Below are positions 1 through 64,000 of a stretch of 64,000 bases of DNA, piece after piece. The notes beneath the pieces were generated by a model, which made no database searches, was not told the DNA's origin, and saw only the letters and a list, made by a program, of their open reading frames with translations. How positions within the stretch are numbered: position 1 is the stretch's first letter; the number at the start of each line of letters is the position of its first letter. Source of the stretch: Actinoplanes derwentensis (GTDB lineage Bacteria > Actinomycetota > Actinomycetes > Mycobacteriales > Micromonosporaceae); NCBI RefSeq assembly GCF_900104725.1, contig NZ_LT629758.1:992001-1056000 (forward strand), in the 5' to 3' direction. The translations under genes and the position numbers were made by a program.

Positions 1-65
1 GTCCAGCCCTTCTCCGGAACGCTGAGCGCGATCCGGTCCAGCCCTTCTCCGGAACGCTGAGCGCG
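1..65. repeat. Two direct copies of a 30-bp unit
   Basis: The unit starting GTCCAGCCCTTCTCCGGAAC occupies 1-30 and again 36-65, separated by ATCCG. The same ATCCGGT string recurs just after the second copy, so the true period is 35 bp and the array probably continues beyond the window edge. No function can be read from it. Confidence 0.85.
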
Positions 66-179
66 GCTCGATCCGGTTGCGGCGCCGACGAGTGTGACGC
101 CTAACCGCAAGATGCGGTGGGCCGAGTCGCTTGCGGATGCGAGCGGCACCGGTCACCAACGAAGGCGTAGCGCCCGCAG

Positions 180-762
180 CGGTCACCAACTGGTGATCTT
201 CCTGGCGATTCGCACCGACAACGTGAAGCCCAGCATAGGACGCGCGCTGGTCTTCCCCTCCATCCAGGATTTTCCGGTGACTATCGGCAACTCTGGGACA
301 ACGCGTCGCCCTACGGCATCGACTCCAGACGGCCGTATTCGACACGGCGCGTCACACCGTCGCCGCCGCCCGCACCGCTGTCCCGGCACATTCCCAACTT
401 CCCGGGCATTCAGCAGCGCAATGATCTGCAAGCGGCCTCGACATTCTGGGCGACCTTTCCTCAACGACATGGCCAAACTCGAAGAAGTCCGCACCGATTT
501 CCTGCGGGACTGCTACGCCAGTAGCGGCGCCCTGTCGCAATACGCGATGATCAGCAAACAGATCCTTCACTCGCGGTACGCGTTGCTGAGGCAGAAGCGT
601 GGGCCCGGGGTCGTGACGGTGAGTGCCTTGACCGTGCGGGGTCTCCTTACGGCCGTGACCGCCAACTCGACGAACAGGCTCCGGCGATCACCATCGGTGA
701 CCTCAGCTGGACACGGCATACCCGGGTGTCACTGCGGCAGCACGATCTCGGTCAGTGATGCT
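180..762 (+). pseudogene. Decayed coding remnant, frame-broken
   Basis: No single frame reads as a believable protein, but protein-like patches occur in different plus-strand frames. One around 270-330 reads SGDYRQLWDNASPYGID. One around 470-570 reads MAKLEEVRTDFLRDCYASSG. One around 650-755 reads ITIGDLSWTRHTRVSLRQ and ends at a TGA. This patchwork is what a gene broken by several small indels looks like. The family is not recognised. The 308-codon open frame across 94-1020 is composed mainly of low-credibility sequence and I do not call it a gene. Confidence 0.3.
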
Positions 763-1203
763 GACATCAGCGGGTGCGGTCCTGTTCTCGGTCACGGTTG
801 TCTTCGCAAACACCATGATCACCAACGGGTCGCACCCGTCCTACATGGACCCATCCCGATCGCGGGACCACACAAAATCCCAGCTAACGAACCTCTCAAC
901 CGACTACGCAACAGCCCTGGATACCCCTCTGGCCTGCTGTACGGATACGGAACGCCGCACATGAATCAACCGATGACTATGTCAACTGTGCGACAGTGTC
1001 TTTCGGTGTCAAAAATCTAACCGATATAGTTGCTCCAACTTTCGGTGGTTCGGCTCCGGCTCGGAAGGCGGAGTTTTTGAACGCTCCTCCATTTTTCTCG
1101 TGAGCCAACGCCTCAATTACCCGGCGGCCTCAGGGGAGCGGTCGCAAATAGAATCGGCCCATCTGCGCACTCTCTTGTCTGGCTTGAAAGGAAGCTGTTG
1201 CCC
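763..1203. other. Gene-poor stretch upstream of the M48 cassette
   Basis: I see no supportable gene here. The DNA becomes visibly less GC-rich from about 1000 onward. A good ribosome-binding site, GAAAGGAAG at 1186-1194, lies at the right end and serves the ATG at 1204. No clear promoter consensus or terminator is visible. Confidence 0.5.
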
Positions 1204-1659
1204 ATGTCCGGCACTTCCGGTCATTTTGACCCCTCAAGAGTCGGTGGAAGGCAAACCCCTGACTCTGACTTCATAGATCTGGAGGCTTTAACGCACGCCG
1301 AGCAGGTTTTGGTTTGGATAACAACGGCAGCGTTGAGTGGAAGCATCGGCAATGCCGCGTACGACTGGTTGAAAAGTGTCGGGCAGAAGAGTTCCCTATT
1401 TCGCCGGAAGCCCAAGACGGAGCCGACCGAGCAAGTTGCAATGGAGATTGCAGAGGCGACTGTCAGGGAGCGGATAAAGTGGCCAGAAATTGGTGCTCCA
1501 GAAGTCATTGAAAGGCGACTCGAGTGGGTTCAGGAAGGCGGCTTCTCCGTTCACCTCTATATGAATTCAGGAGCTTCGTACGTCGTCGTGATCGAACCGG
1601 GTGCGGAAACTCGTGAAGGGGCAGTAAGGGTATCGATAGAGGCGCGCAATGGAGACTGA
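1204..1659 (+). CDS. Small unknown protein coupled to M48 peptidase
   Basis: A 151-residue protein of unknown function. I start it at ATG 1204, because GAAAGGAAG (1186-1194) sits about nine bases upstream. The in-frame TTG at 1198 is too close to that site. An N-terminal hydrophobic Gly/Ala-rich stretch (roughly residues 30-50, with GSIGNAAYDWLK) is followed by a basic linker and an alpha/beta C-terminal part. It is possibly membrane-associated. Its stop overlaps the start of the M48 gene by 11 bp, so the two are probably translated together and act together. It resembles in style the small constant partners found next to effector genes in actinobacterial conflict systems, but this is only an impression. 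Base composition is lower in GC than the rest of the window. Confidence 0.7.
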   Translation: MSGTSGHFDPSRVGGRQTPDSDFIDLEALTHAEQVLVWITTAALSGSIGNAAYDWLKSVGQKSSLFRRKPKTEPTEQVAMEIAEATVRERIKWPEIGAPEVIERRLEWVQEGGFSVHLYMNSGASYVVVIEPGAETREGAVRVSIEARNGD

Positions 1660-4018
1660 GGAGATCAGGCGCCAGAACCGCTCGTCACTGCTGTTGATTA
1701 CCGGTGTCCCGATCGCACTGTTAATATTGATAACAGGGTCAGTGATTTTTACTGTCGTTGCCTTGAAAAGCGGATTAACCGTAGGCCTGACCTATCTAAT
1801 CACCTTTGTGGTGCCTCTGTTGTTGGCGACTTTTATTTCCCTGATTCGTGCTGCGGGTGAGTTGCCTGGGGCGACAGGTGAAGAAATTGACATAACAAGC
1901 CAAGCTCCCGAGATAGTGGAGTTGGTTAGGAGTGTCGCTTACTCGACCGGTCATCCGTATCCCGATCGTATCCTGTTGACCGATAGGGCAAATGCATCCG
2001 CAGGATTTCGCCGCAGAGCAATTTTTCGAAATTCTGGCCAACTCGAACTACGTATCGGTGTACCTCTTCTGGCCACCATGTCTGTGGCGCATTTAAAATC
2101 TATTGTCGCACACGAGTTGGGGCATTTTCAGAATAATGACCCATCGGTGACTTCGGCTCATCGGTTCGTTTCCTACTGGACCGATATACTTATTAGCAAT
2201 CTGAATGCTGCGGCCCCGTACTCGATGCTTAAATTCGTCGAGAAATTCCAGCTCCGTTTACTCAGCGAGAGGCTTCGTGGCCGAGAGATACTCGCCGACC
2301 AGGCAACTCTCGTCGTAGTGCCACTCGCGGTGGCAGTCGAGGCGTTGGAGATTGCGATCCGGGCAGACCGCTCCTGGAAAGATTTCACCGAGCGCTATCT
2401 TGGTGATGAGCCGCAACGCCGCACGCCCGCGACGGGCGTCTTCAGTTGTTTCACGCGTTACTACTGGCAGGTCTCCAGCCGATGGCCACCCACGTCCGGG
2501 GCTGGTCCTCGAGGAAAGAGCACGAGTGGTTCGCACCCGTCGAACGAGGAGCGGGTAACGGCTCTCCGGGTTCTGGCTAGCCAGAACTACTATTCACCCC
2601 ACGACGTGGATGACAGGCCGGCATGGCATCTTTTCTGGCGGTTTCTGCAGAGCTCCGAAGGAGATCGTCTCTTCACGCCCGCCGCCGCCGGTGTAAACCG
2701 AGTCGATATGTTCAGCATCGCCCGCGACGCGCGAATCGCGGAGGCGGCCCGGCTGGCTCAGCCTGCCATAATTGCAATGCGGTCGTTTTTCCCAAATCAG
2801 CAGCTGCTTCTGGGTCATTTGAAAAGCGTCCTGGCTGATGAGCAATTCTTCAGGAATTTAGCAGAGGCAGCTCGAAGACCGCAATCCTCAGTAGTCGCCA
2901 TGAAGCCTCTGTCGCGTCAGTTGGCAGCGGCCGTATACTTGACGCTGAGGGACTCACTGCGCGCTGATCTTATTGACGACTGGTTCGATGCGGTTGAGGA
3001 TTCGCCCGAGAGGGTTATGTTGCTCCTGGCAGAGGGAAAAATTGTCAGCCAGTCTGACCTGATGCGTCTTCTTGATTCATACGGGTTAGATGACTCTGTC
3101 GCCCTGAGTTCGCCTGTGAACAACGATTTCCGTGACTGGAGGAAGGTCACGGTGAAACAGAATGCAATGACGGTTAGGTTGAACAACTGTTCATACGATC
3201 TTTTTCATCTGGATGACAGGATCGTCTTCTGGCCCAGGCCGTGGCAAGTCCCTTTGTCTGATCTTCTGATCAATCGACTGAACCGGCGATGGCATAAAAT
3301 ATTGGAGGGAGAGAACTCGGAACGATTCTTTGACATCCACCTTTCGGGCATCTGGCACATGGAGGATGCAAAATCCGGAGGAACGGGTTTCGATATCCAG
3401 CTGCGGAACGGTTTCCGGCTGGGTGTGGTCGATGTGATGTTTCTCGGATGGTGGACACCATCTCCCTCGCGTTCGGCCACCAAAGCAGGTCATGAGTGGC
3501 ATAAGGAAGCTCTGAAGCTGCTGCGTGTGACCGCGGATAGATATCCCATCGTTACCGAAGGTTCGCTCGGCGTCGCGCCGCCCGAGACGCCTGTGGGACT
3601 ACGATTTCTGGAAACGCGGCGCCGTGCCGATAGCGTGATCCAACTGTCACTGATGTGTTTCCTGGTGGCGCTGGCGATTTCGATCTATTCTCTGTTTGAG
3701 GACGAATTCTGGCTGCTGTACTGGGCGTTGCTCCCGGTAGCGCTCGGGCTTATCTTCGGCGCTGCCGCATCGGCGTACATCCGAACTTCAAAAAGGAGTC
3801 TGGCACGGTTTCCCTTCGTCAGCGCAAAGAGCGTGAAGCGATACTACTGGTGGACCGGAGTTGTGGTGTTCCTCGGCATTTTCGGATGCGGCTTCGGTGC
3901 TCTCGCGCTCCCGAAAGCACTCATCGAGAGCCGGCGAGCAGCAGCATCGAAGGCTCCCGCGCTGGCAGCCTTTGTTATACCCGTCGTTGCTTGGTTGACC
4001 TGGTTCGCGGTCACCTGA
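1649..4018 (+). CDS. Membrane M48-family zinc metallopeptidase
   Basis: A 789-residue protein with an N-terminal M48 (HtpX/Ste24-like) peptidase domain. Two hydrophobic segments (about residues 13-38 and 43-66) come first. The zinc motif is HELGH at 155-159 and the probable third ligand is E213 in GREILAD, so the catalytic set looks complete. The protein is far longer than HtpX (about 290 residues). A long central region (about 250-650) with no family I recognise is followed by four more hydrophobic segments (about 660-685, 690-715, 732-755, 768-789). It may cleave membrane or misfolded proteins, and the long extension could carry substrate or partner recognition. It overlaps the upstream small gene by 11 bp. 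Its lower GC and codon use suggest acquisition by transfer. Confidence 0.85.
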   Translation: METEEIRRQNRSSLLLITGVPIALLILITGSVIFTVVALKSGLTVGLTYLITFVVPLLLATFISLIRAAGELPGATGEEIDITSQAPEIVELVRSVAYSTGHPYPDRILLTDRANASAGFRRRAIFRNSGQLELRIGVPLLATMSVAHLKSIVAHELGHFQNNDPSVTSAHRFVSYWTDILISNLNAAAPYSMLKFVEKFQLRLLSERLRGREILADQATLVVVPLAVAVEALEIAIRADRSWKDFTERYLGDEPQRRTPATGVFSCFTRYYWQVSSRWPPTSGAGPRGKSTSGSHPSNEERVTALRVLASQNYYSPHDVDDRPAWHLFWRFLQSSEGDRLFTPAAAGVNRVDMFSIARDARIAEAARLAQPAIIAMRSFFPNQQLLLGHLKSVLADEQFFRNLAEAARRPQSSVVAMKPLSRQLAAAVYLTLRDSLRADLIDDWFDAVEDSPERVMLLLAEGKIVSQSDLMRLLDSYGLDDSVALSSPVNNDFRDWRKVTVKQNAMTVRLNNCSYDLFHLDDRIVFWPRPWQVPLSDLLINRLNRRWHKILEGENSERFFDIHLSGIWHMEDAKSGGTGFDIQLRNGFRLGVVDVMFLGWWTPSPSRSATKAGHEWHKEALKLLRVTADRYPIVTEGSLGVAPPETPVGLRFLETRRRADSVIQLSLMCFLVALAISIYSLFEDEFWLLYWALLPVALGLIFGAAASAYIRTSKRSLARFPFVSAKSVKRYYWWTGVVVFLGIFGCGFGALALPKALIESRRAAASKAPALAAFVIPVVAWLTWFAVT

Positions 4019-4143
4019 GGGCTGCATGTGCGGCATGGACGCTCACGGGCGCGCATAGCGGTTTGGAGATCCTCGGCAGCGGCGCTGAACAGGGCAAACG
4101 GCTGCTGAGCGTACGCCGTGCCGCCACGCCTCAAGGCCGGTAC

Positions 4144-7044
4144 TCAGCTCAGGGTCCATTCCCAGCGGTAGGTTCCCGCGTTCACCAGGTATTCGGGGAG
4201 CGTGTCCGGGCCGCAGGAGGCGGTTCCGAGGCCGCGATGTGCTGCGTCCAAGTGCACCACCGACTCTGGTCGAGGCGTCAGTTCGTCGTGGTGGGTCGCC
4301 TGATCGAGATCCGCGGCGGTGAACCGGGTGACGCTTGTCTGCCGTGGCTGATCCATGGTCAGCTCCACAGATGGAGTGTCCGGGCCGGTCATGCGTAGCC
4401 GGCGGACTCCATGGCGGCCGCCGCTCTCCTGTGGGCGCAGGTACGGGGTGAACGCATCGTCGATCCGTACCCGGTATTCGCCCACCGGGCCGCCGACATG
4501 CCGGTCGGGGTAGGTGTCGCGAGGCCCGTGGCCGAACCAGGACATCTCATCGAATCCAGCCGTGAGTTGCAGGACCGTTCCGACTCGGGGCACGTCGTCG
4601 AGCCCGTCGGGCAGTGTCACTTCCTCGCTCACAAATACGATATTCCCGAAAAGGTGGGTGGTTTGCCTATGTGACACCGGGCCCATCGAAGTCTCGTACA
4701 CGGCATCGACGACAGTGCGATCCGATTCTCGCCGGATCGCGATCACCCGGCGCTCCGGATCGGGCAATCCGAGTCGACGCCAACGCTCAGCCTGTCCGCC
4801 GATCCGATCGTTATCGGTCGGGGCCCGCCAGAGACTGAGCCGGGGAGCGACGGCGAACGCGGGATGGACCAGCAGACCGTCGTCGTCGACCTCAGCGGGT
4901 GTGCCACCTGTTCGCGCCGGGGCCGGCAGCGCCGGCCGCAACTGGATCTGCGGACTGGCGATCTCGGTGCCGACGGGTGCCCACGGCTGGTCTCGCCCGA
5001 CGGCCACGCACAGGGTCAGCCACTGTTCGACGCCGGGGCCACCGACGCCGGAGGGAATCGGCACCACCGCCTCCTGGCCGGGGCCGAGGTCCGGCAGCGT
5101 CATCGGCACCCGCTGACCGTCCAGCTCCCAGACCGCGCGAAGCCACCCCAAGCTGCGGAAACTGCCGCGGTTGACGATCCGGACCTGGCCGTCACCGGCG
5201 TCGGACAGCCGGATCGGGGACGCCAGCTCGCGGTGTTCGTCCATCGCCGGCTTCGGGGTGCGGTCCGGGAAGACCAAGCCGTCGGCGCAGAACGTGCCGT
5301 CGTTCGGGGTGTCGCCGAAGTCGCCGCCGTACGCCCACCGGTAGCCGGATTCGACAGCGCCGTCCCGCCAGAACGAAGCGCTGGCGGGACCGGCCGGGCG
5401 CCCGTCGGAGAGCCGCTGCAGAATCCCGTGGTCCCAGAACTCCCAGATGAAACCGCCCTGCAGCCCAGGAGTGGTCTCGATGGCAGCCCAGTGCTCGGCG
5501 AGGGTGCCGTTGCTGTTGCCCATCGCGTGCGAATACTCGCACATGATCAGCGGCCGGTTCTGCGAGCCGGAGCGGGCGTGTTCGACGATCTGCGCCAAGG
5601 ACGGATACATCGGGCAGACGATGTCGCTCCCGGCAAGGCCGCCGGTCCAGTTGTCCTTGATCGCCCCTTCGTACTGCAGGGGCCGGGTCGGATCGGCGCG
5701 GCGCAGCCACCCGGCCGCCGCGTCATGGTTGGCCCCGTAATCGCTCTCGTTACCCAGCGACCAGATGATCACGCTGGGATGGTTGCGGTCCCGGCTCACC
5801 ATCCGGGCCACCCGATCGACGAAAGCGGGCAGGTAACGCACATCGTCGGCGATCTCGTGGGCATGGTCGTGCGCCTCGATGTTCGCCTCGTCGACGACGT
5901 AAAGCCCCAGCTCATCGGCGAGATCCAGCAGCACCGGATCGTTCGGGTAGTGCGAGGTCCGGACCGCGTTGAAGCCGTACCGCTTCATCAGCACCAGATC
6001 GGCCCGCATCTGCGAAGCGGTGGCCGTCCGCCCGGTGCGCGGGTCGAAGTCGTGCCGGTTCACGCCGCGGATCATCACCCGGACGCCGTTGACCAGCAGG
6101 TCCCGCCCACTGATCTCGACATCCCTGAATCCCACCCTCGTCGTCGTACGATCCGACTCGGCACCGTCACAGTCGTGCAGGACGACGGTCAGCGTCCACA
6201 GCGACGGTGTCTCGTCCGACCACGGCACCACATCCGGTACGACGGTGGAGAACCGTGGCTCGGCCCACCAGTCGGACACCCGGTCGACGTCGATCTGCTC
6301 CTGCTCGTGCGCGGTGTCCAGGGGAACCGGCCGGCCGTCGAGTGTCGCGGTGACCCGCCAGCCCTCGGGCAGCACCGGCCCGGTGGTGAGCACCCGGACG
6401 TCGACCTGGAGACTGCCGTTCGCGGCGGCGACCACCCGGAGGTCACCCAGGTAGGTGGAGGCGGTGCTGTAGAGGAACACCGAGCGGGTCAGCCCGGCGT
6501 GCCACCACTGGTCCTGGTCCTCGATCGCGGACGCGTCCGACCACTTGACCACGGTCAGGCGGATCGTGTTGACCTCGCCCGGCCGTACCGCCGCGGTGAT
6601 GTCGAACTCGGAGGCCAGGTGCGAATCCTTGCCCAGTCCCACGTCGACGCCGTTGACCCGGGCGAACAGCACACTCTCGGCCGCGCCGACGTGCAGCACC
6701 ACCCGGCGGCCGGCCCATGCGGCCGGCACGTCGAAGTCACGTTCGTGGACACCAGTCGGGTTGTGCTCCGGCAGCAGCAGCGGCGCGCCCGGCCACGGCA
6801 TCGTCACGTTGGTGTAGTGCGGCAGGTCAGAGCCGCCGGCGTCCTGCATGGTCCACGCGCCCGGCACGAGAATGCTCGCCCAGTCGTCGCCGATGGGTGA
6901 CGAAGGGTTGTCGAGCAGCTGGAACCGCCAGGTGCCGTCCAATGGCAGGCGACGGTCCGGTTCGTCCAGGTCGTGCCGGACGGCGTGGGCGGTCACCCGA
7001 CGCCATCCGGTGACCTCCGGGGTGTCCCAGACCCGGTCAGCCAC
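4144..7044 (-). CDS. lacZ: Beta-galactosidase, GH2 (LacZ-type)
   Basis: A 966-residue LacZ-type beta-galactosidase, close to the usual length of about 1020, with no signal peptide and so intracellular. It hydrolyses terminal beta-galactosides. The sugar-binding and immunoglobulin-like domains occupy roughly residues 1-310 and the TIM barrel about 310-600. The acid/base is E433 in SLGNESDYG and the nucleophile E503 in MCEYSHAMGNSNG. A C-terminal beta-sandwich with WFGHGP follows. Starts at GTG 7044 and overlaps the GH38 gene stop by 8 bp, so it is translationally coupled as the last gene of the leftward locus A operon. The gene order is DeoR, GH4, GH38, LacZ. The substrate may be a galactosylated oligosaccharide also containing mannose. 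Confidence 0.93.
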   Translation of the reverse strand: MADRVWDTPEVTGWRRVTAHAVRHDLDEPDRRLPLDGTWRFQLLDNPSSPIGDDWASILVPGAWTMQDAGGSDLPHYTNVTMPWPGAPLLLPEHNPTGVHERDFDVPAAWAGRRVVLHVGAAESVLFARVNGVDVGLGKDSHLASEFDITAAVRPGEVNTIRLTVVKWSDASAIEDQDQWWHAGLTRSVFLYSTASTYLGDLRVVAAANGSLQVDVRVLTTGPVLPEGWRVTATLDGRPVPLDTAHEQEQIDVDRVSDWWAEPRFSTVVPDVVPWSDETPSLWTLTVVLHDCDGAESDRTTTRVGFRDVEISGRDLLVNGVRVMIRGVNRHDFDPRTGRTATASQMRADLVLMKRYGFNAVRTSHYPNDPVLLDLADELGLYVVDEANIEAHDHAHEIADDVRYLPAFVDRVARMVSRDRNHPSVIIWSLGNESDYGANHDAAAGWLRRADPTRPLQYEGAIKDNWTGGLAGSDIVCPMYPSLAQIVEHARSGSQNRPLIMCEYSHAMGNSNGTLAEHWAAIETTPGLQGGFIWEFWDHGILQRLSDGRPAGPASASFWRDGAVESGYRWAYGGDFGDTPNDGTFCADGLVFPDRTPKPAMDEHRELASPIRLSDAGDGQVRIVNRGSFRSLGWLRAVWELDGQRVPMTLPDLGPGQEAVVPIPSGVGGPGVEQWLTLCVAVGRDQPWAPVGTEIASPQIQLRPALPAPARTGGTPAEVDDDGLLVHPAFAVAPRLSLWRAPTDNDRIGGQAERWRRLGLPDPERRVIAIRRESDRTVVDAVYETSMGPVSHRQTTHLFGNIVFVSEEVTLPDGLDDVPRVGTVLQLTAGFDEMSWFGHGPRDTYPDRHVGGPVGEYRVRIDDAFTPYLRPQESGGRHGVRRLRMTGPDTPSVELTMDQPRQTSVTRFTAADLDQATHHDELTPRPESVVHLDAAHRGLGTASCGPDTLPEYLVNAGTYRWEWTLS

Positions 7045-10000
7045 GGCGCAGCCGCAGGGTCTGCACTTCGAACGCGCGCAGTCCGAGCATGATCTCGTCG
7101 CCGTCGGTTTCGACTTCGATGTCGACCGGACGTTCCAGCAGGTCGGTCCGGACCGCTGCGGCCAGGGCGAACCCGGGGCGAAGGCGGCCGGTGGCGCGGG
7201 CGCCCAGCGACTCGTACAGGCGCACCACCACGTCCCCGGAACCGTCGTCGGCCAGCTTCACGGACTCCACCACGATCGCGTCGCCACTGGTCTCCACCAG
7301 CGGCGCGACCGCTTCGCCACCGCCCACGGCCCGCAACGGCAGGTTCAGCGCGTAGGCCTCGGCGACCGTGGCGGCGATGTCGGCGCCCGGCACGATGGCG
7401 TACGTGAAAGTGTGCCGGCCCTGGTCGGCGTCCGGGTCGGGGCTGCGCGGGGCGCGGAGCAGACTCAGTCGTACGGTAGTGGTGGTCCCGCCTTTGGTCC
7501 TGGTCTCCCGGCGCGAGTCGTGACCGTAGGTCGAATCGGTCAGCAGTGCCACGCCGTAACCGGGTTCACCGGCGTGGATCCACCGGTGCCCGCTCACCTC
7601 GAACCGGGCCGCGTCCCAGCCGGTGTTGGTGTGGGTGGGACGGAAGACGTGCCCGAACTGGATCTCGGCGGCCACCCGGTCGGCGTGCACGTCCAGGGGG
7701 AAGGCCGCTTTCAGGAACTTCTCCCGCTCGTGCCAGTCGGCGTCGGTGACGATGTCGACGCGGCGGCTGCCGGCGGTGAGCCGGATCGTCTGGGTGATGG
7801 TGGATTCGCCGTGGGTGCGGACCACCCGGATCGCGGCGAGCAGCGGACCGTTTTCGGTCAGCGTCACCTCGTCGGCCTCGATCAGGTCGGTCGACTGGTG
7901 GGCGTAGTGCCGTTCGACGTCCCACGCGTCCCACTGGCTCGGCCGGTCCGGGTGGATCTGCAGCAGGTTGCCGGGGGCGCCGGGTGCCAGGGCCTCTCGT
8001 CCGGAGGCGTGGTCGCGGATCGAGCGGATCAGTCCGGCCTCGTCCACCACGATCCGGACCAGGCCGTTGTCCAGCACGATGCCGTCGCTGTCGTGTTCCG
8101 CGGTCACCGGAGTGTCCGCGAACAGGCCCGCGACGGGGGCTGCCGCGGCGGAAGCCGGTACGTCGACGGCGACCGCCCAGCCACCACTGGCGAGCGGTTG
8201 TGCCTGTTCCGGCACCGGTCCATCGGTGACGACGGCGACCTCACGGCGCGGCCGCGGGCTGGTGTTGAGCAGCACCAGGCCTTCTTCGGAGGCGAGAGCC
8301 CGTGCCGCGGACCCGATCAGGGCGTCGAGTTCGCCGGCCACTCGGGCGTACGTCGCCTCGGCCTCGCGGTGCACCCAGGCGATCGAGCTGCCCGGCAGGA
8401 TGTCGTGGAACTGGTGCAGCAGCACGGTCTTCCACAGCCGATCCAGTTCCGCGTACGGATAATCCGCCCCGGCCCGCACCGTAGCGGTCGCCGCCCACAA
8501 CTCCGCCTCGCGCAGCAGATGTTCGCTGCGCCGGTTGCCGGCCTTGGTCCGGGCCTGGCTCGTATACGTGGCGCGGTGCAGTTCCAGGTACAGCTCACCG
8601 GACCACACCGGAGCATCCGGGTACTCGGCCTGTGCCTGCGCGAAGAACTGGTCCGGCGGCTCGATGACCACTCGGGGCGCGCCTTCGATGTCACGGAACC
8701 GGCGGGCGCGTTCCATCATCTCGCGGGTCGGACCACCACCGCCGTCACCGTGCCCGAACGGCGCGAGCGACCGGGTGGCCTTGCCCTTGTCGGCGAAATT
8801 GCGGACCGCGTGCGCGAGTTCGTCACCGGTCATCGCGGCGTTGTAGGTGTCGATCGGCGGGAAGTGGGTGAAGATCCGGGTCCCGTCGATGCCCTCCCAC
8901 CAGAACGTGTGGTGCGGCAGCGGGTTCGACTCGTTCCACGACAGCTTCTGGGTCAGGAACCACTCCATCCCGGCCAGCCGGGCCAACTGCGGATATGCCC
9001 CGTTGTAGCCGAACGAGTCGGGCAGCCACACACCCTTGGTCTCCACCCCGAACTCGTCGAGGAAGAACCTCTTGCCGTGTACGAGCTGACGGGCCAGCGC
9101 CTCACCACCGGGCAGGTTGCCGTCGGCCTCCACCCACTGGCCGCCGACCGGAATCCACTGCCCGGCCGTGACCGCGTCCCGGATCCGCTGGTAGACGGCC
9201 GGATAGTGCTGCTTCACCCAGTCGTACTGCTGGGCCTGTGAGCAGGCGAAGATGAAATCCGGGTACTCCTGCGCCAGCGCGGTCACGTTGGAGAACGTGC
9301 GGGACGTCTTGCGGATCGTCTCGCGCAACGGCCACAGCCAGGCGCTGTCGATGTGGGCGTGCCCGATCGCCGACAGGGTGTGCGCGCTGGCGTGCGCCGG
9401 GCGGGCCAGCACCGCGGCCACCGCGGCCCGCGCGGCCGGGGCGGCCACCGGGACCGGGTCGGCGTCCAGCAGATCCAGGGCCTTCTCCAGCGCGCGCAGG
9501 ATCTCGTGCCGCCGGGGGTCGGTGACGGCGAGTTCGAGCATCAGCTCGCGCAGCACGCTCAGGTCCAGGCCCAGATGCCAGACCTCTTCGTCGAGCACGG
9601 CCAGGTCGGCGCCGGCGAACTTGTACAGCGGCTTGTCCCCGGCGGTCAGTTTGTCGCCGAGCGGGGTCGGCTTGAACTCGTCGGCCAGGATGTCCGGGTT
9701 GGCGGCGGCCTCGATCAGCAGGTCGACCGCAGAAGAACCGGCGGGCGGTACGACGTACTGGTTCTGCGGGTTGACCGCCTTGATCGGGACCCCGGCGGCG
9801 TCGTACACCAGCGCCTCGGCCTGGTTGCCCGGCCAGTCACCGATGAAACCCAGGTCGAAGACCGCCTCGACCCGCCGCCCGGCCCAGTCTTGCGGGATCT
9901 CGCCCTCGGCCCGGAACCAGGTCGTGGACCAGGGGCGCCCCCACGGGCTGCCCAGGGTGAACGGCTCGTAGGTCGCGGTCAGCGCCTCGGCCACCGGGAC

Positions 10001-10126
10001 CGGTTCGTCCGGCACGTTCCAGGCGGACAGCCGCAGCGGGATCCGCTCGCTGTACGCGGCCGGCAGCACCCGCTCCTTGAGCACCCGGTCGAGACGTCGT
10101 TCGACCAGGGTCCGGTCGTCATGCAT
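7037..10126 (-). CDS. Alpha-mannosidase, GH38
   Basis: A 1029-residue GH38 alpha-mannosidase, a zinc-dependent retaining enzyme that removes alpha-linked mannose; cytoplasmic, with no signal peptide. An N-terminal beta-domain precedes the catalytic domain with GHAHIDSAWLWPL, where H258 and D260 are the expected zinc ligands. The nucleophile and ligand is D370 in WLPDSFGYN. Beta-sandwich domains make up the C-terminal half. Start ATG 10126 has GAGGAG just upstream. It lies 28 bp after the GH4 gene and overlaps lacZ by 8 bp. Together with GH2 and GH4 it suggests intracellular trimming of mannose-containing oligosaccharides taken up by the divergent ABC importer. Confidence 0.94.
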   Translation of the reverse strand: MHDDRTLVERRLDRVLKERVLPAAYSERIPLRLSAWNVPDEPVPVAEALTATYEPFTLGSPWGRPWSTTWFRAEGEIPQDWAGRRVEAVFDLGFIGDWPGNQAEALVYDAAGVPIKAVNPQNQYVVPPAGSSAVDLLIEAAANPDILADEFKPTPLGDKLTAGDKPLYKFAGADLAVLDEEVWHLGLDLSVLRELMLELAVTDPRRHEILRALEKALDLLDADPVPVAAPAARAAVAAVLARPAHASAHTLSAIGHAHIDSAWLWPLRETIRKTSRTFSNVTALAQEYPDFIFACSQAQQYDWVKQHYPAVYQRIRDAVTAGQWIPVGGQWVEADGNLPGGEALARQLVHGKRFFLDEFGVETKGVWLPDSFGYNGAYPQLARLAGMEWFLTQKLSWNESNPLPHHTFWWEGIDGTRIFTHFPPIDTYNAAMTGDELAHAVRNFADKGKATRSLAPFGHGDGGGGPTREMMERARRFRDIEGAPRVVIEPPDQFFAQAQAEYPDAPVWSGELYLELHRATYTSQARTKAGNRRSEHLLREAELWAATATVRAGADYPYAELDRLWKTVLLHQFHDILPGSSIAWVHREAEATYARVAGELDALIGSAARALASEEGLVLLNTSPRPRREVAVVTDGPVPEQAQPLASGGWAVAVDVPASAAAAPVAGLFADTPVTAEHDSDGIVLDNGLVRIVVDEAGLIRSIRDHASGREALAPGAPGNLLQIHPDRPSQWDAWDVERHYAHQSTDLIEADEVTLTENGPLLAAIRVVRTHGESTITQTIRLTAGSRRVDIVTDADWHEREKFLKAAFPLDVHADRVAAEIQFGHVFRPTHTNTGWDAARFEVSGHRWIHAGEPGYGVALLTDSTYGHDSRRETRTKGGTTTTVRLSLLRAPRSPDPDADQGRHTFTYAIVPGADIAATVAEAYALNLPLRAVGGGEAVAPLVETSGDAIVVESVKLADDGSGDVVVRLYESLGARATGRLRPGFALAAAVRTDLLERPVDIEVETDGDEIMLGLRAFEVQTLRLRRG

Positions 10127-10154
10127 GTGTTCTCTCCTCGCTTGGACCGGGCGA

Positions 10155-11495
10155 TCAGCTCAGGTAGCCGAGTTGCGGCAGCTGGTTCTGGTATTCGTCG
10201 AGCAGGCGCCGGGCCACGGCCACCGAGTCGACCAGCGGGTGCACGGCGAAGGCGCGCAGAGCGGCCTGCCGGCTGCCGGTGACGGCCGCCTCGATGACCG
10301 CGCGCTCGACCGCTTTGACGCTGGCGACAAGCGCGGCCGCGTGATCCGGCAGCGGGTCGGCGGCGTTCGGGCGGGGACCACCGGCACCGACCGTGCAGGG
10401 CACCTCGATCACGGCGTTCTCGTCGAGACCGGCCAGGGTGCCGCGGTTACGGATGTTGAGGATCAGGTTCGCCCGCTGGTCGAGCGCGATGGCACGCATC
10501 AGGGCCAGAGCGATCTGCTCGTACCCGCCGGACTCCAGGTCCTCCTCATCGCGGTCCCCGGCGCCGGCGGCGTCCCGGTTCTCCGCCATGTAGGTGGTCT
10601 CGCGTTCCAGCAGGGTGGCCTGCCAGGCGGGCAGGGCGGGGGTGTCGCAGCCGGCCACCGTGGCGTAGAAGCGCCGCTGCTGATCGAGCAGGAACGAGCC
10701 CCGGGTCTGGGCGGCGCCCTTGGTGGCGGCCACGCCCTCCCGCCCGAAGTAGTAGTAGTGCAGGTACTCGTTCGGGATCGCGCCGAGAGTGCGGATCCAG
10801 TCGGTGCCGAAGAGTTTGCCCTCCTCCAGCGAGTTGATCAGCGTGTCGTCGGCGAGCAGGCCGGGCAGCCGGTCCACGCCGTCGACCACGGCGCGCCGCA
10901 GCCAGCCGAGGTGGTTGAGGCCGGCGTAGTCCAGCCGGACCTCGCGCGGCTCGACGCCCAGCGCGCGTGCCACCCGTTTACCGAGCCCGGCGGGGGAATC
11001 GCAGATGCCGATCACCCGGTCACCGAGGTGCCGGGACATCGCCTCGGTGACCATGCCGGCCGGGTTGGTGAAGTTGATGACCCATGCTTGCGGGGCCAGC
11101 ACGGCGACCCGCTCGGCGATGTGCAGAGCGACAGGCAAGGTCCGCAGCCCGTACGCGATCCCGCCGGCGCCGACCGTCTCCTGCCCGAGGACACCCTGGG
11201 CGAGCGCCACCCGTTCGTCGATCACCCGGCCTTCGAGGCCGTGCACCCGGATCGCGGAGAAGACGAAGTCGGCTTCGCGGATCGCCTCGTCCAGATCGGT
11301 GGTGGTGTCGACGACCGGGGCGTCGGGCACCCCCTCGGCCTGTTCGGCCAGGACCCGGCGGATCGCGGTCAGCCGCTGTTCGTCCAGGTCGTGCAGGGTG
11401 ACCCGGGTGACCCGGCCCGGTTCGTGGTCGGCGAGCAGAGCCCGGTAGACCAGCGGAACCCGGAAACCACCGCCGCCGAGAATCGTCAGTTTCAT
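10155..11495 (-). CDS. GH4 glycosidase, 6-phospho-beta-glucosidase-like
   Basis: A 446-residue GH4 enzyme. This family uses NAD+ and a divalent metal (Mn) in an oxidation-elimination mechanism. The Rossmann motif LTILGGGGFRVPL is at the N-terminus. The metal/catalytic cysteine C165 lies in GICDSP and the metal histidine H195 in LNHLGW, with the spacing expected of GH4. CDSP points toward the 6-phospho-beta-glucosidase-like branch rather than alpha-galactosidases, but I cannot fix the substrate. The ATG overlaps the DeoR stop (ATGA), so the gene is coupled to its regulator. No PTS is present nearby. If the substrate is phosphorylated, the divergent PfkB kinase is the obvious source of the phosphate. 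Confidence 0.88.
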   Translation of the reverse strand: MKLTILGGGGFRVPLVYRALLADHEPGRVTRVTLHDLDEQRLTAIRRVLAEQAEGVPDAPVVDTTTDLDEAIREADFVFSAIRVHGLEGRVIDERVALAQGVLGQETVGAGGIAYGLRTLPVALHIAERVAVLAPQAWVINFTNPAGMVTEAMSRHLGDRVIGICDSPAGLGKRVARALGVEPREVRLDYAGLNHLGWLRRAVVDGVDRLPGLLADDTLINSLEEGKLFGTDWIRTLGAIPNEYLHYYYFGREGVAATKGAAQTRGSFLLDQQRRFYATVAGCDTPALPAWQATLLERETTYMAENRDAAGAGDRDEEDLESGGYEQIALALMRAIALDQRANLILNIRNRGTLAGLDENAVIEVPCTVGAGGPRPNAADPLPDHAAALVASVKAVERAVIEAAVTGSRQAALRAFAVHPLVDSVAVARRLLDEYQNQLPQLGYLS

Positions 11496-12241
11496 GTGGT
11501 GAGCACCTCCGCGCCGGCCTCACGCAGGGCGGCACACGTCGTCGGGTCGGCGTCATGGTTGGTGACCACGACGTTCAGATCGTCCGGTCCGCAGATGCGC
11601 GCCACACCGGAACCGGGAAACTTCGCCGCGTCGGCGACCAGGACCACCTGGTCGCTCGCGGCGATCATGGCCCGTTTGATCGGCACCTGGATCACCGTCG
11701 TGTCGACGATCTGGCCGTTGGGCTGGATGCCGCTGGTGCCGAGGATGAGCCGGTCGGCGTGCACCTGGCGCAGGTTGTCCTCGGTGAGGAAGCCGACGAG
11801 GCAGCGGTAGTCGCGCCGGACCACCCCACCGAGCATGATCAGTTGCACGGTGGGGTCGTCGGCCAGCTCCTCCTGCACCGCCAGGCTGCTGGTGATGACG
11901 GTCAGCGACCGGCCGTGCAGCAGTTTCGCCACCTGATGGGTGGTGGTGCCGACATCCAGCAGCACGGTCTCGCCGTCTCTGATCAACTGTGCGCATCGCT
12001 GCGCGACGGCTTGCTTCTCCGCGGTGCGCACGGCCGCCACGTCGGCGAACGGGTCATCGGAGTCCGGCACCAGGGCAGCGCCCCCGTGCACCCGGCGCAG
12101 CTGGCCCTGACCGTCGAGTATCAGCAGGTCACGGCGGATCGTGGCCGGGCTGACACCCAATCTGTCGGAGAGCGTGACAACTGACAGCGGGCCGTCGCGA
12201 AGGCCCCGCAAGATCAGGTCGTGTCGTTGCTGCTGAAGCAT
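11492..12241 (-). CDS. DeoR/GlpR-family repressor of locus A
   Basis: A 249-residue DeoR-family regulator of normal length. The N-terminal winged helix contains LSDRLGVSPATIRRDL (about residues 22-40) followed by QLRRVHGGA, the family signature. The C-terminal part is the DeoR sensor domain related to sugar-phosphate isomerases (LLDVGTTTHQVAKLL and later D/T/S-rich loops), which usually senses a phosphorylated sugar intermediate. It is first in the leftward glycosidase operon and divergent from the kinase/importer operon, so it probably represses both from the shared 12242-12377 region, with a sugar phosphate made by the PfkB kinase as a plausible inducer. Confidence 0.9.
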   Translation of the reverse strand: MLQQQRHDLILRGLRDGPLSVVTLSDRLGVSPATIRRDLLILDGQGQLRRVHGGAALVPDSDDPFADVAAVRTAEKQAVAQRCAQLIRDGETVLLDVGTTTHQVAKLLHGRSLTVITSSLAVQEELADDPTVQLIMLGGVVRRDYRCLVGFLTEDNLRQVHADRLILGTSGIQPNGQIVDTTVIQVPIKRAMIAASDQVVLVADAAKFPGSGVARICGPDDLNVVVTNHDADPTTCAALREAGAEVLTT

Positions 12242-12377
12242 GCCGTGAGCCTACACAGCAGATTCGATCAAATCCATGCTCACTTTTGATTGAGTATTGC
12301 TAAAAACGATCAGCTGTCCCACGATCATGCTTACCTTTGCAGACATCAGCTCGGGCTGACCCTCGAAAGGAGTCGTC
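12242..12377. promoter_or_regulatory. Divergent promoter region with repeated operator-like motif
   Basis: This 136-bp gap between the DeoR gene and the PfkB gene is unusually AT-rich for the window. It carries a 14-bp direct repeat, CATGCTCACTTTTG at 12275-12288 and CATGCTTACCTTTG at 12326-12339, with starts 51 bp apart. An inverted repeat ATCAAA (12267-12272) / TTTGAT (12285-12290) overlaps the first copy. These are the best candidates for DeoR operators controlling both operons. A ribosome-binding site GAAAGGAG lies just before the GTG at 12378. The -10 and -35 boxes cannot be assigned with confidence. Confidence 0.6.
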
Positions 12378-13352
12378 GTGGAGACCCCGGAGACCGACGT
12401 TTTCCTGTCTGGACTGCTCTTTGTGGACGTCGTGTTCGGCGGTCTCCCACAGGCTCCCGTGCTGGGCACCGAAACCTGGGCCACCAGCTTCGACACCGGC
12501 CCGGGCGGCATCGCCAACATGGCCGTCGCGCTCCGCCGGCTCGGCCTGCGCACCAGCCTGGCCGCCGCCTTCGGCGACGACTTCTACGGCGACTACTGCT
12601 GGCGTACGCTCGGCGACCGCGAGGACATCGATCTGTCCCGCTCACGGCGGTTCCCCGGCTGGCCGATGCCGGTGACCGCGGCCCTGGCGTACGGCGGTGA
12701 TCGCGCTCTCGTCACCCACGAGAAACCGGCACCGATCACCCTGAACGAGCTGATCGGGGAGCCGCCCACCTGCCGCGCCGCGATGGTGCATCTCGGCCAG
12801 GACCCGCCGCAGTGGCTGACCACGGTCTCCGCGGCCGGCGGGCTGGTCTTCGCCGACGTCGGCTGGGACCCCGACGGCCGCTGGCCCGAGGAACTGCTCG
12901 ACCAGCTGAGCGCCTGTCATGCCTTCATGCCCAACGAGCACGAGGCGATGGCGTACACCCGGACCTCGACACCGCAGGCGGCCCTGGCCCGGATCGCCGA
13001 CCTCGTTCCCCTCGCCGTGGTCACCCGCGGTGACCGGGGGGCCCTCGCCATCGACGCCTCCACGGGGGAGACCGCCGAGGTCGCCGGGCTCCCGGTCACC
13101 GCGGTCGACCCGACCGGCGCCGGCGACGTCTTCTGCGCCGGGATGATCGCCGCCACCCTCGCCGGACTGTCCCTGGCCGACCGGCTCCGCTTCGCGAACC
13201 TCTGCGCCGCCCTGTCCGTCCAAGGCCTGGGCGGCGCCAACTCGGCACCCGACCAGCCGCGACTACGGCAATGGCGGGAGACCGCCCCACCTTCTTTACG
13301 ACACGAGTACGGCTTTTTGGACTCCCCCTCTGTTCGGAAGGAATCGACATGA
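12378..13352 (+). CDS. PfkB-family carbohydrate kinase
   Basis: A 324-residue ribokinase/PfkB-type sugar kinase that phosphorylates an imported sugar with ATP in the cytoplasm. An N-terminal glycine-rich substrate region (GPGGIANMAVALRRLG) and the C-terminal signature DPTGAGDVFCAG, with catalytic base D250, are both intact. The start is GTG 12378 with GAAAGGAG upstream. Its stop overlaps the binding-protein ATG (ATGA), so it is first in the rightward operon kinase, binding protein, permease, permease. The exact sugar is unknown. Placement opposite a GH4 gene suggests it makes the sugar phosphate that either GH4 or the DeoR sensor needs. Confidence 0.88.
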   Translation: METPETDVFLSGLLFVDVVFGGLPQAPVLGTETWATSFDTGPGGIANMAVALRRLGLRTSLAAAFGDDFYGDYCWRTLGDREDIDLSRSRRFPGWPMPVTAALAYGGDRALVTHEKPAPITLNELIGEPPTCRAAMVHLGQDPPQWLTTVSAAGGLVFADVGWDPDGRWPEELLDQLSACHAFMPNEHEAMAYTRTSTPQAALARIADLVPLAVVTRGDRGALAIDASTGETAEVAGLPVTAVDPTGAGDVFCAGMIAATLAGLSLADRLRFANLCAALSVQGLGGANSAPDQPRLRQWRETAPPSLRHEYGFLDSPSVRKEST

Positions 13353-14638
13353 CCCTTTCCCGACGTAATTTCCTCCGGTACGGCACTGCCGGGCTCGCCG
13401 CCGTGGCGGTTCCCGGACTCGCCGCCTGCACCTCCAGCACCGCGACCAGCGGTTTGTCGGGCGCCGGCGCCACCGCCCTCTGGTACTGGGGCGACGGGCT
13501 CAGCGACAAGGTGGTGGAAGCCGCCAAGACCCAGTTCGCCGGGCAGACCACCCTCGAACCCACCAAGGTCGGCGGTGACTTCAAGCAGAAACTCACCACC
13601 ACCCTGTCGTCGCGGCAGTTCGTCCCGGCCATCACCGGCATCAAGGGTGAGGACATGGCGAACTTCCGGGGCAACGCCGACATGTTCGCCGACCTGAACG
13701 AGTACGGGTTCAAGGACCTGTCGTCGCAGTATCTGGAGTGGAAGGTCAAACAGGCCACCACCGCCGACGGCAAGGTCATCGGCTTCCCCATCGACATCGG
13801 CCCGACCGGCATGTTCTACCGCGAGGACGTCTTCGCCAAAGCCGGCCTGCCCACCGACCCGGCCGCGGTCAGCGCGCGACTGAGCACCTGGGACGCCTTC
13901 TACGACGCGGCGGTAGCGGCCAAGTCGAAGGTCCCCGGCACGTTCATGGTGATCAACGCCGGTGCCATCTTCAACCTGGTCATCGGGCAGGGCACCAAAC
14001 GGTTCATCGACGAGAACAACACCTTCATCGGCGACCAGCCGCACGTGAGGGCGGCCTGGGACCTGGCGGTCCGCGCACACACCCTCGGGGTCTCCGGCAA
14101 GACCGAGGACGGTTCGGCGGACTGGACGGCCGGCATCTCCAAGGGCACACTGCCCTCGGTGATCGGCGCCGCCTGGGCCGGTATCGACATCCGCAACAAC
14201 GCGGCCGACACCTCCGGCAAGTGGCGGGTCGCCTCCGCACCCGGCGGCCCCGGCAACTTCGGCGGTTCCTTCCTGGCGATCACCAAGCAGGCCGCGAACC
14301 CGCAGCTCGCGTTCGACATCGTCAAGTGGATCCTCAGCCCGGAGAACGCCGCTAACAACTTCACCGACTCGTCGCTGTTCCCGGCCAGCCCCGCCACCTA
14401 CACCTCGGCTGCCCTCACCAGCGGCGACGACTTCTTCGGCGGCCAGAAGACCATCGACATCTTCGGTCCCGCCGCGCAGAAGATCCCGATCGCCTACGAG
14501 GCCGCCGCCGACGCCGCCGTCTCCGCCCCCTATTTCAACCAGCTCGGCAACGTCGAACAGGGCAAGAACGCCGACGAAGCCTGGGCCGAAGCGGTGAAGG
14601 AAGCCAAGCAGATCGGCACCCGGCAGGGAGTCAAGTGA
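13349..14638 (+). CDS. ABC sugar-binding lipoprotein with Tat signal
   Basis: A 429-residue extracellular solute-binding protein (family 1). I start it at ATG 13349, which overlaps the kinase stop and has AAGGA upstream. The N-terminus has a twin-arginine motif SRRNFLR (residues 4-10), a hydrophobic stretch and a lipobox ending GLAAC with C27 as the lipidated residue. It is therefore exported folded and anchored on the membrane surface. It delivers an oligosaccharide or sugar to the two permeases encoded next. GTGA overlap with the first permease implies coupling. The ligand cannot be read from sequence. The locus content suggests a galactose/mannose-containing or beta-glucosidic oligosaccharide. 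Confidence 0.92.
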   Translation: MTLSRRNFLRYGTAGLAAVAVPGLAACTSSTATSGLSGAGATALWYWGDGLSDKVVEAAKTQFAGQTTLEPTKVGGDFKQKLTTTLSSRQFVPAITGIKGEDMANFRGNADMFADLNEYGFKDLSSQYLEWKVKQATTADGKVIGFPIDIGPTGMFYREDVFAKAGLPTDPAAVSARLSTWDAFYDAAVAAKSKVPGTFMVINAGAIFNLVIGQGTKRFIDENNTFIGDQPHVRAAWDLAVRAHTLGVSGKTEDGSADWTAGISKGTLPSVIGAAWAGIDIRNNAADTSGKWRVASAPGGPGNFGGSFLAITKQAANPQLAFDIVKWILSPENAANNFTDSSLFPASPATYTSAALTSGDDFFGGQKTIDIFGPAAQKIPIAYEAAADAAVSAPYFNQLGNVEQGKNADEAWAEAVKEAKQIGTRQGVK

Positions 14639-15537
14639 ATCGCGCCCGGTCACTGCGGTCGAGCTGGCCGCAGTACCTGGCGATCTCCCCGTTCTACCTG
14701 CTCTTCACGGTATTCCTGCTCGGGCCGACACTGTTCTCGCTCTACCTGGCGTTCCACCGCTGGGACGGCATCGGGGAGATGCAGTACGTCGGACTCGACC
14801 AGTTCCGGTTCCTGATCGAGGACGCCACGTTCTGGCTGTCGGTCCGCAACACCCTGGTCATCTGGGTCCTGAGCACCGTACCGATGCTCTTCTTCGCCCT
14901 GGTGCTCGCGGCGCTGCTGAACAACACCAAACGACTGGTCGGGTTCTACCGGGTGGCCCTGTTCATCCCGAACATCACCTCGGTGGTGGCGGTGGCGATC
15001 GTCTTCGGCGCGCTGTTCGCCAACAACTCCGGCCTGGTCAACATCACCCTGCAGGGACTCGGTCTGTCCGGCGTGCCGTGGCTGACCGACCCCTGGGCCA
15101 TCAAGGTCGTGATCGCGATGCTGATGACCTGGCAGTGGACCGGTTACAACGCCCTGATCTACCTCGCCGGGATGCAGTCGATCCCGAGCGAACTCTACGA
15201 GGCCGCGAAGATCGACGGCGCCGGACCGGTCCGGGCGTTCCTCTCGATCACCATTCCGATGCTGCGGCCGATCATCCTGTTCACCGTGGTGGTCTCCACC
15301 ATCACCGGCATGCAGAGTTTCACCGAGCCGCAGGTGCTGTTCGGCAACAACTCCGCAGTCAACGCCAACTCCGGCGGACCCGGACAGGCCGGCCTGACCA
15401 TGGTGCTGTACTTCTACCGCACCGCGTTCGGGCAGAACGACTACGGCTACGGCGCCGCCATCGCGTGGGCCGTGTTCCTCATCGTCATGGTGTTCACCAT
15501 CCTGAACTGGCGCCTCGTGCAGCGCCGGGCCGATTAA
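14635..15537 (+). CDS. ABC sugar permease, MalF/UgpA type
   Basis: A 300-residue inner-membrane permease with six predicted membrane segments. The EAA loop reads YEAAKIDGAGPVRAFLSITIPM, which contacts the transport ATPase. GTG start overlaps the binding-protein stop by 4 bp. It forms the channel with the following MalG-type permease. No ATP-binding subunit is encoded in the locus. In actinomycetes such importers are commonly powered by a shared MsiK-type ATPase encoded elsewhere. Confidence 0.93.
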   Translation: MNRARSLRSSWPQYLAISPFYLLFTVFLLGPTLFSLYLAFHRWDGIGEMQYVGLDQFRFLIEDATFWLSVRNTLVIWVLSTVPMLFFALVLAALLNNTKRLVGFYRVALFIPNITSVVAVAIVFGALFANNSGLVNITLQGLGLSGVPWLTDPWAIKVVIAMLMTWQWTGYNALIYLAGMQSIPSELYEAAKIDGAGPVRAFLSITIPMLRPIILFTVVVSTITGMQSFTEPQVLFGNNSAVNANSGGPGQAGLTMVLYFYRTAFGQNDYGYGAAIAWAVFLIVMVFTILNWRLVQRRAD

Positions 15538-15546
15538 GGGGGCGCT

Positions 15547-16356
15547 GTGCGCAAGATCCTGCTCCATGGCTGCCTGGGCGTGGCGGTGCTGCTCTCGCTG
15601 TTCCCGTTCTACTGGACCGTGGTCATGGCCACGAACACCACCCAGGACGTGTTCCGCAACCCGCCGAAACTGACGATCGGCCCGCACCTGTTCGACAACG
15701 TCCAGACGGTGCTGCAGAGCGTCGACCTGATCGCGCCGATCGTGAACACCGTTCTGGTCGCCCTCGGCACCACCGTCCTGGTGCTGTTCTTCGACTCGCT
15801 CGCGGCGTTCGCCTTCGCCAAGTACGACTTCCCCGGCCGCAAGGTGCTGTTCGGCCTGCTGCTGCTGATGTTCATGGTGCCCACCCAGCTGGCCCTGATC
15901 CCGCAGTTCGTGATCATGGCGGAACTCGGCTGGGTCGGCACCCTCAAAGCCCTGGTCATCCCGGCCGCGGCCAACGCCTTCGGCATCTTCTGGATGCGGC
16001 AGTACATCAGCAACGCGGTCCCCGACGAGATGCTGGAAGCGGCCCACCTGGACGGCGCCGGCTTCTTCCGCATCTACCGCAGCGTCATCCTGCCCGTGAT
16101 CCGCCCCGGCCTGGCCTTCCTGGGCATCTTCACGTTCATCGCCGCCTGGAACGACTACGTCTGGCCCCTGATCATCCTGCTGGACCCGAACAAGGTCACC
16201 TTGCAGGTGGCGTTGTCCCAGCTCAACGTAGGCCTGAAGCAGGACTACTCAGTCCTGATGGCGGGCGCTCTGATCGGCGTACTCCCACTGGTCGTGATGT
16301 TCGTCCTCTTCGCCCGCAACTTCATCGGCGACGCCGTGAAGGGAGCCGTCAAATGA
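15547..16356 (+). CDS. ABC sugar permease, MalG/UgpE type
   Basis: A 269-residue permease with six membrane segments and an EAA motif, LEAAHLDGAGFFRIYRSVILP, near residue 165. Starts at GTG 15547, nine bases after the first permease stop, with GGGGGC upstream. It is last in the rightward locus A operon. The gene to its right is convergent, and I see no strong terminator hairpin in the short 34-bp gap. Partner of the MalF-type permease. The ATPase must come from elsewhere. Confidence 0.93.
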   Translation: MRKILLHGCLGVAVLLSLFPFYWTVVMATNTTQDVFRNPPKLTIGPHLFDNVQTVLQSVDLIAPIVNTVLVALGTTVLVLFFDSLAAFAFAKYDFPGRKVLFGLLLLMFMVPTQLALIPQFVIMAELGWVGTLKALVIPAAANAFGIFWMRQYISNAVPDEMLEAAHLDGAGFFRIYRSVILPVIRPGLAFLGIFTFIAAWNDYVWPLIILLDPNKVTLQVALSQLNVGLKQDYSVLMAGALIGVLPLVVMFVLFARNFIGDAVKGAVK

Positions 16357-16390
16357 CGCCCGGCCCGGAGCATTCGCACCGGAGAGGAGG

Positions 16391-17005
16391 TCATTTGGTG
16401 ACGCACGGGGGGACCTGCCCGTTGTGGCCGGAGGGCAGGACGAGTCCCGCATAGATCCAGCCGACGTACTTGTCGGACGGCTGCGAGGACCACAGGTCCT
16501 CGTTGCGCCGGTCAGTCGGCCAGCGGACGCGTAGCCACTTCGCTTCGACCTCGTCCGACACATCGGGGTCGAAGCCGGAGACCGACGAACAGTCGACCCA
16601 CACGATCACCTGGTCGAACGCCGCGCCGATGTGGTACCCGTCGACCGCGGCCGACGAGCGGACCCAGAGGTGCCTCGGCGCCAGCACGAGAAACGGCGCG
16701 GGCACACCGGCTGGCGGGGTGATGCCCTGGTATTTCGCGGCCTCGCGTTCCGCTTCGGCGCGGCTGAGCCCGGCGGCCTCCCGCTGGAACTCCTGGGACT
16801 GAATGTTCACGTCCCGGCCCGCGTTGATGCCGCCGTTCTGGGCCTGCTGGTTCCCACTGCCCGACTGGGTCTGCGTGCTGTCCCGTCCTCCCGGCGAGGG
16901 GAGCAGGGTGGCCAGAACGATGCCGATGATCGCCACGACGACGCCGGCGATGGTCCAGTAGAAGGTCTTTCTCGGGATGCTCGGTGCCATCGGGGCTCCA
17001 GACAT
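16391..17005 (-). CDS. Unknown single-pass membrane protein
   Basis: A 204-residue protein of unknown function. I take ATG 17005 as the start (CGGAG four bases upstream); ATG 16990 is an alternative with GGAG upstream. One membrane segment (about residues 14-35, FYWTIAGVVVAIIGIVLATL) is followed by a Gln/Asn/Gly-rich linker (QSGSGNQQAQNGGINAGRD) and a compact C-terminal domain of about 120 residues rich in Trp. This gives an N-in topology with the C-terminal domain outside. No catalytic motif is recognised. It lies between sugar locus A and the NB-ARC regulator, in the same direction as the latter, 142 bp downstream of it. Confidence 0.65.
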   Translation of the reverse strand: MSGAPMAPSIPRKTFYWTIAGVVVAIIGIVLATLLPSPGGRDSTQTQSGSGNQQAQNGGINAGRDVNIQSQEFQREAAGLSRAEAEREAAKYQGITPPAGVPAPFLVLAPRHLWVRSSAAVDGYHIGAAFDQVIVWVDCSSVSGFDPDVSDEVEAKWLRVRWPTDRRNEDLWSSQPSDKYVGWIYAGLVLPSGHNGQVPPCVTK

Positions 17006-17147
17006 GATCTCCGGGACGACGACACACGCGGCTCGCCCGGTCACCATTCAGCATCGCCGCCATCGCGTTCGCCAGCGCCGTCCAGCGAACGGAACATTGT
17101 CAAAATGGCTCCTGAGCTGCGGTCATGCTGGATCGAGACGGTGAACG

Positions 17148-19451
17148 TCAGCGAATCGAACTGCCGTCGAGCCCCTGCCGCACCCGTTCGGCCTCCGCGG
17201 CTCGGCCCTGCTCCACATACATCTCATGAGCCTGCCGAAGCCGTCCGCGCCCCTCGTCCTCGCGCGACGGCATGGCGACGAGCACCCGGCCCAGCCGGGC
17301 CAGGGTGTTCGCCTCCGAGGAGACGTTCTTGAGTTCACGGTAGATCTCAGCCGCGGCGACCAGATCCTCGGCTGCCTCATCCAGGCGACCGGCTCCCTCG
17401 GCGACGATACCCAGGCTGTCCAGCGTCGCAGCCTCGCCGGACCGGTTCCCGAGCTGTCGGTGCAAGGCGAGAGCCTGTTCGCAGAAGGTCCGGGCGAGGT
17501 CATAGTGGCCGCCGTCGGCATGGGCTTCTCCGACTGCGTTGAGGCCGATGGCGATCCACGACTGCTGACCCACCTCCAGGAACAGGGCCAGGGCGCGCTC
17601 CGCGTGGTCGAGTTGCCGTTCGGTGTCGACGTCGTCCCAGGCGAAGTGAAGGGCTCGGTGAGTTTGGGCGAGGTTGGCCGTGTCGCTCGTCTGCTCGAAG
17701 TGCCGAATGGCCGGTTCCAGCAGTTCCAGCGCCTCTCGGTGGCGACCCTGGCGAGCGCGGATGTTGCCGAGACAGAGGCGAGCCAGCGCGATCGGCCCCG
17801 GGGCGCCGTCCTCCTCGGCGGCGGTGAGCCCACGTTGCCAGGTCTCGTCATGGCGGGCGATCAGCCCGCGCCGGTACTGGTAGTTGTCCAGACTCCAGGC
17901 CAACTGCCAGGTGATGGTCCGCCATTGGTGCTTCACGGCGGTTCGTTGTGTGACGACCAGATTGGCGTCGTTGATCTCGAACCAGTCCAGTGCGGCGTCG
18001 GCGGTGGCGAACGGCTGGATAGCGACGTCCGCTTCGGTGCGGGCGACCGTGATCGGTGGTCGTTGCGGGCTCAGCAGCCGATCGCCCTGGAACGCCATGC
18101 CGAGAAAATGCTCGGCGAGGCGACGCCGGGCGGCGGTCCGCTCGTCGTCGGCGACCTCCTCGGCGGCGCGTTCTGCGGCGAATGACCACATCAGGTCGTG
18201 CATCCGGTACCGGCCCCGTTCCGGCTCCTCCAGGAAGCTGGCATCGCTCAACACGGTCAACGGGCCACGGGCTGATTCCGGCGGGAGGGCCAGAAGGCTG
18301 GCCACCGCATCCAGGTCGAGTTCGACCCCGTTGCCCAGGCCGAGCATGCGGAAAGCGAACCGGGCCTGCGGGCCGAAGCCCAGGTATCCGGACGTCAGAA
18401 CGGCCATCAGGTTCAGGTCCGCATTCCTGCTCGTCATCGCACGGACCGGGGATGCGCTGCTCCGATAGAGATCGACGATCTGCGTCAGAGGCCAGGTCGG
18501 GTGCATCCGAGCCTGCGCGCCGACGAGACTCAACGCCAGCGGCAGACCGGCGCAGATCCGGATCAGGTCCTCGGCGGGTTCCCGCTCGGCGGCCGTTCGC
18601 ACCCGGCCGATCCGGGCGGCCAGCAGCGTGCGCGATTCCGCCTCGGTCAACACGTCCAGATGCAGCACCGCGGCGTCGTGCATCGACACCAGGTCGTAGA
18701 GCCTGTCCCGGCTGGTCACCACGACGGTGTGCGGCCCCTCGCCGGGCAGCAGCGGCTCAAGGTCGTCGTCTGCGGTCACGTTGTCCAGCGCGACGAGCAG
18801 CCGCCGTCCGGTGGTGATCTCCTGGTAGAGCGCGACCTGGGCACTCATCGCCTCCGGGATGGACCGTGCGGGAACGCCGAGGGCGGAGAGGAATCCGTGC
18901 AGGACCGCGCCGACGGATGCGAACTCGCGAAGGTCGGCATGGAGGCAACCGTCGGGCCACTTCGCTGCCCGCAGGCGCGCCCAGTGCCGCAGCAGCCAGG
19001 TCTTGCCGACTCCAGGCTGCCCGGTGATCAGCGTTGCTGTGCGGCGCGGCTGCCCGCGCCCGGCGACGTCCGCTGCCCGCGAGAGCTCAGTCAGGTCCGG
19101 CAGCCGGCCCACGAAGCCGTCCGGCGAGGGCTTGAGCAGGTGCGGCGCTCGGGTGCGCCGAATCCTGCGAGCATTCTCCGCCGAGGTCACGATGTCCTCG
19201 GCCAACTCGAACGCCTTCTGCGCCTCGGCCTTCGACCCGCTCATGGCCGTCACCAGCCGCCGGGCGGTGTCCGGCGGCGGCTTCTTCCGCCCGTTCAGCA
19301 GTTCGCTGAGGTGACTCGGCCCGATGCCGGCCCGTTTGGCGATCTCCCTGCGTACCGTCTTGGGCTTGGTGGAAGCCTCGAATGTCCGGTTGAGCAGCAT
19401 GGCGAACAGGGCTAGGAGATCCGCGTGCGGGCCGACCGTATCGAGCACCAT
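17148..19451 (-). CDS. XRE/NB-ARC/TPR regulator (STAND ATPase)
   Basis: A 767-residue multidomain regulator. I start at ATG 19451, with GGAG about nine bases upstream. The open frame runs 67 codons further but that part looks non-coding. An N-terminal helix-turn-helix (about residues 30-62, IAKRAGIGPSHLSELLNGRK) is followed by an NB-ARC ATPase with P-loop GQPGVGKT (K150) and Walker-B-like LLVALDN. A winged-helix region and a C-terminal array of tetratricopeptide-like helices (about 500-760) complete it. This is the architecture of actinomycete AfsR-like STAND regulators, but with an XRE domain in place of the SARP domain. It probably switches on an unknown ligand. Target genes are unknown; neighbours are the flavin oxidase and the membrane protein. 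Confidence 0.88.
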   Translation of the reverse strand: MVLDTVGPHADLLALFAMLLNRTFEASTKPKTVRREIAKRAGIGPSHLSELLNGRKKPPPDTARRLVTAMSGSKAEAQKAFELAEDIVTSAENARRIRRTRAPHLLKPSPDGFVGRLPDLTELSRAADVAGRGQPRRTATLITGQPGVGKTWLLRHWARLRAAKWPDGCLHADLREFASVGAVLHGFLSALGVPARSIPEAMSAQVALYQEITTGRRLLVALDNVTADDDLEPLLPGEGPHTVVVTSRDRLYDLVSMHDAAVLHLDVLTEAESRTLLAARIGRVRTAAEREPAEDLIRICAGLPLALSLVGAQARMHPTWPLTQIVDLYRSSASPVRAMTSRNADLNLMAVLTSGYLGFGPQARFAFRMLGLGNGVELDLDAVASLLALPPESARGPLTVLSDASFLEEPERGRYRMHDLMWSFAAERAAEEVADDERTAARRRLAEHFLGMAFQGDRLLSPQRPPITVARTEADVAIQPFATADAALDWFEINDANLVVTQRTAVKHQWRTITWQLAWSLDNYQYRRGLIARHDETWQRGLTAAEEDGAPGPIALARLCLGNIRARQGRHREALELLEPAIRHFEQTSDTANLAQTHRALHFAWDDVDTERQLDHAERALALFLEVGQQSWIAIGLNAVGEAHADGGHYDLARTFCEQALALHRQLGNRSGEAATLDSLGIVAEGAGRLDEAAEDLVAAAEIYRELKNVSSEANTLARLGRVLVAMPSREDEGRGRLRQAHEMYVEQGRAAEAERVRQGLDGSSIR

Positions 19452-19590
19452 GTGCACCACTCCACGTGAATGGATGTGCGGAACCGGGATTCCATTGTGG
19501 CGCTTCTTGATTCCCCGAAGACCCCGCCATGACACCACCGGGATCAGCCGGTACGGCTCGAGGGTGATGGCGCTGGGACTCAGCGGGCGG

Positions 19591-21162
19591 TCACGGGGAG
19601 AGGACGCGCTGGTGGAGAGCGGACACCGCGGCGCGGGCGGAGACGAAAGCACCGTGTTGCCAGGCGACCTCGTGGCTCAGCCAGTCGCCGGCGAAATAGA
19701 CGCGGCCGGCCGGTTGCAGCAGCAGACGGTAGCCGGGGGTGGTCCACGGCGGGGACGTCCACGCGCCCTCCAAGTAGGGCGTCCGGTGCCACGCTATCGA
19801 GAACGCCGATGCCAGCTCGGTGCGGTACTTCTCGCCGTGGATCTTCACGCCCTGCATGACGGCACGTTCGGTGCGTTCGGCGGGGGACAGGGCGCCGTAC
19901 GTCCGGGCCGCCGTTCCGGTGTTGTAGTAGCCGACGATCAGGCCTCGCGCGGCGTGGAAGTCGTGCGACGGGTACCAGACGTGGGCCAGGTCCAGATCCG
20001 TCTCGGTGATGCCGCCGTAGATGCGCAGGTCGGTCTCCCACCAGCGGCTGCGGTACTCCAGGCCGATCTTGCCGGAGGCCGCGGCCGGGAACGACGACAG
20101 CGCTGCGGTGACGTCGGCTCCCAGGTTGTGCGGCACCCGGGCCATCAGGTGCGGCGGCAGGGTGGCCACACAGAAGTCGGCCGTCACCGTCCGCGTTCGG
20201 CCACCCTGCCGGTAGGTGACCGTCACGTCCGAGGCGCGGCCGGTCACGTCCAGGACCTCGGCGCTCAGCCGCACCCGATGTCTGCCGACGGCGGTGGTCA
20301 GCGCGGAGGCGATCCGGTCCATGCCACCGACCGGCTGAAACATCATCATCGCCTGGTCGTAGCCGAATTCGAAACTGAAGTAGCGGCCCACATTGCTGGC
20401 GAAAACGTCCGACAGGGCCGGTGGCCCGGGCAGCGGAGTGCCTTCGTTCAAACCCGCGCCCGGGTACGTGGTGAAGCCCCGCCGATTCGTGCCGCGATAT
20501 TCGTGGGCTGATCCGATCGCCCCGAATCCTTCCAGGAAAGACAGCAGCCGTGCCTTGTCCGTGCTGGTCAGCGAACTGTCCAGGGCACCCTGGTCGGTGG
20601 CTTTGGCCAGCAGTTCGGCTACATACCCGTACACATCGGCCTTTGCCGTCCGATATTTTATCGGTGTGCCGGTGGCCTCGTTGTAGATCATCGCGTCCGC
20701 GTTGGCATTGACGAACGGCTGAATCGGAACGCCCAGCTCACGACAGTAATCCAGGGTGACCATCCACTGGGCGATGCGGGCCGGGCCGGCATTGAGATAG
20801 GTGCCGGGGGAGTATTCGGCCCGCTGGGTGTGCCCGTCCAGATCGGTCTGCACGGTCCCGCCGCGAACCGTGAAGTTGCGGCCACCGGTGACGTCCCGGG
20901 CTTCCAGGATCGTGCAGTCGTAACCGGCTTTGCCCAGCTCGTAAGCGGCGGCCAGCCCGGCGATGCCACCACCGAGGATCACCACCTTGCGGGCCGCGCG
21001 CCCGGTCAGGTGGAAGTCGGCTGGGCTGGGTGCCCGGAACGCCGGTGTGGCGGCGTGCGCGGGCGCGAGCCCGAGTGCCCCCATCGTGGCGAACATGGCC
21101 CCGGCACCACCACTGACACCCACCGCGGACAGGAATCTACGTCGAGTGATCTCATCGCGCAT
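19591..21162 (-). CDS. Tat-exported flavin monoamine oxidase
   Basis: A 523-residue FAD-dependent amine oxidase (MAO/L-amino-acid oxidase superfamily). I prefer ATG 21162; ATG 21192 is possible. A twin-arginine leader TRRRFLSAVGVSGGAG with AHA cleavage region sends the folded, FAD-loaded enzyme outside. The dinucleotide motif is VVILGGGIAGLAAAYE and the family GG motif is VTGGRN. The C-terminal FAD contact region reads GRVYFAGDWLSHEVAWQHGA. It would oxidise an amine or amino acid to aldehyde or keto acid plus hydrogen peroxide and ammonia. Peroxide made outside could feed the secreted LPMO encoded at 40 kb, but that link is speculation. Monocistronic by spacing (about 140 bp to the NB-ARC gene). 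Confidence 0.9.
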   Translation of the reverse strand: MRDEITRRRFLSAVGVSGGAGAMFATMGALGLAPAHAATPAFRAPSPADFHLTGRAARKVVILGGGIAGLAAAYELGKAGYDCTILEARDVTGGRNFTVRGGTVQTDLDGHTQRAEYSPGTYLNAGPARIAQWMVTLDYCRELGVPIQPFVNANADAMIYNEATGTPIKYRTAKADVYGYVAELLAKATDQGALDSSLTSTDKARLLSFLEGFGAIGSAHEYRGTNRRGFTTYPGAGLNEGTPLPGPPALSDVFASNVGRYFSFEFGYDQAMMMFQPVGGMDRIASALTTAVGRHRVRLSAEVLDVTGRASDVTVTYRQGGRTRTVTADFCVATLPPHLMARVPHNLGADVTAALSSFPAAASGKIGLEYRSRWWETDLRIYGGITETDLDLAHVWYPSHDFHAARGLIVGYYNTGTAARTYGALSPAERTERAVMQGVKIHGEKYRTELASAFSIAWHRTPYLEGAWTSPPWTTPGYRLLLQPAGRVYFAGDWLSHEVAWQHGAFVSARAAVSALHQRVLSP

Positions 21163-21231
21163 GAGCCCGAGTGTCGTCACGCCGCATTGCATCGACGTCC
21201 GTCAACTGTTGCGGGGCTATTACAAGCGCTG

Positions 21232-22704
21232 TCACGAAGCGCTGAGTACGACGCAGCCCTTGCCCGCGGCCTTCGCCCGGTAGAGCGCGGCATCGGCGTC
21301 GCTGAGTATCGAACCCAGGGTGGCGCGGCCGGTCGGCTCGTAGGCGAGACCCACACTGGCGCCGACCCGTCCCTTCGCGCTGATCTCCGCGACCAGGCGT
21401 TCACCGAGGGCGGCCGCCTCGGCGAGTGACGGCGACGGCTCCAGCACCACCGCGAACTCGTCGCCGCCCAGCCGGCTCACCGTGTGCCCGGCCGGTACCG
21501 CGGCGTTCAGCACGTCCGCCACCTCGACCAGCACCTCGTCGCCGACGGCGTGCCCGAAACGGTCGTTGATCTGTTTGAAGCCATCCAGGTCGAGCAGCAG
21601 CAGAGTCACCGGCTCGCCGGTTCGTCCCCAGGCGGCGGCGTGTTCGTAGAGGTACTTCCGGTTCGCCAATCCGGTCAGGTGGTCGTGGGTGGCCTGATAC
21701 TGCAGTTCGGCGCGGGCCTCGTCGACTTCGGCCAGCAGGAGCGAATTGCCGTACAAGGCCAGGAACTGACGCAGGAGAACCAGGACGAACAGCACCGCCA
21801 TGGCGGCGAACAGCACCCCGTCGAACATGCCGGTGAACCAGCTGGTCACCGCCACCGGAAACGCGCACAGCACCGGTGCGTACGGCAACAGGGCTCGTCT
21901 CCCGGTCGCGGCACCGCCCCACGGTGGCACGTCCGTCGGCATCGGATAGCGCCCCATCCGCAACAGTAGGTACGTGGCGAAACTCATCAGCGCCGACACC
22001 GACGCTATCTGGTTGGACAGTCCGCGCAGCACGAAGCTGGAGTAGAGGATGGTCGAGATGCCGAAACACCCGAACGCGGCAGCGAGCATCGTGTACGCGT
22101 TGGTGCCGTCGGCCCGGCGCCGGGACAGCAGCACCAGCGACATCGCCGTCGTGCAGATGTGCATGCACACCGCGACGGCCATGATGGTGGTGAAGAGCCC
22201 ACCCACATTCCGGTACGCCGGGGCGAGCAGATAGGCCCACGCCGGAACGAACATCGCGCTGGCGGCCATGGCCCCGTCAGCGGCCATCCGCAGCCGTTCC
22301 CGCCACGCCAGAGCCGCGTTCGGCCCGACGATCGGGCACAACATCGCCAGCATGGTGCCCAGGCCACCCATGATCGCGTCCGGCTGTGGGGGCGGACTCT
22401 GGTCACGTTGCGCGGCGGTGATCAGGCTCAGCACCGTGCCCACCAGCCACAAGAGCATTCCGGCGGCGACCAGCGCCCAGGCCAGGCGCTCTCGTCCGCT
22501 CGCGCCGGCCGCCCGCCGCCCGAGCACCCACAGAGCAGCGGCGGCGACGACGACAGCGACAACGCTGCCAGCCATCAGCAGCGGCTGCGGGAAGCCCGCA
22601 GCGGTCAGTACCACCTGGCAAGCCACACCGATCCCGGCTACCACCGGCAGGCCAGCCCTCATATCAGGATCTTCGACCCCGATCGCCCAGAGCTGAGTCC
22701 TCAC
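21232..22704 (-). CDS. Membrane-bound diguanylate cyclase (GGDEF)
   Basis: A 490-residue protein that makes cyclic-di-GMP from two GTP. About nine hydrophobic segments fill residues 15-320, giving a membrane sensor region. A GGDEF domain follows, with DHLTGLANRK, the metal site LLLLDLDGFKQIND and an intact GGDEF at residues 413-417. The inhibitory I-site RxxD, which would sit five residues before GGDEF, is not present (PAGH there), so product feedback inhibition is probably absent. No EAL domain. Start GTG 22704; ATG 22662 is an alternative. In actinomycetes c-di-GMP controls development through BldD. Confidence 0.93.
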   Translation of the reverse strand: MRTQLWAIGVEDPDMRAGLPVVAGIGVACQVVLTAAGFPQPLLMAGSVVAVVVAAAALWVLGRRAAGASGRERLAWALVAAGMLLWLVGTVLSLITAAQRDQSPPPQPDAIMGGLGTMLAMLCPIVGPNAALAWRERLRMAADGAMAASAMFVPAWAYLLAPAYRNVGGLFTTIMAVAVCMHICTTAMSLVLLSRRRADGTNAYTMLAAAFGCFGISTILYSSFVLRGLSNQIASVSALMSFATYLLLRMGRYPMPTDVPPWGGAATGRRALLPYAPVLCAFPVAVTSWFTGMFDGVLFAAMAVLFVLVLLRQFLALYGNSLLLAEVDEARAELQYQATHDHLTGLANRKYLYEHAAAWGRTGEPVTLLLLDLDGFKQINDRFGHAVGDEVLVEVADVLNAAVPAGHTVSRLGGDEFAVVLEPSPSLAEAAALGERLVAEISAKGRVGASVGLAYEPTGRATLGSILSDADAALYRAKAAGKGCVVLSAS

Positions 22705-22819
22705 CCCGGCGCCGCCCTCGGCGGCCGGCCCGCACTCGGGTCGCGGGTCCCGCCTTCGGGTTGAGTGCTCGCCCGGCGACGGCTTCGGTGGCCGGTCCCG
22801 GCCTCCGATCGCGGGTGCG

Positions 22820-24109
22820 CTACCCCTGGCGGCGCAGGTCGGACTGCAGGATCAGTGCTGCAGCCCCGGTCGCGGACGCGGTGGCCGCGGCCAATGAGAC
22901 GGTGACGGTGACGGTGCGGTGCCAGGTCCGGGTGTCGGCGGGCTGGATCCGGCGCATGATGGCCGGGCCGTAGACGAACGACGCCGCCGCGAACCCCGGG
23001 CCGGTCAGCACCAGCAGGCCGATGTCCAGCAGGTTGACCACTGACTCGGCGGCCGCCGCCACATACCTCGCCGAGTCCTCCAGCAATGCCAGACAGCGGG
23101 GGGCTCCGGCGCGGGCCGCCCGGGCGATCGCGGCGAAATCCGCAGTCACGCCGCGAGGTACGCCCGGTGCGAGACCCGCCTCGGCGACCGCGCGCGGGTC
23201 GGAGCGGGCGGCCTCGACCACCGTCCGCGGGCCGGCCAGCGTTTCGAGGCACCCTCGGCTGCCGCACCAGCACTCCGGGCCGTCGACCTGGACGCACATG
23301 TGGCCGAACTCGCCGGCCGATCCGTGGCCACCGCGTAACGCCCGGCCCTCGACGACGATCCCGGCACCGATGCCGGCGCCCATGTGCAGGGCCGCGAACG
23401 CCCGGTCCGCACCGACCCGGGCCACCCAGTACTCACCGACCGCCGCCGCAGTCGCGTCGTTCTCCACCAGCACCGGCCGGCCGCTCTCCTCGGTGAGGCG
23501 TTTGCCCAGCTCGGTGGCGTCCCAGCCGCGCAGATGGGGTACGTCGTCGCGAGGTCCGGGCCAGACCACCCCGATGCCCAGACAGCGAGCACGATCCACA
23601 CCCGACGCGGTGAGCAGCAGACCGATGCCGTCGGTCAGGTGCGCGAGAAGCCCACCGCTGACAACTGGCTCTTCCGTGTGCCGGGTTCGGGTGCGATTCA
23701 CACCCGAACCCGGCACCCCACCGTGACCGTTCGCCGATGCCGGGCGGGCCAGGCCGGCCGGGCGAGCCAGGCGGGAGATGACGCCACCGGTCTGACCGGT
23801 CAGGACGAACGTCGTCACGTCACGGTCCAGGTGGATGCCGACGGACAGGCGGGCGGCCGGATCCAGGCGAAGCATGGTGCGCGGTTTACCGCCGGTCGGG
23901 GTACGGCCGGTCTCGACGAGCAGCCCCTCATCGAGCAGGCGACGCACCGTCATCGACACCGCCGCCTCGGTGAGGCCGGTGATCGAGGCCAGCTCGACAC
24001 GGCTCAGTTGTTCGGCGGCGCGAATGGCGTCGAGGACGCTCTCGCGAGCCGCCGGCCGACGCCCACGACCGGGACGGCCACCCGGCACCTCGCCGACTGT
24101 CTCACTCAC
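22820..24109 (-). CDS. ROK-family transcriptional regulator of locus B
   Basis: A 429-residue ROK repressor. An N-terminal winged helix (about residues 33-65, SRVELASITGLTEAAVSMTV) is followed by a sugar-kinase-like domain with VLVENDATAAAVGEY and the zinc motif CWCGSRGC. GTG start at 24109. It likely represses the alpha-galactosidase and beta-mannosidase genes and is released by a sugar. It is oddly long. Between the HTH and the sugar domain, residues 132-144 are encoded by a perfect palindromic element (23678-23716) inserted in frame in a Gly/Arg/Thr-rich stretch. The insertion lies in a likely surface loop of the ROK domain, so the protein may still work. Confidence 0.88.
   Translation of the reverse strand: MSETVGEVPGGRPGRGRRPAARESVLDAIRAAEQLSRVELASITGLTEAAVSMTVRRLLDEGLLVETGRTPTGGKPRTMLRLDPAARLSVGIHLDRDVTTFVLTGQTGGVISRLARPAGLARPASANGHGGVPGSGVNRTRTRHTEEPVVSGGLLAHLTDGIGLLLTASGVDRARCLGIGVVWPGPRDDVPHLRGWDATELGKRLTEESGRPVLVENDATAAAVGEYWVARVGADRAFAALHMGAGIGAGIVVEGRALRGGHGSAGEFGHMCVQVDGPECWCGSRGCLETLAGPRTVVEAARSDPRAVAEAGLAPGVPRGVTADFAAIARAARAGAPRCLALLEDSARYVAAAAESVVNLLDIGLLVLTGPGFAAASFVYGPAIMRRIQPADTRTWHRTVTVTVSLAAATASATGAAALILQSDLRRQG
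23678..23716. repeat. Palindromic element inserted inside ROK gene (copy 1)
   Basis: A perfect 16-bp inverted repeat, left arm GTGCCGGGTTCGGGTG (23678-23693), 7-nt loop, right arm 23701-23716. It shares GGGTTCGGGTGCGAT and CACCCGAACCC with a second element at 56569-56603, 33 kb away. Because it lies within an open reading frame and keeps the frame, it adds residues to the ROK protein. This looks like a dispersed REP-type palindromic element. Confidence 0.8.
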
Positions 24110-24110
24110 G

Positions 24111-24256
24111 CGGCGCTCCCCGAAGACTCGTGCGGAAACCCATGCGGCGCTGCCCGAAATCTCGCACGGCGTTCCCCGAGAACTCGCGGAGAAGCCCGCA
24201 CGGCGCTCCCCGACAAACTCGCGCGGATGCTCATGCGGTGCCTCCGAGAATTCATG
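24111..24256. repeat. Degenerate tandem repeat between ROK and GH36 genes
   Basis: Five imperfect units beginning CGGCGCTCCCCGA or close variants start at 24111, 24145, 24167, 24201 and 24236, with lengths of about 34, 22, 34, 35 and 21 bp. Typical units read CGGCGCTCCCCGACAAACTC then GCG(C)GGATGCTCATG. They fill the entire gap between the stop of the GH36 gene and the start of the ROK gene. There is no sign of coding. They could be slipped-strand duplications or an array of regulator half-sites. Confidence 0.7.
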
Positions 24257-26387
24257 CGGCTTTCCCGGGCACCGCCGTGGCGCGGATCAGCAGGACACGG
24301 TCCGGGTAGAGGACCGGGAGCCGCAGGCCGGCGGAACCGAGCACGCGCCCGTTCAGGCGCACGCCCTGCGGGGTGCACCAGGGTAGCGCGGCTCCCCACG
24401 CTGCGGCGTTGCCGTCGGCGACATCGCCGGGTGGCTGGGGCCGCACGTGCCAGCGGGTGTCCGGTGCGAGGCCGGGCAGGGGCACCGCGCCAGGTGGGTA
24501 GGAGACGCTGGTGGCGGTCGCGGTCAGCGCGAACAGGGCGTCGGTGGGGGAGACGACTCCGGTGAGCGAGTACGCCGGATCGGCCACGTCCCCATGAACG
24601 AGCGTCCCGGAGTGCAGCAGCCCCCGAACCTCCTTGAAGAGGGCGACCCATTCGGCTAGCCGGGACAGATCGGAAGCGGACGCCGCGGTGAGGTCCCACT
24701 CGATTCCGAAATGGCCGAACAGGGCGACGGCCGCTCGGGTGTCCAGCGGCAGTGCGCGGTGCGTGGTGTGTGCTTCCGGGGAGCCGACATGCGACCCGAT
24801 CAGTTCGAGGGGCACCAACACCGAGGTCCACCGCTGGATGGCCACCCGCTCGTGCGCGTCGATGCAGTCCGAGGCCCAGATCCGGTCGGTACGTTCGAGG
24901 ATCTCCAGGTCGACGCGCCCGCCGCCGGACGAACACGACTCGATCTCCACCCCGGGATGCCGGGCACGCAACTCGTCGAGCAGCCGGTAGACGGCCCGGG
25001 TCTGGTCGTGGACTCCGGCCCGCCCGGTCGCCGGGTGCCCGGCTTCGACCAGATCGCGGTTGTGATCCCACTTGAGGTAGGCGATGTCATTCTCGGTCAG
25101 GAGCGTGTCGAGATGGTCGCGGATGTACTCGTACGCCGCCGGGTTGTGCAGGTCCAGAACCTGCTGCGACCGTGCGGCGGGCGGCAGACGGTGACCGGTG
25201 CCCATCATCCAGTCTGGGTGGGCACGCGCCAGCTCCGAATCCGGATTGATCATCTCGGGTTCGACCCAGAGCCCGAACTCCATGCCCAGCTCACGGACCA
25301 CGTCGATGAGAGGGGTGAGCCCGTCCGGCCACACGTCGGCGGAGACCGTCCAGTCGCCGAGCCCGGACGTGTCGTCGCGCCGTGACCCGAACCAGCCGTC
25401 GTCGAGCACGAACCGTTCCACACCCACCGACGCGGCGGCCTGAGCCAGGGCGGTCAGGCGCTCCAGATCGTGGTCGAAGTAGACGGCCTCCCACGTATTG
25501 ATCACTACCGGTCGCGCCCGGGACGGATGATGCGGCCGGGCGCGCAGCAGATCATGGAAGCGCGCGGAGAGGCCGTCAAGCCCGTCCGCGGAGAACGCTC
25601 CGTAGATCCACGGCGTCTCGTAGGACTCACCCTCGCCCAGGCCCACCTCACCGGGCAGCAGCAACTCGCCACCACCGAGCGCGGAATGCCCGTGATAGTT
25701 ACGCTCGGCGACGGTCCGCGCGTTGCCGGAGAACGCGGTGTGCAACCCCCACACCTGTCCGTGCCGGTTGGCGAATCCCGCGGTCCCGGCGCACAGCAGA
25801 TAGGCGGAGTCGTATCCGGTGCGCCCGGTGCGGTTCTCCCGGACCCGCAGCCCGTGCGTGAACGCGGTCCGTTGCGGCGAACGTTCGCGCAGGTGGTGAC
25901 CGGTGAAGTCGAGCAGTTCGGTGGTCTCGCCCGGCACCGGCAGGAACAGTGTCAGGTGCTCCAGCCAATAGGTCCCCGGCGCGACGCTGGTCAGCCGCGT
26001 CCGCGCCCGCAGCACCCCGGACGGCGACAACTCCAGCTCGATGGCCAGCGCCAGCCCGGCTTCCCGATCAAGACCATTGATGAGTACGCCGGACGAGCCC
26101 TGGACCACCCCGGTCAACTCGAACGCGCTGGACCAGGCCCGGCCGTCCCGGTGCCCGGCGAGCCCGGGGTGGCCGAGCCACCCGGCGGACTGCTCGGGAA
26201 CGATCCCGGCCCGAGCCGCCCCGTCGACGGAGAACCCGATCGGCTGCGGCGCGGCGGCCACCAGCAGATCCGGCTCCTTGGGGGTGCCGAGAGCCGCTCC
26301 CCAGTGCAGGATCGAGGGAAGTGCGGGGCCCCGGCAGTCCAGCACCAGACTCGTCCCGGCAGCGGTGAGGTGCACCAGATCGGTCAT
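24252..26387 (-). CDS. Alpha-galactosidase, GH36
   Basis: A 711-residue GH36 alpha-galactosidase of typical length, cytoplasmic. An N-terminal beta-sandwich (to about residue 310) leads into a TIM barrel with the nucleophile D441 in YLKWDHNRDL. The acid/base is D507 in WASDCIDAHER; the latter replaces the usual SDNTD-type string but keeps the first Asp. The CSSGGGRVDLEIL segment just before is characteristic of GH36. It removes alpha-galactosyl side groups, as found on galactomannan and raffinose-type sugars, which fits the divergent beta-mannosidase. ATG start at 26387. The operon downstream of it is separated from ROK by a repeat-filled gap, so one transcript GH36-ROK is likely. Confidence 0.94.
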   Translation of the reverse strand: MTDLVHLTAAGTSLVLDCRGPALPSILHWGAALGTPKEPDLLVAAAPQPIGFSVDGAARAGIVPEQSAGWLGHPGLAGHRDGRAWSSAFELTGVVQGSSGVLINGLDREAGLALAIELELSPSGVLRARTRLTSVAPGTYWLEHLTLFLPVPGETTELLDFTGHHLRERSPQRTAFTHGLRVRENRTGRTGYDSAYLLCAGTAGFANRHGQVWGLHTAFSGNARTVAERNYHGHSALGGGELLLPGEVGLGEGESYETPWIYGAFSADGLDGLSARFHDLLRARPHHPSRARPVVINTWEAVYFDHDLERLTALAQAAASVGVERFVLDDGWFGSRRDDTSGLGDWTVSADVWPDGLTPLIDVVRELGMEFGLWVEPEMINPDSELARAHPDWMMGTGHRLPPAARSQQVLDLHNPAAYEYIRDHLDTLLTENDIAYLKWDHNRDLVEAGHPATGRAGVHDQTRAVYRLLDELRARHPGVEIESCSSGGGRVDLEILERTDRIWASDCIDAHERVAIQRWTSVLVPLELIGSHVGSPEAHTTHRALPLDTRAAVALFGHFGIEWDLTAASASDLSRLAEWVALFKEVRGLLHSGTLVHGDVADPAYSLTGVVSPTDALFALTATATSVSYPPGAVPLPGLAPDTRWHVRPQPPGDVADGNAAAWGAALPWCTPQGVRLNGRVLGSAGLRLPVLYPDRVLLIRATAVPGKAA

Positions 26388-26481
26388 TGGGAGGACGCCT
26401 CCACCAGCGTTGACGGGCTTCGTTCAGTTGCTTAAGAATGTGGGAACCCCGGCTCGGCGACAACCCCTGAGGAGCGACCCG
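26388..26481. promoter_or_regulatory. Divergent promoter gap of locus B
   Basis: The 94-bp gap separates the leftward alpha-galactosidase/ROK operon from the rightward beta-mannosidase. It is the likely site of ROK binding. A short AT-richer core near 26425-26445 contains CAGTTGCTTAAGAATG. No convincing long palindrome is seen. GAGGAG at 26469-26474 is the ribosome-binding site of the mannosidase. Confidence 0.4.
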
Positions 26482-28932
26482 ATGCTCAAGACCGACCTGC
26501 ACACGGGCTGGACCGTCCGTGCAGCCGGTGGCCCCATCCCGTCCGGGATCGCCGCTTCCCCAGTGCCCGCGACGGTGCCCGGCACGGTCCACACCGATCT
26601 GCTCGCCGCCGGGCTGATCCCCGACCCTTACCTGGGCGGCAACGAGGCCGATCTCGCCTGGTTCCACCGCAGCGCCTGGATTTACGACACCGTGGTGACC
26701 GCCGCGCCGGCCGGTGACGGCGAGCGCGTCGACCTGGTCTTCGACGGGCTCGACACGGTGGCGGCGGTGTCGTTCGGCGGGGCCGAGGTGGGGCGGACCC
26801 GGAACATGCACCGCAGTTACCGCTTCGACGTGCGGCACCTGCTGCACGACGGCGGCATCCCGCTGAGTGTGCGTTTCGACTCGGCCCTCGATTACGCCGA
26901 GCAGAGCGAACGGGAGCTGGGCAGCCGGCCCCGGCCGTACCATCATCCGTTCAACGCCGTCCGCAAGATGGCCTGCTCCTTCGGTTGGGACTGGGGCCCG
27001 GACCTGCAGACGGCCGGCATCTGGAAGAGCGTGCGCCTGGAACGCTGGCACACCGCCCGGCTGGCCACCGTCCGCCCGCTCGCCACCCGCGACCGGCTCA
27101 CCGTGCACATCGACCTGGAGCGCGCCGCGGACGTCCCGGTGACGGTCGAGGTGACCGCCGGCGAGCACACCGCGGTCATCGAACTGCCCGGCGGCATCGA
27201 CCAGGGCGCCGTCGAACTCGCCGTGCCGGACGCCCCGCTCTGGTGGCCCGCCGGTTACGGCGACCAGCCACTCGTCGACGTCACCGTGACCCTGCGCGAC
27301 AGCACCGAGACCCTCGATGAGCACCACAGCCGAGTCGGGTTCCGTGACGTGCAGCTCGACGAGAGCCCCGATGAACACGGCAGCCGCTTCGCTCTGTCGG
27401 TCAACGGCACCGAGATCTTCGTCCTCGGGCTCAACTGGATCCCCGAGGACCACCTGCTCACCCGGATCACCCGGGAACGCCTGGAAGCCTCGGTGGACCG
27501 GGCCGTCGCCGCCAACGCCAACCTGCTGCGCGTCTGGGGCGGCGGCATCTGGGAGACCGGTGACTTCTACGACGTGTGCGACGAACGCGGCGTCCTCGTC
27601 TGGCAGGACTTCCCACTCGCCTGCGCGGCTTACTCCGAGGAGGAGCCGCTCCGCTCCGAGATCCTCACCGAAGCCCGGGAGAACGTCGCCCGGCTCGCCC
27701 CGCACCCGTCGCTGATCCTGTGGAACGGCGGGAACGAGAACATCTGGGGTCACGAGGACTGGGGCTGGAAAGAAGCACTGAACGGCGCCACCTGGGGTGC
27801 CCGCTACTACTACGAGGACTTCCCGGCGCTGCTCGCCGAACTCGACCCGACCCGGCCGTACCACCCGGGCAGCCCGTCCAGCCCCGGTTTCGCGCCGGAG
27901 GACGTGCACCCGAACGACGACCGGCACGGCACCCGGCACGAGTGGGAGGCCTGGAACCGGCAGGATTACACCCACCACGACGGCTTCGTGCCCCGGTTCT
28001 GCTCTGAGTTCGGCTGGCAGGCGCCGCCGACCTGGGCCACCCTGACCGCCGCGCTCGCCCCCGAGGATCTGCGCAAGGAATCGGCCGCCTTCCTGTTGCA
28101 CCAGAAAGCCGAGGACGGCAACGGCAAACTCGACCGCGGGCTCGCCCACCACATGCGGGTCCCCGCCGACTTCGGTGACTGGCACTGGGCCACCCAGCTC
28201 AACCAGGCCCGCGCCACCCGTTACGCCGTCGACCACCTGCGCAGTCATGCTCCACGAACCATGGGCAGCATCATCTGGCAGCTCAACGACTGCTGGCCGG
28301 TCACCTCGTGGGCGGTCGTCGACGGGGCGGGACGGCTCAAACCCGCTTGGTATGCGCTGCGCCGGGCGTACGCCGCAATCAGGGTCTCGTTTGTCCGCCG
28401 GGGAGACCGCACGCTGCTCGCAGTGATCAACGACAGCGATCTGCCGTGGCGCGAGAGCGCCCGTTTCCGGCGACTCCGTTTCGACGGCACGGTCCTCGCC
28501 GAGATCAGCTCGGACGTCTCGGTGACGCCCCGCTCGGTGACCCTCATCGATATTGCCCCCTCGTTGCTCGCTGCTTCCGACCCCACCCGGGAGGCGCTGG
28601 TCGCCGACGCCGGCGGGCTTCGCGCCACGCATCTGTTCGCCGAGGACAAGGACCTCAATTACGACCCCGCTGCGGTGCGGGCACACACGGTCGCCGTCGA
28701 AGGTGGTTACTCGGTGACCGTGACCGCGGCATCGTTCGCCCGGGACGTCGCCGTCCTCGCTGACCGGGTCGCTCCCGACGCCGTCGTCGACGACATGCTC
28801 ATCGATCTCCTTCCTGGGGAGAACCATACTTTTCAGGTGTTGACGGATTCTGTAGTCGACGCGGAGACGTTCAGTGCCCCCGAGGTGCTGCGATCGGCGA
28901 ACGTCCTGACCAGCCCGGCCAAGGTCGGCTGA
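26482..28932 (+). CDS. Beta-mannosidase, GH2
   Basis: An 816-residue GH2 beta-mannosidase that releases mannose from the non-reducing end of beta-manno-oligosaccharides; cytoplasmic. I start at ATG 26482, placed behind GAGGAG. An upstream open stretch in this frame overlaps the GH36 gene and is not coding. The sugar-binding N-terminal domain (SLDxAE-like region, then FGWDWGPDL) is followed by the barrel with acid/base E419 in WNGGNENIWG and nucleophile E509 in CSEFGWQAPP. Length and motifs match the family. The stop TGA is followed at once, in the same frame, by the ATG of the LacI-like gene. With the GH36 enzyme it would dismantle galactomannan oligosaccharides. Confidence 0.94.
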   Translation: MLKTDLHTGWTVRAAGGPIPSGIAASPVPATVPGTVHTDLLAAGLIPDPYLGGNEADLAWFHRSAWIYDTVVTAAPAGDGERVDLVFDGLDTVAAVSFGGAEVGRTRNMHRSYRFDVRHLLHDGGIPLSVRFDSALDYAEQSERELGSRPRPYHHPFNAVRKMACSFGWDWGPDLQTAGIWKSVRLERWHTARLATVRPLATRDRLTVHIDLERAADVPVTVEVTAGEHTAVIELPGGIDQGAVELAVPDAPLWWPAGYGDQPLVDVTVTLRDSTETLDEHHSRVGFRDVQLDESPDEHGSRFALSVNGTEIFVLGLNWIPEDHLLTRITRERLEASVDRAVAANANLLRVWGGGIWETGDFYDVCDERGVLVWQDFPLACAAYSEEEPLRSEILTEARENVARLAPHPSLILWNGGNENIWGHEDWGWKEALNGATWGARYYYEDFPALLAELDPTRPYHPGSPSSPGFAPEDVHPNDDRHGTRHEWEAWNRQDYTHHDGFVPRFCSEFGWQAPPTWATLTAALAPEDLRKESAAFLLHQKAEDGNGKLDRGLAHHMRVPADFGDWHWATQLNQARATRYAVDHLRSHAPRTMGSIIWQLNDCWPVTSWAVVDGAGRLKPAWYALRRAYAAIRVSFVRRGDRTLLAVINDSDLPWRESARFRRLRFDGTVLAEISSDVSVTPRSVTLIDIAPSLLAASDPTREALVADAGGLRATHLFAEDKDLNYDPAAVRAHTVAVEGGYSVTVTAASFARDVAVLADRVAPDAVVDDMLIDLLPGENHTFQVLTDSVVDAETFSAPEVLRSANVLTSPAKVG

Positions 28933-29745
28933 ATGCTGATCGGCCTGGTGCTCACCGGTAGCACCGCCCGGGTGGGCGTCGAGCCGTTCTTCATGGAGCT
29001 GATCGCCGGCATGGAGGATGCCCTCGCTCCGCGGGGCCTCACCGTCCTGCTGCTGGTCGTCCCGTCGGTCGAGGCCGAGCTGGACACCTATCGACGCTGG
29101 GCCGGCGACCACACTGTGCGGGCCGTCGTCGTGGTCAACCTTGTCCACGACGACCCGCGACCGGAGTTCCTGGCCGCGCTGGGCCTGCCCGCGGTGCTGG
29201 CCGGGCGCACCGACCACCCCGGTTTCGCCAGGGTGGTGACCGACGACGCGGGCGCCCTGACCGTCGCGGTGGACCTGCTGGCGGAGTTGGGCCACCGCGT
29301 CATCGGCCGGGTCACCGGGCCCGCCGACCTGGTCCACACCGCCGACCGGACGGCCGCCATGCTTCTCGCGGCCGCGCGACACGACATCCGGGTGCACCTG
29401 GTGGAAGGTGACTACAGCGCGTCCGCCGGGATCCGCGGGGTGCGGGAACTTCTCGCCGTCACCCCGCCGCCCACGGCCGTCGTCTTCGACAACGACGTGA
29501 TGGCCGTCGCCGCCTCCAACTCCGGCATCGACGTCCCCGGCCAGGTCAGCCTGCTCGTTCACGACGACTCGCCGCTCTGTGAACTCGCCGTGCCGCCGCT
29601 CTCCGCCCTCAGCATCGACGTGCACGAACACGGGCGGGTCCTCGGCCGTGTCGTCCTGGCCGCCCTCGACGGTGCCGCGCCTGCCGAGTACCCGGGCCCA
29701 CCGGTCCGGGTCCTGCGCCGGGCCAGCATAGAGTCGGTTCGGTGA
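28933..29745 (+). CDS. LacI-type sugar-sensing domain without HTH
   Basis: A 270-residue protein that aligns by eye with the periplasmic-binding-like effector domain of LacI/GalR regulators: N-terminal LIGLVLTGS, central VVTDDAGALTVAVDLLAELGH, later PTAVVFDNDVMAVAA and VSLLVHDDSPL. The usual N-terminal helix-turn-helix and hinge of about 60 residues are missing. There is no room for them, because the beta-mannosidase stop codon lies directly before the ATG. The ribosome-binding site is AAGG at 28921-28924. It could be a cytoplasmic sugar sensor, a partner or anti-regulator for the ROK protein, or a decayed regulator. Its stop overlaps the next GTG start. Confidence 0.8.
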   Translation: MLIGLVLTGSTARVGVEPFFMELIAGMEDALAPRGLTVLLLVVPSVEAELDTYRRWAGDHTVRAVVVVNLVHDDPRPEFLAALGLPAVLAGRTDHPGFARVVTDDAGALTVAVDLLAELGHRVIGRVTGPADLVHTADRTAAMLLAAARHDIRVHLVEGDYSASAGIRGVRELLAVTPPPTAVVFDNDVMAVAASNSGIDVPGQVSLLVHDDSPLCELAVPPLSALSIDVHEHGRVLGRVVLAALDGAAPAEYPGPPVRVLRRASIESVR

Positions 29746-30920
29746 GCTTCGACGTCACCGCCTTCCGCACCCACTTCCCGTCTCTCGACTCCGGCCTGGC
29801 CTTCTTCGACGGGCCCGGCGGCACCCAGACCCCGCGCCCGGTCGCCGAGGCGATCGTCGCGACGATGACCGGGCCGCTCTCCAACCGGGGCGCGGTCAGC
29901 ATCTCCGAACGCAACGCCGACCGGGCCGTCACCGACTTCCGGTCCGCCTACGCCGACCTGCTGGGCGTGCCCGCGAACGGCATCGTGCACGGGCGCAGCG
30001 CCACCCAGCTCACCTACGACTTCTCCCGGCACCTGGCCAAGACCTGGCAGCCCGGCGACGAGATCGTGGTCAGCCGCCTCGACCACGACAGTAACGTCCG
30101 CCCGTGGATCCAGGCGGCCGCCGCCACCGGGGTCACGGTCCGCTGGATCGAGATCGACCCCGCTACCACCGAACTCGACCTCTCCCTGGAACTCTCGCCC
30201 CGCACCCGGCTGGTGGCGGTTACCGCGGCCTCCAACGTGCTCGGCACCGTCACCCCGCTCCGGAAGATCGCCGACATGGCCCACGCGGTCGGCGCCCTGC
30301 TTTACGTGGACGGGGTGCACTACGCCGCTCACCGGTTCGTGGACGTGCCCGCGCTCGGCGCCGACCTGTTCGTGTGCTCGCCGTACAAGTTCCTCGGCCC
30401 GCACTGTGGTGTCCTCGCCGCCGACCCGGCGCTGCTGGAGACGCTGCGGCCGGACAAACTGATCCCGTCGGCGGACACCGTGCCCGAGCGTTTCGAGTTC
30501 GGCACCCTGCCGTACGAGCAACTGGCCGGCGCCACCGCGGCGGTCGACTTCCTCGCTTCGGGTTACTCGGGCACGCGCCGGGAGCGCCTGGTCCAGTCCT
30601 TTCAAGCACTGCACGCGCACGAGGGCATGCTGCGGGCCCGCATCGAGAACGGCCTGGACGGCATCACCCTCCACTCGAAGGCCGCCGACCGGACGCCCAC
30701 GCTGCTGATGAGTTTCGAAGGTCAGGACGCCCGCGACGCTCAGCTCTTCCTGGCCGCCCGGGACGTCCTGGCGCCGGCCGGGTCCTTCTACGCCCACGAG
30801 CCGTTCGAAGCCCTCAAACTGCCGAATCCCGCGCTGCGGGTGGGACTGGCCGCTTACAACACGGTGGACGAGGTGGACCGGCTTCTCCACGGGCTGGCCG
30901 CCTTCCGATCAGCCGCCTGA
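29742..30920 (+). CDS. Class V aminotransferase, cysteine-desulfurase-like
   Basis: A 392-residue PLP enzyme of the class V aminotransferase / cysteine-desulfurase-like group. The PLP lysine is K216 in VCSPYKFLGPHCG, and the preceding LYVDGVHYAAH supplies the cofactor-ring Asp and His. The N-terminus (FFDGPGGTQTPRPVAEA) matches the SufS-like subfamily often annotated as kynureninase- or desulfurase-like. No Fe-S assembly genes are near, so a role in Fe-S cluster formation is unlikely and the substrate is open. The GTG start overlaps the LacI-like stop (GTGA), making it the last gene of the rightward locus B transcript, perhaps by chance of arrangement. Confidence 0.85.
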   Translation: MSFDVTAFRTHFPSLDSGLAFFDGPGGTQTPRPVAEAIVATMTGPLSNRGAVSISERNADRAVTDFRSAYADLLGVPANGIVHGRSATQLTYDFSRHLAKTWQPGDEIVVSRLDHDSNVRPWIQAAAATGVTVRWIEIDPATTELDLSLELSPRTRLVAVTAASNVLGTVTPLRKIADMAHAVGALLYVDGVHYAAHRFVDVPALGADLFVCSPYKFLGPHCGVLAADPALLETLRPDKLIPSADTVPERFEFGTLPYEQLAGATAAVDFLASGYSGTRRERLVQSFQALHAHEGMLRARIENGLDGITLHSKAADRTPTLLMSFEGQDARDAQLFLAARDVLAPAGSFYAHEPFEALKLPNPALRVGLAAYNTVDEVDRLLHGLAAFRSAA

Positions 30921-30943
30921 GCGGCGTTTCTTCACGCCTGAGG

Positions 30944-30981
30944 CGACTATACACACGGTTTATAAACCGTGTGTATAGTCG
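30944..30981. promoter_or_regulatory. Perfect 38-bp palindrome, PadR operator candidate
   Basis: Half-site CGACTATACACACGGTTTA (30944-30962) is mirrored without a single mismatch at 30963-30981. The last base lies five nucleotides before the PadR ATG at 30987. No ribosome-binding site fits between them, so either the palindrome carries the promoter of a leaderless transcript or it covers the translation start. PadR proteins bind inverted repeats as dimers and usually repress themselves and their neighbour transporter. Confidence 0.85.
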
Positions 30982-30986
30982 TCGGC

Positions 30987-31514
30987 ATGTCAGTCAGCTT
31001 CGCTCTGCTGGGACTGCTGGAGAACGGCCCCCGGCATGGATACGACCTCAAGCGCACCTACGACGACACGTTCGGGCGGGACCGTTCCCTGCACTACGGG
31101 CAGGTCTACTCGACGATGGCCCGCCTCCTTAAGAACGGGCTCGTCGAGGTGGAGTCCGAGCCGGGCGACGGACCGGACCGCAAGAGATATGCGATCACCG
31201 ACGCCGGGATCACCGACGTCGCCGAGTGGATCACCCGACCGGAGAAACCCGAGCCGTACCTGCAGAGCACGCTCTACACCAAGGTGGTGCTGGCCCTGCT
31301 GACCGGCCGGGACGCCGCCGAGGTCCTCGACAGCCAGCGCGGCGAGCACCTGCGCCTGATGCGCGAGCTGACCCGCCGCAAAGCCACCGGTGACCTCGCC
31401 GACGAGCTGATCTGCGACCACGCCCTGTTCCACCTGGAAGCCGACCTGCGCTGGCTGGAGCTGACCACCGCCCGCCTGGACCGCCTGGCCGCCACCTACG
31501 GAGAGTCCCGATGA
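30987..31514 (+). CDS. PadR-family transcriptional regulator
   Basis: A 175-residue PadR regulator with an N-terminal winged helix (ALLGLLENGPRHGYDLKR, then HYGQVYSTMARLLKNGLV) and a C-terminal four-helix dimerisation region (subfamily with DUF4180-like Vir region absent). I start at ATG 30987. A GTG 18 bases upstream lies inside the palindrome. Its stop overlaps the ABC ATPase start (ATGA). It probably represses the three-gene operon from the palindrome just upstream and is relieved by a compound that the transporter exports or senses. Confidence 0.93.
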   Translation: MSVSFALLGLLENGPRHGYDLKRTYDDTFGRDRSLHYGQVYSTMARLLKNGLVEVESEPGDGPDRKRYAITDAGITDVAEWITRPEKPEPYLQSTLYTKVVLALLTGRDAAEVLDSQRGEHLRLMRELTRRKATGDLADELICDHALFHLEADLRWLELTTARLDRLAATYGESR

Positions 31515-32194
31515 CTGAGCAAGCCCTCCTGAGCGCCGAGGACCTGCACCTGAACTTCGGCGAGACCAAGGCGCTCGACGGCGCTTCCCTGCACGTGCGG
31601 GCCGGTGAAGTGGTGGCCCTGATGGGACCGTCCGGCTCTGGTAAGTCGACATTGCTGCACTGCCTGGCCGGCATCCTCTCCCCAGAGGCGGGCCAGGTGT
31701 CCTATGCCGGCCGGGACCTGACCGCGATGTCCGACAGTGAGCGCAGCACGCTTCGCCGGGGCGAGTTCGGGTTCGTGTTCCAGTTCGGGCAGCTGGTGCC
31801 GGAGCTGACCTGTCTGGAAAATGTGGCGTTGCCACTGCGCCTGTCCGGGACCGGCCGCCGCGAGGCACACCGGATCGCCGGCGAGTGGCTGGATCGCCTC
31901 GAGGTCGGCGACGTCGCCCAGAAACGTCCCGGCCAGGCCTCCGGCGGCCAAGGCCAGCGGGTCGCGGTGGCCCGGGCGCTGGTCGCCCAGCCGCGAGTCG
32001 TCTTCGCCGACGAGCCGACCGGCGCACTGGACTCCCTCAACGGCGAGCTGGTGATGAAATTGTTCATCGCGGCCGCCAAGGAGACCGGCGCGGCCGTGGT
32101 GCTGGTCACCCACGAGGCCCGGGTCGCGGCCTGGTCCGATCGGGAGGCCGTGGTCCGCGACGGCCGGGTCCGCGAGCAGGAGTTCGTCCGATGA
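31511..32194 (+). CDS. ABC transporter ATPase, MacB/LolD type
   Basis: A 227-residue ATP-binding subunit. Walker A is GPSGSGKST with K45, the signature is QASGGQGQR, a variant of LSGGQ, and Walker B is VVFADEPTGALD. It belongs to the group that works with FtsX-type permeases in export or mechanotransmission (MacB, LolCDE, BceA). It overlaps PadR and the permease by 4 bp each, so the three are one translational unit. Confidence 0.95.
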   Translation: MTEQALLSAEDLHLNFGETKALDGASLHVRAGEVVALMGPSGSGKSTLLHCLAGILSPEAGQVSYAGRDLTAMSDSERSTLRRGEFGFVFQFGQLVPELTCLENVALPLRLSGTGRREAHRIAGEWLDRLEVGDVAQKRPGQASGGQGQRVAVARALVAQPRVVFADEPTGALDSLNGELVMKLFIAAAKETGAAVVLVTHEARVAAWSDREAVVRDGRVREQEFVR

Positions 32195-34431
32195 CGCTGA
32201 TCCGGCGGTGGTTCTTCGAGCTCGGGCTCGGCGCGCGGATGAGTGTCGCCGGAGGCCGGTCCGGCTGGACCAGACTCGCCCTCATCGCCGCCGGGGTGGG
32301 CATCGGCGTCGCGGTGCTGCTGTCCATCGCGGCCCTGCCCGCCGCGATCGGGGCGGCCACCGCGCGCGACCAGGCCCGCAGCGAAAACCCGCAGGAGAGC
32401 CCGCCGAAAGGCGACAACACCCTGCTGATCGGCATCGCCACCACCATGTTCGGCAGCGACTCCGTGCACGGGCGGATGCTCCAGCCGGAAGGCGCCAATC
32501 CGCCGATCCCGCCGGGCGTGACCACCTTGCCGAAACCGGGCCAGATGATCGTCTCCCCAGCCTTGGCCGACCTGATCCGGGACAACCCGTTGCTCGCCCA
32601 GCGGTGGGATGCCCCCATCGTCGGCACCATCGGCGAGCAGGGTCTGCGAGGTCCCGCCGACCTGGCCTTCTACCTGGGCACCGACACCCTCACCGAGGAG
32701 ACCGGCTACCGGATCGACCGCTTCGGGGCTGGCGGCGCCGATGACGGCGAGGGCACCTCTCCGGCGATGCTTCTGCTCGGTGCCGTCGGCATCGTGGTGC
32801 TGCTGATGCCGGTGATGGTTTTCATGGCCAGCGCCGTGCGTTTCGGCGGCGAGGCCCGAGACCGGCGGCTGGCCGCGCTGCGGCTGGTCGGCTCGGACGC
32901 CTCGATGACCAGGCGGATCGCCGCCGGCGAGACCCTGGCCGGTGCGGTGCTCGGGCTGGGCCTCGGTGCGGTGCTGGCGGTGGGGGCGGCCCTGGCCGCG
33001 AACCGGTGGGCGACTGGTGCCCTCAGCTTCTACCTGTACGACATGCGACCTGTGCCCGCGCTGGTCGCCCTGATCGTGGTGGCGGTGCCCGCGGTGGCCG
33101 TGCTGGTCACCCTGTCGGCGATGCGCCGGGTGGTCGTGGAACCGCTCGGTGTGGTCCGGCTCAGCACCACGGTGCGCCGGCGGCTGTGGTGGCGGCTGGT
33201 CCTGCCGGTCCTCGGCGTGGCCCTGCTCTGGCCGCTCAGGAACGGCCTGGAAGACGGTTCGAGCGGCGTGGAGTTCCAGGCCGCGGGCGGGGTGGCGCTG
33301 TTGTTGATCGGCCTGGCGCTGCTGCTGCCCTGGCTGGTCGAAGCTACCGTGGACCGGCTCGGCGGCGGCAGTCTGGCCTGGGAGCTGGCGATCCGCCGCC
33401 TCCAGTTCGACAGCGGCACCGCGGTCCGGGCTGTCTCCGGCATCGCCGTCTCGGTCGCCGGGGTGATCGCCCTGCAGGGACTGGTCTCCGGCATCGAGAG
33501 TGTGGTCGGCCCCAGCGACTCCGCCACCGGCCGGTTCCACCACCAGATCTCGCCGACGACCGACATCCCGGACAGCGCCTGGACGGCCGCGCTGAGCAAG
33601 ACCCCGGGCGTCCGGGAGACCCGGACGATCCGGACCGTCTTCGGAGAGCTCTCCGGGGACTCGACAGCGATCCATATCGGCGACTGCCAGGCCCTCCACC
33701 GCTACGCCGACATGAGCGCCTGCGCTGACGGCGACGTCTACGGCATCGCCGTCCCCGAGGGCCGGACCGAATACACGCTGCGAGACGGTGGGACCTGGAC
33801 CCCGCCGGCCCCGACCAAGCAGGCGACAGGTGCCGATTCGGTGCTGGGTTATGGCGCGATGCTCCTGGTCACCACCGGCGCGATCGCCGGTGGCGACATC
33901 CCGGAGACGGAATCCACCTACGCCGTCGACCTCGACACGAGCCAGTTCGGCGCCTTGGAGCAACTGCGCAACACAGCTGCGCGTCTCGATCCGCAGGCCC
34001 TCGTCTACGACCCGGGCAACGCCACCATCGCCGACGTGATGCGCACATCCCGGCAAGGTCTGCTGGCCGGCACGATCGTCCTGCTGGTGTTGATCGGCGC
34101 GAGCATGCTCGTCAACGTCGCCGAACAGCTCCGCGAACGCCGCCGTGTCCTCGCGGTCCTGGTGGCCTTCGGCACCCGCCGGCGCACCCTGACCGGTTCC
34201 GTCCTGTACCAGGCCACCATCCCGGTCTTGATCGGGATGGCACTGGCGGTGTCCCTGGGCAGTGCTCTGGCGGCGGTGATGATGACCGCGGTGGACGCCC
34301 CGGTGACCATCGACTGGTTCGGCATCGGCACCACGTCCGCGGTCGCCGTCCTGGTCGTGCTCGGCACCACAGCCGCGGCCTTGCCTTCCTTGATGCGCCT
34401 GACCCGCCCCGGCAACCTACGCAACGAGTGA
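32191..34431 (+). CDS. FtsX-family ABC permease
   Basis: A 746-residue membrane protein with two FtsX-like permease regions. A first membrane segment (about 25-47) is followed by an outside loop, three segments at about 190-320 (starting MLLLGAVGIVVLLMPV), further segments to about 440, a second outside domain of about 200 residues, and three C-terminal segments (about 620-740). I start at ATG 32191, overlapping the ATPase stop. The open frame extends upstream but only as antisense-like overlap with the ATPase. This layout is typical of actinobacterial permeases regulated by PadR. Likely exports a lipid, peptide or antibiotic; the substrate is not readable. Confidence 0.92.
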   Translation: MTLIRRWFFELGLGARMSVAGGRSGWTRLALIAAGVGIGVAVLLSIAALPAAIGAATARDQARSENPQESPPKGDNTLLIGIATTMFGSDSVHGRMLQPEGANPPIPPGVTTLPKPGQMIVSPALADLIRDNPLLAQRWDAPIVGTIGEQGLRGPADLAFYLGTDTLTEETGYRIDRFGAGGADDGEGTSPAMLLLGAVGIVVLLMPVMVFMASAVRFGGEARDRRLAALRLVGSDASMTRRIAAGETLAGAVLGLGLGAVLAVGAALAANRWATGALSFYLYDMRPVPALVALIVVAVPAVAVLVTLSAMRRVVVEPLGVVRLSTTVRRRLWWRLVLPVLGVALLWPLRNGLEDGSSGVEFQAAGGVALLLIGLALLLPWLVEATVDRLGGGSLAWELAIRRLQFDSGTAVRAVSGIAVSVAGVIALQGLVSGIESVVGPSDSATGRFHHQISPTTDIPDSAWTAALSKTPGVRETRTIRTVFGELSGDSTAIHIGDCQALHRYADMSACADGDVYGIAVPEGRTEYTLRDGGTWTPPAPTKQATGADSVLGYGAMLLVTTGAIAGGDIPETESTYAVDLDTSQFGALEQLRNTAARLDPQALVYDPGNATIADVMRTSRQGLLAGTIVLLVLIGASMLVNVAEQLRERRRVLAVLVAFGTRRRTLTGSVLYQATIPVLIGMALAVSLGSALAAVMMTAVDAPVTIDWFGIGTTSAVAVLVVLGTTAAALPSLMRLTRPGNLRNE

Positions 34432-34503
34432 TCCCCTCCGTCCCGGCCGGCCGGCGCGCCGCGATCCGGTCCGATTGGCCGAGGCGACACGGTCCGGTCC
34501 GGT

Positions 34504-34587
34504 GGAGTGGGGTGATGCCGTCCGGCCTGGCGGAGTGGGGTGATGCCGTCCGGCCTGGCGGAGTGGGGTGATGCCGTCCGGTCCGGT
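34504..34587. repeat. 28-bp tandem repeat, three copies
   Basis: Units starting GGAGTGGGGTGATGCCGTCC lie at 34504-34531, 34532-34559 and 34560-34587. The first two are identical; the third ends GGTCCGGT instead of GGCCTGGC. Degenerate half units (GGTCCGGT, GGAGCAGGGCGACG) flank the array. A recent slippage product. Confidence 0.9.
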
Positions 34588-34809
34588 GGAGCAGGGCGAC
34601 GCGGGCAGGTCCGGTCAGGGTGAGCGAGGCGGTGGGGTCGGAGACGTCTGGGTGGCGCTCCGCGGTTGGGATTGTGTGGTCTGTCAGGGTGCGAGTCCAC
34701 TCTGGCTGACCACACGGGAGTGGCCTTTGGGCCTTGGGAGTGAGGGCTTCGTGTCATGCGGTGGCCTGGGCGAGGGTGGCCAGGCGGCCCGTGCCTCGGA
34801 GAGGCTGCC

Positions 34810-34884
34810 GCTTGGTGGTCGGCCGTCTGGTAGACGGCCGTTTGGTGGTCTGCCGACTGGTGGTCTGCCGTTTGGTGGTTTTCT
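34810..34884. repeat. 15-bp tandem repeat, five degenerate copies
   Basis: Units GCTTGGTGGTCGGCC, GTCTGGTAGACGGCC, GTTTGGTGGTCTGCC, GACTGGTGGTCTGCC and GTTTGGTGGTTTTCT follow each other without gaps, ending 12 bp before the TetR stop codon. The period keeps a reading frame open on both strands, which explains spurious open frames there. Confidence 0.85.
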
Positions 34885-34896
34885 TCGGCGGTGAGG

Positions 34897-35511
34897 TCAG
34901 GTGATCAGGGTTCGGATCAGGCAGTCTGCTGCCCAGATGCGCCAGCGTTCGTGGGGCCAGCCTAAGTGGTCCACGAGCAGCAGGTATGTCTCCGGGGAGA
35001 GCAGGGCGACGCTGGTGTCGGTGGCGGTGCTGAGGTCCGTACGTAATTCGGCCTTGGTGCTCAATGCTTTTGCGAAGACTCCCTGGACCTCGTGGTGATG
35101 TCCGATAGCGGTCGCGCAGACTTCGGCCAGTTCGGGGTCGGTGGCGGCGTTGCGGATGATGTCGAGCAGGCGGGCGGCGCGTCGTAGCACCTCGCCGACG
35201 CCTTCCACCTGGCGTTCGATCTGGCGGTGTGAGTCGGGCTCGGCGAGTGCGGCTTGGACCCACGGGCGCTCCAGCGTGGGGGTCGGTTCGTCGTCGCCGG
35301 CTATTGCCCGGTCCAGGGCGGCGGCTAGGACGGCTCGTTTGTTGCCGAACGAGTAGTACACCGTCTGCTCGCTCACCCCCGCCGCCGCTGCGATGGCGTT
35401 GATGCTGGTCGTGGCGTATCCGGACGTGGTGAACGTCGCGGTCGCGGCGGCGGTGATGCGGGCTCTGGTGGCGCGAGCCCGCTCGGCACGCCCGTCGGTC
35501 TTTCCGGTCAC
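34897..35511 (-). CDS. TetR-family regulator
   Basis: A 204-residue TetR regulator. The N-terminal HTH reads TSINAIAAAAGVSEQTVYYSF (about residues 34-54), followed by the usual GNKRAVLAAALDRA. The C-terminal ligand domain is not assigned. GTG start at 35511. It is divergent from the dehydrogenase-like gene 41 bp away and probably controls it and itself. A pair of direct repeats lies in and next to that gap. Confidence 0.9.
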   Translation of the reverse strand: MTGKTDGRAERARATRARITAAATATFTTSGYATTSINAIAAAAGVSEQTVYYSFGNKRAVLAAALDRAIAGDDEPTPTLERPWVQAALAEPDSHRQIERQVEGVGEVLRRAARLLDIIRNAATDPELAEVCATAIGHHHEVQGVFAKALSTKAELRTDLSTATDTSVALLSPETYLLLVDHLGWPHERWRIWAADCLIRTLIT

Positions 35512-35530
35512 AGTGCTTGACTATAGCGGT

Positions 35531-35566
35531 ACTACAAAAACATTCTTAGAGCGTGACTACAAAAAC
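35531..35566. promoter_or_regulatory. Direct repeat at TetR/dehydrogenase junction
   Basis: ACTACAAAAAC occurs at 35531-35541 and again at 35556-35566, 25 bp apart. The second copy lies inside the first codons of the dehydrogenase gene. The gap is AT-rich, with TTGACTATAGCGG just to the left at about 35517. This may be the TetR binding region and promoter, although TetR sites are usually palindromes, so this is tentative. Confidence 0.45.
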
Positions 35567-36632
35567 TTTGATCCTTGGCGGGTACGGTGCGGTCGGCCGA
35601 GAGGCGGCCGTCGCCCTCACTGAGCACTCGACCGTCGTGGTGGCCGGGCGTAACCCCGCCAAGGCGCCGGCGGGCACCGAGGCGATCCGCGTCGACCTGA
35701 CCGATTCTGCCCAGGTCGAGGCGGCTCTCGACGGGGTCAGCGCGGTTCTCATGTGTGCCGAGATCGGCAATGCCCGGGTCGCGCGGGCCGCCCTCGAACG
35801 AGGCATCGACTACGTCGACATCTCCGCGACCCCGGCAGTGCTCACCGCGATCGAGGCCTTGCGTCCCGAGCGGGTGAGTGCGCCTGCGTTCCGGGGCGTG
35901 GGGCTGGGGATGGGAGAGGAGGCCAGGGCTGCTGGAGCGGAAGGCGGGATCGCGGGGTCCTGGGTGGCGGGCGGTAGTGCGTTCGCGGGATCGGGGGTGG
36001 GGGACGCTACCGCGGTTCTCAGTGTCGGTATCGCGCCTGGGGTGAGCAACCTGCTTGCTCGGTATGTCAGTGAGCGGGCTCCTGGGCAACCTGTGCGGAT
36101 CGGTGTGCTGCTCGGGTCGGGGGAGAAGCATGGGGCCGCGGCGGTCGGGTGGACCGTTGATGGGCTCGGGCAGGAGGGCGGGGCTTGGGCGGCGGAATTT
36201 CCGGCGCCGTACGGGCGGCGGCGGGTTCGCCGGTTTCCCTTCTCTGACCAGTACACCCTAGGGTTGCCGGACGTTCGGACTGGGCTGGCGCTGGACTCGC
36301 GTGTGTCTACCGTGCTGCTCGGTCTGGCCAATCGGCCGGCCATCGCGAGACTGTTGCACCGGCCGGCTTTTCGCCCGCTGACCGAGAAGGTCTTCGGCGG
36401 TCTGCACCTGGGCACCGACGGTTTCGCGGTGATCGCTGAGGCCGGTGACGTGCGGGCGGCGTTTACCGGCAACCGGCAGAGCCGTGCCACGGGGCTGTTC
36501 GCCGCTCACGTGATTCGGCAGCTGCCCGGCCTGCGTCCTGGCATTGCCCACATCGAGGACCTTGTCGAACCGGCCGAATTCCTGACCATCCTCGCCGCGG
36601 ATGGTTTCCAGTTCCACCCGGCGCGATCGTGA
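35553..36632 (+). CDS. NAD(P)-binding saccharopine-dehydrogenase-like protein
   Basis: A 359-residue protein with an N-terminal Rossmann motif LILGGYGAVGREAAVAL and a saccharopine-dehydrogenase-type NAD(P)-binding domain (residues 3-115). The remainder is similar in plan to uncharacterised actinobacterial saccharopine-dehydrogenase-like reductases. GTG start at 35553. Residues about 118-145 form a Gly/Ala-rich insert (EEARAAGAEGGIAGS and following) that looks like slippage expansion. Divergent from the TetR gene, which probably regulates it. The substrate is unknown. Confidence 0.8.
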   Translation: MTTKTLILGGYGAVGREAAVALTEHSTVVVAGRNPAKAPAGTEAIRVDLTDSAQVEAALDGVSAVLMCAEIGNARVARAALERGIDYVDISATPAVLTAIEALRPERVSAPAFRGVGLGMGEEARAAGAEGGIAGSWVAGGSAFAGSGVGDATAVLSVGIAPGVSNLLARYVSERAPGQPVRIGVLLGSGEKHGAAAVGWTVDGLGQEGGAWAAEFPAPYGRRRVRRFPFSDQYTLGLPDVRTGLALDSRVSTVLLGLANRPAIARLLHRPAFRPLTEKVFGGLHLGTDGFAVIAEAGDVRAAFTGNRQSRATGLFAAHVIRQLPGLRPGIAHIEDLVEPAEFLTILAADGFQFHPARS

Positions 36633-36680
36633 CAGAAAGGCGCGGCGTGATCGTGACTGGGGATACGGCGCGATCGTGAC
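36621..36680. repeat. Three copies of GCGCGATCGTGAC at gene end
   Basis: GCGCGATCGTGAC (36621-36633, containing the dehydrogenase stop TGA), GCGTGATCGTGAC (36645-36657) and GCGCGATCGTGAC (36668-36680) recur with a 23-24 bp period. It appears that the last codons and stop were duplicated in tandem. The rest of the 36633-36783 gap holds nothing else I recognise. Confidence 0.8.
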
Positions 36681-36783
36681 GGGAGGCGTGGCACGAAAGG
36701 GGAGGACGAAAGGGCGCCGGGCGTACCGGAAAGGGGTGTTTGGGGTCTTTTGTTGAGTGTGGTGGTGGGGGGCCTGCTGGGGG

Positions 36784-37725
36784 TCACGTGGTTTTGGGGA
36801 GCTTGAGGATTCTGGCCAGGCGGCGCCATTCGGGGCGGGGCAGGGAACGTGGGGCGCCGGAGTCGAGCAGCACCTGTACCGCCACGTGGTCGGCGCCCGC
36901 GGTGAGGTGGGCGTCGATGCCGGTGCGGATTCGGTCGTCGGGGCCCCAGACCACGGCTGAGTCGATGAAGCGGTCGCTGCCGTCGCCGGTCAGGTCGGAT
37001 TCGGTCAGGCCGAAACGTGTCAGCTGCCGGGTGTAGTTGGGCAGCGACAGGTAGGGGCGCAGCGCCCGCCGGCCGCCCTGCCGGGCCGCCTCGGGGTCGG
37101 CGCCCAGGTGGACTTTCTGTTCGGGGGCCAGTAGCGGACCGTCGCCCATGATCTGCCGGGCGGAAGCGGTGTGTGCGGGCGGCATCAGGTACGGCAGGGC
37201 GCCAGCGGTCAGCGAAGCCGCCGTCTCCAGAGTGCGCGGTCCGAGCGCGGCGATCATCAGCTCGTTCGCGGGTGAAGCGGGTGAAGCGGGTGAAGCGGGT
37301 GAAGCGGGTGAAGCGGGCGCAGCTGATGGAGCGGGTGAAGCGGCCAAAAGGCCGGTGAGGAACTCCTTCAATCGGGACAGTGGCCTGGTGTAGGCCTGCC
37401 CGCGGGACTCGGCGGTCGGCGCGTGACCGGAACCGACACCCAGGTAGAAGCGGCCGGGAAAGGAACGCCGGATCCGGGTGTGCGAGGCCGCCAGGCGGGG
37501 GCCGTCACTGGTCCAGATGTCGACGATGCTGGTGCCGACCACGATGGTGCTGGTGGCCGCGAGCACTGCTTCGACGATCTGCAGGTCGTCGCGGGGACTG
37601 CCGCCGATCCACACGGTGCCGTACCCGAGTGCCTCGATCTCCTGGGCGGCGTCCGCGATCTCGTTCGGATCGTCCGGCCAGATCTGCCACGGGGTCCACA
37701 CCCCGTACCGGCCCAAGTTCTTCAT
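36784..37725 (-). CDS. LLM-class F420-dependent oxidoreductase
   Basis: A 313-residue luciferase-like monooxygenase-fold protein, of the F420-dependent class common in actinomycetes. The beta-strand/loop series YGVWTPWQIWP, LGYGTVWIGGSP, VGTSIVDIW and FYLGVGSGHAP is typical. ATG start at 37725 with AAGGAG upstream. About residues 128-152 are a run of Ser-Pro-Ala triplets encoded by a 9-bp minisatellite, placed in the variable surface insertion of the barrel. It may be tolerated. The substrate is unknown. Divergent from two aldo/keto reductases, which suggests a redox-detoxification island. Confidence 0.88.
   Translation of the reverse strand: MKNLGRYGVWTPWQIWPDDPNEIADAAQEIEALGYGTVWIGGSPRDDLQIVEAVLAATSTIVVGTSIVDIWTSDGPRLAASHTRIRRSFPGRFYLGVGSGHAPTAESRGQAYTRPLSRLKEFLTGLLAASPAPSAAPASPASPASPASPASPANELMIAALGPRTLETAASLTAGALPYLMPPAHTASARQIMGDGPLLAPEQKVHLGADPEAARQGGRRALRPYLSLPNYTRQLTRFGLTESDLTGDGSDRFIDSAVVWGPDDRIRTGIDAHLTAGADHVAVQVLLDSGAPRSLPRPEWRRLARILKLPKTT
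37271..37342. repeat. 9-bp minisatellite inside the LLM gene
   Basis: GGTGAAGCG is repeated five times without change (37271-37315), then GGCGCAGCT, GATGGAGCG and one more GGTGAAGCG to 37342. On the coding (minus) strand it encodes Ser-Pro-Ala triplets. Because the unit is a multiple of three, copy changes keep the frame. Confidence 0.95.
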
Positions 37726-37834
37726 CGGTTTCTCCTTCGGGAGTCGGTGGCGTAACAGTAGGTCAGCTTTTTCTGTTCGATGAGGCCTGATCGGGGATAC
37801 AAGGGAGGTAGCCGTTCAACCATCGGGAGGAACC

Positions 37835-38680
37835 ATGCAGAGTCGTCGTATCGGTGATGTGCCGGTCAGCGCGATCGGGTTCGGTGGGATGCCGATCTCC
37901 ATCGAGGGCCGGCCGGACGAGGACCGTTCCATCCGGACCATTCACGCCGCGCTGGACGCGGGTATCACCCTGATCGACACCGCTGACGCCTATCACATCG
38001 GCGCGGCTGAGGTCGGGCACAACGAGACGCTGATCGCGCACGCGCTTGCCTCGTACGGTGGCGACACCTCGGCGGTGCTGGTCGCGACCAAGGGCGGGCA
38101 CCTGCGGCCCGGTGACGGGAGCTGGTATGTCGACGGGTCTCCGGACTATCTGAAGCGGGCCTGCGAGGACTCGCTCAAGCGGCTCGGTGTCGACGCGATC
38201 GGTCTGTACCAGTATCACCGGCCTGACCCGGCGGTGCCGTACGCGGATTCGATCGGCGCGATCCGGGACCTTCTGGACGCCGGCAAGATCCGGATGGCCG
38301 GTATCTCCAACGCGAACCCGGACCAGATCCGCCAGGCGCGGGAGATCCTGGGTGGCCGTCTGGTGTCGGTGCAGAACCAGTTCTCGCCCGCGTTCCGTTC
38401 ATCGGAACCGGAGCTGGAACTCTGCACCGAACTGGGTATCGCGTTCCTGCCGTGGTCGCCGCTGGGTGGCATCAAGGCGGCCGGTTCGCTGGGCGGCGCG
38501 TTCGCCGAGGTCGCCGAGCGGCATGGGGTGAGCCCGCAGCGGGTGGCCCTGGCCTGGCATCTGGCCAAGTCGCCGGTCTCGATCCCGATCCCGGGTGCCA
38601 GCCGCCCGGAGACGATCATCGACTCGGCCGCCGCCGACAGCCTCGAACTGACCACCGATGATCTTGCGGTTCTGAAGTAG
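37835..38680 (+). CDS. Aldo/keto reductase
   Basis: A 281-residue NADPH-dependent aldo/keto reductase with the catalytic tetrad visible: D and Y in LIDTADAYHIG, K in LVATKGGH and H in YQYHRPDP. ATG 37835 is preceded by GGGAGG. The C-terminal cofactor segment reads PVSIPIPGASRPETI. It reduces an aldehyde or ketone, substrate unknown. It is followed 20 bp later by a second reductase with its own strong ribosome-binding site, so the two form an operon. Confidence 0.92.
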   Translation: MQSRRIGDVPVSAIGFGGMPISIEGRPDEDRSIRTIHAALDAGITLIDTADAYHIGAAEVGHNETLIAHALASYGGDTSAVLVATKGGHLRPGDGSWYVDGSPDYLKRACEDSLKRLGVDAIGLYQYHRPDPAVPYADSIGAIRDLLDAGKIRMAGISNANPDQIRQAREILGGRLVSVQNQFSPAFRSSEPELELCTELGIAFLPWSPLGGIKAAGSLGGAFAEVAERHGVSPQRVALAWHLAKSPVSIPIPGASRPETIIDSAAADSLELTTDDLAVLK

Positions 38681-38700
38681 AAGGAGGTAGAAGGAAAACC

Positions 38701-39690
<990 letters not shown>

Positions 39691-39701
39691 CAGTGGATCT
39701 C

Positions 39702-40220
39702 TCAGAGTTCGGCGGCGGCGTCGTACCGGCGCCGTAGGTCGGTCATCTCCTGCGGGGACAGGGCTTCTTTGACGGCCATCTCGGCGTACCGGGGTGGGAA
39801 CATCTGCCACAGCCGGTCCACGTACCGGACGGTCTCGGTGGCTTCCACCGCCTGGATGCCCGCCGGGTCGGTGGACATGTCCAGGATGACCGGCCCGGCC
39901 AGCTTGACCGCTACGTCCCACGGCTGCTTCTGGCCTGCGACGCCGCAGAGGTGGAAACCGTAGACGGTCTTCACCTCGGTCAGGGTGGCCGCGCCGGCCG
40001 GTTCGTAACCGTAGACCCGGACTCCGCAGATCACCGTGCCTTCGGCGGCGCCGTGACCGGCATGCTGATGCTGGTCGGGGCTGGACTGTTCGAGGGTCGT
40101 ACGCATCCGGGTCGTGATCTGTCCCCGCAGGTCCGCGGGCTCGTCCGTGCCGGCCAGTGCGTAGACACCGGCCGACACGGACGTCAGGGTCACGAGAACC
40201 CATAGGTGGCGAGCCTTCAT
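39702..40220 (-). CDS. Small His-rich protein coupled to LPMO
   Basis: A 172-residue protein (ATG 40220) of no family I recognise. An N-terminal hydrophobic segment (about 6-23) acts as signal or anchor. A short His cluster HQHAGH (H51, H53, H56) precedes a compact domain holding two cysteines (C65, C92) and FHLCG. The TGA of the LPMO gene and this ATG share one base (TGATG), so translation is coupled to the LPMO. The His cluster and exported location are compatible with copper binding for the copper-dependent LPMO, but this is inference from position. The open frame extends nine codons upstream into the LPMO gene; that is not the start. Confidence 0.7.
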   Translation of the reverse strand: MKARHLWVLVTLTSVSAGVYALAGTDEPADLRGQITTRMRTTLEQSSPDQHQHAGHGAAEGTVICGVRVYGYEPAGAATLTEVKTVYGFHLCGVAGQKQPWDVAVKLAGPVILDMSTDPAGIQAVEATETVRYVDRLWQMFPPRYAEMAVKEALSPQEMTDLRRRYDAAAEL

Positions 40221-40879
40221 CAGCCGAAGTTCACGTCGCTGCACCACATGTAGGCCTGGTCCAGATGGGAGGCCTGCCAGATGACGAAGAGCACGTGGTG
40301 ACCGGTGTAGCCCGAGGTGGAGATGTTGAACGAGATGTTGTTCGCGGGCGCGTACTTACCGGTCTGAGTGATGAAGTCCAGGTTCCCCCAGCCGAGTGCC
40401 TGCGTGACCGGGTTGTACCCCTGTTTGCTGACGTACACCTTGAAATAGTCGGCGCCGTGACTGGCCTGGTCGTACAGCTGCACGGTGAAGTTGTTCGTCA
40501 GGTTCGTGGTCTTCCAGGCGCCGGGGCGGTTCAGGCTGTCGTTGCGGGTGAGGGCGTTGCTGCACAGTTGGCCATCGGGGGTCTTGGCCTGGAACTGGGC
40601 GCCGAGACCGTCCCGTAGCGCGCTCATCCAGTTCCACATGGTGTCCGGGTTGGCCTGGAACGCCTGCCAGCACATCGGATCCTGGGTTTGCATGGCCGGG
40701 TTGGTGTGCTGACTTCCCCAGGTCTGCCAGCACTGATAGGCGCGGGAGGCCGGGTTGATGATGGTGCCGTGGGCCTGGGCCGGGCTGCTCCAGGGCAGCG
40801 TGCCGATCACCATGGCGACCAGCACGACGAGCACCTGAGCAAATCGGCGGCCGGACTGAGTGGACTCGTGTGGGGGCAC
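40220..40879 (-). CDS. Secreted lytic polysaccharide monooxygenase, AA10
   Basis: A 219-residue AA10 LPMO, a copper enzyme that oxidatively cuts chitin or cellulose. A Sec signal peptide ends SSPAQA, exposing H37 as the N-terminal residue after cleavage, as the copper His-brace requires. The second brace His is probably H141 in ASHGADYFKVYV. The family end WCSDVNFG and the VIWQASH segment are present. No extra binding module. GTG start with GGAGGACCACC upstream. A CebR/CelR-type operator is located 37 bp upstream, implying induction by cello-oligosaccharides. Substrate preference (chitin or cellulose) cannot be settled by eye. Confidence 0.93.
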   Translation of the reverse strand: MPPHESTQSGRRFAQVLVVLVAMVIGTLPWSSPAQAHGTIINPASRAYQCWQTWGSQHTNPAMQTQDPMCWQAFQANPDTMWNWMSALRDGLGAQFQAKTPDGQLCSNALTRNDSLNRPGAWKTTNLTNNFTVQLYDQASHGADYFKVYVSKQGYNPVTQALGWGNLDFITQTGKYAPANNISFNISTSGYTGHHVLFVIWQASHLDQAYMWCSDVNFG

Positions 40880-40915
40880 GGTGGTCCTCCGTTCTTCGGC
40901 GTTTCTGCGGACTCA

Positions 40916-40929
40916 TGGGAGCGCTCCCG
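40916..40929. promoter_or_regulatory. CebR/CelR-type operator upstream of LPMO
   Basis: TGGGAGCGCTCCCG matches 13 of 14 bases of the known actinomycete cellulose-regulator site TGGGAGCGCTCCCA. It sits 37 bp before the LPMO start, where a bound LacI-type repressor (CebR/CelR) would block transcription until cello-oligosaccharides arrive. No such regulator gene is in the window. Confidence 0.85.
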
Positions 40930-41072
40930 TGTCCAAAGCATTGCATCCATGTTTCGGGATATCAACCGATGTCTATCTGGTTTGGCGCGTTTGGGGGTCG
41001 TCCCCGGCCAGGCTGAGATCGACAGGGTCGTCTAGGGTGGGCCGCTGATGTTCCGAACCGGGGGAGAAAAAC

Positions 41073-41858
41073 ATGAAAACGGCACGTTTGAGCATCGCCG
41101 GAGTGGCGTTGGCGACGATCGCCGCGCTCGGCGCCTGCGGCAGTGGTGACGACACCGCCACGACCAGCACCGGCACCACGGTCACCGGTTCGTCGGCCGC
41201 CGCCACCAGTGCCGCCCCGGTCCCGGCCGGCGCGCTGGGCGAGCTCGTCGCGGCTTCCCAGAAGACCGCCACCACAACGGCCAAGATCGCGATGAAGAGC
41301 GGCGGTATGACACTCGGAGGAGTGTTCGACGCGCCGAACGAACTCGTCGAGATGGATTCGGACTTCGGCACCGCCGGCGGCATCAAGATCCGGCGGGTCG
41401 GCAACGACCTGTACTTCAAGGCCAGCGGCGGCATCGCCAGCTCCTACGCCGGCAACGGCAAGAAGTGGCTGCACGTCGACGCCAGCAAGCAGACCGGCAC
41501 CCTGAGCGTGGAGCAGAACGACCCCGGCAGCACCGCCAAGCTGCTGAGCACCCTCGCCTCCGGAGTCACCGGCTCGGGCGGCACTTACAAGGGCACCCTC
41601 GACATGAGCAAGGCACCGACCGTGGCCAGCACGATCGGCTCGGCGGCCGGTGAGAAGTTCAAGGCGATCCCGTTCACGGCCGAGGTCGAGAACGGATACC
41701 TCACCAAGGTCACGATGGACATGAGCGGGGTCGCCAAGGGCGCCGGCAAGTCCGTCACGTCCTACTCCGCCTTCGGCGATCCCGTCGCCGTCACGGCCCC
41801 GGCCGCCGGCGAGACCATGGAGATGCCCGCCGCCGACATCAAGAAAATGGGCGGCTGA
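41073..41858 (+). CDS. Secreted lipoprotein, LppX/LprAFG-like
   Basis: A 261-residue lipoprotein. The signal peptide ends in lipobox AALGAC with C22 lipidated, followed by a Thr/Ser/Ala linker. The remaining domain (about 50-261) alternates beta strands (TTTAKIAMKSGGM, GIKIRRVGNDLYFKA, AIPFTAEVENGYLTKV) like the LolA/LppX fold that carries lipids in mycobacteria. ATG with GGGGGAG upstream. Monocistronic, ended by the strong terminator at 41869-41898. Confidence 0.85.
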   Translation: MKTARLSIAGVALATIAALGACGSGDDTATTSTGTTVTGSSAAATSAAPVPAGALGELVAASQKTATTTAKIAMKSGGMTLGGVFDAPNELVEMDSDFGTAGGIKIRRVGNDLYFKASGGIASSYAGNGKKWLHVDASKQTGTLSVEQNDPGSTAKLLSTLASGVTGSGGTYKGTLDMSKAPTVASTIGSAAGEKFKAIPFTAEVENGYLTKVTMDMSGVAKGAGKSVTSYSAFGDPVAVTAPAAGETMEMPAADIKKMGG

Positions 41859-41868
41859 CACTTCTGAC

Positions 41869-41898
41869 AAAGGCGCCCCAGGTGATGGGGCGCCTTTT
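41869..41898. terminator. Bidirectional rho-independent terminator
   Basis: AAAGGCGCCCC (41869-41879), 7-nt loop, GGGGCGCCTTTT (41887-41898). A perfect 11-bp stem with A-run and T-run sides. It lies between the lipoprotein stop and the convergent TetR-like gene stop at 41902, so it serves both. Confidence 0.95.
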
Positions 41899-41901
41899 CG
41901 G

Positions 41902-42462
41902 TCAGTCCGGGAGCAGGGCTCGCAGTGCGGGTTCGGCCAGATCGAAATCAACTTCCGGCACGCCCAGTACGCTGCTGTAGACCACCGATTCCATCAGCCG
42001 CACATAAAGGAACGCCCGAAGTCGCAGTTCGTCCGGATCAGCGGTGACACCCGACTCGTGGAAGATCTCCAGTTGCGCGTCGACCGCCCGGTGGTGCACG
42101 TCGGTCGCGGTGGTGAGCAGCACCCGCGCCGCGGTCTGCGGTTCCGCGGCCACGAACTGTCTCAGCTGCTGGGCCCCGGTGACCATCTCGGCGAACGCCC
42201 GCGACAGGAACAGCACCCGGTCCGCGCCGGTCCCGGTCGCCTCGCCGGCCGCCTCGGCCAGGAAGATCCGGCCGATCGCCCAGAACACCTCACCGAACAG
42301 AGCGTCCCGGCTGCCGGCCGCCCGGTAGAGAGTCGCCCGGCTGATCACCATCTCACTCGCCAGCAGATCCATGTCGATTGTCGAGTGCTTCAGGTAATGC
42401 ATCGCCGCACTACGCAGCAACACCTCAGAATCGATGACACGCCGAGCCGGCAAAGCGAACAC
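41902..42462 (-). CDS. TetR-like regulator
   Basis: A 186-residue TetR-like protein. The HTH reads MDLLASEMVISRATLYRAAGSRDALF (residues about 31-56, in pieces). The C-terminal ligand domain resembles the QsdR-type group. Start GTG 42462. Its close ribosome-binding site GGGAGA makes the exact start uncertain. The 245-bp gap to its right (42463-42707) contains no gene I can support. The target is unknown. Confidence 0.8.
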   Translation of the reverse strand: MFALPARRVIDSEVLLRSAAMHYLKHSTIDMDLLASEMVISRATLYRAAGSRDALFGEVFWAIGRIFLAEAAGEATGTGADRVLFLSRAFAEMVTGAQQLRQFVAAEPQTAARVLLTTATDVHHRAVDAQLEIFHESGVTADPDELRLRAFLYVRLMESVVYSSVLGVPEVDFDLAEPALRALLPD

Positions 42463-42707
42463 TCTCCCTGTTTCTCCAGGGGATGCTAACCACGCGAATG
42501 CCGATCACCAACTGCCGGGAATCACCCTGCGGAACCGTCCGGACACGATTTCGCGCCCGATTCCTGTCCGCCTCGTCAGCGCTGTCCCTCTTGATCGGGG
42601 CCGGAACGCGGACCCACGCGCGCCCGAACCGCCGCCGATCTCACCCGTTCGACCTTCCGAGGTCACCGAGTCGGCGCCGAATCGCCGAGCCGCGCCTGGT
42701 GGCCGGG

Positions 42708-43721
42708 TCAAGCGATCTTGATGACTACCTTCCCGAAAGGGCCCTGGTTCAGGCGTTCATAGGCCTCGCGGGCGTCTTCGAGGTCGAAGACGGAGTCGAC
42801 GACCGGCCGGATTCGATGCTCGCCGACGAACCTGAGCAGGCGTTCGAACGCCCGGACGTGACCGACGGCGATTCCTTGTACGCGGGCTTGCCGCCAGATC
42901 ACGCTCATCAGGTCGAGCGGCGAGGTCTGGCCGTCGAGGAATCCGACGACGGCGACCATGCCGGAGCCTTTGACGGCCCGGACCGAGTCGGTGAGACCGG
43001 TACCACCGACGACGTCGATGACCATGTCGACGCCTTCGCCGCCGGTGAGTTCGAGTGCGGCGGCGGCCCAGTCGGGGGTGGTGCGGTAGTTGATGGTGTC
43101 GGTGGCGCCGAGTTCGCGGATGCGTTTGAGTTTGTCGTCGCTGCTGGAGGTGCCGATGACCCGGGCGCCGAGTGCGGTGGCGATCTGGGTGGCGAAGACG
43201 GAGACGCCGCCGGTGCCCTGCACGAGCACGGTGTCGCCGATGCCGATGTCGCCGTACTCGCGCATCGCGAACCAGGGGGTGAGTGCGGCGATCGGCAGGG
43301 TGGCGGCCCCCTCGTCGGACAGGTGCGCGGGCGTGGACATCGCGGCGGCCTCGGTGAGCACGGCGTATTCGGCGAGGCCGCCGTCGAGCGGCCCGCCGGT
43401 CTGGCGGTCGGTGTAGGACTCGCGCCACGGGCCGTCGATCCAGTCGAGGTAGAAGTGCGAGGTCACGCGGTCACCGACGGCGAACTTCGTGACTCCCTCG
43501 CCGAGGGCCGCGACGGATCCGGCGAAGTCCGCGACCGGGATGAGTCCCTTGGGCATCTTCTCGGGGGCGTAGATGCCCTCCACCAGGGCTTTGTCCCGGT
43601 AGTTCAGCGCGGCGGCCGCGACCTTGACCAGGATCTCGCCAGGCCCGGGCACGGGTACGGGCACGTCGTCGTAGAGGTGCAGATTGTCGAAGCCGAAGTC
43701 GTCGAGTTTCCAAGCGCGCAT
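42708..43721 (-). CDS. Quinone-reductase-type zinc-independent MDR dehydrogenase
   Basis: A 337-residue medium-chain dehydrogenase (quinone oxidoreductase-like). I start at ATG 43721 (MRAWKLDDFGFDN). The GroES-like domain (PGEILVKVAAAALNYRDKALV) lacks the zinc-ligand cysteines. The NADPH domain motif is GTGGVSVFATQIATALGA. It reduces quinones or enones. Divergent from an ArsR-type regulator, which probably controls it through the operator at 43823-43836. Confidence 0.9.
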   Translation of the reverse strand: MRAWKLDDFGFDNLHLYDDVPVPVPGPGEILVKVAAAALNYRDKALVEGIYAPEKMPKGLIPVADFAGSVAALGEGVTKFAVGDRVTSHFYLDWIDGPWRESYTDRQTGGPLDGGLAEYAVLTEAAAMSTPAHLSDEGAATLPIAALTPWFAMREYGDIGIGDTVLVQGTGGVSVFATQIATALGARVIGTSSSDDKLKRIRELGATDTINYRTTPDWAAAALELTGGEGVDMVIDVVGGTGLTDSVRAVKGSGMVAVVGFLDGQTSPLDLMSVIWRQARVQGIAVGHVRAFERLLRFVGEHRIRPVVDSVFDLEDAREAYERLNQGPFGKVVIKIA

Positions 43722-43822
43722 TGGTTGGACCGGTCCCGTTCGCAGGTGTGGCGGTGGCGTTCGGCGAGTGCCGACAGCCGCCACCGTACGACCTAATCTC
43801 GATTATGGTCAAACTTCAGCTC

Positions 43823-43836
43823 CATCAAACTTGATG
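43823..43836. promoter_or_regulatory. Palindromic operator between MDR and ArsR genes
   Basis: CATCAAACTTGATG is a palindrome with two central bases, and a half-like copy GGTCAAACTT lies just upstream at about 43807-43816. It is located in the shared divergent promoter region 43722-43904 and is the best candidate binding site for the ArsR-type regulator. Confidence 0.65.
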
Positions 43837-43904
43837 TAGGTCGCTGATTCGACCGGCGTCGTACTATGGGAGATCCGTACTGTGATCCCTCCGAGGAGAC
43901 GCCT

Positions 43905-44234
43905 GTGCCCCGCCCCCGCGCCACCCCCCGGATCATCGAGCACCCTGACGTCTCGCAGGTCTCCCTGCAGCAGGTCCTGGAGGCTTTGGTCGATCCCGTG
44001 CGGCGCGGCGTGGTCTCTCAACTGGCACGGGCGGGCCAGGAGTTGAGCTGCGGCACGTTCGACGCGCCGGTATCGGTCTCGACGTTGACGCACCACTTCA
44101 ACGTGCTGCGTGAGGCAGCGGTGATCCGCCAGTACTACGTGGGCACGACGAAGATGAACGCCCTGCGCCTGGAGGAGATGGAGAGCCGTTTCCCCGGCCT
44201 GCTCCCGGCGGTCCTGGCAGGCTGCGTTTCATAG
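43905..44234 (+). CDS. ArsR-type winged-helix regulator
   Basis: A 109-residue HTH regulator. I prefer GTG 43905, behind GAGGAG, over ATG 43866, which has no binding site. The winged helix contains VLEALVDPVRRGVVSQLA and VSVSTLTHHFNVLREAAVI, the ArsR recognition helix pattern. No metal-binding cysteine pair is seen, so it is likely a non-metal, redox or small-molecule type. It would regulate the divergent quinone reductase. Confidence 0.85.
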   Translation: MPRPRATPRIIEHPDVSQVSLQQVLEALVDPVRRGVVSQLARAGQELSCGTFDAPVSVSTLTHHFNVLREAAVIRQYYVGTTKMNALRLEEMESRFPGLLPAVLAGCVS

Positions 44235-44333
44235 CAGGTGAGGCGCTTGTGCGCGGCGGTCTCACACTTTCACCGGGTGGTCGTCGGGCCTGGTTGACGT
44301 TCCCGGTCTACCGAGGTGAGAAGGCGGGCAACG

Positions 44334-44849
44334 ATGGTGCGAGCAGTGGCGATTCAGCGGTTCGGGAACCCGGACGGGATGGCGCTGGTGGAGATCGCGG
44401 CCCCGGAACCCGAGGCGGGGCAGGTGGTCATCGCGATCGAGGCGATCGGGGTCGGTGGGGACTTCGTCGAGCTTTCCGGCGGAGTCAGTTCCGTGGACGC
44501 GGTGGCTCTCGGTGGCCCGGTGCCGGTCGCGCACTTCGCCCTCCAGCACGCGCACTTCAAGACCGGAGACACCGTTCTGGTACGTGGGGCGGCGGGCAGC
44601 ATCGGCATCGCGGCCGTGGAGATCGCCGCCCGCGGTGGAGCCGGAGCCGTCGCGGTGACGACGTTGTCAGCGCAATGGGGCGAGCGGCTTCGGGCCCTGG
44701 GGGCGACGGAGGTTCTGGATCGTTCCGGGAAGGGCGATGCGGCGTACGACCTCATCATCGACATCGTCGGCGGCCCTGACCTGCCGGACTTCATCGACCG
44801 GCTCGCCCCGAACGGGCGCCTGATGGACGGGATCGTCCTGACTCCCTGA
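44334..44849 (+). pseudogene. Internally deleted quinone oxidoreductase
   Basis: A 171-residue remnant of a medium-chain quinone oxidoreductase. The N-terminal piece (AVAIQRFGNPDGMALVEIAAPEPEAG) joins directly through VGGDFVELSGGVSSVDAVALGGPVP to the NAD-binding piece (TVLVRGAAGSIGIAAVEIAARGG). Most of the catalytic GroES-like domain and the C-terminal substrate part are missing against the usual length of about 320. The deletion keeps the frame, so a stable protein could still be made, but it is unlikely to be an active reductase. Located downstream of the ArsR gene. Confidence 0.75.
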
Positions 44850-44854
44850 TCGGG

Positions 44855-44904
44855 GTCAGTAGCGGTCCAGCCAGAGGACGTCAGTAGCGGTCCAGCCAGA
44901 GGAC
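44855..44904. repeat. Perfect 25-bp tandem duplication at a stop codon
   Basis: The unit starting GTCAGTAGCGGTCCAGCCAG is at 44855-44879 and 44880-44904, without mismatch. The second unit contains the stop and final residues WLDRY of the lipoprotein gene (minus strand). The first unit carries an extra, now untranslated, copy of the same ending. Confidence 0.95.
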
Positions 44905-45549
44905 GACACCTGTCACGTCGTGCAGGACAGCCGCCGCGCCCGCCCGGATCGCGGCCGCGCACCGGGCCTCGGTGAACGTCGCCGGGTCGAAGGCCGAAGC
45001 CGCGCCGAGGCCCGCGCCGCGGAACGAGGCGCCGGTCCAGTCGACCGCTGTCACGTTGGCGGTCGGTTCGGCGATCTCCGCGCCCACGATCAGGAACTGC
45101 TGGTCGAGGTGGCTGGGGCTGACCAGGGCGAGCGGATCGATCAGGCCGTTGCCGGCGCTGACGATCAGATCCGGTCGCAGCGCCATGGCCTCGACGATCG
45201 CGTCGACGGGTTTCGTGGCGTCCGCGGTGACCGTCCGTAGCGACACGTCCTCCGCGGATGCCCAGTCGTGGACCGCTGTCACCAGTGCTTCCGCCGGGGC
45301 ATCGGTGCCGATGGTCAGCAGGACCACCCGGTAGCCGGCGGGCGGGCGCACCGACGACCACGAACCCGGGCTCGGCGTGATGATCGCTTCCGGGGTGGGC
45401 GGCGCCGACGGGTCGGTGAAGCCCGTTCCGAGCGCGCCCAGCGGAGCCGGAGCGGGCCGTGATCGGGACCAGTCGTCGTGGTCGGCACAGGCGGAGACGA
45501 GGACGGCGGTCGCGGTGAACAAGACGACGGCCCGGAGAAGGCGGCGCAC
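44881..45549 (-). CDS. Lipoprotein with binding-protein-like fold
   Basis: A 222-residue lipoprotein. I start at GTG 45549 with GAGGAC upstream. The longer frame to 45708 is not supported. Lipobox VLVSAC with C21. After a Pro/Ser-rich linker, the domain (VVLLTIGTDAPAEALVTAV, RPDLIVSAGNGLIDPLAL, HLDQQFLIVGAEI) looks like one lobe of a BMP/PnrA-type nucleoside-binding or periplasmic-binding-like fold. It is short for a full two-lobe protein (about 320). Ligand unknown. Divergent from the HupE-like gene. Confidence 0.75.
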   Translation of the reverse strand: MRRLLRAVVLFTATAVLVSACADHDDWSRSRPAPAPLGALGTGFTDPSAPPTPEAIITPSPGSWSSVRPPAGYRVVLLTIGTDAPAEALVTAVHDWASAEDVSLRTVTADATKPVDAIVEAMALRPDLIVSAGNGLIDPLALVSPSHLDQQFLIVGAEIAEPTANVTAVDWTGASFRGAGLGAASAFDPATFTEARCAAAIRAGAAAVLHDVTGVVLWLDRY

Positions 45550-45670
45550 GGTGATCGTCCTCTGTCGGGGGAACGGAGCTTTGCCGGGGGAACGGAGCGA
45601 CCCCTTTCCTACACCGGATCCCGCGCTGGTCCACGGGTTGCGCGGAGTTGTCGTCAGCGGTTCGCCCGGC

Positions 45671-45686
45671 ATCTTGATCTTGTTAA
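45671..45686. promoter_or_regulatory. Shared 16-bp motif upstream of HupE-like gene
   Basis: ATCTTGATCTTGTTAA, 25 bp before the HupE-like ATG. The identical 16 bases occur at 46883-46898 before the metallophosphoesterase. It contains two direct ATCTTG hexamers. Probably a common regulator site for the two units; identity unknown. Confidence 0.7.
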
Positions 45687-45711
45687 CCCGCGGGGTGCAG
45701 CGTGCCATCGC

Positions 45712-46857
45712 ATGTCATCGCTCCACCGTCTCCTGGTTCCACTCGCTGCCGCCGTCCTGATCGGAATCGGCGCCGGCCCGGCCGCCGCACACGGATTCAT
45801 CTCGACCGTCTACGCCGATGTCACCGCCGCCGGACAGGGTCACGTCCGGACCGTGCTGGAGCTGGAGTACGACCTGTTCGTCGTGTCGGCCGCCGACTCC
45901 GGTGGGAACGACGGCCTGTTCCAGGACGGCACCGCGGCGTTCGAAGCCGGTGACCCGCAAGCGCAGGCCGCCGCGCTGGACACCCACGCCACGACCGCGG
46001 TCGGCTACGTGACCAGCCGTTTCACGGTCGCTGCGGGTGGCCGGGCCTGCGTGCCGGTTCCGGTCGAGGGCTTCCGGATGGGTACGCGGGAGAACGTTCC
46101 GTACACCACCCTGGTCCTCGACTGGACGTGCCAGGCGGCAAGCGACTACGAACTGCGCAGCGTGCTGTTCCCCGCGTCCGAAGAGTTCGTCCGGGACACC
46201 AAGACGATCGTCACCTACGCGATCGGCGGCCGGACCGGAAGTGCCGCCCTGGACGCGGGCACGCCCGGGTTCTCCACCGCGCAGCCCTGGTACCAGCGGT
46301 TCGCCGAGTTCTTCGTACTCGGCGCCGAGCATCTGCTGTTCGGACTGGACCACGTGCTCTTCCTGCTGGCGCTGATCGCCGGATCCCGTCGCCTGCGGGA
46401 GATCGTGCTGGCAGCGTCGGCGTTCACCGCGGCCCACTCGGTGACGTTCATCCTGGCCGCTCTGGGCCTGGTCACGGTGCCGGCCAGCATCGTCGAACCG
46501 ATCATCGCCCTGTCGATCGCGGTGGTAGCGGGCTGGGACCTGTGGCAGTTGCGGCGAGAAACCCCGGCCACGGGCCGGCTCGCGGTGGTGTTCCTCTTCG
46601 GTCTCGTGCACGGAGTCGGGTTCGCCGGTGCGCTCGGGATCGACGAGCCGTTCTCGTGGACGCTGCTCTGGTCACTGCTGGTGTTCAACGTGGGCATCGA
46701 GACCGTGCAGCTCGCTCTGATCGCGGTCACCTTCCCGCTGCTGACACTGCTGCGCCGACGGTCGCCCCGGACGGCACGCTGGGTGTCCGGTGTGATCGCG
46801 GCCGGGGTGTCCACGATGGGGCTGATCTGGTTCGTGCAGCGCCTGACGGGAAGCTGA
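45712..46857 (+). CDS. HupE/UreJ-like membrane protein
   Basis: A 381-residue protein. I start at ATG 45712. A signal peptide ends AGPAAAH and is followed by a secreted N-terminal domain of about 170 residues. A C-terminal HupE/UreJ-like membrane domain has about seven segments with conserved His/Asp motifs GAEHLLFGLDHVLFLLAL, FTAAHSVTFIL and LVHGVGFAG. HupE/UreJ proteins are proposed nickel or other metal transporters, so metal handling is a reasonable guess. No hydrogenase or urease is nearby. The shared 16-bp motif links it to the downstream metal-dependent phosphoesterase. Confidence 0.85.
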   Translation: MSSLHRLLVPLAAAVLIGIGAGPAAAHGFISTVYADVTAAGQGHVRTVLELEYDLFVVSAADSGGNDGLFQDGTAAFEAGDPQAQAAALDTHATTAVGYVTSRFTVAAGGRACVPVPVEGFRMGTRENVPYTTLVLDWTCQAASDYELRSVLFPASEEFVRDTKTIVTYAIGGRTGSAALDAGTPGFSTAQPWYQRFAEFFVLGAEHLLFGLDHVLFLLALIAGSRRLREIVLAASAFTAAHSVTFILAALGLVTVPASIVEPIIALSIAVVAGWDLWQLRRETPATGRLAVVFLFGLVHGVGFAGALGIDEPFSWTLLWSLLVFNVGIETVQLALIAVTFPLLTLLRRRSPRTARWVSGVIAAGVSTMGLIWFVQRLTGS

Positions 46858-46882
46858 GGTCTTCCGGCGTACGCCATCAATG

Positions 46883-46898
46883 ATCTTGATCTTGTTAA
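46883..46898. promoter_or_regulatory. Shared 16-bp motif upstream of phosphoesterase
   Basis: Second exact copy of ATCTTGATCTTGTTAA, 91 bp before the phosphoesterase start at 46990. No clear -10 box is assigned. Together with the copy at 45671 it suggests co-control of the HupE-like and phosphoesterase/DUF916 genes. Confidence 0.7.
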
Positions 46899-46989
46899 TG
46901 ATCGGTTCATCGGACTGGACGAGCTTGATCCCCGCTTCCCGAACTTTCCCACTGGGAAGCGATCTCTCTCATCTACGGAACGGAAACCG

Positions 46990-48867
46990 ATGAGAACGCA
47001 CCTCATCCGTAACGGGGCAGTCGTCCTGGGGATGGCGGTGGCCGTCAGCGGCCTGGGCGCACCCGCCTACGCCGCCGACTCCGCCACGCTGAGCGCCGTC
47101 GTCCTGGGCGTCGGCGCCAACGAGACCCAGCGCATCGTGAGCTGGTACTCCTCGGCGGACACCACCCAGTCGGTCCAGCTCGCCCCGGCCGCTTCGGTGG
47201 TCGGCGGCGAGTTCCCGGCGAACGCGCCGACGTTCGCCGCCCTCGGCTCGGCCAACATCGCGAGCAGCGGCGGCTACAACCGGCACGCCACCATCACCGG
47301 CCTCGCCGAACACACCGCGTACCAGTACCGGGTGGGCTCGGAAGGCAACTGGTCGGCGGCGTACCCGTTCAAGACACAGGACTTCGAAGGCGACTACGAC
47401 TTCCTGTTCTACGGCGACCCGCAGATCGGGGCGTCCGGCAACGTGGCCAACGACCAGGCCGGCTGGACCGACACCCTGGACGTCTCGCTGGCCGCCAACC
47501 CGAACGCCGAACTGCTGGTGTCCGGCGGCGACCAGGTGGAGACCGCCAACACCGAAGCGCAGTGGAACGCCTTCCTGGCCTCCGACAAGCTGCGCCAGTA
47601 CCCGTGGGTGGCCACCATCGGCAACCACGACGTCGGCGGCAAGGCGTACGAGCAGCACCTCTACACCCCGAACACCGACCGTTCGGGCTCGTACTACTCC
47701 AACGGCAACCCGGCGTCCAACACCTCGGGCGGCAACTACTGGTACGTCTACAAGGACACGCTGTTCATCGACCTGAACAGCAACTCCTACGCCACCTCGC
47801 AGGGTGGCGGAGGCGACGCGGCGCACGTCAAGTACGTGACCGACGTGGTCAAACAGCACGGTGCCGAGGCGAAGTGGACCGTCCTGGTCTACCACCACTC
47901 GATCTACTCCGCCGCTGCGCACGCCAAGGACAGCGACGCGAAGGTCCGCCGGGTCGACTTCCCGACGACCTTCTCGGATCTGGGCGTGGACCTGGTGCTG
48001 CAGGGTCACGACCACGTCTACACCCGCAGTTACCTGATCAAGAACGGCCAGAAGGCGAACTCCGACGAGCAGCCCGGTGACGCCGAGGTGTTCGCCGGAC
48101 CCGGTGGTGTGCTGTACGTGACCTCGAACTCGGCGTCGGGTTCGAAGTACTACGACATCACCAAGCCGGACGCCAGCGGCACCAACGGCCCGGACCCGTT
48201 GAAACCGGCGAACTACTGGTACAACTCGGTCCAGAACCAGGAGCACGCCCGCACGTACGTCAAGGTCGAGGTCCGCAACGACAAGCTGGTCGTGGCGAAC
48301 GTCCGCAGCGCCGCCTCCACCGAGGCCGGTCAGCCGGTCGGCTCGATCGTCGACAAGGTGACGGTCCGCCCCTACCACGGTGACGGCCAGCAGATCCAGG
48401 TCGGCGTGCCGACGGCGGTTCCCGGCGAGTTCGGCTGGACCATCGACGGCCACAACGACCTGGTCGACCTCGGCACCGCGGTCGAGACGAACGGCGAGTA
48501 CTTCGCCGCCACCGGCAAGATCAACCCGATCAAGGTGTCGGACAGCCGCCGCTCCCTCTCGCCGTGGTCGATCTCGGCCAGCGTCGGCGACTTCACCGAC
48601 GCGGACAAGAAGTTCTCCGGCTCCTACCTGGGCTGGGGACCGTACCTGGCGACCGCCGGTGCCGGCGCCGAAACCGGAGCCGACGTGGCCTCCGGTTACG
48701 ACGACGACGGCAAGGGCCTGTCGGTCTCCCGTGGCCTCGGCTACGCGGAACAGGGACACGCCCGCGGCACGGCAGTGCTCGGCGCCGACCTGGATCTGAA
48801 GATCCCGGGCGAAGCCGAGAAGGGCAACTACCGCACCACCTTGACGATCACCGCGCTGAGCAGCTGA
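46990..48867 (+). CDS. Secreted metallophosphoesterase with WxL-like C-terminus
   Basis: A 625-residue secreted protein. Signal peptide to about residue 28 (PAYAA). A purple-acid-phosphatase-type N-terminal beta domain spans about 32-130. The calcineurin-like phosphoesterase domain has all five metal motifs: D143 in YGDPQIG, D181 in SGGDQVE, N212/H213 in GNHDVGG, H302/H303 in YHHS and H340/H342 in GHDHVYT. The C-terminal 140 residues (WSISASVGDFT, SGSYLGWGP, GNYRTTLTITAL) resemble the WxL cell-surface domain of Gram-positive bacteria. It would release phosphate or nucleosides outside, held on the wall by the DUF916 partner encoded next. Confidence 0.88.
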   Translation: MRTHLIRNGAVVLGMAVAVSGLGAPAYAADSATLSAVVLGVGANETQRIVSWYSSADTTQSVQLAPAASVVGGEFPANAPTFAALGSANIASSGGYNRHATITGLAEHTAYQYRVGSEGNWSAAYPFKTQDFEGDYDFLFYGDPQIGASGNVANDQAGWTDTLDVSLAANPNAELLVSGGDQVETANTEAQWNAFLASDKLRQYPWVATIGNHDVGGKAYEQHLYTPNTDRSGSYYSNGNPASNTSGGNYWYVYKDTLFIDLNSNSYATSQGGGGDAAHVKYVTDVVKQHGAEAKWTVLVYHHSIYSAAAHAKDSDAKVRRVDFPTTFSDLGVDLVLQGHDHVYTRSYLIKNGQKANSDEQPGDAEVFAGPGGVLYVTSNSASGSKYYDITKPDASGTNGPDPLKPANYWYNSVQNQEHARTYVKVEVRNDKLVVANVRSAASTEAGQPVGSIVDKVTVRPYHGDGQQIQVGVPTAVPGEFGWTIDGHNDLVDLGTAVETNGEYFAATGKINPIKVSDSRRSLSPWSISASVGDFTDADKKFSGSYLGWGPYLATAGAGAETGADVASGYDDDGKGLSVSRGLGYAEQGHARGTAVLGADLDLKIPGEAEKGNYRTTLTITALSS

Positions 48868-48879
48868 TCGCACCCCCTG

Positions 48880-48909
48880 GTGGGCGGGCGTCCTCCGGCG
48901 CCCGCCCAC
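48880..48909 (+). terminator. Hairpin between phosphoesterase and DUF916 genes
   Basis: GTGGGCGGGCG (48880-48890), 8-nt loop, CGCCCGCCCAC (48899-48909), followed by TTCTTCT. A strong 11-bp GC stem within the operon gap. It may act as a partial terminator, lowering DUF916 expression relative to the phosphoesterase. AGGAG at 48917-48921 follows for the next gene. Confidence 0.75.
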
Positions 48910-48930
48910 TTCTTCTAGGAGCACTCACTG

Positions 48931-49926
48931 ATGAAGACCGTCGTTGTCGCCCTGCTGGCCGCCCTGGCGATACCCCCTGTCCAGGCCGCCGACGGCGACG
49001 TCACCTGGACGGTGCGCACCGCCTCCAACAGCCTCGGCGCCACCCGGTCGAGCTTCGGCTACGACGTCAGCCCCGGCACCACCACCAGTGACGCCATGGT
49101 CGTCGCCAACAAGGGCACCGAGGCGGTGAACCTGAAGGTCTACACGGCCGACGGCTACACCACCGACGCCGGCCAGCTGGACCTGCTGACCGGCGACAAG
49201 AAATCAAAAGCCATCGGCGCTTGGGTACGTCCGACGAGCACCGCCGTGACCGTGGCCCCCGGCAGGACCGTCGAAGTGCCGTTCACCATCACGGTCCCCG
49301 CCGACGCCACGCCCGGCGACCACGTCGGCGGCATCGTCACCTCCCTGACCGCCCCCGACAAGACCGCGAACGTCAACGTCGAACGCCGCCTAGGCATCAA
49401 GATCAAGCTCCGGGTGGCGGGCGACCTGGCTCCCGCCCTGGCCATCGAGAACCTGGACGCCGACTATCACGACGGTTCGGCGACGGTCTCCTACACGATC
49501 CACAACACCGGCAACGCCGTGCAGACGGCCAGTCAGGCGGTCACGGTCAGCGGCCCGTTCGGCTGGTTCCGCGCCGACGCCACCGGAATCGTCACCCCAC
49601 CGGAACTACTGCCCGGCGAGTCCTGGCAGGTCAAGGTCCCGATCTCGAACGTCACCCCGGCGCTGCTGCTGACCGCGACGGCCACGGTCACACCGTTGCT
49701 GACCGACGCATCCGGCTCGACGACCGCCCTGAATCCGGTCACCGCCACCGCCACCACCTGGGCGTTCCCGTGGATGATCACGCTGCTGGTGGCCGTACTC
49801 ATCGCGCTCGTGATCCTCGTCGTGGTCCTGAACCGCAAGCGGCGCGCCCGTCGCAAGGAACGCGAGGACGAACGCGTCCGCGAAGCGGTCGAACAGGCCC
49901 TGCGCGAGAAGGACACCGCTCACTGA
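48931..49926 (+). CDS. DUF916 (WxL-interacting) membrane protein
   Basis: A 331-residue surface protein. Signal peptide to about residue 19, then the DUF916 peptidoglycan-binding beta domain (DVTWTVRTASNS, ATPGDHVGGIVTSL) and a second beta domain. One membrane segment (about 278-300) and a Lys/Arg/Glu-rich cytoplasmic tail follow. In Firmicutes such proteins bind WxL-domain proteins and peptidoglycan. Here the gene directly follows a phosphoesterase with a WxL-like C-terminus, so a matched pair is very plausible. Confidence 0.88.
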   Translation: MKTVVVALLAALAIPPVQAADGDVTWTVRTASNSLGATRSSFGYDVSPGTTTSDAMVVANKGTEAVNLKVYTADGYTTDAGQLDLLTGDKKSKAIGAWVRPTSTAVTVAPGRTVEVPFTITVPADATPGDHVGGIVTSLTAPDKTANVNVERRLGIKIKLRVAGDLAPALAIENLDADYHDGSATVSYTIHNTGNAVQTASQAVTVSGPFGWFRADATGIVTPPELLPGESWQVKVPISNVTPALLLTATATVTPLLTDASGSTTALNPVTATATTWAFPWMITLLVAVLIALVILVVVLNRKRRARRKEREDERVREAVEQALREKDTAH

Positions 49927-49968
49927 CACCGTGTACGTGACCTTGCCGTCCGGTGCGGAAACGGGTGT

Positions 49969-50541
49969 TCAGGGGTTGTGGATCTGGATCGGGAAGGACT
50001 GGGTCAGTGGGTTCGTGATGCCCGGGGCCGGACACCGGGCCCACAGGATCGGGGTGCGGATCGTGACGTCGGCGGGAATCGTGGCCCGCACGGTGAAGGT
50101 TCCGGTGGCGAGGTCGGTCGTCGTGGTCAGGTCGCGGCTGCCGGCGGTGGGTGCGGTGGCCAGCGGGCTCGGCTGCTCCTTTCGCTGCGCCATCGTCGGG
50201 CTCAGCGGGGCGCCCCGGTCCCAGCGAAGGCCGACCGACCCGGCCCGGCCCGGTGTACAGCCGGCGCCGGAGATCGTGATGAGGCCGCCGGAGACGGTCG
50301 TCGCCGGATCGGCGGTCAGTGTCCGGGGGTCGGCTGTCGTCGCCGGGGTGGGCTGATAGCGGTCGTGGCGGGTCAGCGGAAGAGCAGCGGTGGCGGCGGC
50401 GACCAGGACCACCGCGATGGCGGCGCCGCGGGCCGTGCGGCGGCGCTGGGCGCGGCGGTGCAGGCTCGCCGACGGCGGCTGCCGGGCGGCGAGAGCGCCC
50501 TCTTCGACCAGGCGGCGGAGGCTGTCGCGAGGATCAGACAT
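49969..50541 (-). CDS. Anti-sigma-factor-like membrane protein
   Basis: A 190-residue protein starting at ATG 50541. The N-terminal cytoplasmic part (MSDPRDSLRRLVEEGALAA) and a single membrane segment (about 42-60, GAAIAVVLVAAATAALPL) resemble the small membrane proteins encoded right after SigE-family ECF sigma genes. A Thr/Pro-rich outside linker and a beta domain with two cysteines follow. Its start overlaps the 52-residue sigma remnant. It may now be an anti-sigma without a sigma partner. Confidence 0.7.
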   Translation of the reverse strand: MSDPRDSLRRLVEEGALAARQPPSASLHRRAQRRRTARGAAIAVVLVAAATAALPLTRHDRYQPTPATTADPRTLTADPATTVSGGLITISGAGCTPGRAGSVGLRWDRGAPLSPTMAQRKEQPSPLATAPTAGSRDLTTTTDLATGTFTVRATIPADVTIRTPILWARCPAPGITNPLTQSFPIQIHNP

Positions 50542-50692
50542 GACGGGATACCTGTCCTTCCGCATCGGTGTCGGTGGCGACGTGCCGGGTCAGGATCGAG
50601 CGGGCCCGGGCGAGGCGACCACGGACTGTACTGACGCGCAGATTCAGCTGGGCGGCCACCTGCTCCCGATCACCGGTGTGCTGGTGCTCCAC
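50534..50692 (-). pseudogene. C-terminal stub of an ECF sigma factor
   Basis: A 52-codon frame begins GTG at 50692, directly after the TGA of the upstream gene. It reads HTGDREQVAAQLNLRVSTV followed by RGRLARARSIL, which is the region-4 helix-turn-helix of a SigE-type ECF sigma factor. Region 2 and all upstream parts are absent; an unrelated secreted-protein gene lies there instead. The frame overlaps the anti-sigma-like ATG by 8 bp, just as a full sigma gene would. It is best read as the 3' end of a sigma gene cut by deletion or replacement. Confidence 0.75.
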
Positions 50693-51073
50693 TCAGTTAC
50701 GACCCACCGGGGCGGCGTTTTCGAGTTTCTCGGCGGGCGTCAGGGCGAGCCAGGTGAGCTGTTCCCACGTTGCCTTGCCGTCCGCCTTCAACTCCTTCAC
50801 CAGTCGGTTCATCTCGGCGACCTGCACCGAGGTCCACGGCCCGCCTACTTTGATCTTCTCCTGGAGGCGCAGCAGTTCCTTGTTCGCCGACGTCTCGGCC
50901 TTGGCCTGGGCGACGGCGTTGTGGGACACGGACTGCCGAGCCGGTACGGGTGCGGCAACGGCCACCGGCTTGGCTCCGTTACCGGTGGAGGCGATCGCGG
51001 TAGTGGCCAGTGCGCCGCACAAGCCGGTGGCTACGGCACCGATGGCGATGGCCGTGAGCAAGGGCTTTCGCAT
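50693..51073 (-). CDS. Small secreted protein, unknown
   Basis: A 126-residue protein with a signal peptide (about residues 1-29, ending TTAIAS) and a short mature part rich in Ala, Lys, Glu and Leu (LLRLQEKIKVGGPWTSVQVAEMNRLV) that looks helical. No family recognised. Its stop is immediately followed in the same frame by the GTG of the sigma stub. ATG at 51073. The 137-bp gap upstream (51074-51210) contains no gene. Confidence 0.65.
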   Translation of the reverse strand: MRKPLLTAIAIGAVATGLCGALATTAIASTGNGAKPVAVAAPVPARQSVSHNAVAQAKAETSANKELLRLQEKIKVGGPWTSVQVAEMNRLVKELKADGKATWEQLTWLALTPAEKLENAAPVGRN

Positions 51074-51210
51074 GCTGGGTCCTTACTTCCCGAGGACATT
51101 GTCGAGACTTCCACGCCCCCGCCCATCGCCACGGCACACGACGACGATCTTCGTTACCGACCCGTTACCTTCGGCAGGGCCTCGGTAAACCCTACGGATC
51201 GATCGCACTC

Positions 51211-51873
51211 TCAGAGCTGGTGCTGGGCCCACTCAGTGCATTGCGCCCCGTACTGCTCCTCGCGGTCGACCGCGTTGTCGGTCCGGCCACTGGTCAGCCA
51301 TCGGCGTTCGCCGTCACCGGTTTGGACGTATGTCATCCTGTACGACTCGAGATTTGCTCGGTCCTTGCGAACCTCGGATGCGTCCTCAACACCACGCCAG
51401 TAGCCGCGATCGGTGCAGAACGTGACCCGGGCCTCGTCCGGGCCGGTCTCCTCGACGCCCATGGCCTTGGCCCAGAGAGGACCCCTCGATGGGTTCTCGG
51501 CGTCCGTGACTTCGGCGGACGGCGCAAGGACCTCCTGGTAGTGCTTATCGGTGAAGAGGAACCGGCCGATCGGAATGATCGGGGTCCAATCGGTCTCGCT
51601 CCGCAGCCAATAGCTGAACACGAGACTCCGCCTGGCGGCAACGAGGTCTTCTGTCGCCGGCACCCCAGCAGGCTCCCAGGTGATCGGCAGTTCCTTGGTT
51701 CCGTCCATCGGCAGTTTCTGGTATGCCTCCTCGAAAGTCATCGCCGGCGCATCGCTACCTATCACACCTGGCGACGGCGATGCCCCCGGATTCGAGGGCG
51801 CATCGGTATCCGTGCAGCCTCCCGCTACAGCGCAGACCATCACGGCAACGACCGCCGCACCCCACCACTTCAC
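51211..51873 (-). CDS. Lipoprotein, third gene of ESX-style operon
   Basis: A 220-residue lipoprotein. I start at GTG 51873, which overlaps the DUF6571-like stop as GTGA. Lipobox AGGC with C20, a Pro/Ser linker, then a domain rich in aromatic residues (FSYWLRSETDWTPI, ARVTFCTDRGYWRG) resembling secreted proteins of ESX-related islands. The function is unknown. It may be a surface partner or immunity-type protein for the large gene upstream. Confidence 0.75.
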   Translation of the reverse strand: MKWWGAAVVAVMVCAVAGGCTDTDAPSNPGASPSPGVIGSDAPAMTFEEAYQKLPMDGTKELPITWEPAGVPATEDLVAARRSLVFSYWLRSETDWTPIIPIGRFLFTDKHYQEVLAPSAEVTDAENPSRGPLWAKAMGVEETGPDEARVTFCTDRGYWRGVEDASEVRKDRANLESYRMTYVQTGDGERRWLTSGRTDNAVDREEQYGAQCTEWAQHQL

Positions 51874-54323
51874 TTCGATCCACCGTTCGCCGCTTCGGTC
51901 GTGAGGCCTTGTGCCCATGCGTAGCCACCCTGGTAGGACTCTGCTGCTTCGGTGGCGGCCTTGCCGACGGTGTCCAGGCCCCGATCACCCTTGTACTCCC
52001 GCCAGTCCACGATCTCCTCTTCAGCCCACTCTTCCATTGGCTTCAGATGGCCGCCCCGGTCGAAGAGGCTGTCGGGCAGGCCTTCGAGTCTGCCGCTGTA
52101 CAGGAGCGCCGCTTCGGTGCCGGCAACCGCGGCGGCGCGGCTGCCGCCTAACATGGCGCCAACCTCGTACGTGACCCGGCCGCTACTGTCGATCTTCCCG
52201 CTCTCTTCGAGATCGCTGAGCACGTTGCCGGCGAATCCGTTGATCAGGTCGCTGGCGCCGGGCACTCGTGAGGTCGCCGCGCCCACGACCATCTCAGCGA
52301 GCGGGCCGGCGATCTTGTATCGGTCCTCGACGCTCGTGTTGTGTTTGTCATCCGACTCGGCGCTGGTCGCGTGTTGCTCCAGAGCCGCCCCGAAATCGAC
52401 GGCGCCGAGCACACTGCCGTGGCGGTGCGAGATGACCTGCATCGCGTCCACGTTGGCATGGATGTCGGCGTCCGGGTTCAGACGACCGGCAAGGATGTTG
52501 TCGTACGTGCCAGCTGCATACACCGCCTCGGCCGCCGTTATGGTTCCGTGCGCGCCCTGATCCTTGCCGAGGTCGGCCAGAAAGCGCAACATATGGGTCT
52601 GATCGACCCGGAACGACTCGCTACCTGTCGGCTGCCCGGCGGCGATGTTCTCGTTCACGTCGACGATGTACGCCGACATGATCGTGCCTATCGAGTCCCG
52701 CAGCTGCGGCTTGATCAGATCCGTTTCCGCGAAGGTCTTCGTGTCCCCATTGTTCTCGCCGTTCGCGAGGCCCTCGGCTTCTTCGTCGACGTTGGTCTCG
52801 AAGATGATCGCCTCGACCAGGCGCCGCGAGTCCTCGCCGGGCTGACCGATCGTGGCACGTTCGAGGGCGGTGCCGAAGTCGTCGAGGGCGCTGCTCTTGT
52901 AATCGTCGCCGTGCCCAAGCACCTCGGCCGTCCAACCCGGCCCGCCAGGAGTATCCGCCGTCGGATTCCACTCCCGGTCGGTGAGCAGGTAGTCCAGCCG
53001 AGGAAGCCGCTCAATCGCGTGCCTCTCGCCTTGGGCGTCGGTGACACTGGTGTACTCGCTGACACCGGTGAGCAGGTCCCGGCCAGCCTCGCCGTTGCGA
53101 GACAGTGCGTCCATCAGGCCGTTCATCGGGTCGTACCCGGCGGGCGTCTTGTTGTCGTCGTGTCCTTGGGTCCAGTCAAGGCGCACGTTCTCCCCACGCG
53201 CCTCGCCCCACAGGTCGCTGCCCTTGCCCTGCTCGATCTCGAAGTCGACGATGTCTCCACCGATGGTCGACAGGAACCCGGAGTCGAAACCACCACTGTG
53301 CAGCAGCGGGCCGAGCAGCTGGTAACCGTAGACATCCTCCACGTACCGCATCGGGCTGGACGGGTCGCCGATGTCCATTCGGCTACGCCCGGCGGCCATC
53401 AGATCGGTGACCCATTGACTGGACAGCTCGTGCTGTCCGGGCACGTAAGTCTCGCCGCGTAGCCCGGTCGTGGCGCCGGTCTCGGTGGTCGCGGTCCCCA
53501 GCATCACTCCGAGGCCGTTCTGCAGATCGCGTACCAGATCAGCGGTGTTGTTGTTGAACAAGGCGTTGTCAGCGTCCTTGCCGGGGTAGTCGAGCTGGTA
53601 GGTGGCGAGGGTGCCGCTGAGTTCCAGCAGGCCCTTCGGCCCGAGAGCGGTGAGAAGATCAAAGGCGAAGACCTGATCCCTGCCGTACGTCTGGATAAGG
53701 TCCAGCAGTTCGTCGAACTCCGCGGCTGTCGGCTGGTACGCCGGGTCCTTGATCTTCCGCGCCAGCTCGGTGGCCCGGACGATCGCGCCGGGCGGGCTCG
53801 CCCCGAAACCGCTCTGGGCTGACGGCACGTTTTCGTTGATGATCCCGGCCGTCGCATCGTCCTGCGCCCGCGCGTACTCCACGACCGACCGCAAATCGTT
53901 GAGCAGCATTCCGGTCTCCCGGCCGGTCCGGTCCAGGTTCCCGCCCATGTACGCGGACGCGGGCGCAGTGATCGTCCCGGCCGCGGTATCCACGGTGTAG
54001 CCGCCCTGCTGGGCGGCTGCGACGATGCTCTCGGCCTGCTGCCGCAGCGAGCCCATCGCATACGCATGCTGATCCATCGCCTCCCGGATCCGCCGCGCCG
54101 GCCCGTAGGCGTTGCCCACTGCGGCGCTCACGGCGGCGGCCTCCTGCAACGTCGCGGCCGAACCCGCACCGCTCGGCCAGGCGAACGAGAAGTCACGAGT
54201 ACCCCGGATCACCTGATCGGTGGCGTCGTCGATACCCCGCTCGAGTTGCCGCCACCGCTCTGCCGCCGCATGCCACGGGGCGGCGTCGAACGCCAGGAGA
54301 AGCTGCAGCGTCATCTCACTCAT
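51870..54323 (-). CDS. Large DUF6571-like helical protein
   Basis: An 817-residue mostly helical protein. The N-terminal 120 residues look like a WXG100-type hairpin (AAAERWRQLERGIDDATDQ, WPSGAGSAA). The rest matches my memory of the DUF6571 family found in actinomycetes next to WXG100 genes (LDLIQTYGRDQVFAFDLL, WTQGHDDNKTPAGYDPMNGL). No signal peptide, so type VII-like export is likely. The C-terminus has no toxin motif I recognise. Coupled by TGATG to the WXG100-like gene upstream and by GTGA to the lipoprotein downstream. Confidence 0.8.
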   Translation of the reverse strand: MSEMTLQLLLAFDAAPWHAAAERWRQLERGIDDATDQVIRGTRDFSFAWPSGAGSAATLQEAAAVSAAVGNAYGPARRIREAMDQHAYAMGSLRQQAESIVAAAQQGGYTVDTAAGTITAPASAYMGGNLDRTGRETGMLLNDLRSVVEYARAQDDATAGIINENVPSAQSGFGASPPGAIVRATELARKIKDPAYQPTAAEFDELLDLIQTYGRDQVFAFDLLTALGPKGLLELSGTLATYQLDYPGKDADNALFNNNTADLVRDLQNGLGVMLGTATTETGATTGLRGETYVPGQHELSSQWVTDLMAAGRSRMDIGDPSSPMRYVEDVYGYQLLGPLLHSGGFDSGFLSTIGGDIVDFEIEQGKGSDLWGEARGENVRLDWTQGHDDNKTPAGYDPMNGLMDALSRNGEAGRDLLTGVSEYTSVTDAQGERHAIERLPRLDYLLTDREWNPTADTPGGPGWTAEVLGHGDDYKSSALDDFGTALERATIGQPGEDSRRLVEAIIFETNVDEEAEGLANGENNGDTKTFAETDLIKPQLRDSIGTIMSAYIVDVNENIAAGQPTGSESFRVDQTHMLRFLADLGKDQGAHGTITAAEAVYAAGTYDNILAGRLNPDADIHANVDAMQVISHRHGSVLGAVDFGAALEQHATSAESDDKHNTSVEDRYKIAGPLAEMVVGAATSRVPGASDLINGFAGNVLSDLEESGKIDSSGRVTYEVGAMLGGSRAAAVAGTEAALLYSGRLEGLPDSLFDRGGHLKPMEEWAEEEIVDWREYKGDRGLDTVGKAATEAAESYQGGYAWAQGLTTEAANGGSK

Positions 54324-54634
54324 CAGACCACCTGCGATCCGCTGTGCCGCAACTCGTCAGCACCGGCCCGGTCGGTGACCTGATAGCTGTCAGCGGCATC
54401 CGTCATCGTCCGGCCGAGCCTTTCCACTCGGCCAGTCAGCCGGTCCAGACTCGCCGACCAAGCCGCCTCCGCGGCCTGCGCCGCCGTCCCGGCCGATGAC
54501 CCGGGCTGAGCAGCAGGTGCAAGGCCGGTTCCGGCAGCCTTCATCGCCTCCAGCAACGTGACGGCGGCACCGGCGAGATCTGAACCCATGACACGCAGGG
54601 CCACCACATCGACCCCCAGTTGTCCCGGTTGCAT
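54323..54634 (-). CDS. WXG100-like small protein
   Basis: A 103-residue helical protein. I start at ATG 54634, directly behind a very strong GGGGGGAGGG site. A longer frame exists upstream but is not needed. Two helices around a short turn (AAEAAWSASLDRLTGRV) and a C-terminal helix (TDAADSYQVTD) match the ESX/WXG100 plan, though the classic WXG is not intact. First gene of the ESX-style operon. No ESX secretion machinery is in the window. Confidence 0.7.
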   Translation of the reverse strand: MQPGQLGVDVVALRVMGSDLAGAAVTLLEAMKAAGTGLAPAAQPGSSAGTAAQAAEAAWSASLDRLTGRVERLGRTMTDAADSYQVTDRAGADELRHSGSQVV

Positions 54635-54831
54635 CGACGCCCTCCCCCCGTCACGTTCCGCGATGCGCGCCTCTACCGGAACGTACGCCGGCATCGATGT
54701 CTCGGTTCGCCGAGCCGGTCCAGATTCTTCGGTCAGCTACCTGACATCGGCGTCAAGGCGGCCTTGGCGGTGCGGGCTGTGCCGGAGGTGGTCACCGGAC
54801 CTGACAGCAGCCGGTGTCCCCGCGCCAACGC

Positions 54832-55611
54832 CTAACCTCGGACGTGCAGGCTGAAGCCTTTGCTGCCCGGCGCTTCCAGGTTCTCCTTCAACCGCAGCGA
54901 CGGGATCTCGTAGTCGCCGAAGTTCTGACGCCGGAACGCGATCGGTTCGGTCGTCTCCAGGGACAGCAGTCGCTCCTGCCAGGCCTTCGCGACGTCCTCG
55001 AAGGCGCCGCCGGTGATCTTGTCGGTGCCGTACAACACGAACGGTGGCAGCACCTCCAGGCCCGGGTAGTACAGGATTCCGTGGTGGATCGGGAACAGCA
55101 GGTCCTCGATCGGGCCGTTGATCCCGCGGTCGGTGTAGTGGGACTCCGGGCCACCGACAGTCACCGACAGGAGCGCCCGCCGCCCCCGCAGCGTCCCCTC
55201 ACCGAAACGCTCGCCGTAGTGGGTCTCGTCGTGCCGACCGACGCCGTACGCGAAGTGGAAGGAGAACACCCGGTCCACCCAGCCCTTGAGGATGGCCGGC
55301 ATCGTGTACCACCACATCGGGAACTGGAAGATCACCGTGTCGGCCCACAGCAGCTTCTCCTGCTCGGCCGCCACGTCGAGGGTGAGCGCGCCGGCGTCGT
55401 ACGCCCCACCCGAACTCGGGATCACTCGCAGCGGGCTCGTGGCGTGGGCACCGAAGTCAGCCGCGTCCACCACGGCCTTCCAGTTCATCGCGTACAGGTC
55501 GCTCACCCGCACCTCGTGCCCGGCGGCTTCGAGGGTCGACACGGCGATGTCCGTCAGCGCGCCGTTCAGCGAACGCGGCTCGGGATGGGCGTGAACGATG
55601 AGCGTCTTCAT
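54832..55611 (-). CDS. NAD(P)H quinone reductase, flavodoxin fold
   Basis: A 259-residue flavodoxin-fold NAD(P)H dehydrogenase (quinone) of the MdaB/NQO1-like group. I start at ATG 55611 (AAGGGGAC upstream), giving MKTLIVHAHPEPRSLNGAL. FMN-binding and quinone motifs QFPMWWYTMPAILKGWVDRV and LLSVTVGGPESHYT are typical. It performs two-electron reduction of quinones. Divergent from an XRE regulator that probably controls it. Confidence 0.9.
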   Translation of the reverse strand: MKTLIVHAHPEPRSLNGALTDIAVSTLEAAGHEVRVSDLYAMNWKAVVDAADFGAHATSPLRVIPSSGGAYDAGALTLDVAAEQEKLLWADTVIFQFPMWWYTMPAILKGWVDRVFSFHFAYGVGRHDETHYGERFGEGTLRGRRALLSVTVGGPESHYTDRGINGPIEDLLFPIHHGILYYPGLEVLPPFVLYGTDKITGGAFEDVAKAWQERLLSLETTEPIAFRRQNFGDYEIPSLRLKENLEAPGSKGFSLHVRG

Positions 55612-55752
55612 GGTTGTCCCCTTCAAAAGGCGTCTCGGTAGATTTTCGGCCGCCGGGACCACGGTCATTCAGGGGCGCCTCTTCCATCGGACCGGACTTC
55701 CTGGTACTGACAGGGCCACCTTCATGTGCGTCACCCGAGCCATACTGGCGGC

Positions 55753-56622
55753 ATGGACGACCTGGCAGGCTTCCTGCGCACCCGGCGTTCCCGGGTCGAC
55801 CCGGCCACCGTCGGCATCCCCACCGACAGCCGGCGCCGTGTCGAAGGGCTGCGTCGCGAAGAGGTCGCGCACCTGTCCGGAGTCAGCGTCGACTACTACG
55901 TGCGCTTGGAACAGGGCCGCGCCACCCAGCCCTCGGAGCAGGTCATCGACGCGCTCGTCCGGGTCCTGGGCCTCGACGAGACCGAACGCGGGCACCTGTT
56001 CCGGCTCGCCCGGCAGCGCCGTCCCCGCGCGAAGTCACCCAGTGGGCGCCTGCGGCCGGAGCTGCTGCGTGTCCTGGACCTGGTCACCGACGCGCCGGCC
56101 CTGATCATGGACTACCGGCTGGACGTGGTCGCCGGGAACCGTCTCGCCAGGCTCCTCTACGGCCGGGACGTGCCGGGTTTGAACACCGCCCGGCACCTCT
56201 TCCTCGAGGAGGCCGAGCGTGGCCTGTTCGCCGACTGGGAGAGTTGCACCCTCGACGTGGTCGGGCACCTGCGCCTGGCGGCCGGAAAATACCCCGACGA
56301 CCCGCGCCTGGCCTCGCTCATCGGCGAACTGGCGATGGGCAGCGAGCGTTTCCGCCGCCTCTGGGCCCGTGCGGACGTGCGCGCCCGCACCCATGGACGC
56401 AAGGCGTACCGGCATCCGATGGTCGGGCTCCTGGAACTGCATCAGGAGAACTTCGCCCTGCCGGATGCCTCCGGCATGGAGCTGATCGTGTTGTCGGCAG
56501 CGTCCGGGAGCCCCGCTGAAGACGGACGGCGCCTGCTGGGCGCGCTGAGCGGGGACAGGGATAGCTACGGTGGGTTCGGGTGCGATCCGCACCCGAACCC
56601 ACCACACGTCAGGCGATGGTGA
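55753..56622 (+). CDS. XRE-family regulator, MmyB-like
   Basis: A 289-residue regulator starting at ATG 55753 (MDDLAGFLRTRR). A helix-turn-helix (LRREEVAHLSGVSVDYYVRLEQGR) precedes an MmyB-type ligand domain (LIMDYRLDVVAGNRLARLLYG). The C-terminal 18 residues (GGFGCDPHPNPPHVRRW) are encoded by the palindromic element at 56569-56603, so the natural end probably lay earlier. The stop overlaps the convergent arabinofuranosidase gene by 14 bp. Regulates the divergent quinone reductase by context. Confidence 0.85.
   Translation: MDDLAGFLRTRRSRVDPATVGIPTDSRRRVEGLRREEVAHLSGVSVDYYVRLEQGRATQPSEQVIDALVRVLGLDETERGHLFRLARQRRPRAKSPSGRLRPELLRVLDLVTDAPALIMDYRLDVVAGNRLARLLYGRDVPGLNTARHLFLEEAERGLFADWESCTLDVVGHLRLAAGKYPDDPRLASLIGELAMGSERFRRLWARADVRARTHGRKAYRHPMVGLLELHQENFALPDASGMELIVLSAASGSPAEDGRRLLGALSGDRDSYGGFGCDPHPNPPHVRRW
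56569..56603. repeat. Palindromic element at convergent gene ends (copy 2)
   Basis: A perfect 16-bp inverted repeat, left arm GGTGGGTTCGGGTGCG (56569-56584), 3-nt loop ATC, right arm 56588-56603. It shares GGGTTCGGGTGCGAT and CACCCGAACCC with the element inside the ROK gene at 23678. It lies at the joined ends of two convergent genes, where it could also stop transcription in both directions. Confidence 0.85.
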
Positions 56623-58114
56623 CGGCTGTCCAGGAGACCGCGGGCAGGTCGATGGTCAGGACGCCGTCGGTCAGCTTTGCCGAGTCGTTGGGGCGGGGCT
56701 TCACCCGGTCGGGGTCGGTCAGGGTGTTGGTCGCGTAGTGGTCGTCGTCCCAGATTCCTGTCGCGGTGGCTGAGGAGAAGTCGCCGAAGCTGGACAGGTC
56801 GATGGTCACCGTGGTGGCTTCGGTGGTGGAGCGGTTCTGCAGGAACAGCTGGACCGACGTGCCGTCAGTGGTGGCTGCCGCTGCCACGGCCGGGACGTCG
56901 CCGTACTTGGCGGTGGTGATGGAATCGACGTCGAGCGAGATGGAAAGAGCGGTGCCCTGGGCGGCGGCCGCGGTGATCGAGAACGGGTAGAACGTGGTCT
57001 GACGCCATGCCGGGCCGCCGGGCTCGGTCATGATCGGGGCGATCACGTTCACCAGCTGCGCCAACGAGGCCGTCGTTACGCGGTCGGCGTGGTTCAGCAA
57101 GGTGATCAGGAGGCCGCCGAGGGTCACCGCGTCGGCCACGTTGTAGACGTCTTCCAGCTGGCGTGGGGCGACCGGCCACTCGTCGATCGGGAAGGTGCCC
57201 TCGACCTCGTTCCAGCGGGTGAAGTACCAGACGTTCCACTCGTCGAACGAGATCTTGACCTGCTTGTCGGAGCGTTTCACCGCGGCCACGTGGTCGATGG
57301 TGGCCGCCACCGAGGCGATGAAACGCTCCATGTCGACGCCGGAGGCCAGGAAACTCGCGAGGTCGCCGTCGTACTCCTGGTAGTAGGCGTGGCAGGAGAT
57401 GTAGTCGACGTCGTCCCAGGTGTGTTCCAGGACGGTGCGTTCCCACGTACCGAAGGTGGGCATGTCGCGGTTTGACGAACCGCAGACGACCAGCTTCAGG
57501 CGATTGTCGACCATTTTCATGGCCTTGGCGGTGCGGGACGCCAGCTTGCCGTAGTCGTCGGCGCTCAAGTGGCCCAGCTGCCAGTCGCCGTCCATCTCGT
57601 TGCCCAGGCACCACATCGTGACGCCGAACGGTTCGTCGCGGCCGTTCGCGCGGCGCTGGTCGCTGCGGGCGGTGCCGGACGGGACGTTGGCGTACTCGAC
57701 CAGGGCCGTCGCCTCGGCCACGTTACGGGTGCCCAGGTTGACCGCCAGCATCAGGTCGCTGCCGACCAGATCGAGCCAGGTCTGGAACTCGTGCAGGCCG
57801 ACCTGGTTGGTCTCGGTGGAGTGCCAGGCCAGGTCCAGGCGGCGCGGGCGGTTCTCCACCGGCCCGACGCCGTCCTCCCAGCGGTAGCCGGAGACGAAGT
57901 TGCCGCCGGGGTAGCGGATCGTGGTGACGCCCAGTTCCTTGACCAGCTCGACCACGTCGCGGCGGAAACCGTCGGGGCCGGCGCTCGGGTGGGCGGGTTC
58001 GTGGATGCCGTCGTAGACGTGCCGGCCCAGATGCTCGACGAAACCGCCGAACAGCCGGCGATCGACCTCGCCGATCCGGAACGCCGGGTGCAGGGTCAGA
58101 CGGGCGTCACCCAT
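56609..58114 (-). CDS. Alpha-L-arabinofuranosidase, GH51
   Basis: A 501-residue GH51 arabinofuranosidase, cytoplasmic, that removes arabinofuranosyl side groups from arabinoxylan or arabinan fragments. The barrel contains acid/base E173 in CLGNEMDGDWQ and nucleophile E292 in SFDEWNVWY. The N-terminal GGFVEHLGRHVYDGI is typical. ATG 58114 with AGGAGAG upstream. It overlaps the SIS gene end by 8 bp, so it is coupled. Last gene of the leftward locus C operon. It ends across the palindromic repeat and overlaps the convergent XRE gene. Confidence 0.95.
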   Translation of the reverse strand: MGDARLTLHPAFRIGEVDRRLFGGFVEHLGRHVYDGIHEPAHPSAGPDGFRRDVVELVKELGVTTIRYPGGNFVSGYRWEDGVGPVENRPRRLDLAWHSTETNQVGLHEFQTWLDLVGSDLMLAVNLGTRNVAEATALVEYANVPSGTARSDQRRANGRDEPFGVTMWCLGNEMDGDWQLGHLSADDYGKLASRTAKAMKMVDNRLKLVVCGSSNRDMPTFGTWERTVLEHTWDDVDYISCHAYYQEYDGDLASFLASGVDMERFIASVAATIDHVAAVKRSDKQVKISFDEWNVWYFTRWNEVEGTFPIDEWPVAPRQLEDVYNVADAVTLGGLLITLLNHADRVTTASLAQLVNVIAPIMTEPGGPAWRQTTFYPFSITAAAAQGTALSISLDVDSITTAKYGDVPAVAAAATTDGTSVQLFLQNRSTTEATTVTIDLSSFGDFSSATATGIWDDDHYATNTLTDPDRVKPRPNDSAKLTDGVLTIDLPAVSWTAVTIA

Positions 58115-59042
58115 GGTGCGACTCTCCTAGCTGGTGCTTACTGCCGAGCAGACGGTGGAAATCGGGGAACGGGTCGGCTTCGGGGCTCAGGCCCCGCGCA
58201 ATCGTGAGCTTCACGGCCAGCAGTTGCAACGGGATGACGGCGGCGAGGACCGGCGCGCCGTCAGGGAGCAGGTCGCGGACGTCCAGGACGCGGGCTCCGA
58301 GGCCGTGAACGAAACCGGTCAGGGCGTCGGCTCGTTGGCCGCGCGGGTCCCGGTCGCCGACGATCACCAACAGGCTGGTGGGGGAGAGGCGGCGGTGCGG
58401 GCCGTGCAGGAACTCCTCGACGTCCCAGACCTCGGCCGGCAGCAGTGAGGTCTCCAGGATCTTCAGGGCGCCCTCGTCGGCTGCCGGGCGCCAGGAACCC
58501 CAGGTCACGATGTGTACGGCGGTCGGCGGGGCGGTGCCGATCAGCGCGTCGACGGTCGGGGCGGAGCGGTCGATCAGGTCGGACAGCAGGACGTCGAGGC
58601 CGGGGTGCGGGGCGAGTCCGGCGAGGGCCTGGAGGGTCAGGACCGTTGCGGTGAAGCCTTTGGTCTTGGCGCCGACCGGCTCGGGGCCGCAGCCGATGTC
58701 CAGAGTTACATGTCTGGGCGACGGCTGGCCGGACACCAGCAAGGTCTGCGACCCGGCGGCCTCAGCCCGGTCCAGCACCGCCAGCGTGCCGGTGCTGCGA
58801 CCCGATTGGGACACCCCGACGACCAGCACATCGGGTCCCAGCTTCAACTCGGCATCGTGCAGCGCGTCCGACGGGATCATCACCCGCACCGGCACGGCGA
58901 AGGAGGCCGCCGCGATCCGGGCCGCGTGATACGAGGTTCCCGACCCGACGATCAACACCTTTTCCAGCAGCGGCGGTACGGGGGACAGCACGGTCCCGCG
59001 CGCGATCGCCGGCTGCTCCCGGATGAACGAAGCGACCGTCAC
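58107..59042 (-). CDS. SIS-domain sugar isomerase-like protein
   Basis: A 311-residue protein with two SIS (sugar isomerase) domains, like the isomerase half of GlmS and AgaS/FrlB (VLIVGSGTSYHAARIAAASF, VVGVSQSGRSTGTLAVLDRA). It may isomerise or deglycate a phosphorylated sugar or amino sugar. There is no amidotransferase domain. GTG start at 59042. Overlaps the arabinofuranosidase start by 8 bp. Its presence suggests the locus handles something more than plain arabinose, but the substrate cannot be read. Confidence 0.85.
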   Translation of the reverse strand: MTVASFIREQPAIARGTVLSPVPPLLEKVLIVGSGTSYHAARIAAASFAVPVRVMIPSDALHDAELKLGPDVLVVGVSQSGRSTGTLAVLDRAEAAGSQTLLVSGQPSPRHVTLDIGCGPEPVGAKTKGFTATVLTLQALAGLAPHPGLDVLLSDLIDRSAPTVDALIGTAPPTAVHIVTWGSWRPAADEGALKILETSLLPAEVWDVEEFLHGPHRRLSPTSLLVIVGDRDPRGQRADALTGFVHGLGARVLDVRDLLPDGAPVLAAVIPLQLLAVKLTIARGLSPEADPFPDFHRLLGSKHQLGESHHG

Positions 59043-59097
59043 GGCACCACCGAACCGAAGCGGACACCGACCGGGGCGATCGTGCCCACCGGCTCGG

Positions 59098-60681
59098 TCA
59101 CGAGCGGATCTCCAGGCGCACCGTGCTGTCGCTCCATGCTCCGAGCAGGACGCGCTGGCCGGGTACGGTGTCGTGGCCGTGGACGTAGGAGTACGCCTCG
59201 CCGTCGTCGAAACTCGGCGGGAGTGTGTCGTCGTGACCTGTCACCCGTACCCCCAATCGGTCTTGATCTTGGTCCAACCGCACTGTCTCACCCCGGAGCC
59301 ACCCGGTGCCAGCGATTGTCGGGTGCGCATCGACACCGGTGAGGGTGCCGTCGCCGAAGACCAGTTCCACCGCCACTCGGGTACGGGGACCGGTGATCCG
59401 CAGTTCCACGTCAGCACCGTCGTCCAGGAGTGTGACCTGTAGTTCCGTGGTCAGGGTCAGTGCCGAGAACGGACGCGCGGGGAAGTCCATCCGGGCGAAG
59501 AACCGGCTCTCGTCGGTCAGCGGATAGAGGCCGTCGGGGCGGCGGGAAGCCTGCGGCAGCGGCTGGTAGTAGCCACTGACCCGATCCTCGGACAGCACCA
59601 GCCGATCCCCGGTCACCTCCAGTGACGGGGGACGGAACGCCCCCAGCCCGAAGAACTGCGGAGCGACCCGCAGCGCGCGCAGTCGCGCCGTGCGATTGCG
59701 GACCTGGATGACTGTCGCGCTGTTGGACAGCCCGGAGGCGATCCGGCCGGTCGCCCGGGTGTCGGAACCGGCGAACACCGTGGTCGTAGTGGTGCCGGTG
59801 TGCTGCCGGACCAGGTTGACGGTGGGCCAGACGGTGCGGCCGCCGGCTCTTTCAGTGGCCACGGGCAGCGGGTCGAACAGGACCGGATCGACCAGGGCCT
59901 CGGCCAGATGCCGGGTGTACTCCAGTTCCCCGGTCACGCCCAGTGACGCCAAGCGGGCGAACTCCGGATCGTTGTCGGTCACCGCGAAACGGCGGAGCTG
60001 GCTGACATATGAATGCACGTGGAAGGTCTCGCGCTGGTCCTGGCGCCGGGAGTGCACGGTCACCACCTCGCCGTCGTCGTCGACGAGGCTGGTCAGGGTG
60101 CGCAGGTTGGCCCGTACCGGATCGAGTAGTTCCGGCCGGTTCAACAGCCGGGCCAAGGTGATCAGGGACGGGTTGGTGACGACCGAGGCGTAGATGGCGC
60201 TGCGTTCGGAGTAGAAGCCGTCCGCGTCGATGTCGACACCTTCGGCCAGCCACTCGTCGATCCGGTCCAGGAGCCGTTTGTCGCCGGTCACGTGGTGCAG
60301 GCCGGCCAGGGCGCTGGCCAGTTCCCAGCGGTGGTTCGGAGTGTGGACGCCGCCGGTCAGCATGGCCTCCACCGAGCGTTCGGCGATCTGTTTCAGCCGG
60401 AGCGCCACGGGGGAAGCGTTGTCCAAGATCTCAATGACCAGGCACACGTCGTTGAGAGTGAAGGCGCTGTCCGGCGGAGAGACCAGGTTGTCACCGTCGA
60501 AGAGCCCGGTCGGCCCCTGCAGACTCTCCAGGTGATCGAGCCACGGGTCGCTGGGAAGAGAAGCCAGGACCAGCGTCTTCACCGCCCGCATCGTCTCCCG
60601 GTGCGGCAGCCAGGGCACGACGTCCGGCAAGCCGGCGGCTTCCGCGTGCACCCCACGGAGCAGCAGATCGTGATAGTCCAT
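59098..60681 (-). CDS. Unrecognised 527-residue protein of sugar locus C
   Basis: A 527-residue cytoplasmic protein I do not recognise as a named family. I start at ATG 60681, five bases after the permease stop. The longer frame into the permease gene is a shadow. The N-terminal half is helical with paired-helix repeats (LHHVTGDKRLLDRIDEWLAEG, TNPSLITLARLL) as in (alpha/alpha) barrel enzymes, and contains GGVHTPNHRWELASALAGL. The C-terminal part is beta-rich (FHVHSYVSQLRRFAV, TTTTTVFAGSDTRATGR). This helical barrel plus beta-sandwich plan is like polysaccharide lyases and glycoside hydrolases of the heparinase type. It probably acts on the imported oligosaccharide. Confidence 0.75.
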   Translation of the reverse strand: MDYHDLLLRGVHAEAAGLPDVVPWLPHRETMRAVKTLVLASLPSDPWLDHLESLQGPTGLFDGDNLVSPPDSAFTLNDVCLVIEILDNASPVALRLKQIAERSVEAMLTGGVHTPNHRWELASALAGLHHVTGDKRLLDRIDEWLAEGVDIDADGFYSERSAIYASVVTNPSLITLARLLNRPELLDPVRANLRTLTSLVDDDGEVVTVHSRRQDQRETFHVHSYVSQLRRFAVTDNDPEFARLASLGVTGELEYTRHLAEALVDPVLFDPLPVATERAGGRTVWPTVNLVRQHTGTTTTTVFAGSDTRATGRIASGLSNSATVIQVRNRTARLRALRVAPQFFGLGAFRPPSLEVTGDRLVLSEDRVSGYYQPLPQASRRPDGLYPLTDESRFFARMDFPARPFSALTLTTELQVTLLDDGADVELRITGPRTRVAVELVFGDGTLTGVDAHPTIAGTGWLRGETVRLDQDQDRLGVRVTGHDDTLPPSFDDGEAYSYVHGHDTVPGQRVLLGAWSDSTVRLEIRS

Positions 60682-60686
60682 CCGGA

Positions 60687-61517
60687 TCAGTCCTTCAGGC
60701 CGGAGTTGAGGTCGGAACTCATCACATAACGTTGCGCCACCAGGAACATCGCCACCAGCGGAATGATCGAGATGATCGAGGCGGGCAGCAGCACCGTCCA
60801 GTCGATGTTCTCCGCGCCGATCAGCGACCGCAGCGCCACCTGCAGGGTGAACTTGTCCGGGTCGCCGAGCACGATCAGCGGCCAGATGTAGTCGTTCCAC
60901 CGCCACTGGAAGCTGAAGATGCCCAGGGTGATCACGATCGGACGGGCCAGCGGCAGCATGATTCGGAAGAACACCGTCAGCTCGCGGGCGCCGTCGATCC
61001 GGGCTGCTTCCAGGAGCTCGTCCGGGACGGTCTTGTAGAACTGCCGGAACATGAAGATGCCGCTCGCGGTCAGGATCGACGGCACGATGATGCCGGCCAG
61101 GGTGTCGTAGAGGCCGAGGTCGCGGATCACCACGAAGGTCGGGCTCAGGATCACCTCGGTCGGCAGCATGGTGGTGGCCAGGATGCACATGAACAGCGCG
61201 GTCAGCCACCACGCCTTGTACTTGGCCAGGGCGTAGCCGGTGGCCGCGCTGACCACCACGGTCAGGATCGTGGTGATCGTCGCGACCAGCAGGGTGTTGC
61301 CGAAGTACAGCGAGAAGTCGACCCGGTCCCAGGCTTTGACGTACCCGGCGGTGGTCCAGTCCCGGGGCAGGATCGACAACGGGTAACTGAACAGTTCACC
61401 GCCCGGTTTGAACGAGCTGAGCAGGAACCAGGCGAGCGGGAAGAGGAACAGCCCGGCCAGCACCCACAGGGTCACGGTCGCCGGGGCGGAGACGGTCCGC
61501 CGGGTCCTAGATGTCAC
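60687..61517 (-). CDS. ABC sugar permease, MalG type (locus C)
   Basis: A 276-residue permease with six membrane segments. The EAA loop reads LLEAARIDGARELTVFFRIMLP. GTG 61517 start overlaps the first permease stop by 11 bp. It pairs with the MalF-type permease. Importer for the locus C substrate. No ATPase gene in the locus. Confidence 0.94.
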   Translation of the reverse strand: MTSRTRRTVSAPATVTLWVLAGLFLFPLAWFLLSSFKPGGELFSYPLSILPRDWTTAGYVKAWDRVDFSLYFGNTLLVATITTILTVVVSAATGYALAKYKAWWLTALFMCILATTMLPTEVILSPTFVVIRDLGLYDTLAGIIVPSILTASGIFMFRQFYKTVPDELLEAARIDGARELTVFFRIMLPLARPIVITLGIFSFQWRWNDYIWPLIVLGDPDKFTLQVALRSLIGAENIDWTVLLPASIISIIPLVAMFLVAQRYVMSSDLNSGLKD

Positions 61518-62394
61518 GGGTGGCCCTCTTCTCCAGACGGGTCTGCGCGTAGGCGACGATCAGCAGCAGCACCATCAGCACGATCGAGACGGCGCTGGCG
61601 TAACCGACGTAGGCGGAGTCGAAGCCGGTCTCGTAGATGTACTGGACGATCAGCCGGTTGGAGGTGCCCGGGCCGCCGCCGTTGAGCGCCTGCACCATGG
61701 CGAACTCCTTCATCTGCCCGATGATGCTGAGCAGCACGACCATGTACGACGTGGGCGCGATGGCCGGCAGGGTGATGTGCCGGAACCGCTGCCACGCGTT
61801 CGCCCCGTCCAACTGCCCGGCTTCCAGGTAGGAGACCGGCACGTTGCGCAGCGCCGCGATGAACAGCAGCATGTTGAACGCGGTGGCCGCCCACGCCGAG
61901 GCGACCACGACCACGGCCAGGGACAGGTCGGCGTTCGACTGCCACGGCACCGGGCCGAAGCCGAGCGTGCCGAGCAGGTAGTTGACGAAGCCGAAGCTCT
62001 CGCCGAACGTCCACCGCCAGATGACCCCGGTGACGATCGGTGAGATCAGCCAGGGCAGAAAGAAGATCACCTTCGCGGGGGTACGGCCTTTGGCGCGCTC
62101 GTTGGTCAGCAGCACCGCCACGCCGAGCGACATCACGTAGATCAGCGGCACCGAGCAGCAGACGAACAGCACCGTCCGCAGCAGCGAACTCCAGAAGTCG
62201 GCGTCGCCGGCCAGTTCGGTGTAGTTCTCGAAGCCCACGAAGTCGAGCGAGCCGATCCCGCGGTAGTCGGTGAACGAGTAGATCAGCCCGAGCGCTCCGG
62301 GCCAGACGAAGAAGAGGGCGAACAGCACCGCTGCCACCGCGGTCAGCAGCAGCGGCGCCACGGTGTAGCGGCCCGATTTGTGGGCTCTGGTCAA
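61507..62394 (-). CDS. ABC sugar permease, MalF type (locus C)
   Basis: A 295-residue permease with six membrane segments and EAA motif YLEAGQLDGANAWQRFRHITLP. TTG start at 62394 with GGAGG seven bases upstream, which decides this rare start. A hairpin lies in the 58-bp gap after the binding-protein gene. It forms the channel with the MalG-type partner. Confidence 0.93.
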   Translation of the reverse strand: MTRAHKSGRYTVAPLLLTAVAAVLFALFFVWPGALGLIYSFTDYRGIGSLDFVGFENYTELAGDADFWSSLLRTVLFVCCSVPLIYVMSLGVAVLLTNERAKGRTPAKVIFFLPWLISPIVTGVIWRWTFGESFGFVNYLLGTLGFGPVPWQSNADLSLAVVVVASAWAATAFNMLLFIAALRNVPVSYLEAGQLDGANAWQRFRHITLPAIAPTSYMVVLLSIIGQMKEFAMVQALNGGGPGTSNRLIVQYIYETGFDSAYVGYASAVSIVLMVLLLIVAYAQTRLEKRATRDI

Positions 62395-62412
62395 CGGGTC
62401 CTCCGGTACCGT

Positions 62413-62444
62413 GCGCCGGCGGACCTGAGAAGGCCCGCCGGCGC
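62413..62444 (-). terminator. Hairpin between binding-protein and permease genes
   Basis: GCGCCGGCGG (62413-62422), 12-nt loop, CCGCCGGCGC (62435-62444). On the minus strand it follows the binding-protein stop by eight bases. Such hairpins protect the upstream mRNA and reduce downstream transcription, giving excess binding protein over permease. Confidence 0.75.
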
Positions 62445-62452
62445 GGCTGTCA

Positions 62453-63697
62453 CTACTTGCTGTACTGCTTGGTGGTGTCGTCGCCGATCGCCTTGACCGT
62501 GGTCGCCAGGTCCTGCTCGCCGGCCAGGTACTTGATGGTCTGGTCCTTGAGCGGCTCGGAGTTCAGCAGCCGGCCCTCGTAGCTGTCGGCCAGCGCGGTG
62601 GTCGCCTGATAACCGGCGATCTCGTCGGAGGCGGCGATCTCGGCGTTGAACATCGCGAACGCGTCCTGGCTGGTCTTGTAGGTGACGCTCAGGCCCTCCT
62701 CGGCGGGCAGGAAGCCGGCGATCTGCGACAACTCGGTGTAGTTGTCCTGCCGGTACAGCCAGGACAGGAACTCCTTGGTCTCCTTCTCCACACCGGTGCC
62801 GTCGAACGCGACGATCCAGTTGGTGCCGATGTTGGTGGCGCGCACCGGCTGGGCCGGCATCAGCGCGGTGGTCCACTCGAAATCGGTGATGTTCTCGGCG
62901 AAGTCGGTGACCTGCCAGACCCCGGAGTAGTACGCGGCCACCTGACCGCTCTTGAACAGTGCCGACGGGTCGTCACCGGACACCCACACCGACTTGGGCA
63001 TCACCTTGTCGTCGTTGAGGCCTTTGAAATACTCCAGGGCCTGACCGCCGGTGGCGTCGAGCGCGTAGGAACCGTCGGCCTGCTTCTGCACACCCTTGGA
63101 GCCGAACTGGTAAAGGAACGAGCGCAGCCGGTGGGCGGAGCCGTCCATCACCATGCCGTACTTGGCGCCGGTGGCCGCCTGCACCTTCTTGAGGGCGGCG
63201 ACGTACTCGTCCCAGGTCCACGGCTTGTCGTCGATCCCCGGGTACTTCACACCGGCCTTGTCGAACAGTGTCTTGTTGAGGAACAGGCCGACCGCGGTCA
63301 GGTCGCTGGGCAGCGCCTGCACCTCGTCGTCGGCGTTGCGGACCAGCAGCGACGGCAGCACCTTCTCCTTTTCGGCGATGTCGCTGAGGTCCTGCAGGGC
63401 GCTCTGCCAGAGCGGGTCGACCTCGGAGGCGCGAGCCAGGGCGGGCAGGTTGTTCGCCTGGGCGCCGCTGCGCAGCCGGGTGGTCAGGTCGTCGTAGGGC
63501 ACGTCGACGATCTCGACGTGGACGCCGGTCTCCTTCTCGTACTTGTCGGCCATGGCCTGGTAGCCGCCGCCCTGGCTGGCGTCGCCGGAGAGCAGGAACT
63601 GCAGGGACTTGGCGCCGGCCGCGTCATCGGAACCGGAGCAGCCGCTGAGGACAAGGGCACCGGCGAGCAGTGCTGAAATCAAGGAGTACTTGCGCAT
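62453..63697 (-). CDS. ABC sugar-binding lipoprotein (locus C)
   Basis: A 414-residue family 1 solute-binding lipoprotein. Sec signal with lipobox VLSGC, C20 lipidated; no twin-arginine motif, unlike the locus A protein. ATG 63697 has GAGAGG upstream. The mature domain opens SLQFLLSGDASQGGGYQAMAD. It captures an oligosaccharide for the two permeases encoded downstream. First gene of the leftward operon that continues through permeases, unknown enzyme, SIS protein and GH51. Confidence 0.93.
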   Translation of the reverse strand: MRKYSLISALLAGALVLSGCSGSDDAAGAKSLQFLLSGDASQGGGYQAMADKYEKETGVHVEIVDVPYDDLTTRLRSGAQANNLPALARASEVDPLWQSALQDLSDIAEKEKVLPSLLVRNADDEVQALPSDLTAVGLFLNKTLFDKAGVKYPGIDDKPWTWDEYVAALKKVQAATGAKYGMVMDGSAHRLRSFLYQFGSKGVQKQADGSYALDATGGQALEYFKGLNDDKVMPKSVWVSGDDPSALFKSGQVAAYYSGVWQVTDFAENITDFEWTTALMPAQPVRATNIGTNWIVAFDGTGVEKETKEFLSWLYRQDNYTELSQIAGFLPAEEGLSVTYKTSQDAFAMFNAEIAASDEIAGYQATTALADSYEGRLLNSEPLKDQTIKYLAGEQDLATTVKAIGDDTTKQYSK

Positions 63698-63879
63698 GCT
63701 GACCTCTCGGAAAGTCCTGGGGCCTCATTTGTTATCAGTCTGATGAGAAAGCCCTCAAGGCCTCTGACCTGGAATTAACGCAACTTAACGACCGCGAAAC
63801 CTGGGAAACAGCCTCTTGAACGGAGCACGCAAGTCGTGGTTTCATCTCGCATTGATGACAAAGGGCGGGGAGGGCTGAG
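63698..63879. promoter_or_regulatory. Divergent promoter region of locus C
   Basis: A 182-bp gap between the binding-protein gene and the ROK gene, less GC-rich than its surroundings. A short palindrome ATCAGTCTGAT at 63734-63744 lies 37 bp upstream of the binding-protein start and is a candidate ROK operator. GGGGAGGG at 63867-63874 is the ROK ribosome-binding site. Promoter boxes not assigned with confidence. Confidence 0.5.
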
Positions 63880-64000
63880 ATGACCAGAGGGACCACACGA
63901 ACCGCTACGACCAAGGTCGTCACGGACATCAACCGCACGGCCGTGCTCGACACCCTCGAACAGCGCGGACCGCTGACCCGGACGGCCCTGCGCGAACACA
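63880..64000 (+). CDS. ROK-family regulator, N-terminal part
   Basis: Forty codons before the window ends. ATG 63880 follows GGGGAGGG. The visible residues include TDINRTAVLDTLEQRGPLTR followed by TALREH, the winged-helix start of ROK repressors. It is divergent from the locus C importer and probably represses it. The sugar-binding domain lies outside the window. Confidence 0.8.
   Translation, partial: MTRGTTRTATTKVVTDINRTAVLDTLEQRGPLTRTALREH

Follow-up and report, generated by a model that had tools for sequence, protein, structure and literature searches.

The window analyzed here is a 64-kb stretch of the genome of Actinoplanes derwentensis, a soil actinomycete (GCF_900104725.1, contig NZ_LT629758.1, 992,001 to 1,056,000 of the forward strand), and all features described below lie on its + strand. 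Two open reading frames spaced by 63 nt were found exactly as an earlier note on this DNA had claimed: a secreted metallophosphoesterase of the purple acid phosphatase (PAP) type with a WxL-like tail (625 aa; 46990 to 48867) and a DUF916/WxLIP-type membrane protein (331 aa; 48931 to 49926). They are preceded by a gene for an Ang-2 type anglerase joined to a HupE/UreJ_2 permease (45712 to 46857; PF13795, E 2.8e-39). A PHO-box-like 11-nt direct repeat, GTTAATG-N4-GTTCATC, stands before the phosphatase gene (46894 to 46911; 10/14 matches to GTTCACC x 2), and a GC-rich hairpin occupies the gap between phosphatase and partner (48880 to 48909). No NCBIfam family scored above its cut-off for either the phosphatase or the DUF916 protein.

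The phosphatase and its C-terminal domain

The phosphatase starts with a signal peptide, assigned by reading (residues 1 to 28; 46990 to 47073), followed by a Pur_ac_phosph_N domain (residues 37 to 129; 47098 to 47376; PF16656, E 9.7e-16) and a Metallophos catalytic domain (residues 139 to 344; 47404 to 48021; PF00149, E 7.8e-11). Six predicted metal ligands (D143, D181, N212, H303, H340, and H342), assigned after the PAP ligand set, are conserved in 81/81 phosphatases. The position of the PAP tyrosinate, whose motif we take to be GDxxY, is held by Glu184 in the window (GDQVE), by Glu in 80/81 phosphatases, and by Asp in the remaining one; GDQVE was paired with GDLSY of 6hwr by motif, the HMMER alignment being shifted at that place. 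No Tyr occurs at residues 180 to 190. The Tyr ligand is what makes PAPs purple. A classical purple acid phosphatase is thus ruled out, and the substrates of classical PAPs are not to be assumed for this enzyme.

The C-terminal region of the protein (residues 464 to 625; 48379 to 48864) includes the 140 residues that the earlier note had read as a WxL surface domain. A Pfam scan of these residues gave no family above cut-off, and the sole family listed was PF13731 (WxL) at E 0.031 to 0.033 and 14.6 to 14.7 bits, below the cut-off of 25. The tail keeps D518 (W-8), R520 (W-6), and W526, a signature of Asp, Arg, and first Trp that is defined in PMC9772566. All three residues are present in 81/81 phosphatases, and in a diverse set of tails they were found in 42/44 (Asp), 44/44 (Arg), and 42/44 (Trp). 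Position 620, the presumed site of the second WxL motif by comparison with the Firmicutes C-terminus, is Ile, Leu, Val, or Phe and never Trp in the 81 phosphatases and in 44/44 tails.

Profile comparison, which the earlier note had suggested along with AlphaFold modeling, was in favor of its reading. By hhalign, the tail matched WxL-like proteins at E 2.4e-7, the comparison proteins having been gathered with a profile that included phosphatase tails. PF13731 was by far the commonest family match among related tails (30/44), and a tail paralogue in the same genome, 36% identical to the window tail on alignment, matched PF13731 above cut-off as a whole protein (E 2.9e-14, 54 bits). The AF2 model of the tail (pLDDT 82.9) is a predicted beta-sandwich. 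The best 50 structural matches listed for this model included no solved WxL chain, which is still compatible with a shared fold. Tail profiles run against the sequences of solved structures hit no WxL chain, and tblastn of the actinomycete WxL protein P0167 against plasmids gave no match. Judged by their sequence, the last ~160 residues of the phosphatase are homologous to the WxL domain. The motifs on which the original reading leaned stood less well: WSISASVGDFT holds a W-x-I (W526-S-I528), and TLTITAL has no second Trp. Since the second WxL motif is missing, the tail is a divergent, non-canonical WxL domain.

The DUF916 partner and its linkage to the phosphatase

The DUF916 assignment of the next gene was confirmed by PF06030 (WxLIP_PGBD; 45 bits, cut-off 27.3) at residues 32 to 136 (49024 to 49338), and PF06030 is present in 62/62 scanned proteins. 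A second Ig-like domain at about residues 165 to 278 (49423 to 49764; AF2 strands 170 to 277) takes the DUF3324/HBD place; PF11797 (DUF3324) was not among the 22 families listed at E <= 1 for the window partner, nor among 25 of the 26 families listed for the 62 DUF916 proteins. The AF2 model ends in a helix at residues 281 to 330 (49771 to 49920), which by reading comprises a hydrophobic, transmembrane stretch and a basic cytoplasmic tail. The best solved match of the partner is 9i25_C, a WxLIP in complex with a long WxL, aligned over residues 23 to 279 and hence over both Ig domains.

The search for co-occurrence of DUF916 and phosphoesterase genes that the earlier note had proposed revealed a conserved linkage. 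Among 150 genomes of the family, 23 encode the phosphatase; the partner is found in exactly these genomes and adjoins the phosphatase in 23/23, which rules out a chance neighborhood. At the named loci, the best 80 of 302, which come from many actinomycete genera and are related to one another, the partner follows the phosphatase in 76/76 with sequence there. The genome of A. derwentensis itself encodes three PF06030 genes and three tail-like domains (E <= 10), every one of the latter directly upstream of a PF06030 gene.

At the level of the class, 16/61 DUF916 ORFs failed the adjacency rule of our script. Inspected by eye, three of these were adjacent with overlapping matches, one had a WxL-like gene downstream and four had one nearby on the other strand, three lay at a contig end, three accompanied tail-less phosphatases, and two were without a clear WxL-like neighbor. 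In the genomes L121, L125, and L145, all from one genus, the DUF916 gene lies behind a phosphatase in which no WxL-like tail was detected; tail-less phosphatases thus keep the gene, and the partner may therefore do more than hold the tail. In L151, a phosphatase carries an Ig-like instead of a WxL-like tail, and no clear DUF916 gene adjoins it. The same kind of pair carries other cargoes across the class, namely HtaA, GDPD (L129), GH18, and GH43.

Putative regulatory elements and the upstream Ang-2 gene

Repeats scoring at least 11 were detected in 37/78 phosphatase upstream regions, while shuffles gave a mean of 0.78 and a maximum of 4. Among periods of 7 to 16, only 11 was enriched (other periods, at most 12/78), and sites of the enriched type were found in 0/78 regions on the reverse strand. 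The window site itself scores 10, as 36 sites on the same strand of the window do or exceed, and many Streptomyces rows score only 8 to 10. From this sequence pattern, the repeats are likely phosphate-starvation control sites, i.e., putative PHO boxes.

The intergenic hairpin has a mean z of -4.2 relative to mononucleotide shuffles (77 regions), and compensatory changes were seen at 8/11 of its consensus pairs in a chosen set of 18 sequences. A known RNA family was ruled out, as Rfam gave no match above gathering score over 45400 to 50100. The hairpin is a candidate attenuator, partial terminator, or mRNA end.

An Ang-2 homologue lies directly upstream on the same strand at 77/80 loci (best 80 of 302). 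It is missing in 3/23 family genomes at the threshold used. Of the 77 loci, 73 include the permease part and four have a single hydrophobic stretch instead. Ang-2 is thus not always a permease, and since four loci keep it without one, surface metal binding may outweigh import. In the window protein, a His directly follows the signal peptide (read as AAA, then HGF), and 76/77 relatives have His at the expected Ang-2 place. Upstream of the Ang-2 gene, 11-nt repeats score at least 11 in 24/76 regions and 13-nt spacing does so more often (38/76); therefore, we draw no Pho conclusion for this gene.

Proposed function and comparison with known systems

A secreted phosphatase with a WxL-like tail, an adjoining membrane partner, and likely Pho sites together look like a surface-tied phosphate scavenger. 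We consider it probable that the phosphatase is induced by phosphate starvation and that it stays at the cell surface because its tail docks into the DUF916 protein, which is anchored in the membrane. Domain content, tail-WxL homology, gene order with co-occurrence, and the conserved PHO-like repeats and hairpin are directly supported; docking, surface location, induction, substrate, and the role of Ang-2 are what we infer. PhoP binding to the 11-nt repeats would probably turn the gene on, and the two-metal phosphatase would be exported and kept at the cell surface. Its C-terminal domain would dock into the DUF916 protein from the next gene. That protein, fixed in the membrane by its own C-terminal helix, probably donates a beta-strand or hairpin to complete the Ig fold of the WxL-like domain. 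The enzyme would then free phosphate from organic phosphates near the cell. The hairpin past its stop codon probably sets the partner level below that of the enzyme. As part of the same response, the Ang-2 protein encoded upstream is likely to bind a transition metal at the cell surface.

The DUF916 protein could instead act chiefly as a membrane-bound chaperone for folding or export of the secreted phosphatase rather than as its anchor, the tail binding the wall or nothing. Many PapD/FimC/CsuC-type chaperones appear among the partner's matches behind two WxLIP entries, and the three tail-less phosphatases retain the gene. We nevertheless regard this reading as unlikely, given that a WxLIP in complex with a long WxL is the partner's top match, that the modeled partner retains a membrane helix, and that the Ig-like-tailed phosphatase of L151 has no clear DUF916 neighbor. 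That the enzyme acts on the cell's own wall or membrane polymers (phosphodiester, teichoic-type, or lipid phosphates) rather than on nutrient phosphate seems slightly more doubtful still: the Glu (in one case Asp) at the tyrosinate position leaves classical PAP substrates uncertain, and a surface tether would suit wall remodeling too, but PHO-like repeats precede the gene, and a GDPD is the cargo of the same kind of pair in L129. It is quite improbable that the repeats are non-functional as PHO boxes and the gene is under other control; the window site is weak and of a common sort, the loci are related, and Streptomyces scores are often low, yet the exclusive enrichment of period 11, the empty reverse strand, and the low shuffle counts speak against it. 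An unrelated, generic beta-sandwich beside a coincidental DUF916 gene is hardly conceivable, being contradicted by the hhalign and PF13731 matches of the tails as well as by the signature residues and the 23/23 co-occurrence.

Beyond the surface-held phosphatase, we tentatively suggest a general plug-in display of actinomycetes, in which a membrane-anchored, PapD-like DUF916 protein would donate a strand to the unfinished Ig fold of WxL-like tails and so hold exchangeable nutrient-scavenging cargoes at the surface (phosphatase, glycerophosphodiesterase, haem-binding HtaA, and glycosidases), with regulation fitting the cargo, such as PHO boxes for the phosphatase. WxL/DUF916 clusters are usually assigned to low-GC Firmicutes, as surface systems that serve adhesion and virulence, and Firmicutes hold over 91% of 938 WxL sequences according to PMC9772566. 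A divergent WxL form carrying enzymes and haem-binding domains is found in many Actinomycetota. If docking holds, it would represent non-covalent retention of scavenging enzymes at the actinomycete cell, suggest a function for many proteins annotated as "WxL protein peptidoglycan domain-containing," and offer a clean model of WxL retention with one enzyme, one partner, and one regulator.

The earlier note had expected such a system to be little described. The Ang-2/phosphatase/DUF916 neighborhood was mentioned in print in 2025, and a search of the open-access literature yielded nothing on the WxL-like tail or the PHO boxes of this phosphatase. PMC12537917 describes the Ang-2 family, with metallophosphatase and DUF916 as frequent neighbors in Actinomycetota, and the window locus is such a listed neighborhood; tail, repeats, hairpin, and co-occurrence are not part of the account in its available sections.

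The phosphatase shares Pur_ac_phosph_N, Metallophos, and the six non-Tyr ligands with purple acid phosphatases (6hwr, 4dhl, and relatives) but differs from them in its Glu and its WxL-like tail. PhoA, PhoC, PhoD, and PhoX of Streptomyces are extracellular and produced under phosphate limitation (PMC7866108). None of these four is known to be a phosphatase of the present kind, with its WxL-like tail and DUF916 partner. The partner has the order of WxLIP (EfmWxLIP1, PDB 9i1y and 9i25), i.e., signal peptide, DUF916, second Ig-like domain, and C-terminal membrane helix, but its second domain has no listed PF11797 match, and the NQIDKxxxYFDLK motif of PMC10599100 is not kept as such. A Csc/WxL cluster of small WxL, large WxL, and DUF916 genes is not present at the locus, where the phosphatase tail is the sole tail-like domain (genome search, E <= 10). 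The large WxL/CscC proteins of Bacilli are likewise secreted and multidomain, end in a WxL domain, and have a DUF916 gene next to their own, and Asp W-8, Arg W-6, the first Trp, and a predicted beta-sandwich are common to both groups. In contrast to PF13731 WxL domains, the actinomycete tails replace the second Trp with an aliphatic residue or Phe (44/44), and the window locus pairs DUF916 with an enzyme as cargo and no small WxL gene.

The phosphatase and its tail

In the 10.65-Mb, single-contig genome holding the window, the product of the gene at 46990-48867 (plus strand) has 625 residues: a signal peptide, as read from the sequence, is followed by a purple-acid-phosphatase (PAP) N-terminal domain and a Metallophos domain. 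A 331-residue DUF916 protein is encoded at 48931-49926 (plus strand); the earlier note had placed both genes correctly. The six residues that we take to be the non-tyrosine metal ligands of PAPs were conserved in 81/81 phosphatases, and the position of the PAP tyrosinate was occupied by Glu in 80 and by Asp in one. Since the six ligands are kept and the tyrosinate position carries Glu/Asp, the enzyme should be a two-metal phosphoesterase and, unlike the PAPs, should not be purple.

For the tail (residues 464-625), PF13731 (WxL) was the sole family listed, with a score under the cut-off. The nearest named relatives of this tail are found in Actinoplanes rectilineatus and A. couchii, and a paralogous tail, 36% identical, is carried by an HtaA protein of the same genome, which matched PF13731 with an E value of 2.9e-14 over its whole length. 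Among 44 actinomycete tails picked for diversity, 30 matched PF13731 at E <= 0.05, while the next commonest family was matched by three. Profile comparison of 18 phosphatase tails with 17 small PF13731-annotated proteins yielded an E value of 2.4e-7 (probability 93%), although the comparison is not fully independent, because phosphatase tails were part of the profile used to gather the 17 proteins. The Asp at W-8 and the Arg at W-6, listed as WxL hallmarks in an excerpt of PMC9772566, correspond to D518 and R520 of the window tail, and D518, R520 and W526 are invariant across the 81 phosphatases. The second WxL Trp was absent from 44/44 tails, in which position 620 is L (29), F (9), I (5) or V (1). 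Since that Trp is missing and the first motif of the window tail reads W-x-I, this tail, in contrast to canonical dual-motif WxL domains, is best classed from its sequence as a divergent WxL relative.

The Ang-2 gene and candidate phosphate control

The locus is larger than the pair first described. An Ang-2 protein (45712-46857, plus strand) is encoded immediately upstream of the phosphatase in 77 of 80 named loci (the best 80 of 302) and was not seen directly upstream in the remaining three (L043, L069 and L081). Within the family sample, 20 of 23 genomes have Ang-2 next to the phosphatase, and it was not found in the other three (G261, G278 and G292) at E <= 1e-60. A His occupies the expected post-signal-peptide place in 76 of the 77 proteins, the exception (L087) having its start at the edge of its frame. 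As in the window, Ang-2 is fused to a HupE/UreJ_2 permease in 73 of the 77 loci. In the remaining four (A. couchii L011, A. rectilineatus L012, L017 and L021), the Ang-2 gene also immediately precedes that of the phosphatase, and its product has one hydrophobic stretch and a basic end where the HupE permease would otherwise be. Because the permease is absent from these 4 of 77 loci, the constant part of the protein is the metal-binding domain. According to an excerpt of PMC12537917, Ang-2 is a copper-binding domain specific to actinomycetes, with metallophosphatases and DUF916 among its frequent neighbours. The association of these genes has therefore been published before; no description of the WxL-like tail was found in that excerpt.

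Upstream of Ang-2 lies a divergent lipoprotein-like gene (44881-45708, minus strand); its product has LVSAC as its lipobox (by reading) and matched no Pfam family at E <= 0.1. Similar minus-strand frames occur there in 59 of 80 loci, query counted. The region 45570-45711 corresponds to an element conserved in relatives, approximately GTTCACCCGTGACGTGCAACGTGCAC (15 relatives read), with a GTGCA-N3-TGCAC palindrome just 5' of the ribosome site; the element is degenerate in the window. Upstream of Ang-2, a 13-nt repeat spacing outscores the 11-nt one.

In relatives, the stretch that separates the Ang-2 stop codon from the start of the phosphatase gene is strongly enriched for 11-nt-spaced GTTCACC-type repeats, the pattern that an excerpt of PMC9019756 quotes for the PHO box of S. 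coelicolor. At least 11/14 was scored by 37 of 78 intergenic regions, whereas 100 dinucleotide shuffles gave 0.78 regions on average and never more than 4; the reverse strand gave 0/78, and nine other spacings within 7-16 gave at most 12/78 each. The window site (46894-46911) has only 10/14 matches, and the same strand of the 64-kb window contains 36 such sites; the putative PHO box rests on the orthologues, which are mutually related, and not on the window site. For the HtaA and stand-alone WxL-like paralogues of this genome, short stretches of upstream sequence reached a PHO-type score of 9/14 at best. The locus is probably under phosphate control. A hairpin at 48880-48909, 3' of the phosphatase stop, could lower partner abundance relative to the enzyme; a mean z of -4.2 versus mononucleotide shuffles was obtained over 77 regions, and 8 of 11 consensus pairs carry compensatory changes among 18 chosen sequences.

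Linkage to DUF916 and proposed cargoes

The phosphatase (E <= 1e-100) is present in 23 of 150 family-level genomes and the partner (E <= 1e-60) in those same 23, where the two lie <200 nt apart on one strand in every case (coordinates compared by eye). Among the 80 named loci (best of 302), 62 passed a scripted adjacency rule, another 14 are adjacent with a stop-to-stop frame overlap beyond the scripted limit, and in four the contig stops immediately 3' of the phosphatase; the intergenic distance, measured to the partner start that was chosen, ranges from 4 to 270 nt with a median of 74 (n = 76). Their genera include Actinoplanes, Asanoa, Dactylosporangium, Micromonospora, Streptomyces, Planotetraspora, Herbidospora, Cellulomonas, Microbacterium, Herbiconiux and Kineosporia. 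The A. derwentensis genome itself holds three DUF916 genes and three tail-like domains, each of the latter immediately upstream of one of the former.

At the class level, PF06030 was matched at E <= 0.001 in 48 of 197 genomes, 41 of them over the cut-off, and 45 of the 61 DUF916 ORFs whose regions were taken have, by the scripted rule, a WxL-like ORF immediately upstream. The 16 rule failures, classed by eye, comprise adjacent ORFs with overlapping matches (three), a WxL-like gene downstream (one) or close by on the opposite strand (four), DUF916 at a contig end (three), after a phosphatase without a detected tail (three) or without a clear WxL-like neighbour (two). DUF916 and WxL-like genes lie near each other on opposite strands in L106, L110, L111 and L122, all from small genomes that belong to a single family.

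Natural variants bear on the partner's role in two directions. In L121, L125 and L145, loci of one genus, the DUF916 gene is kept and no tail was detected on the phosphatase (the shortened enzyme was read directly for L145 alone), which speaks against a pure tail-anchor role; L095, another genome of that genus, retains the tail. In L151, the phosphatase orthologue (4562-6901) bears Ig-like repeats in place of the tail (by reading), no WxL-like ORF was found, and the best DUF916-type match is weak (E 7e-4) and at the far edge, which speaks for such a role; Ang-2 is still upstream.

Of 61 WxL-like proteins scanned, six carry HtaA, five phosphatase domains and three Big_3_5 Ig-like domains, and single ones carry GH18, GDPD (L129), peptidase M64, GH43, ricin lectin or ice-binding domains; four of nine checked singly had no Pfam domain listed. 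PF06030 was present in 62/62 partners. The varied cargo and the constant partner domain support, at the sequence level, a modular surface-display pair with exchanged cargo. L002, in the A. derwentensis genome (C1, about 7,944,000), has genes for an HtaA-WxL protein, DUF916 and haem oxygenase in a row and is a display pair of the same type with a haem-uptake cargo. Docking of the tail into DUF916, surface location, phosphate induction and the substrate are put forward as proposals.

Taken together, the earlier reading of a tailed phosphatase linked to DUF916 is upheld, the two genes being adjacent in 23/23 family genomes and 76 of the 80 best named loci of 302, with three corrections: the domain is a divergent WxL relative without the second motif, the locus is larger and probably under phosphate control, and the pair occurs widely among actinomycetes instead of being confined to this genome. 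In L097, L102 and L113, at least two WxL-like proteins surround a single DUF916 gene, a layout closer to that of the Firmicutes clusters.
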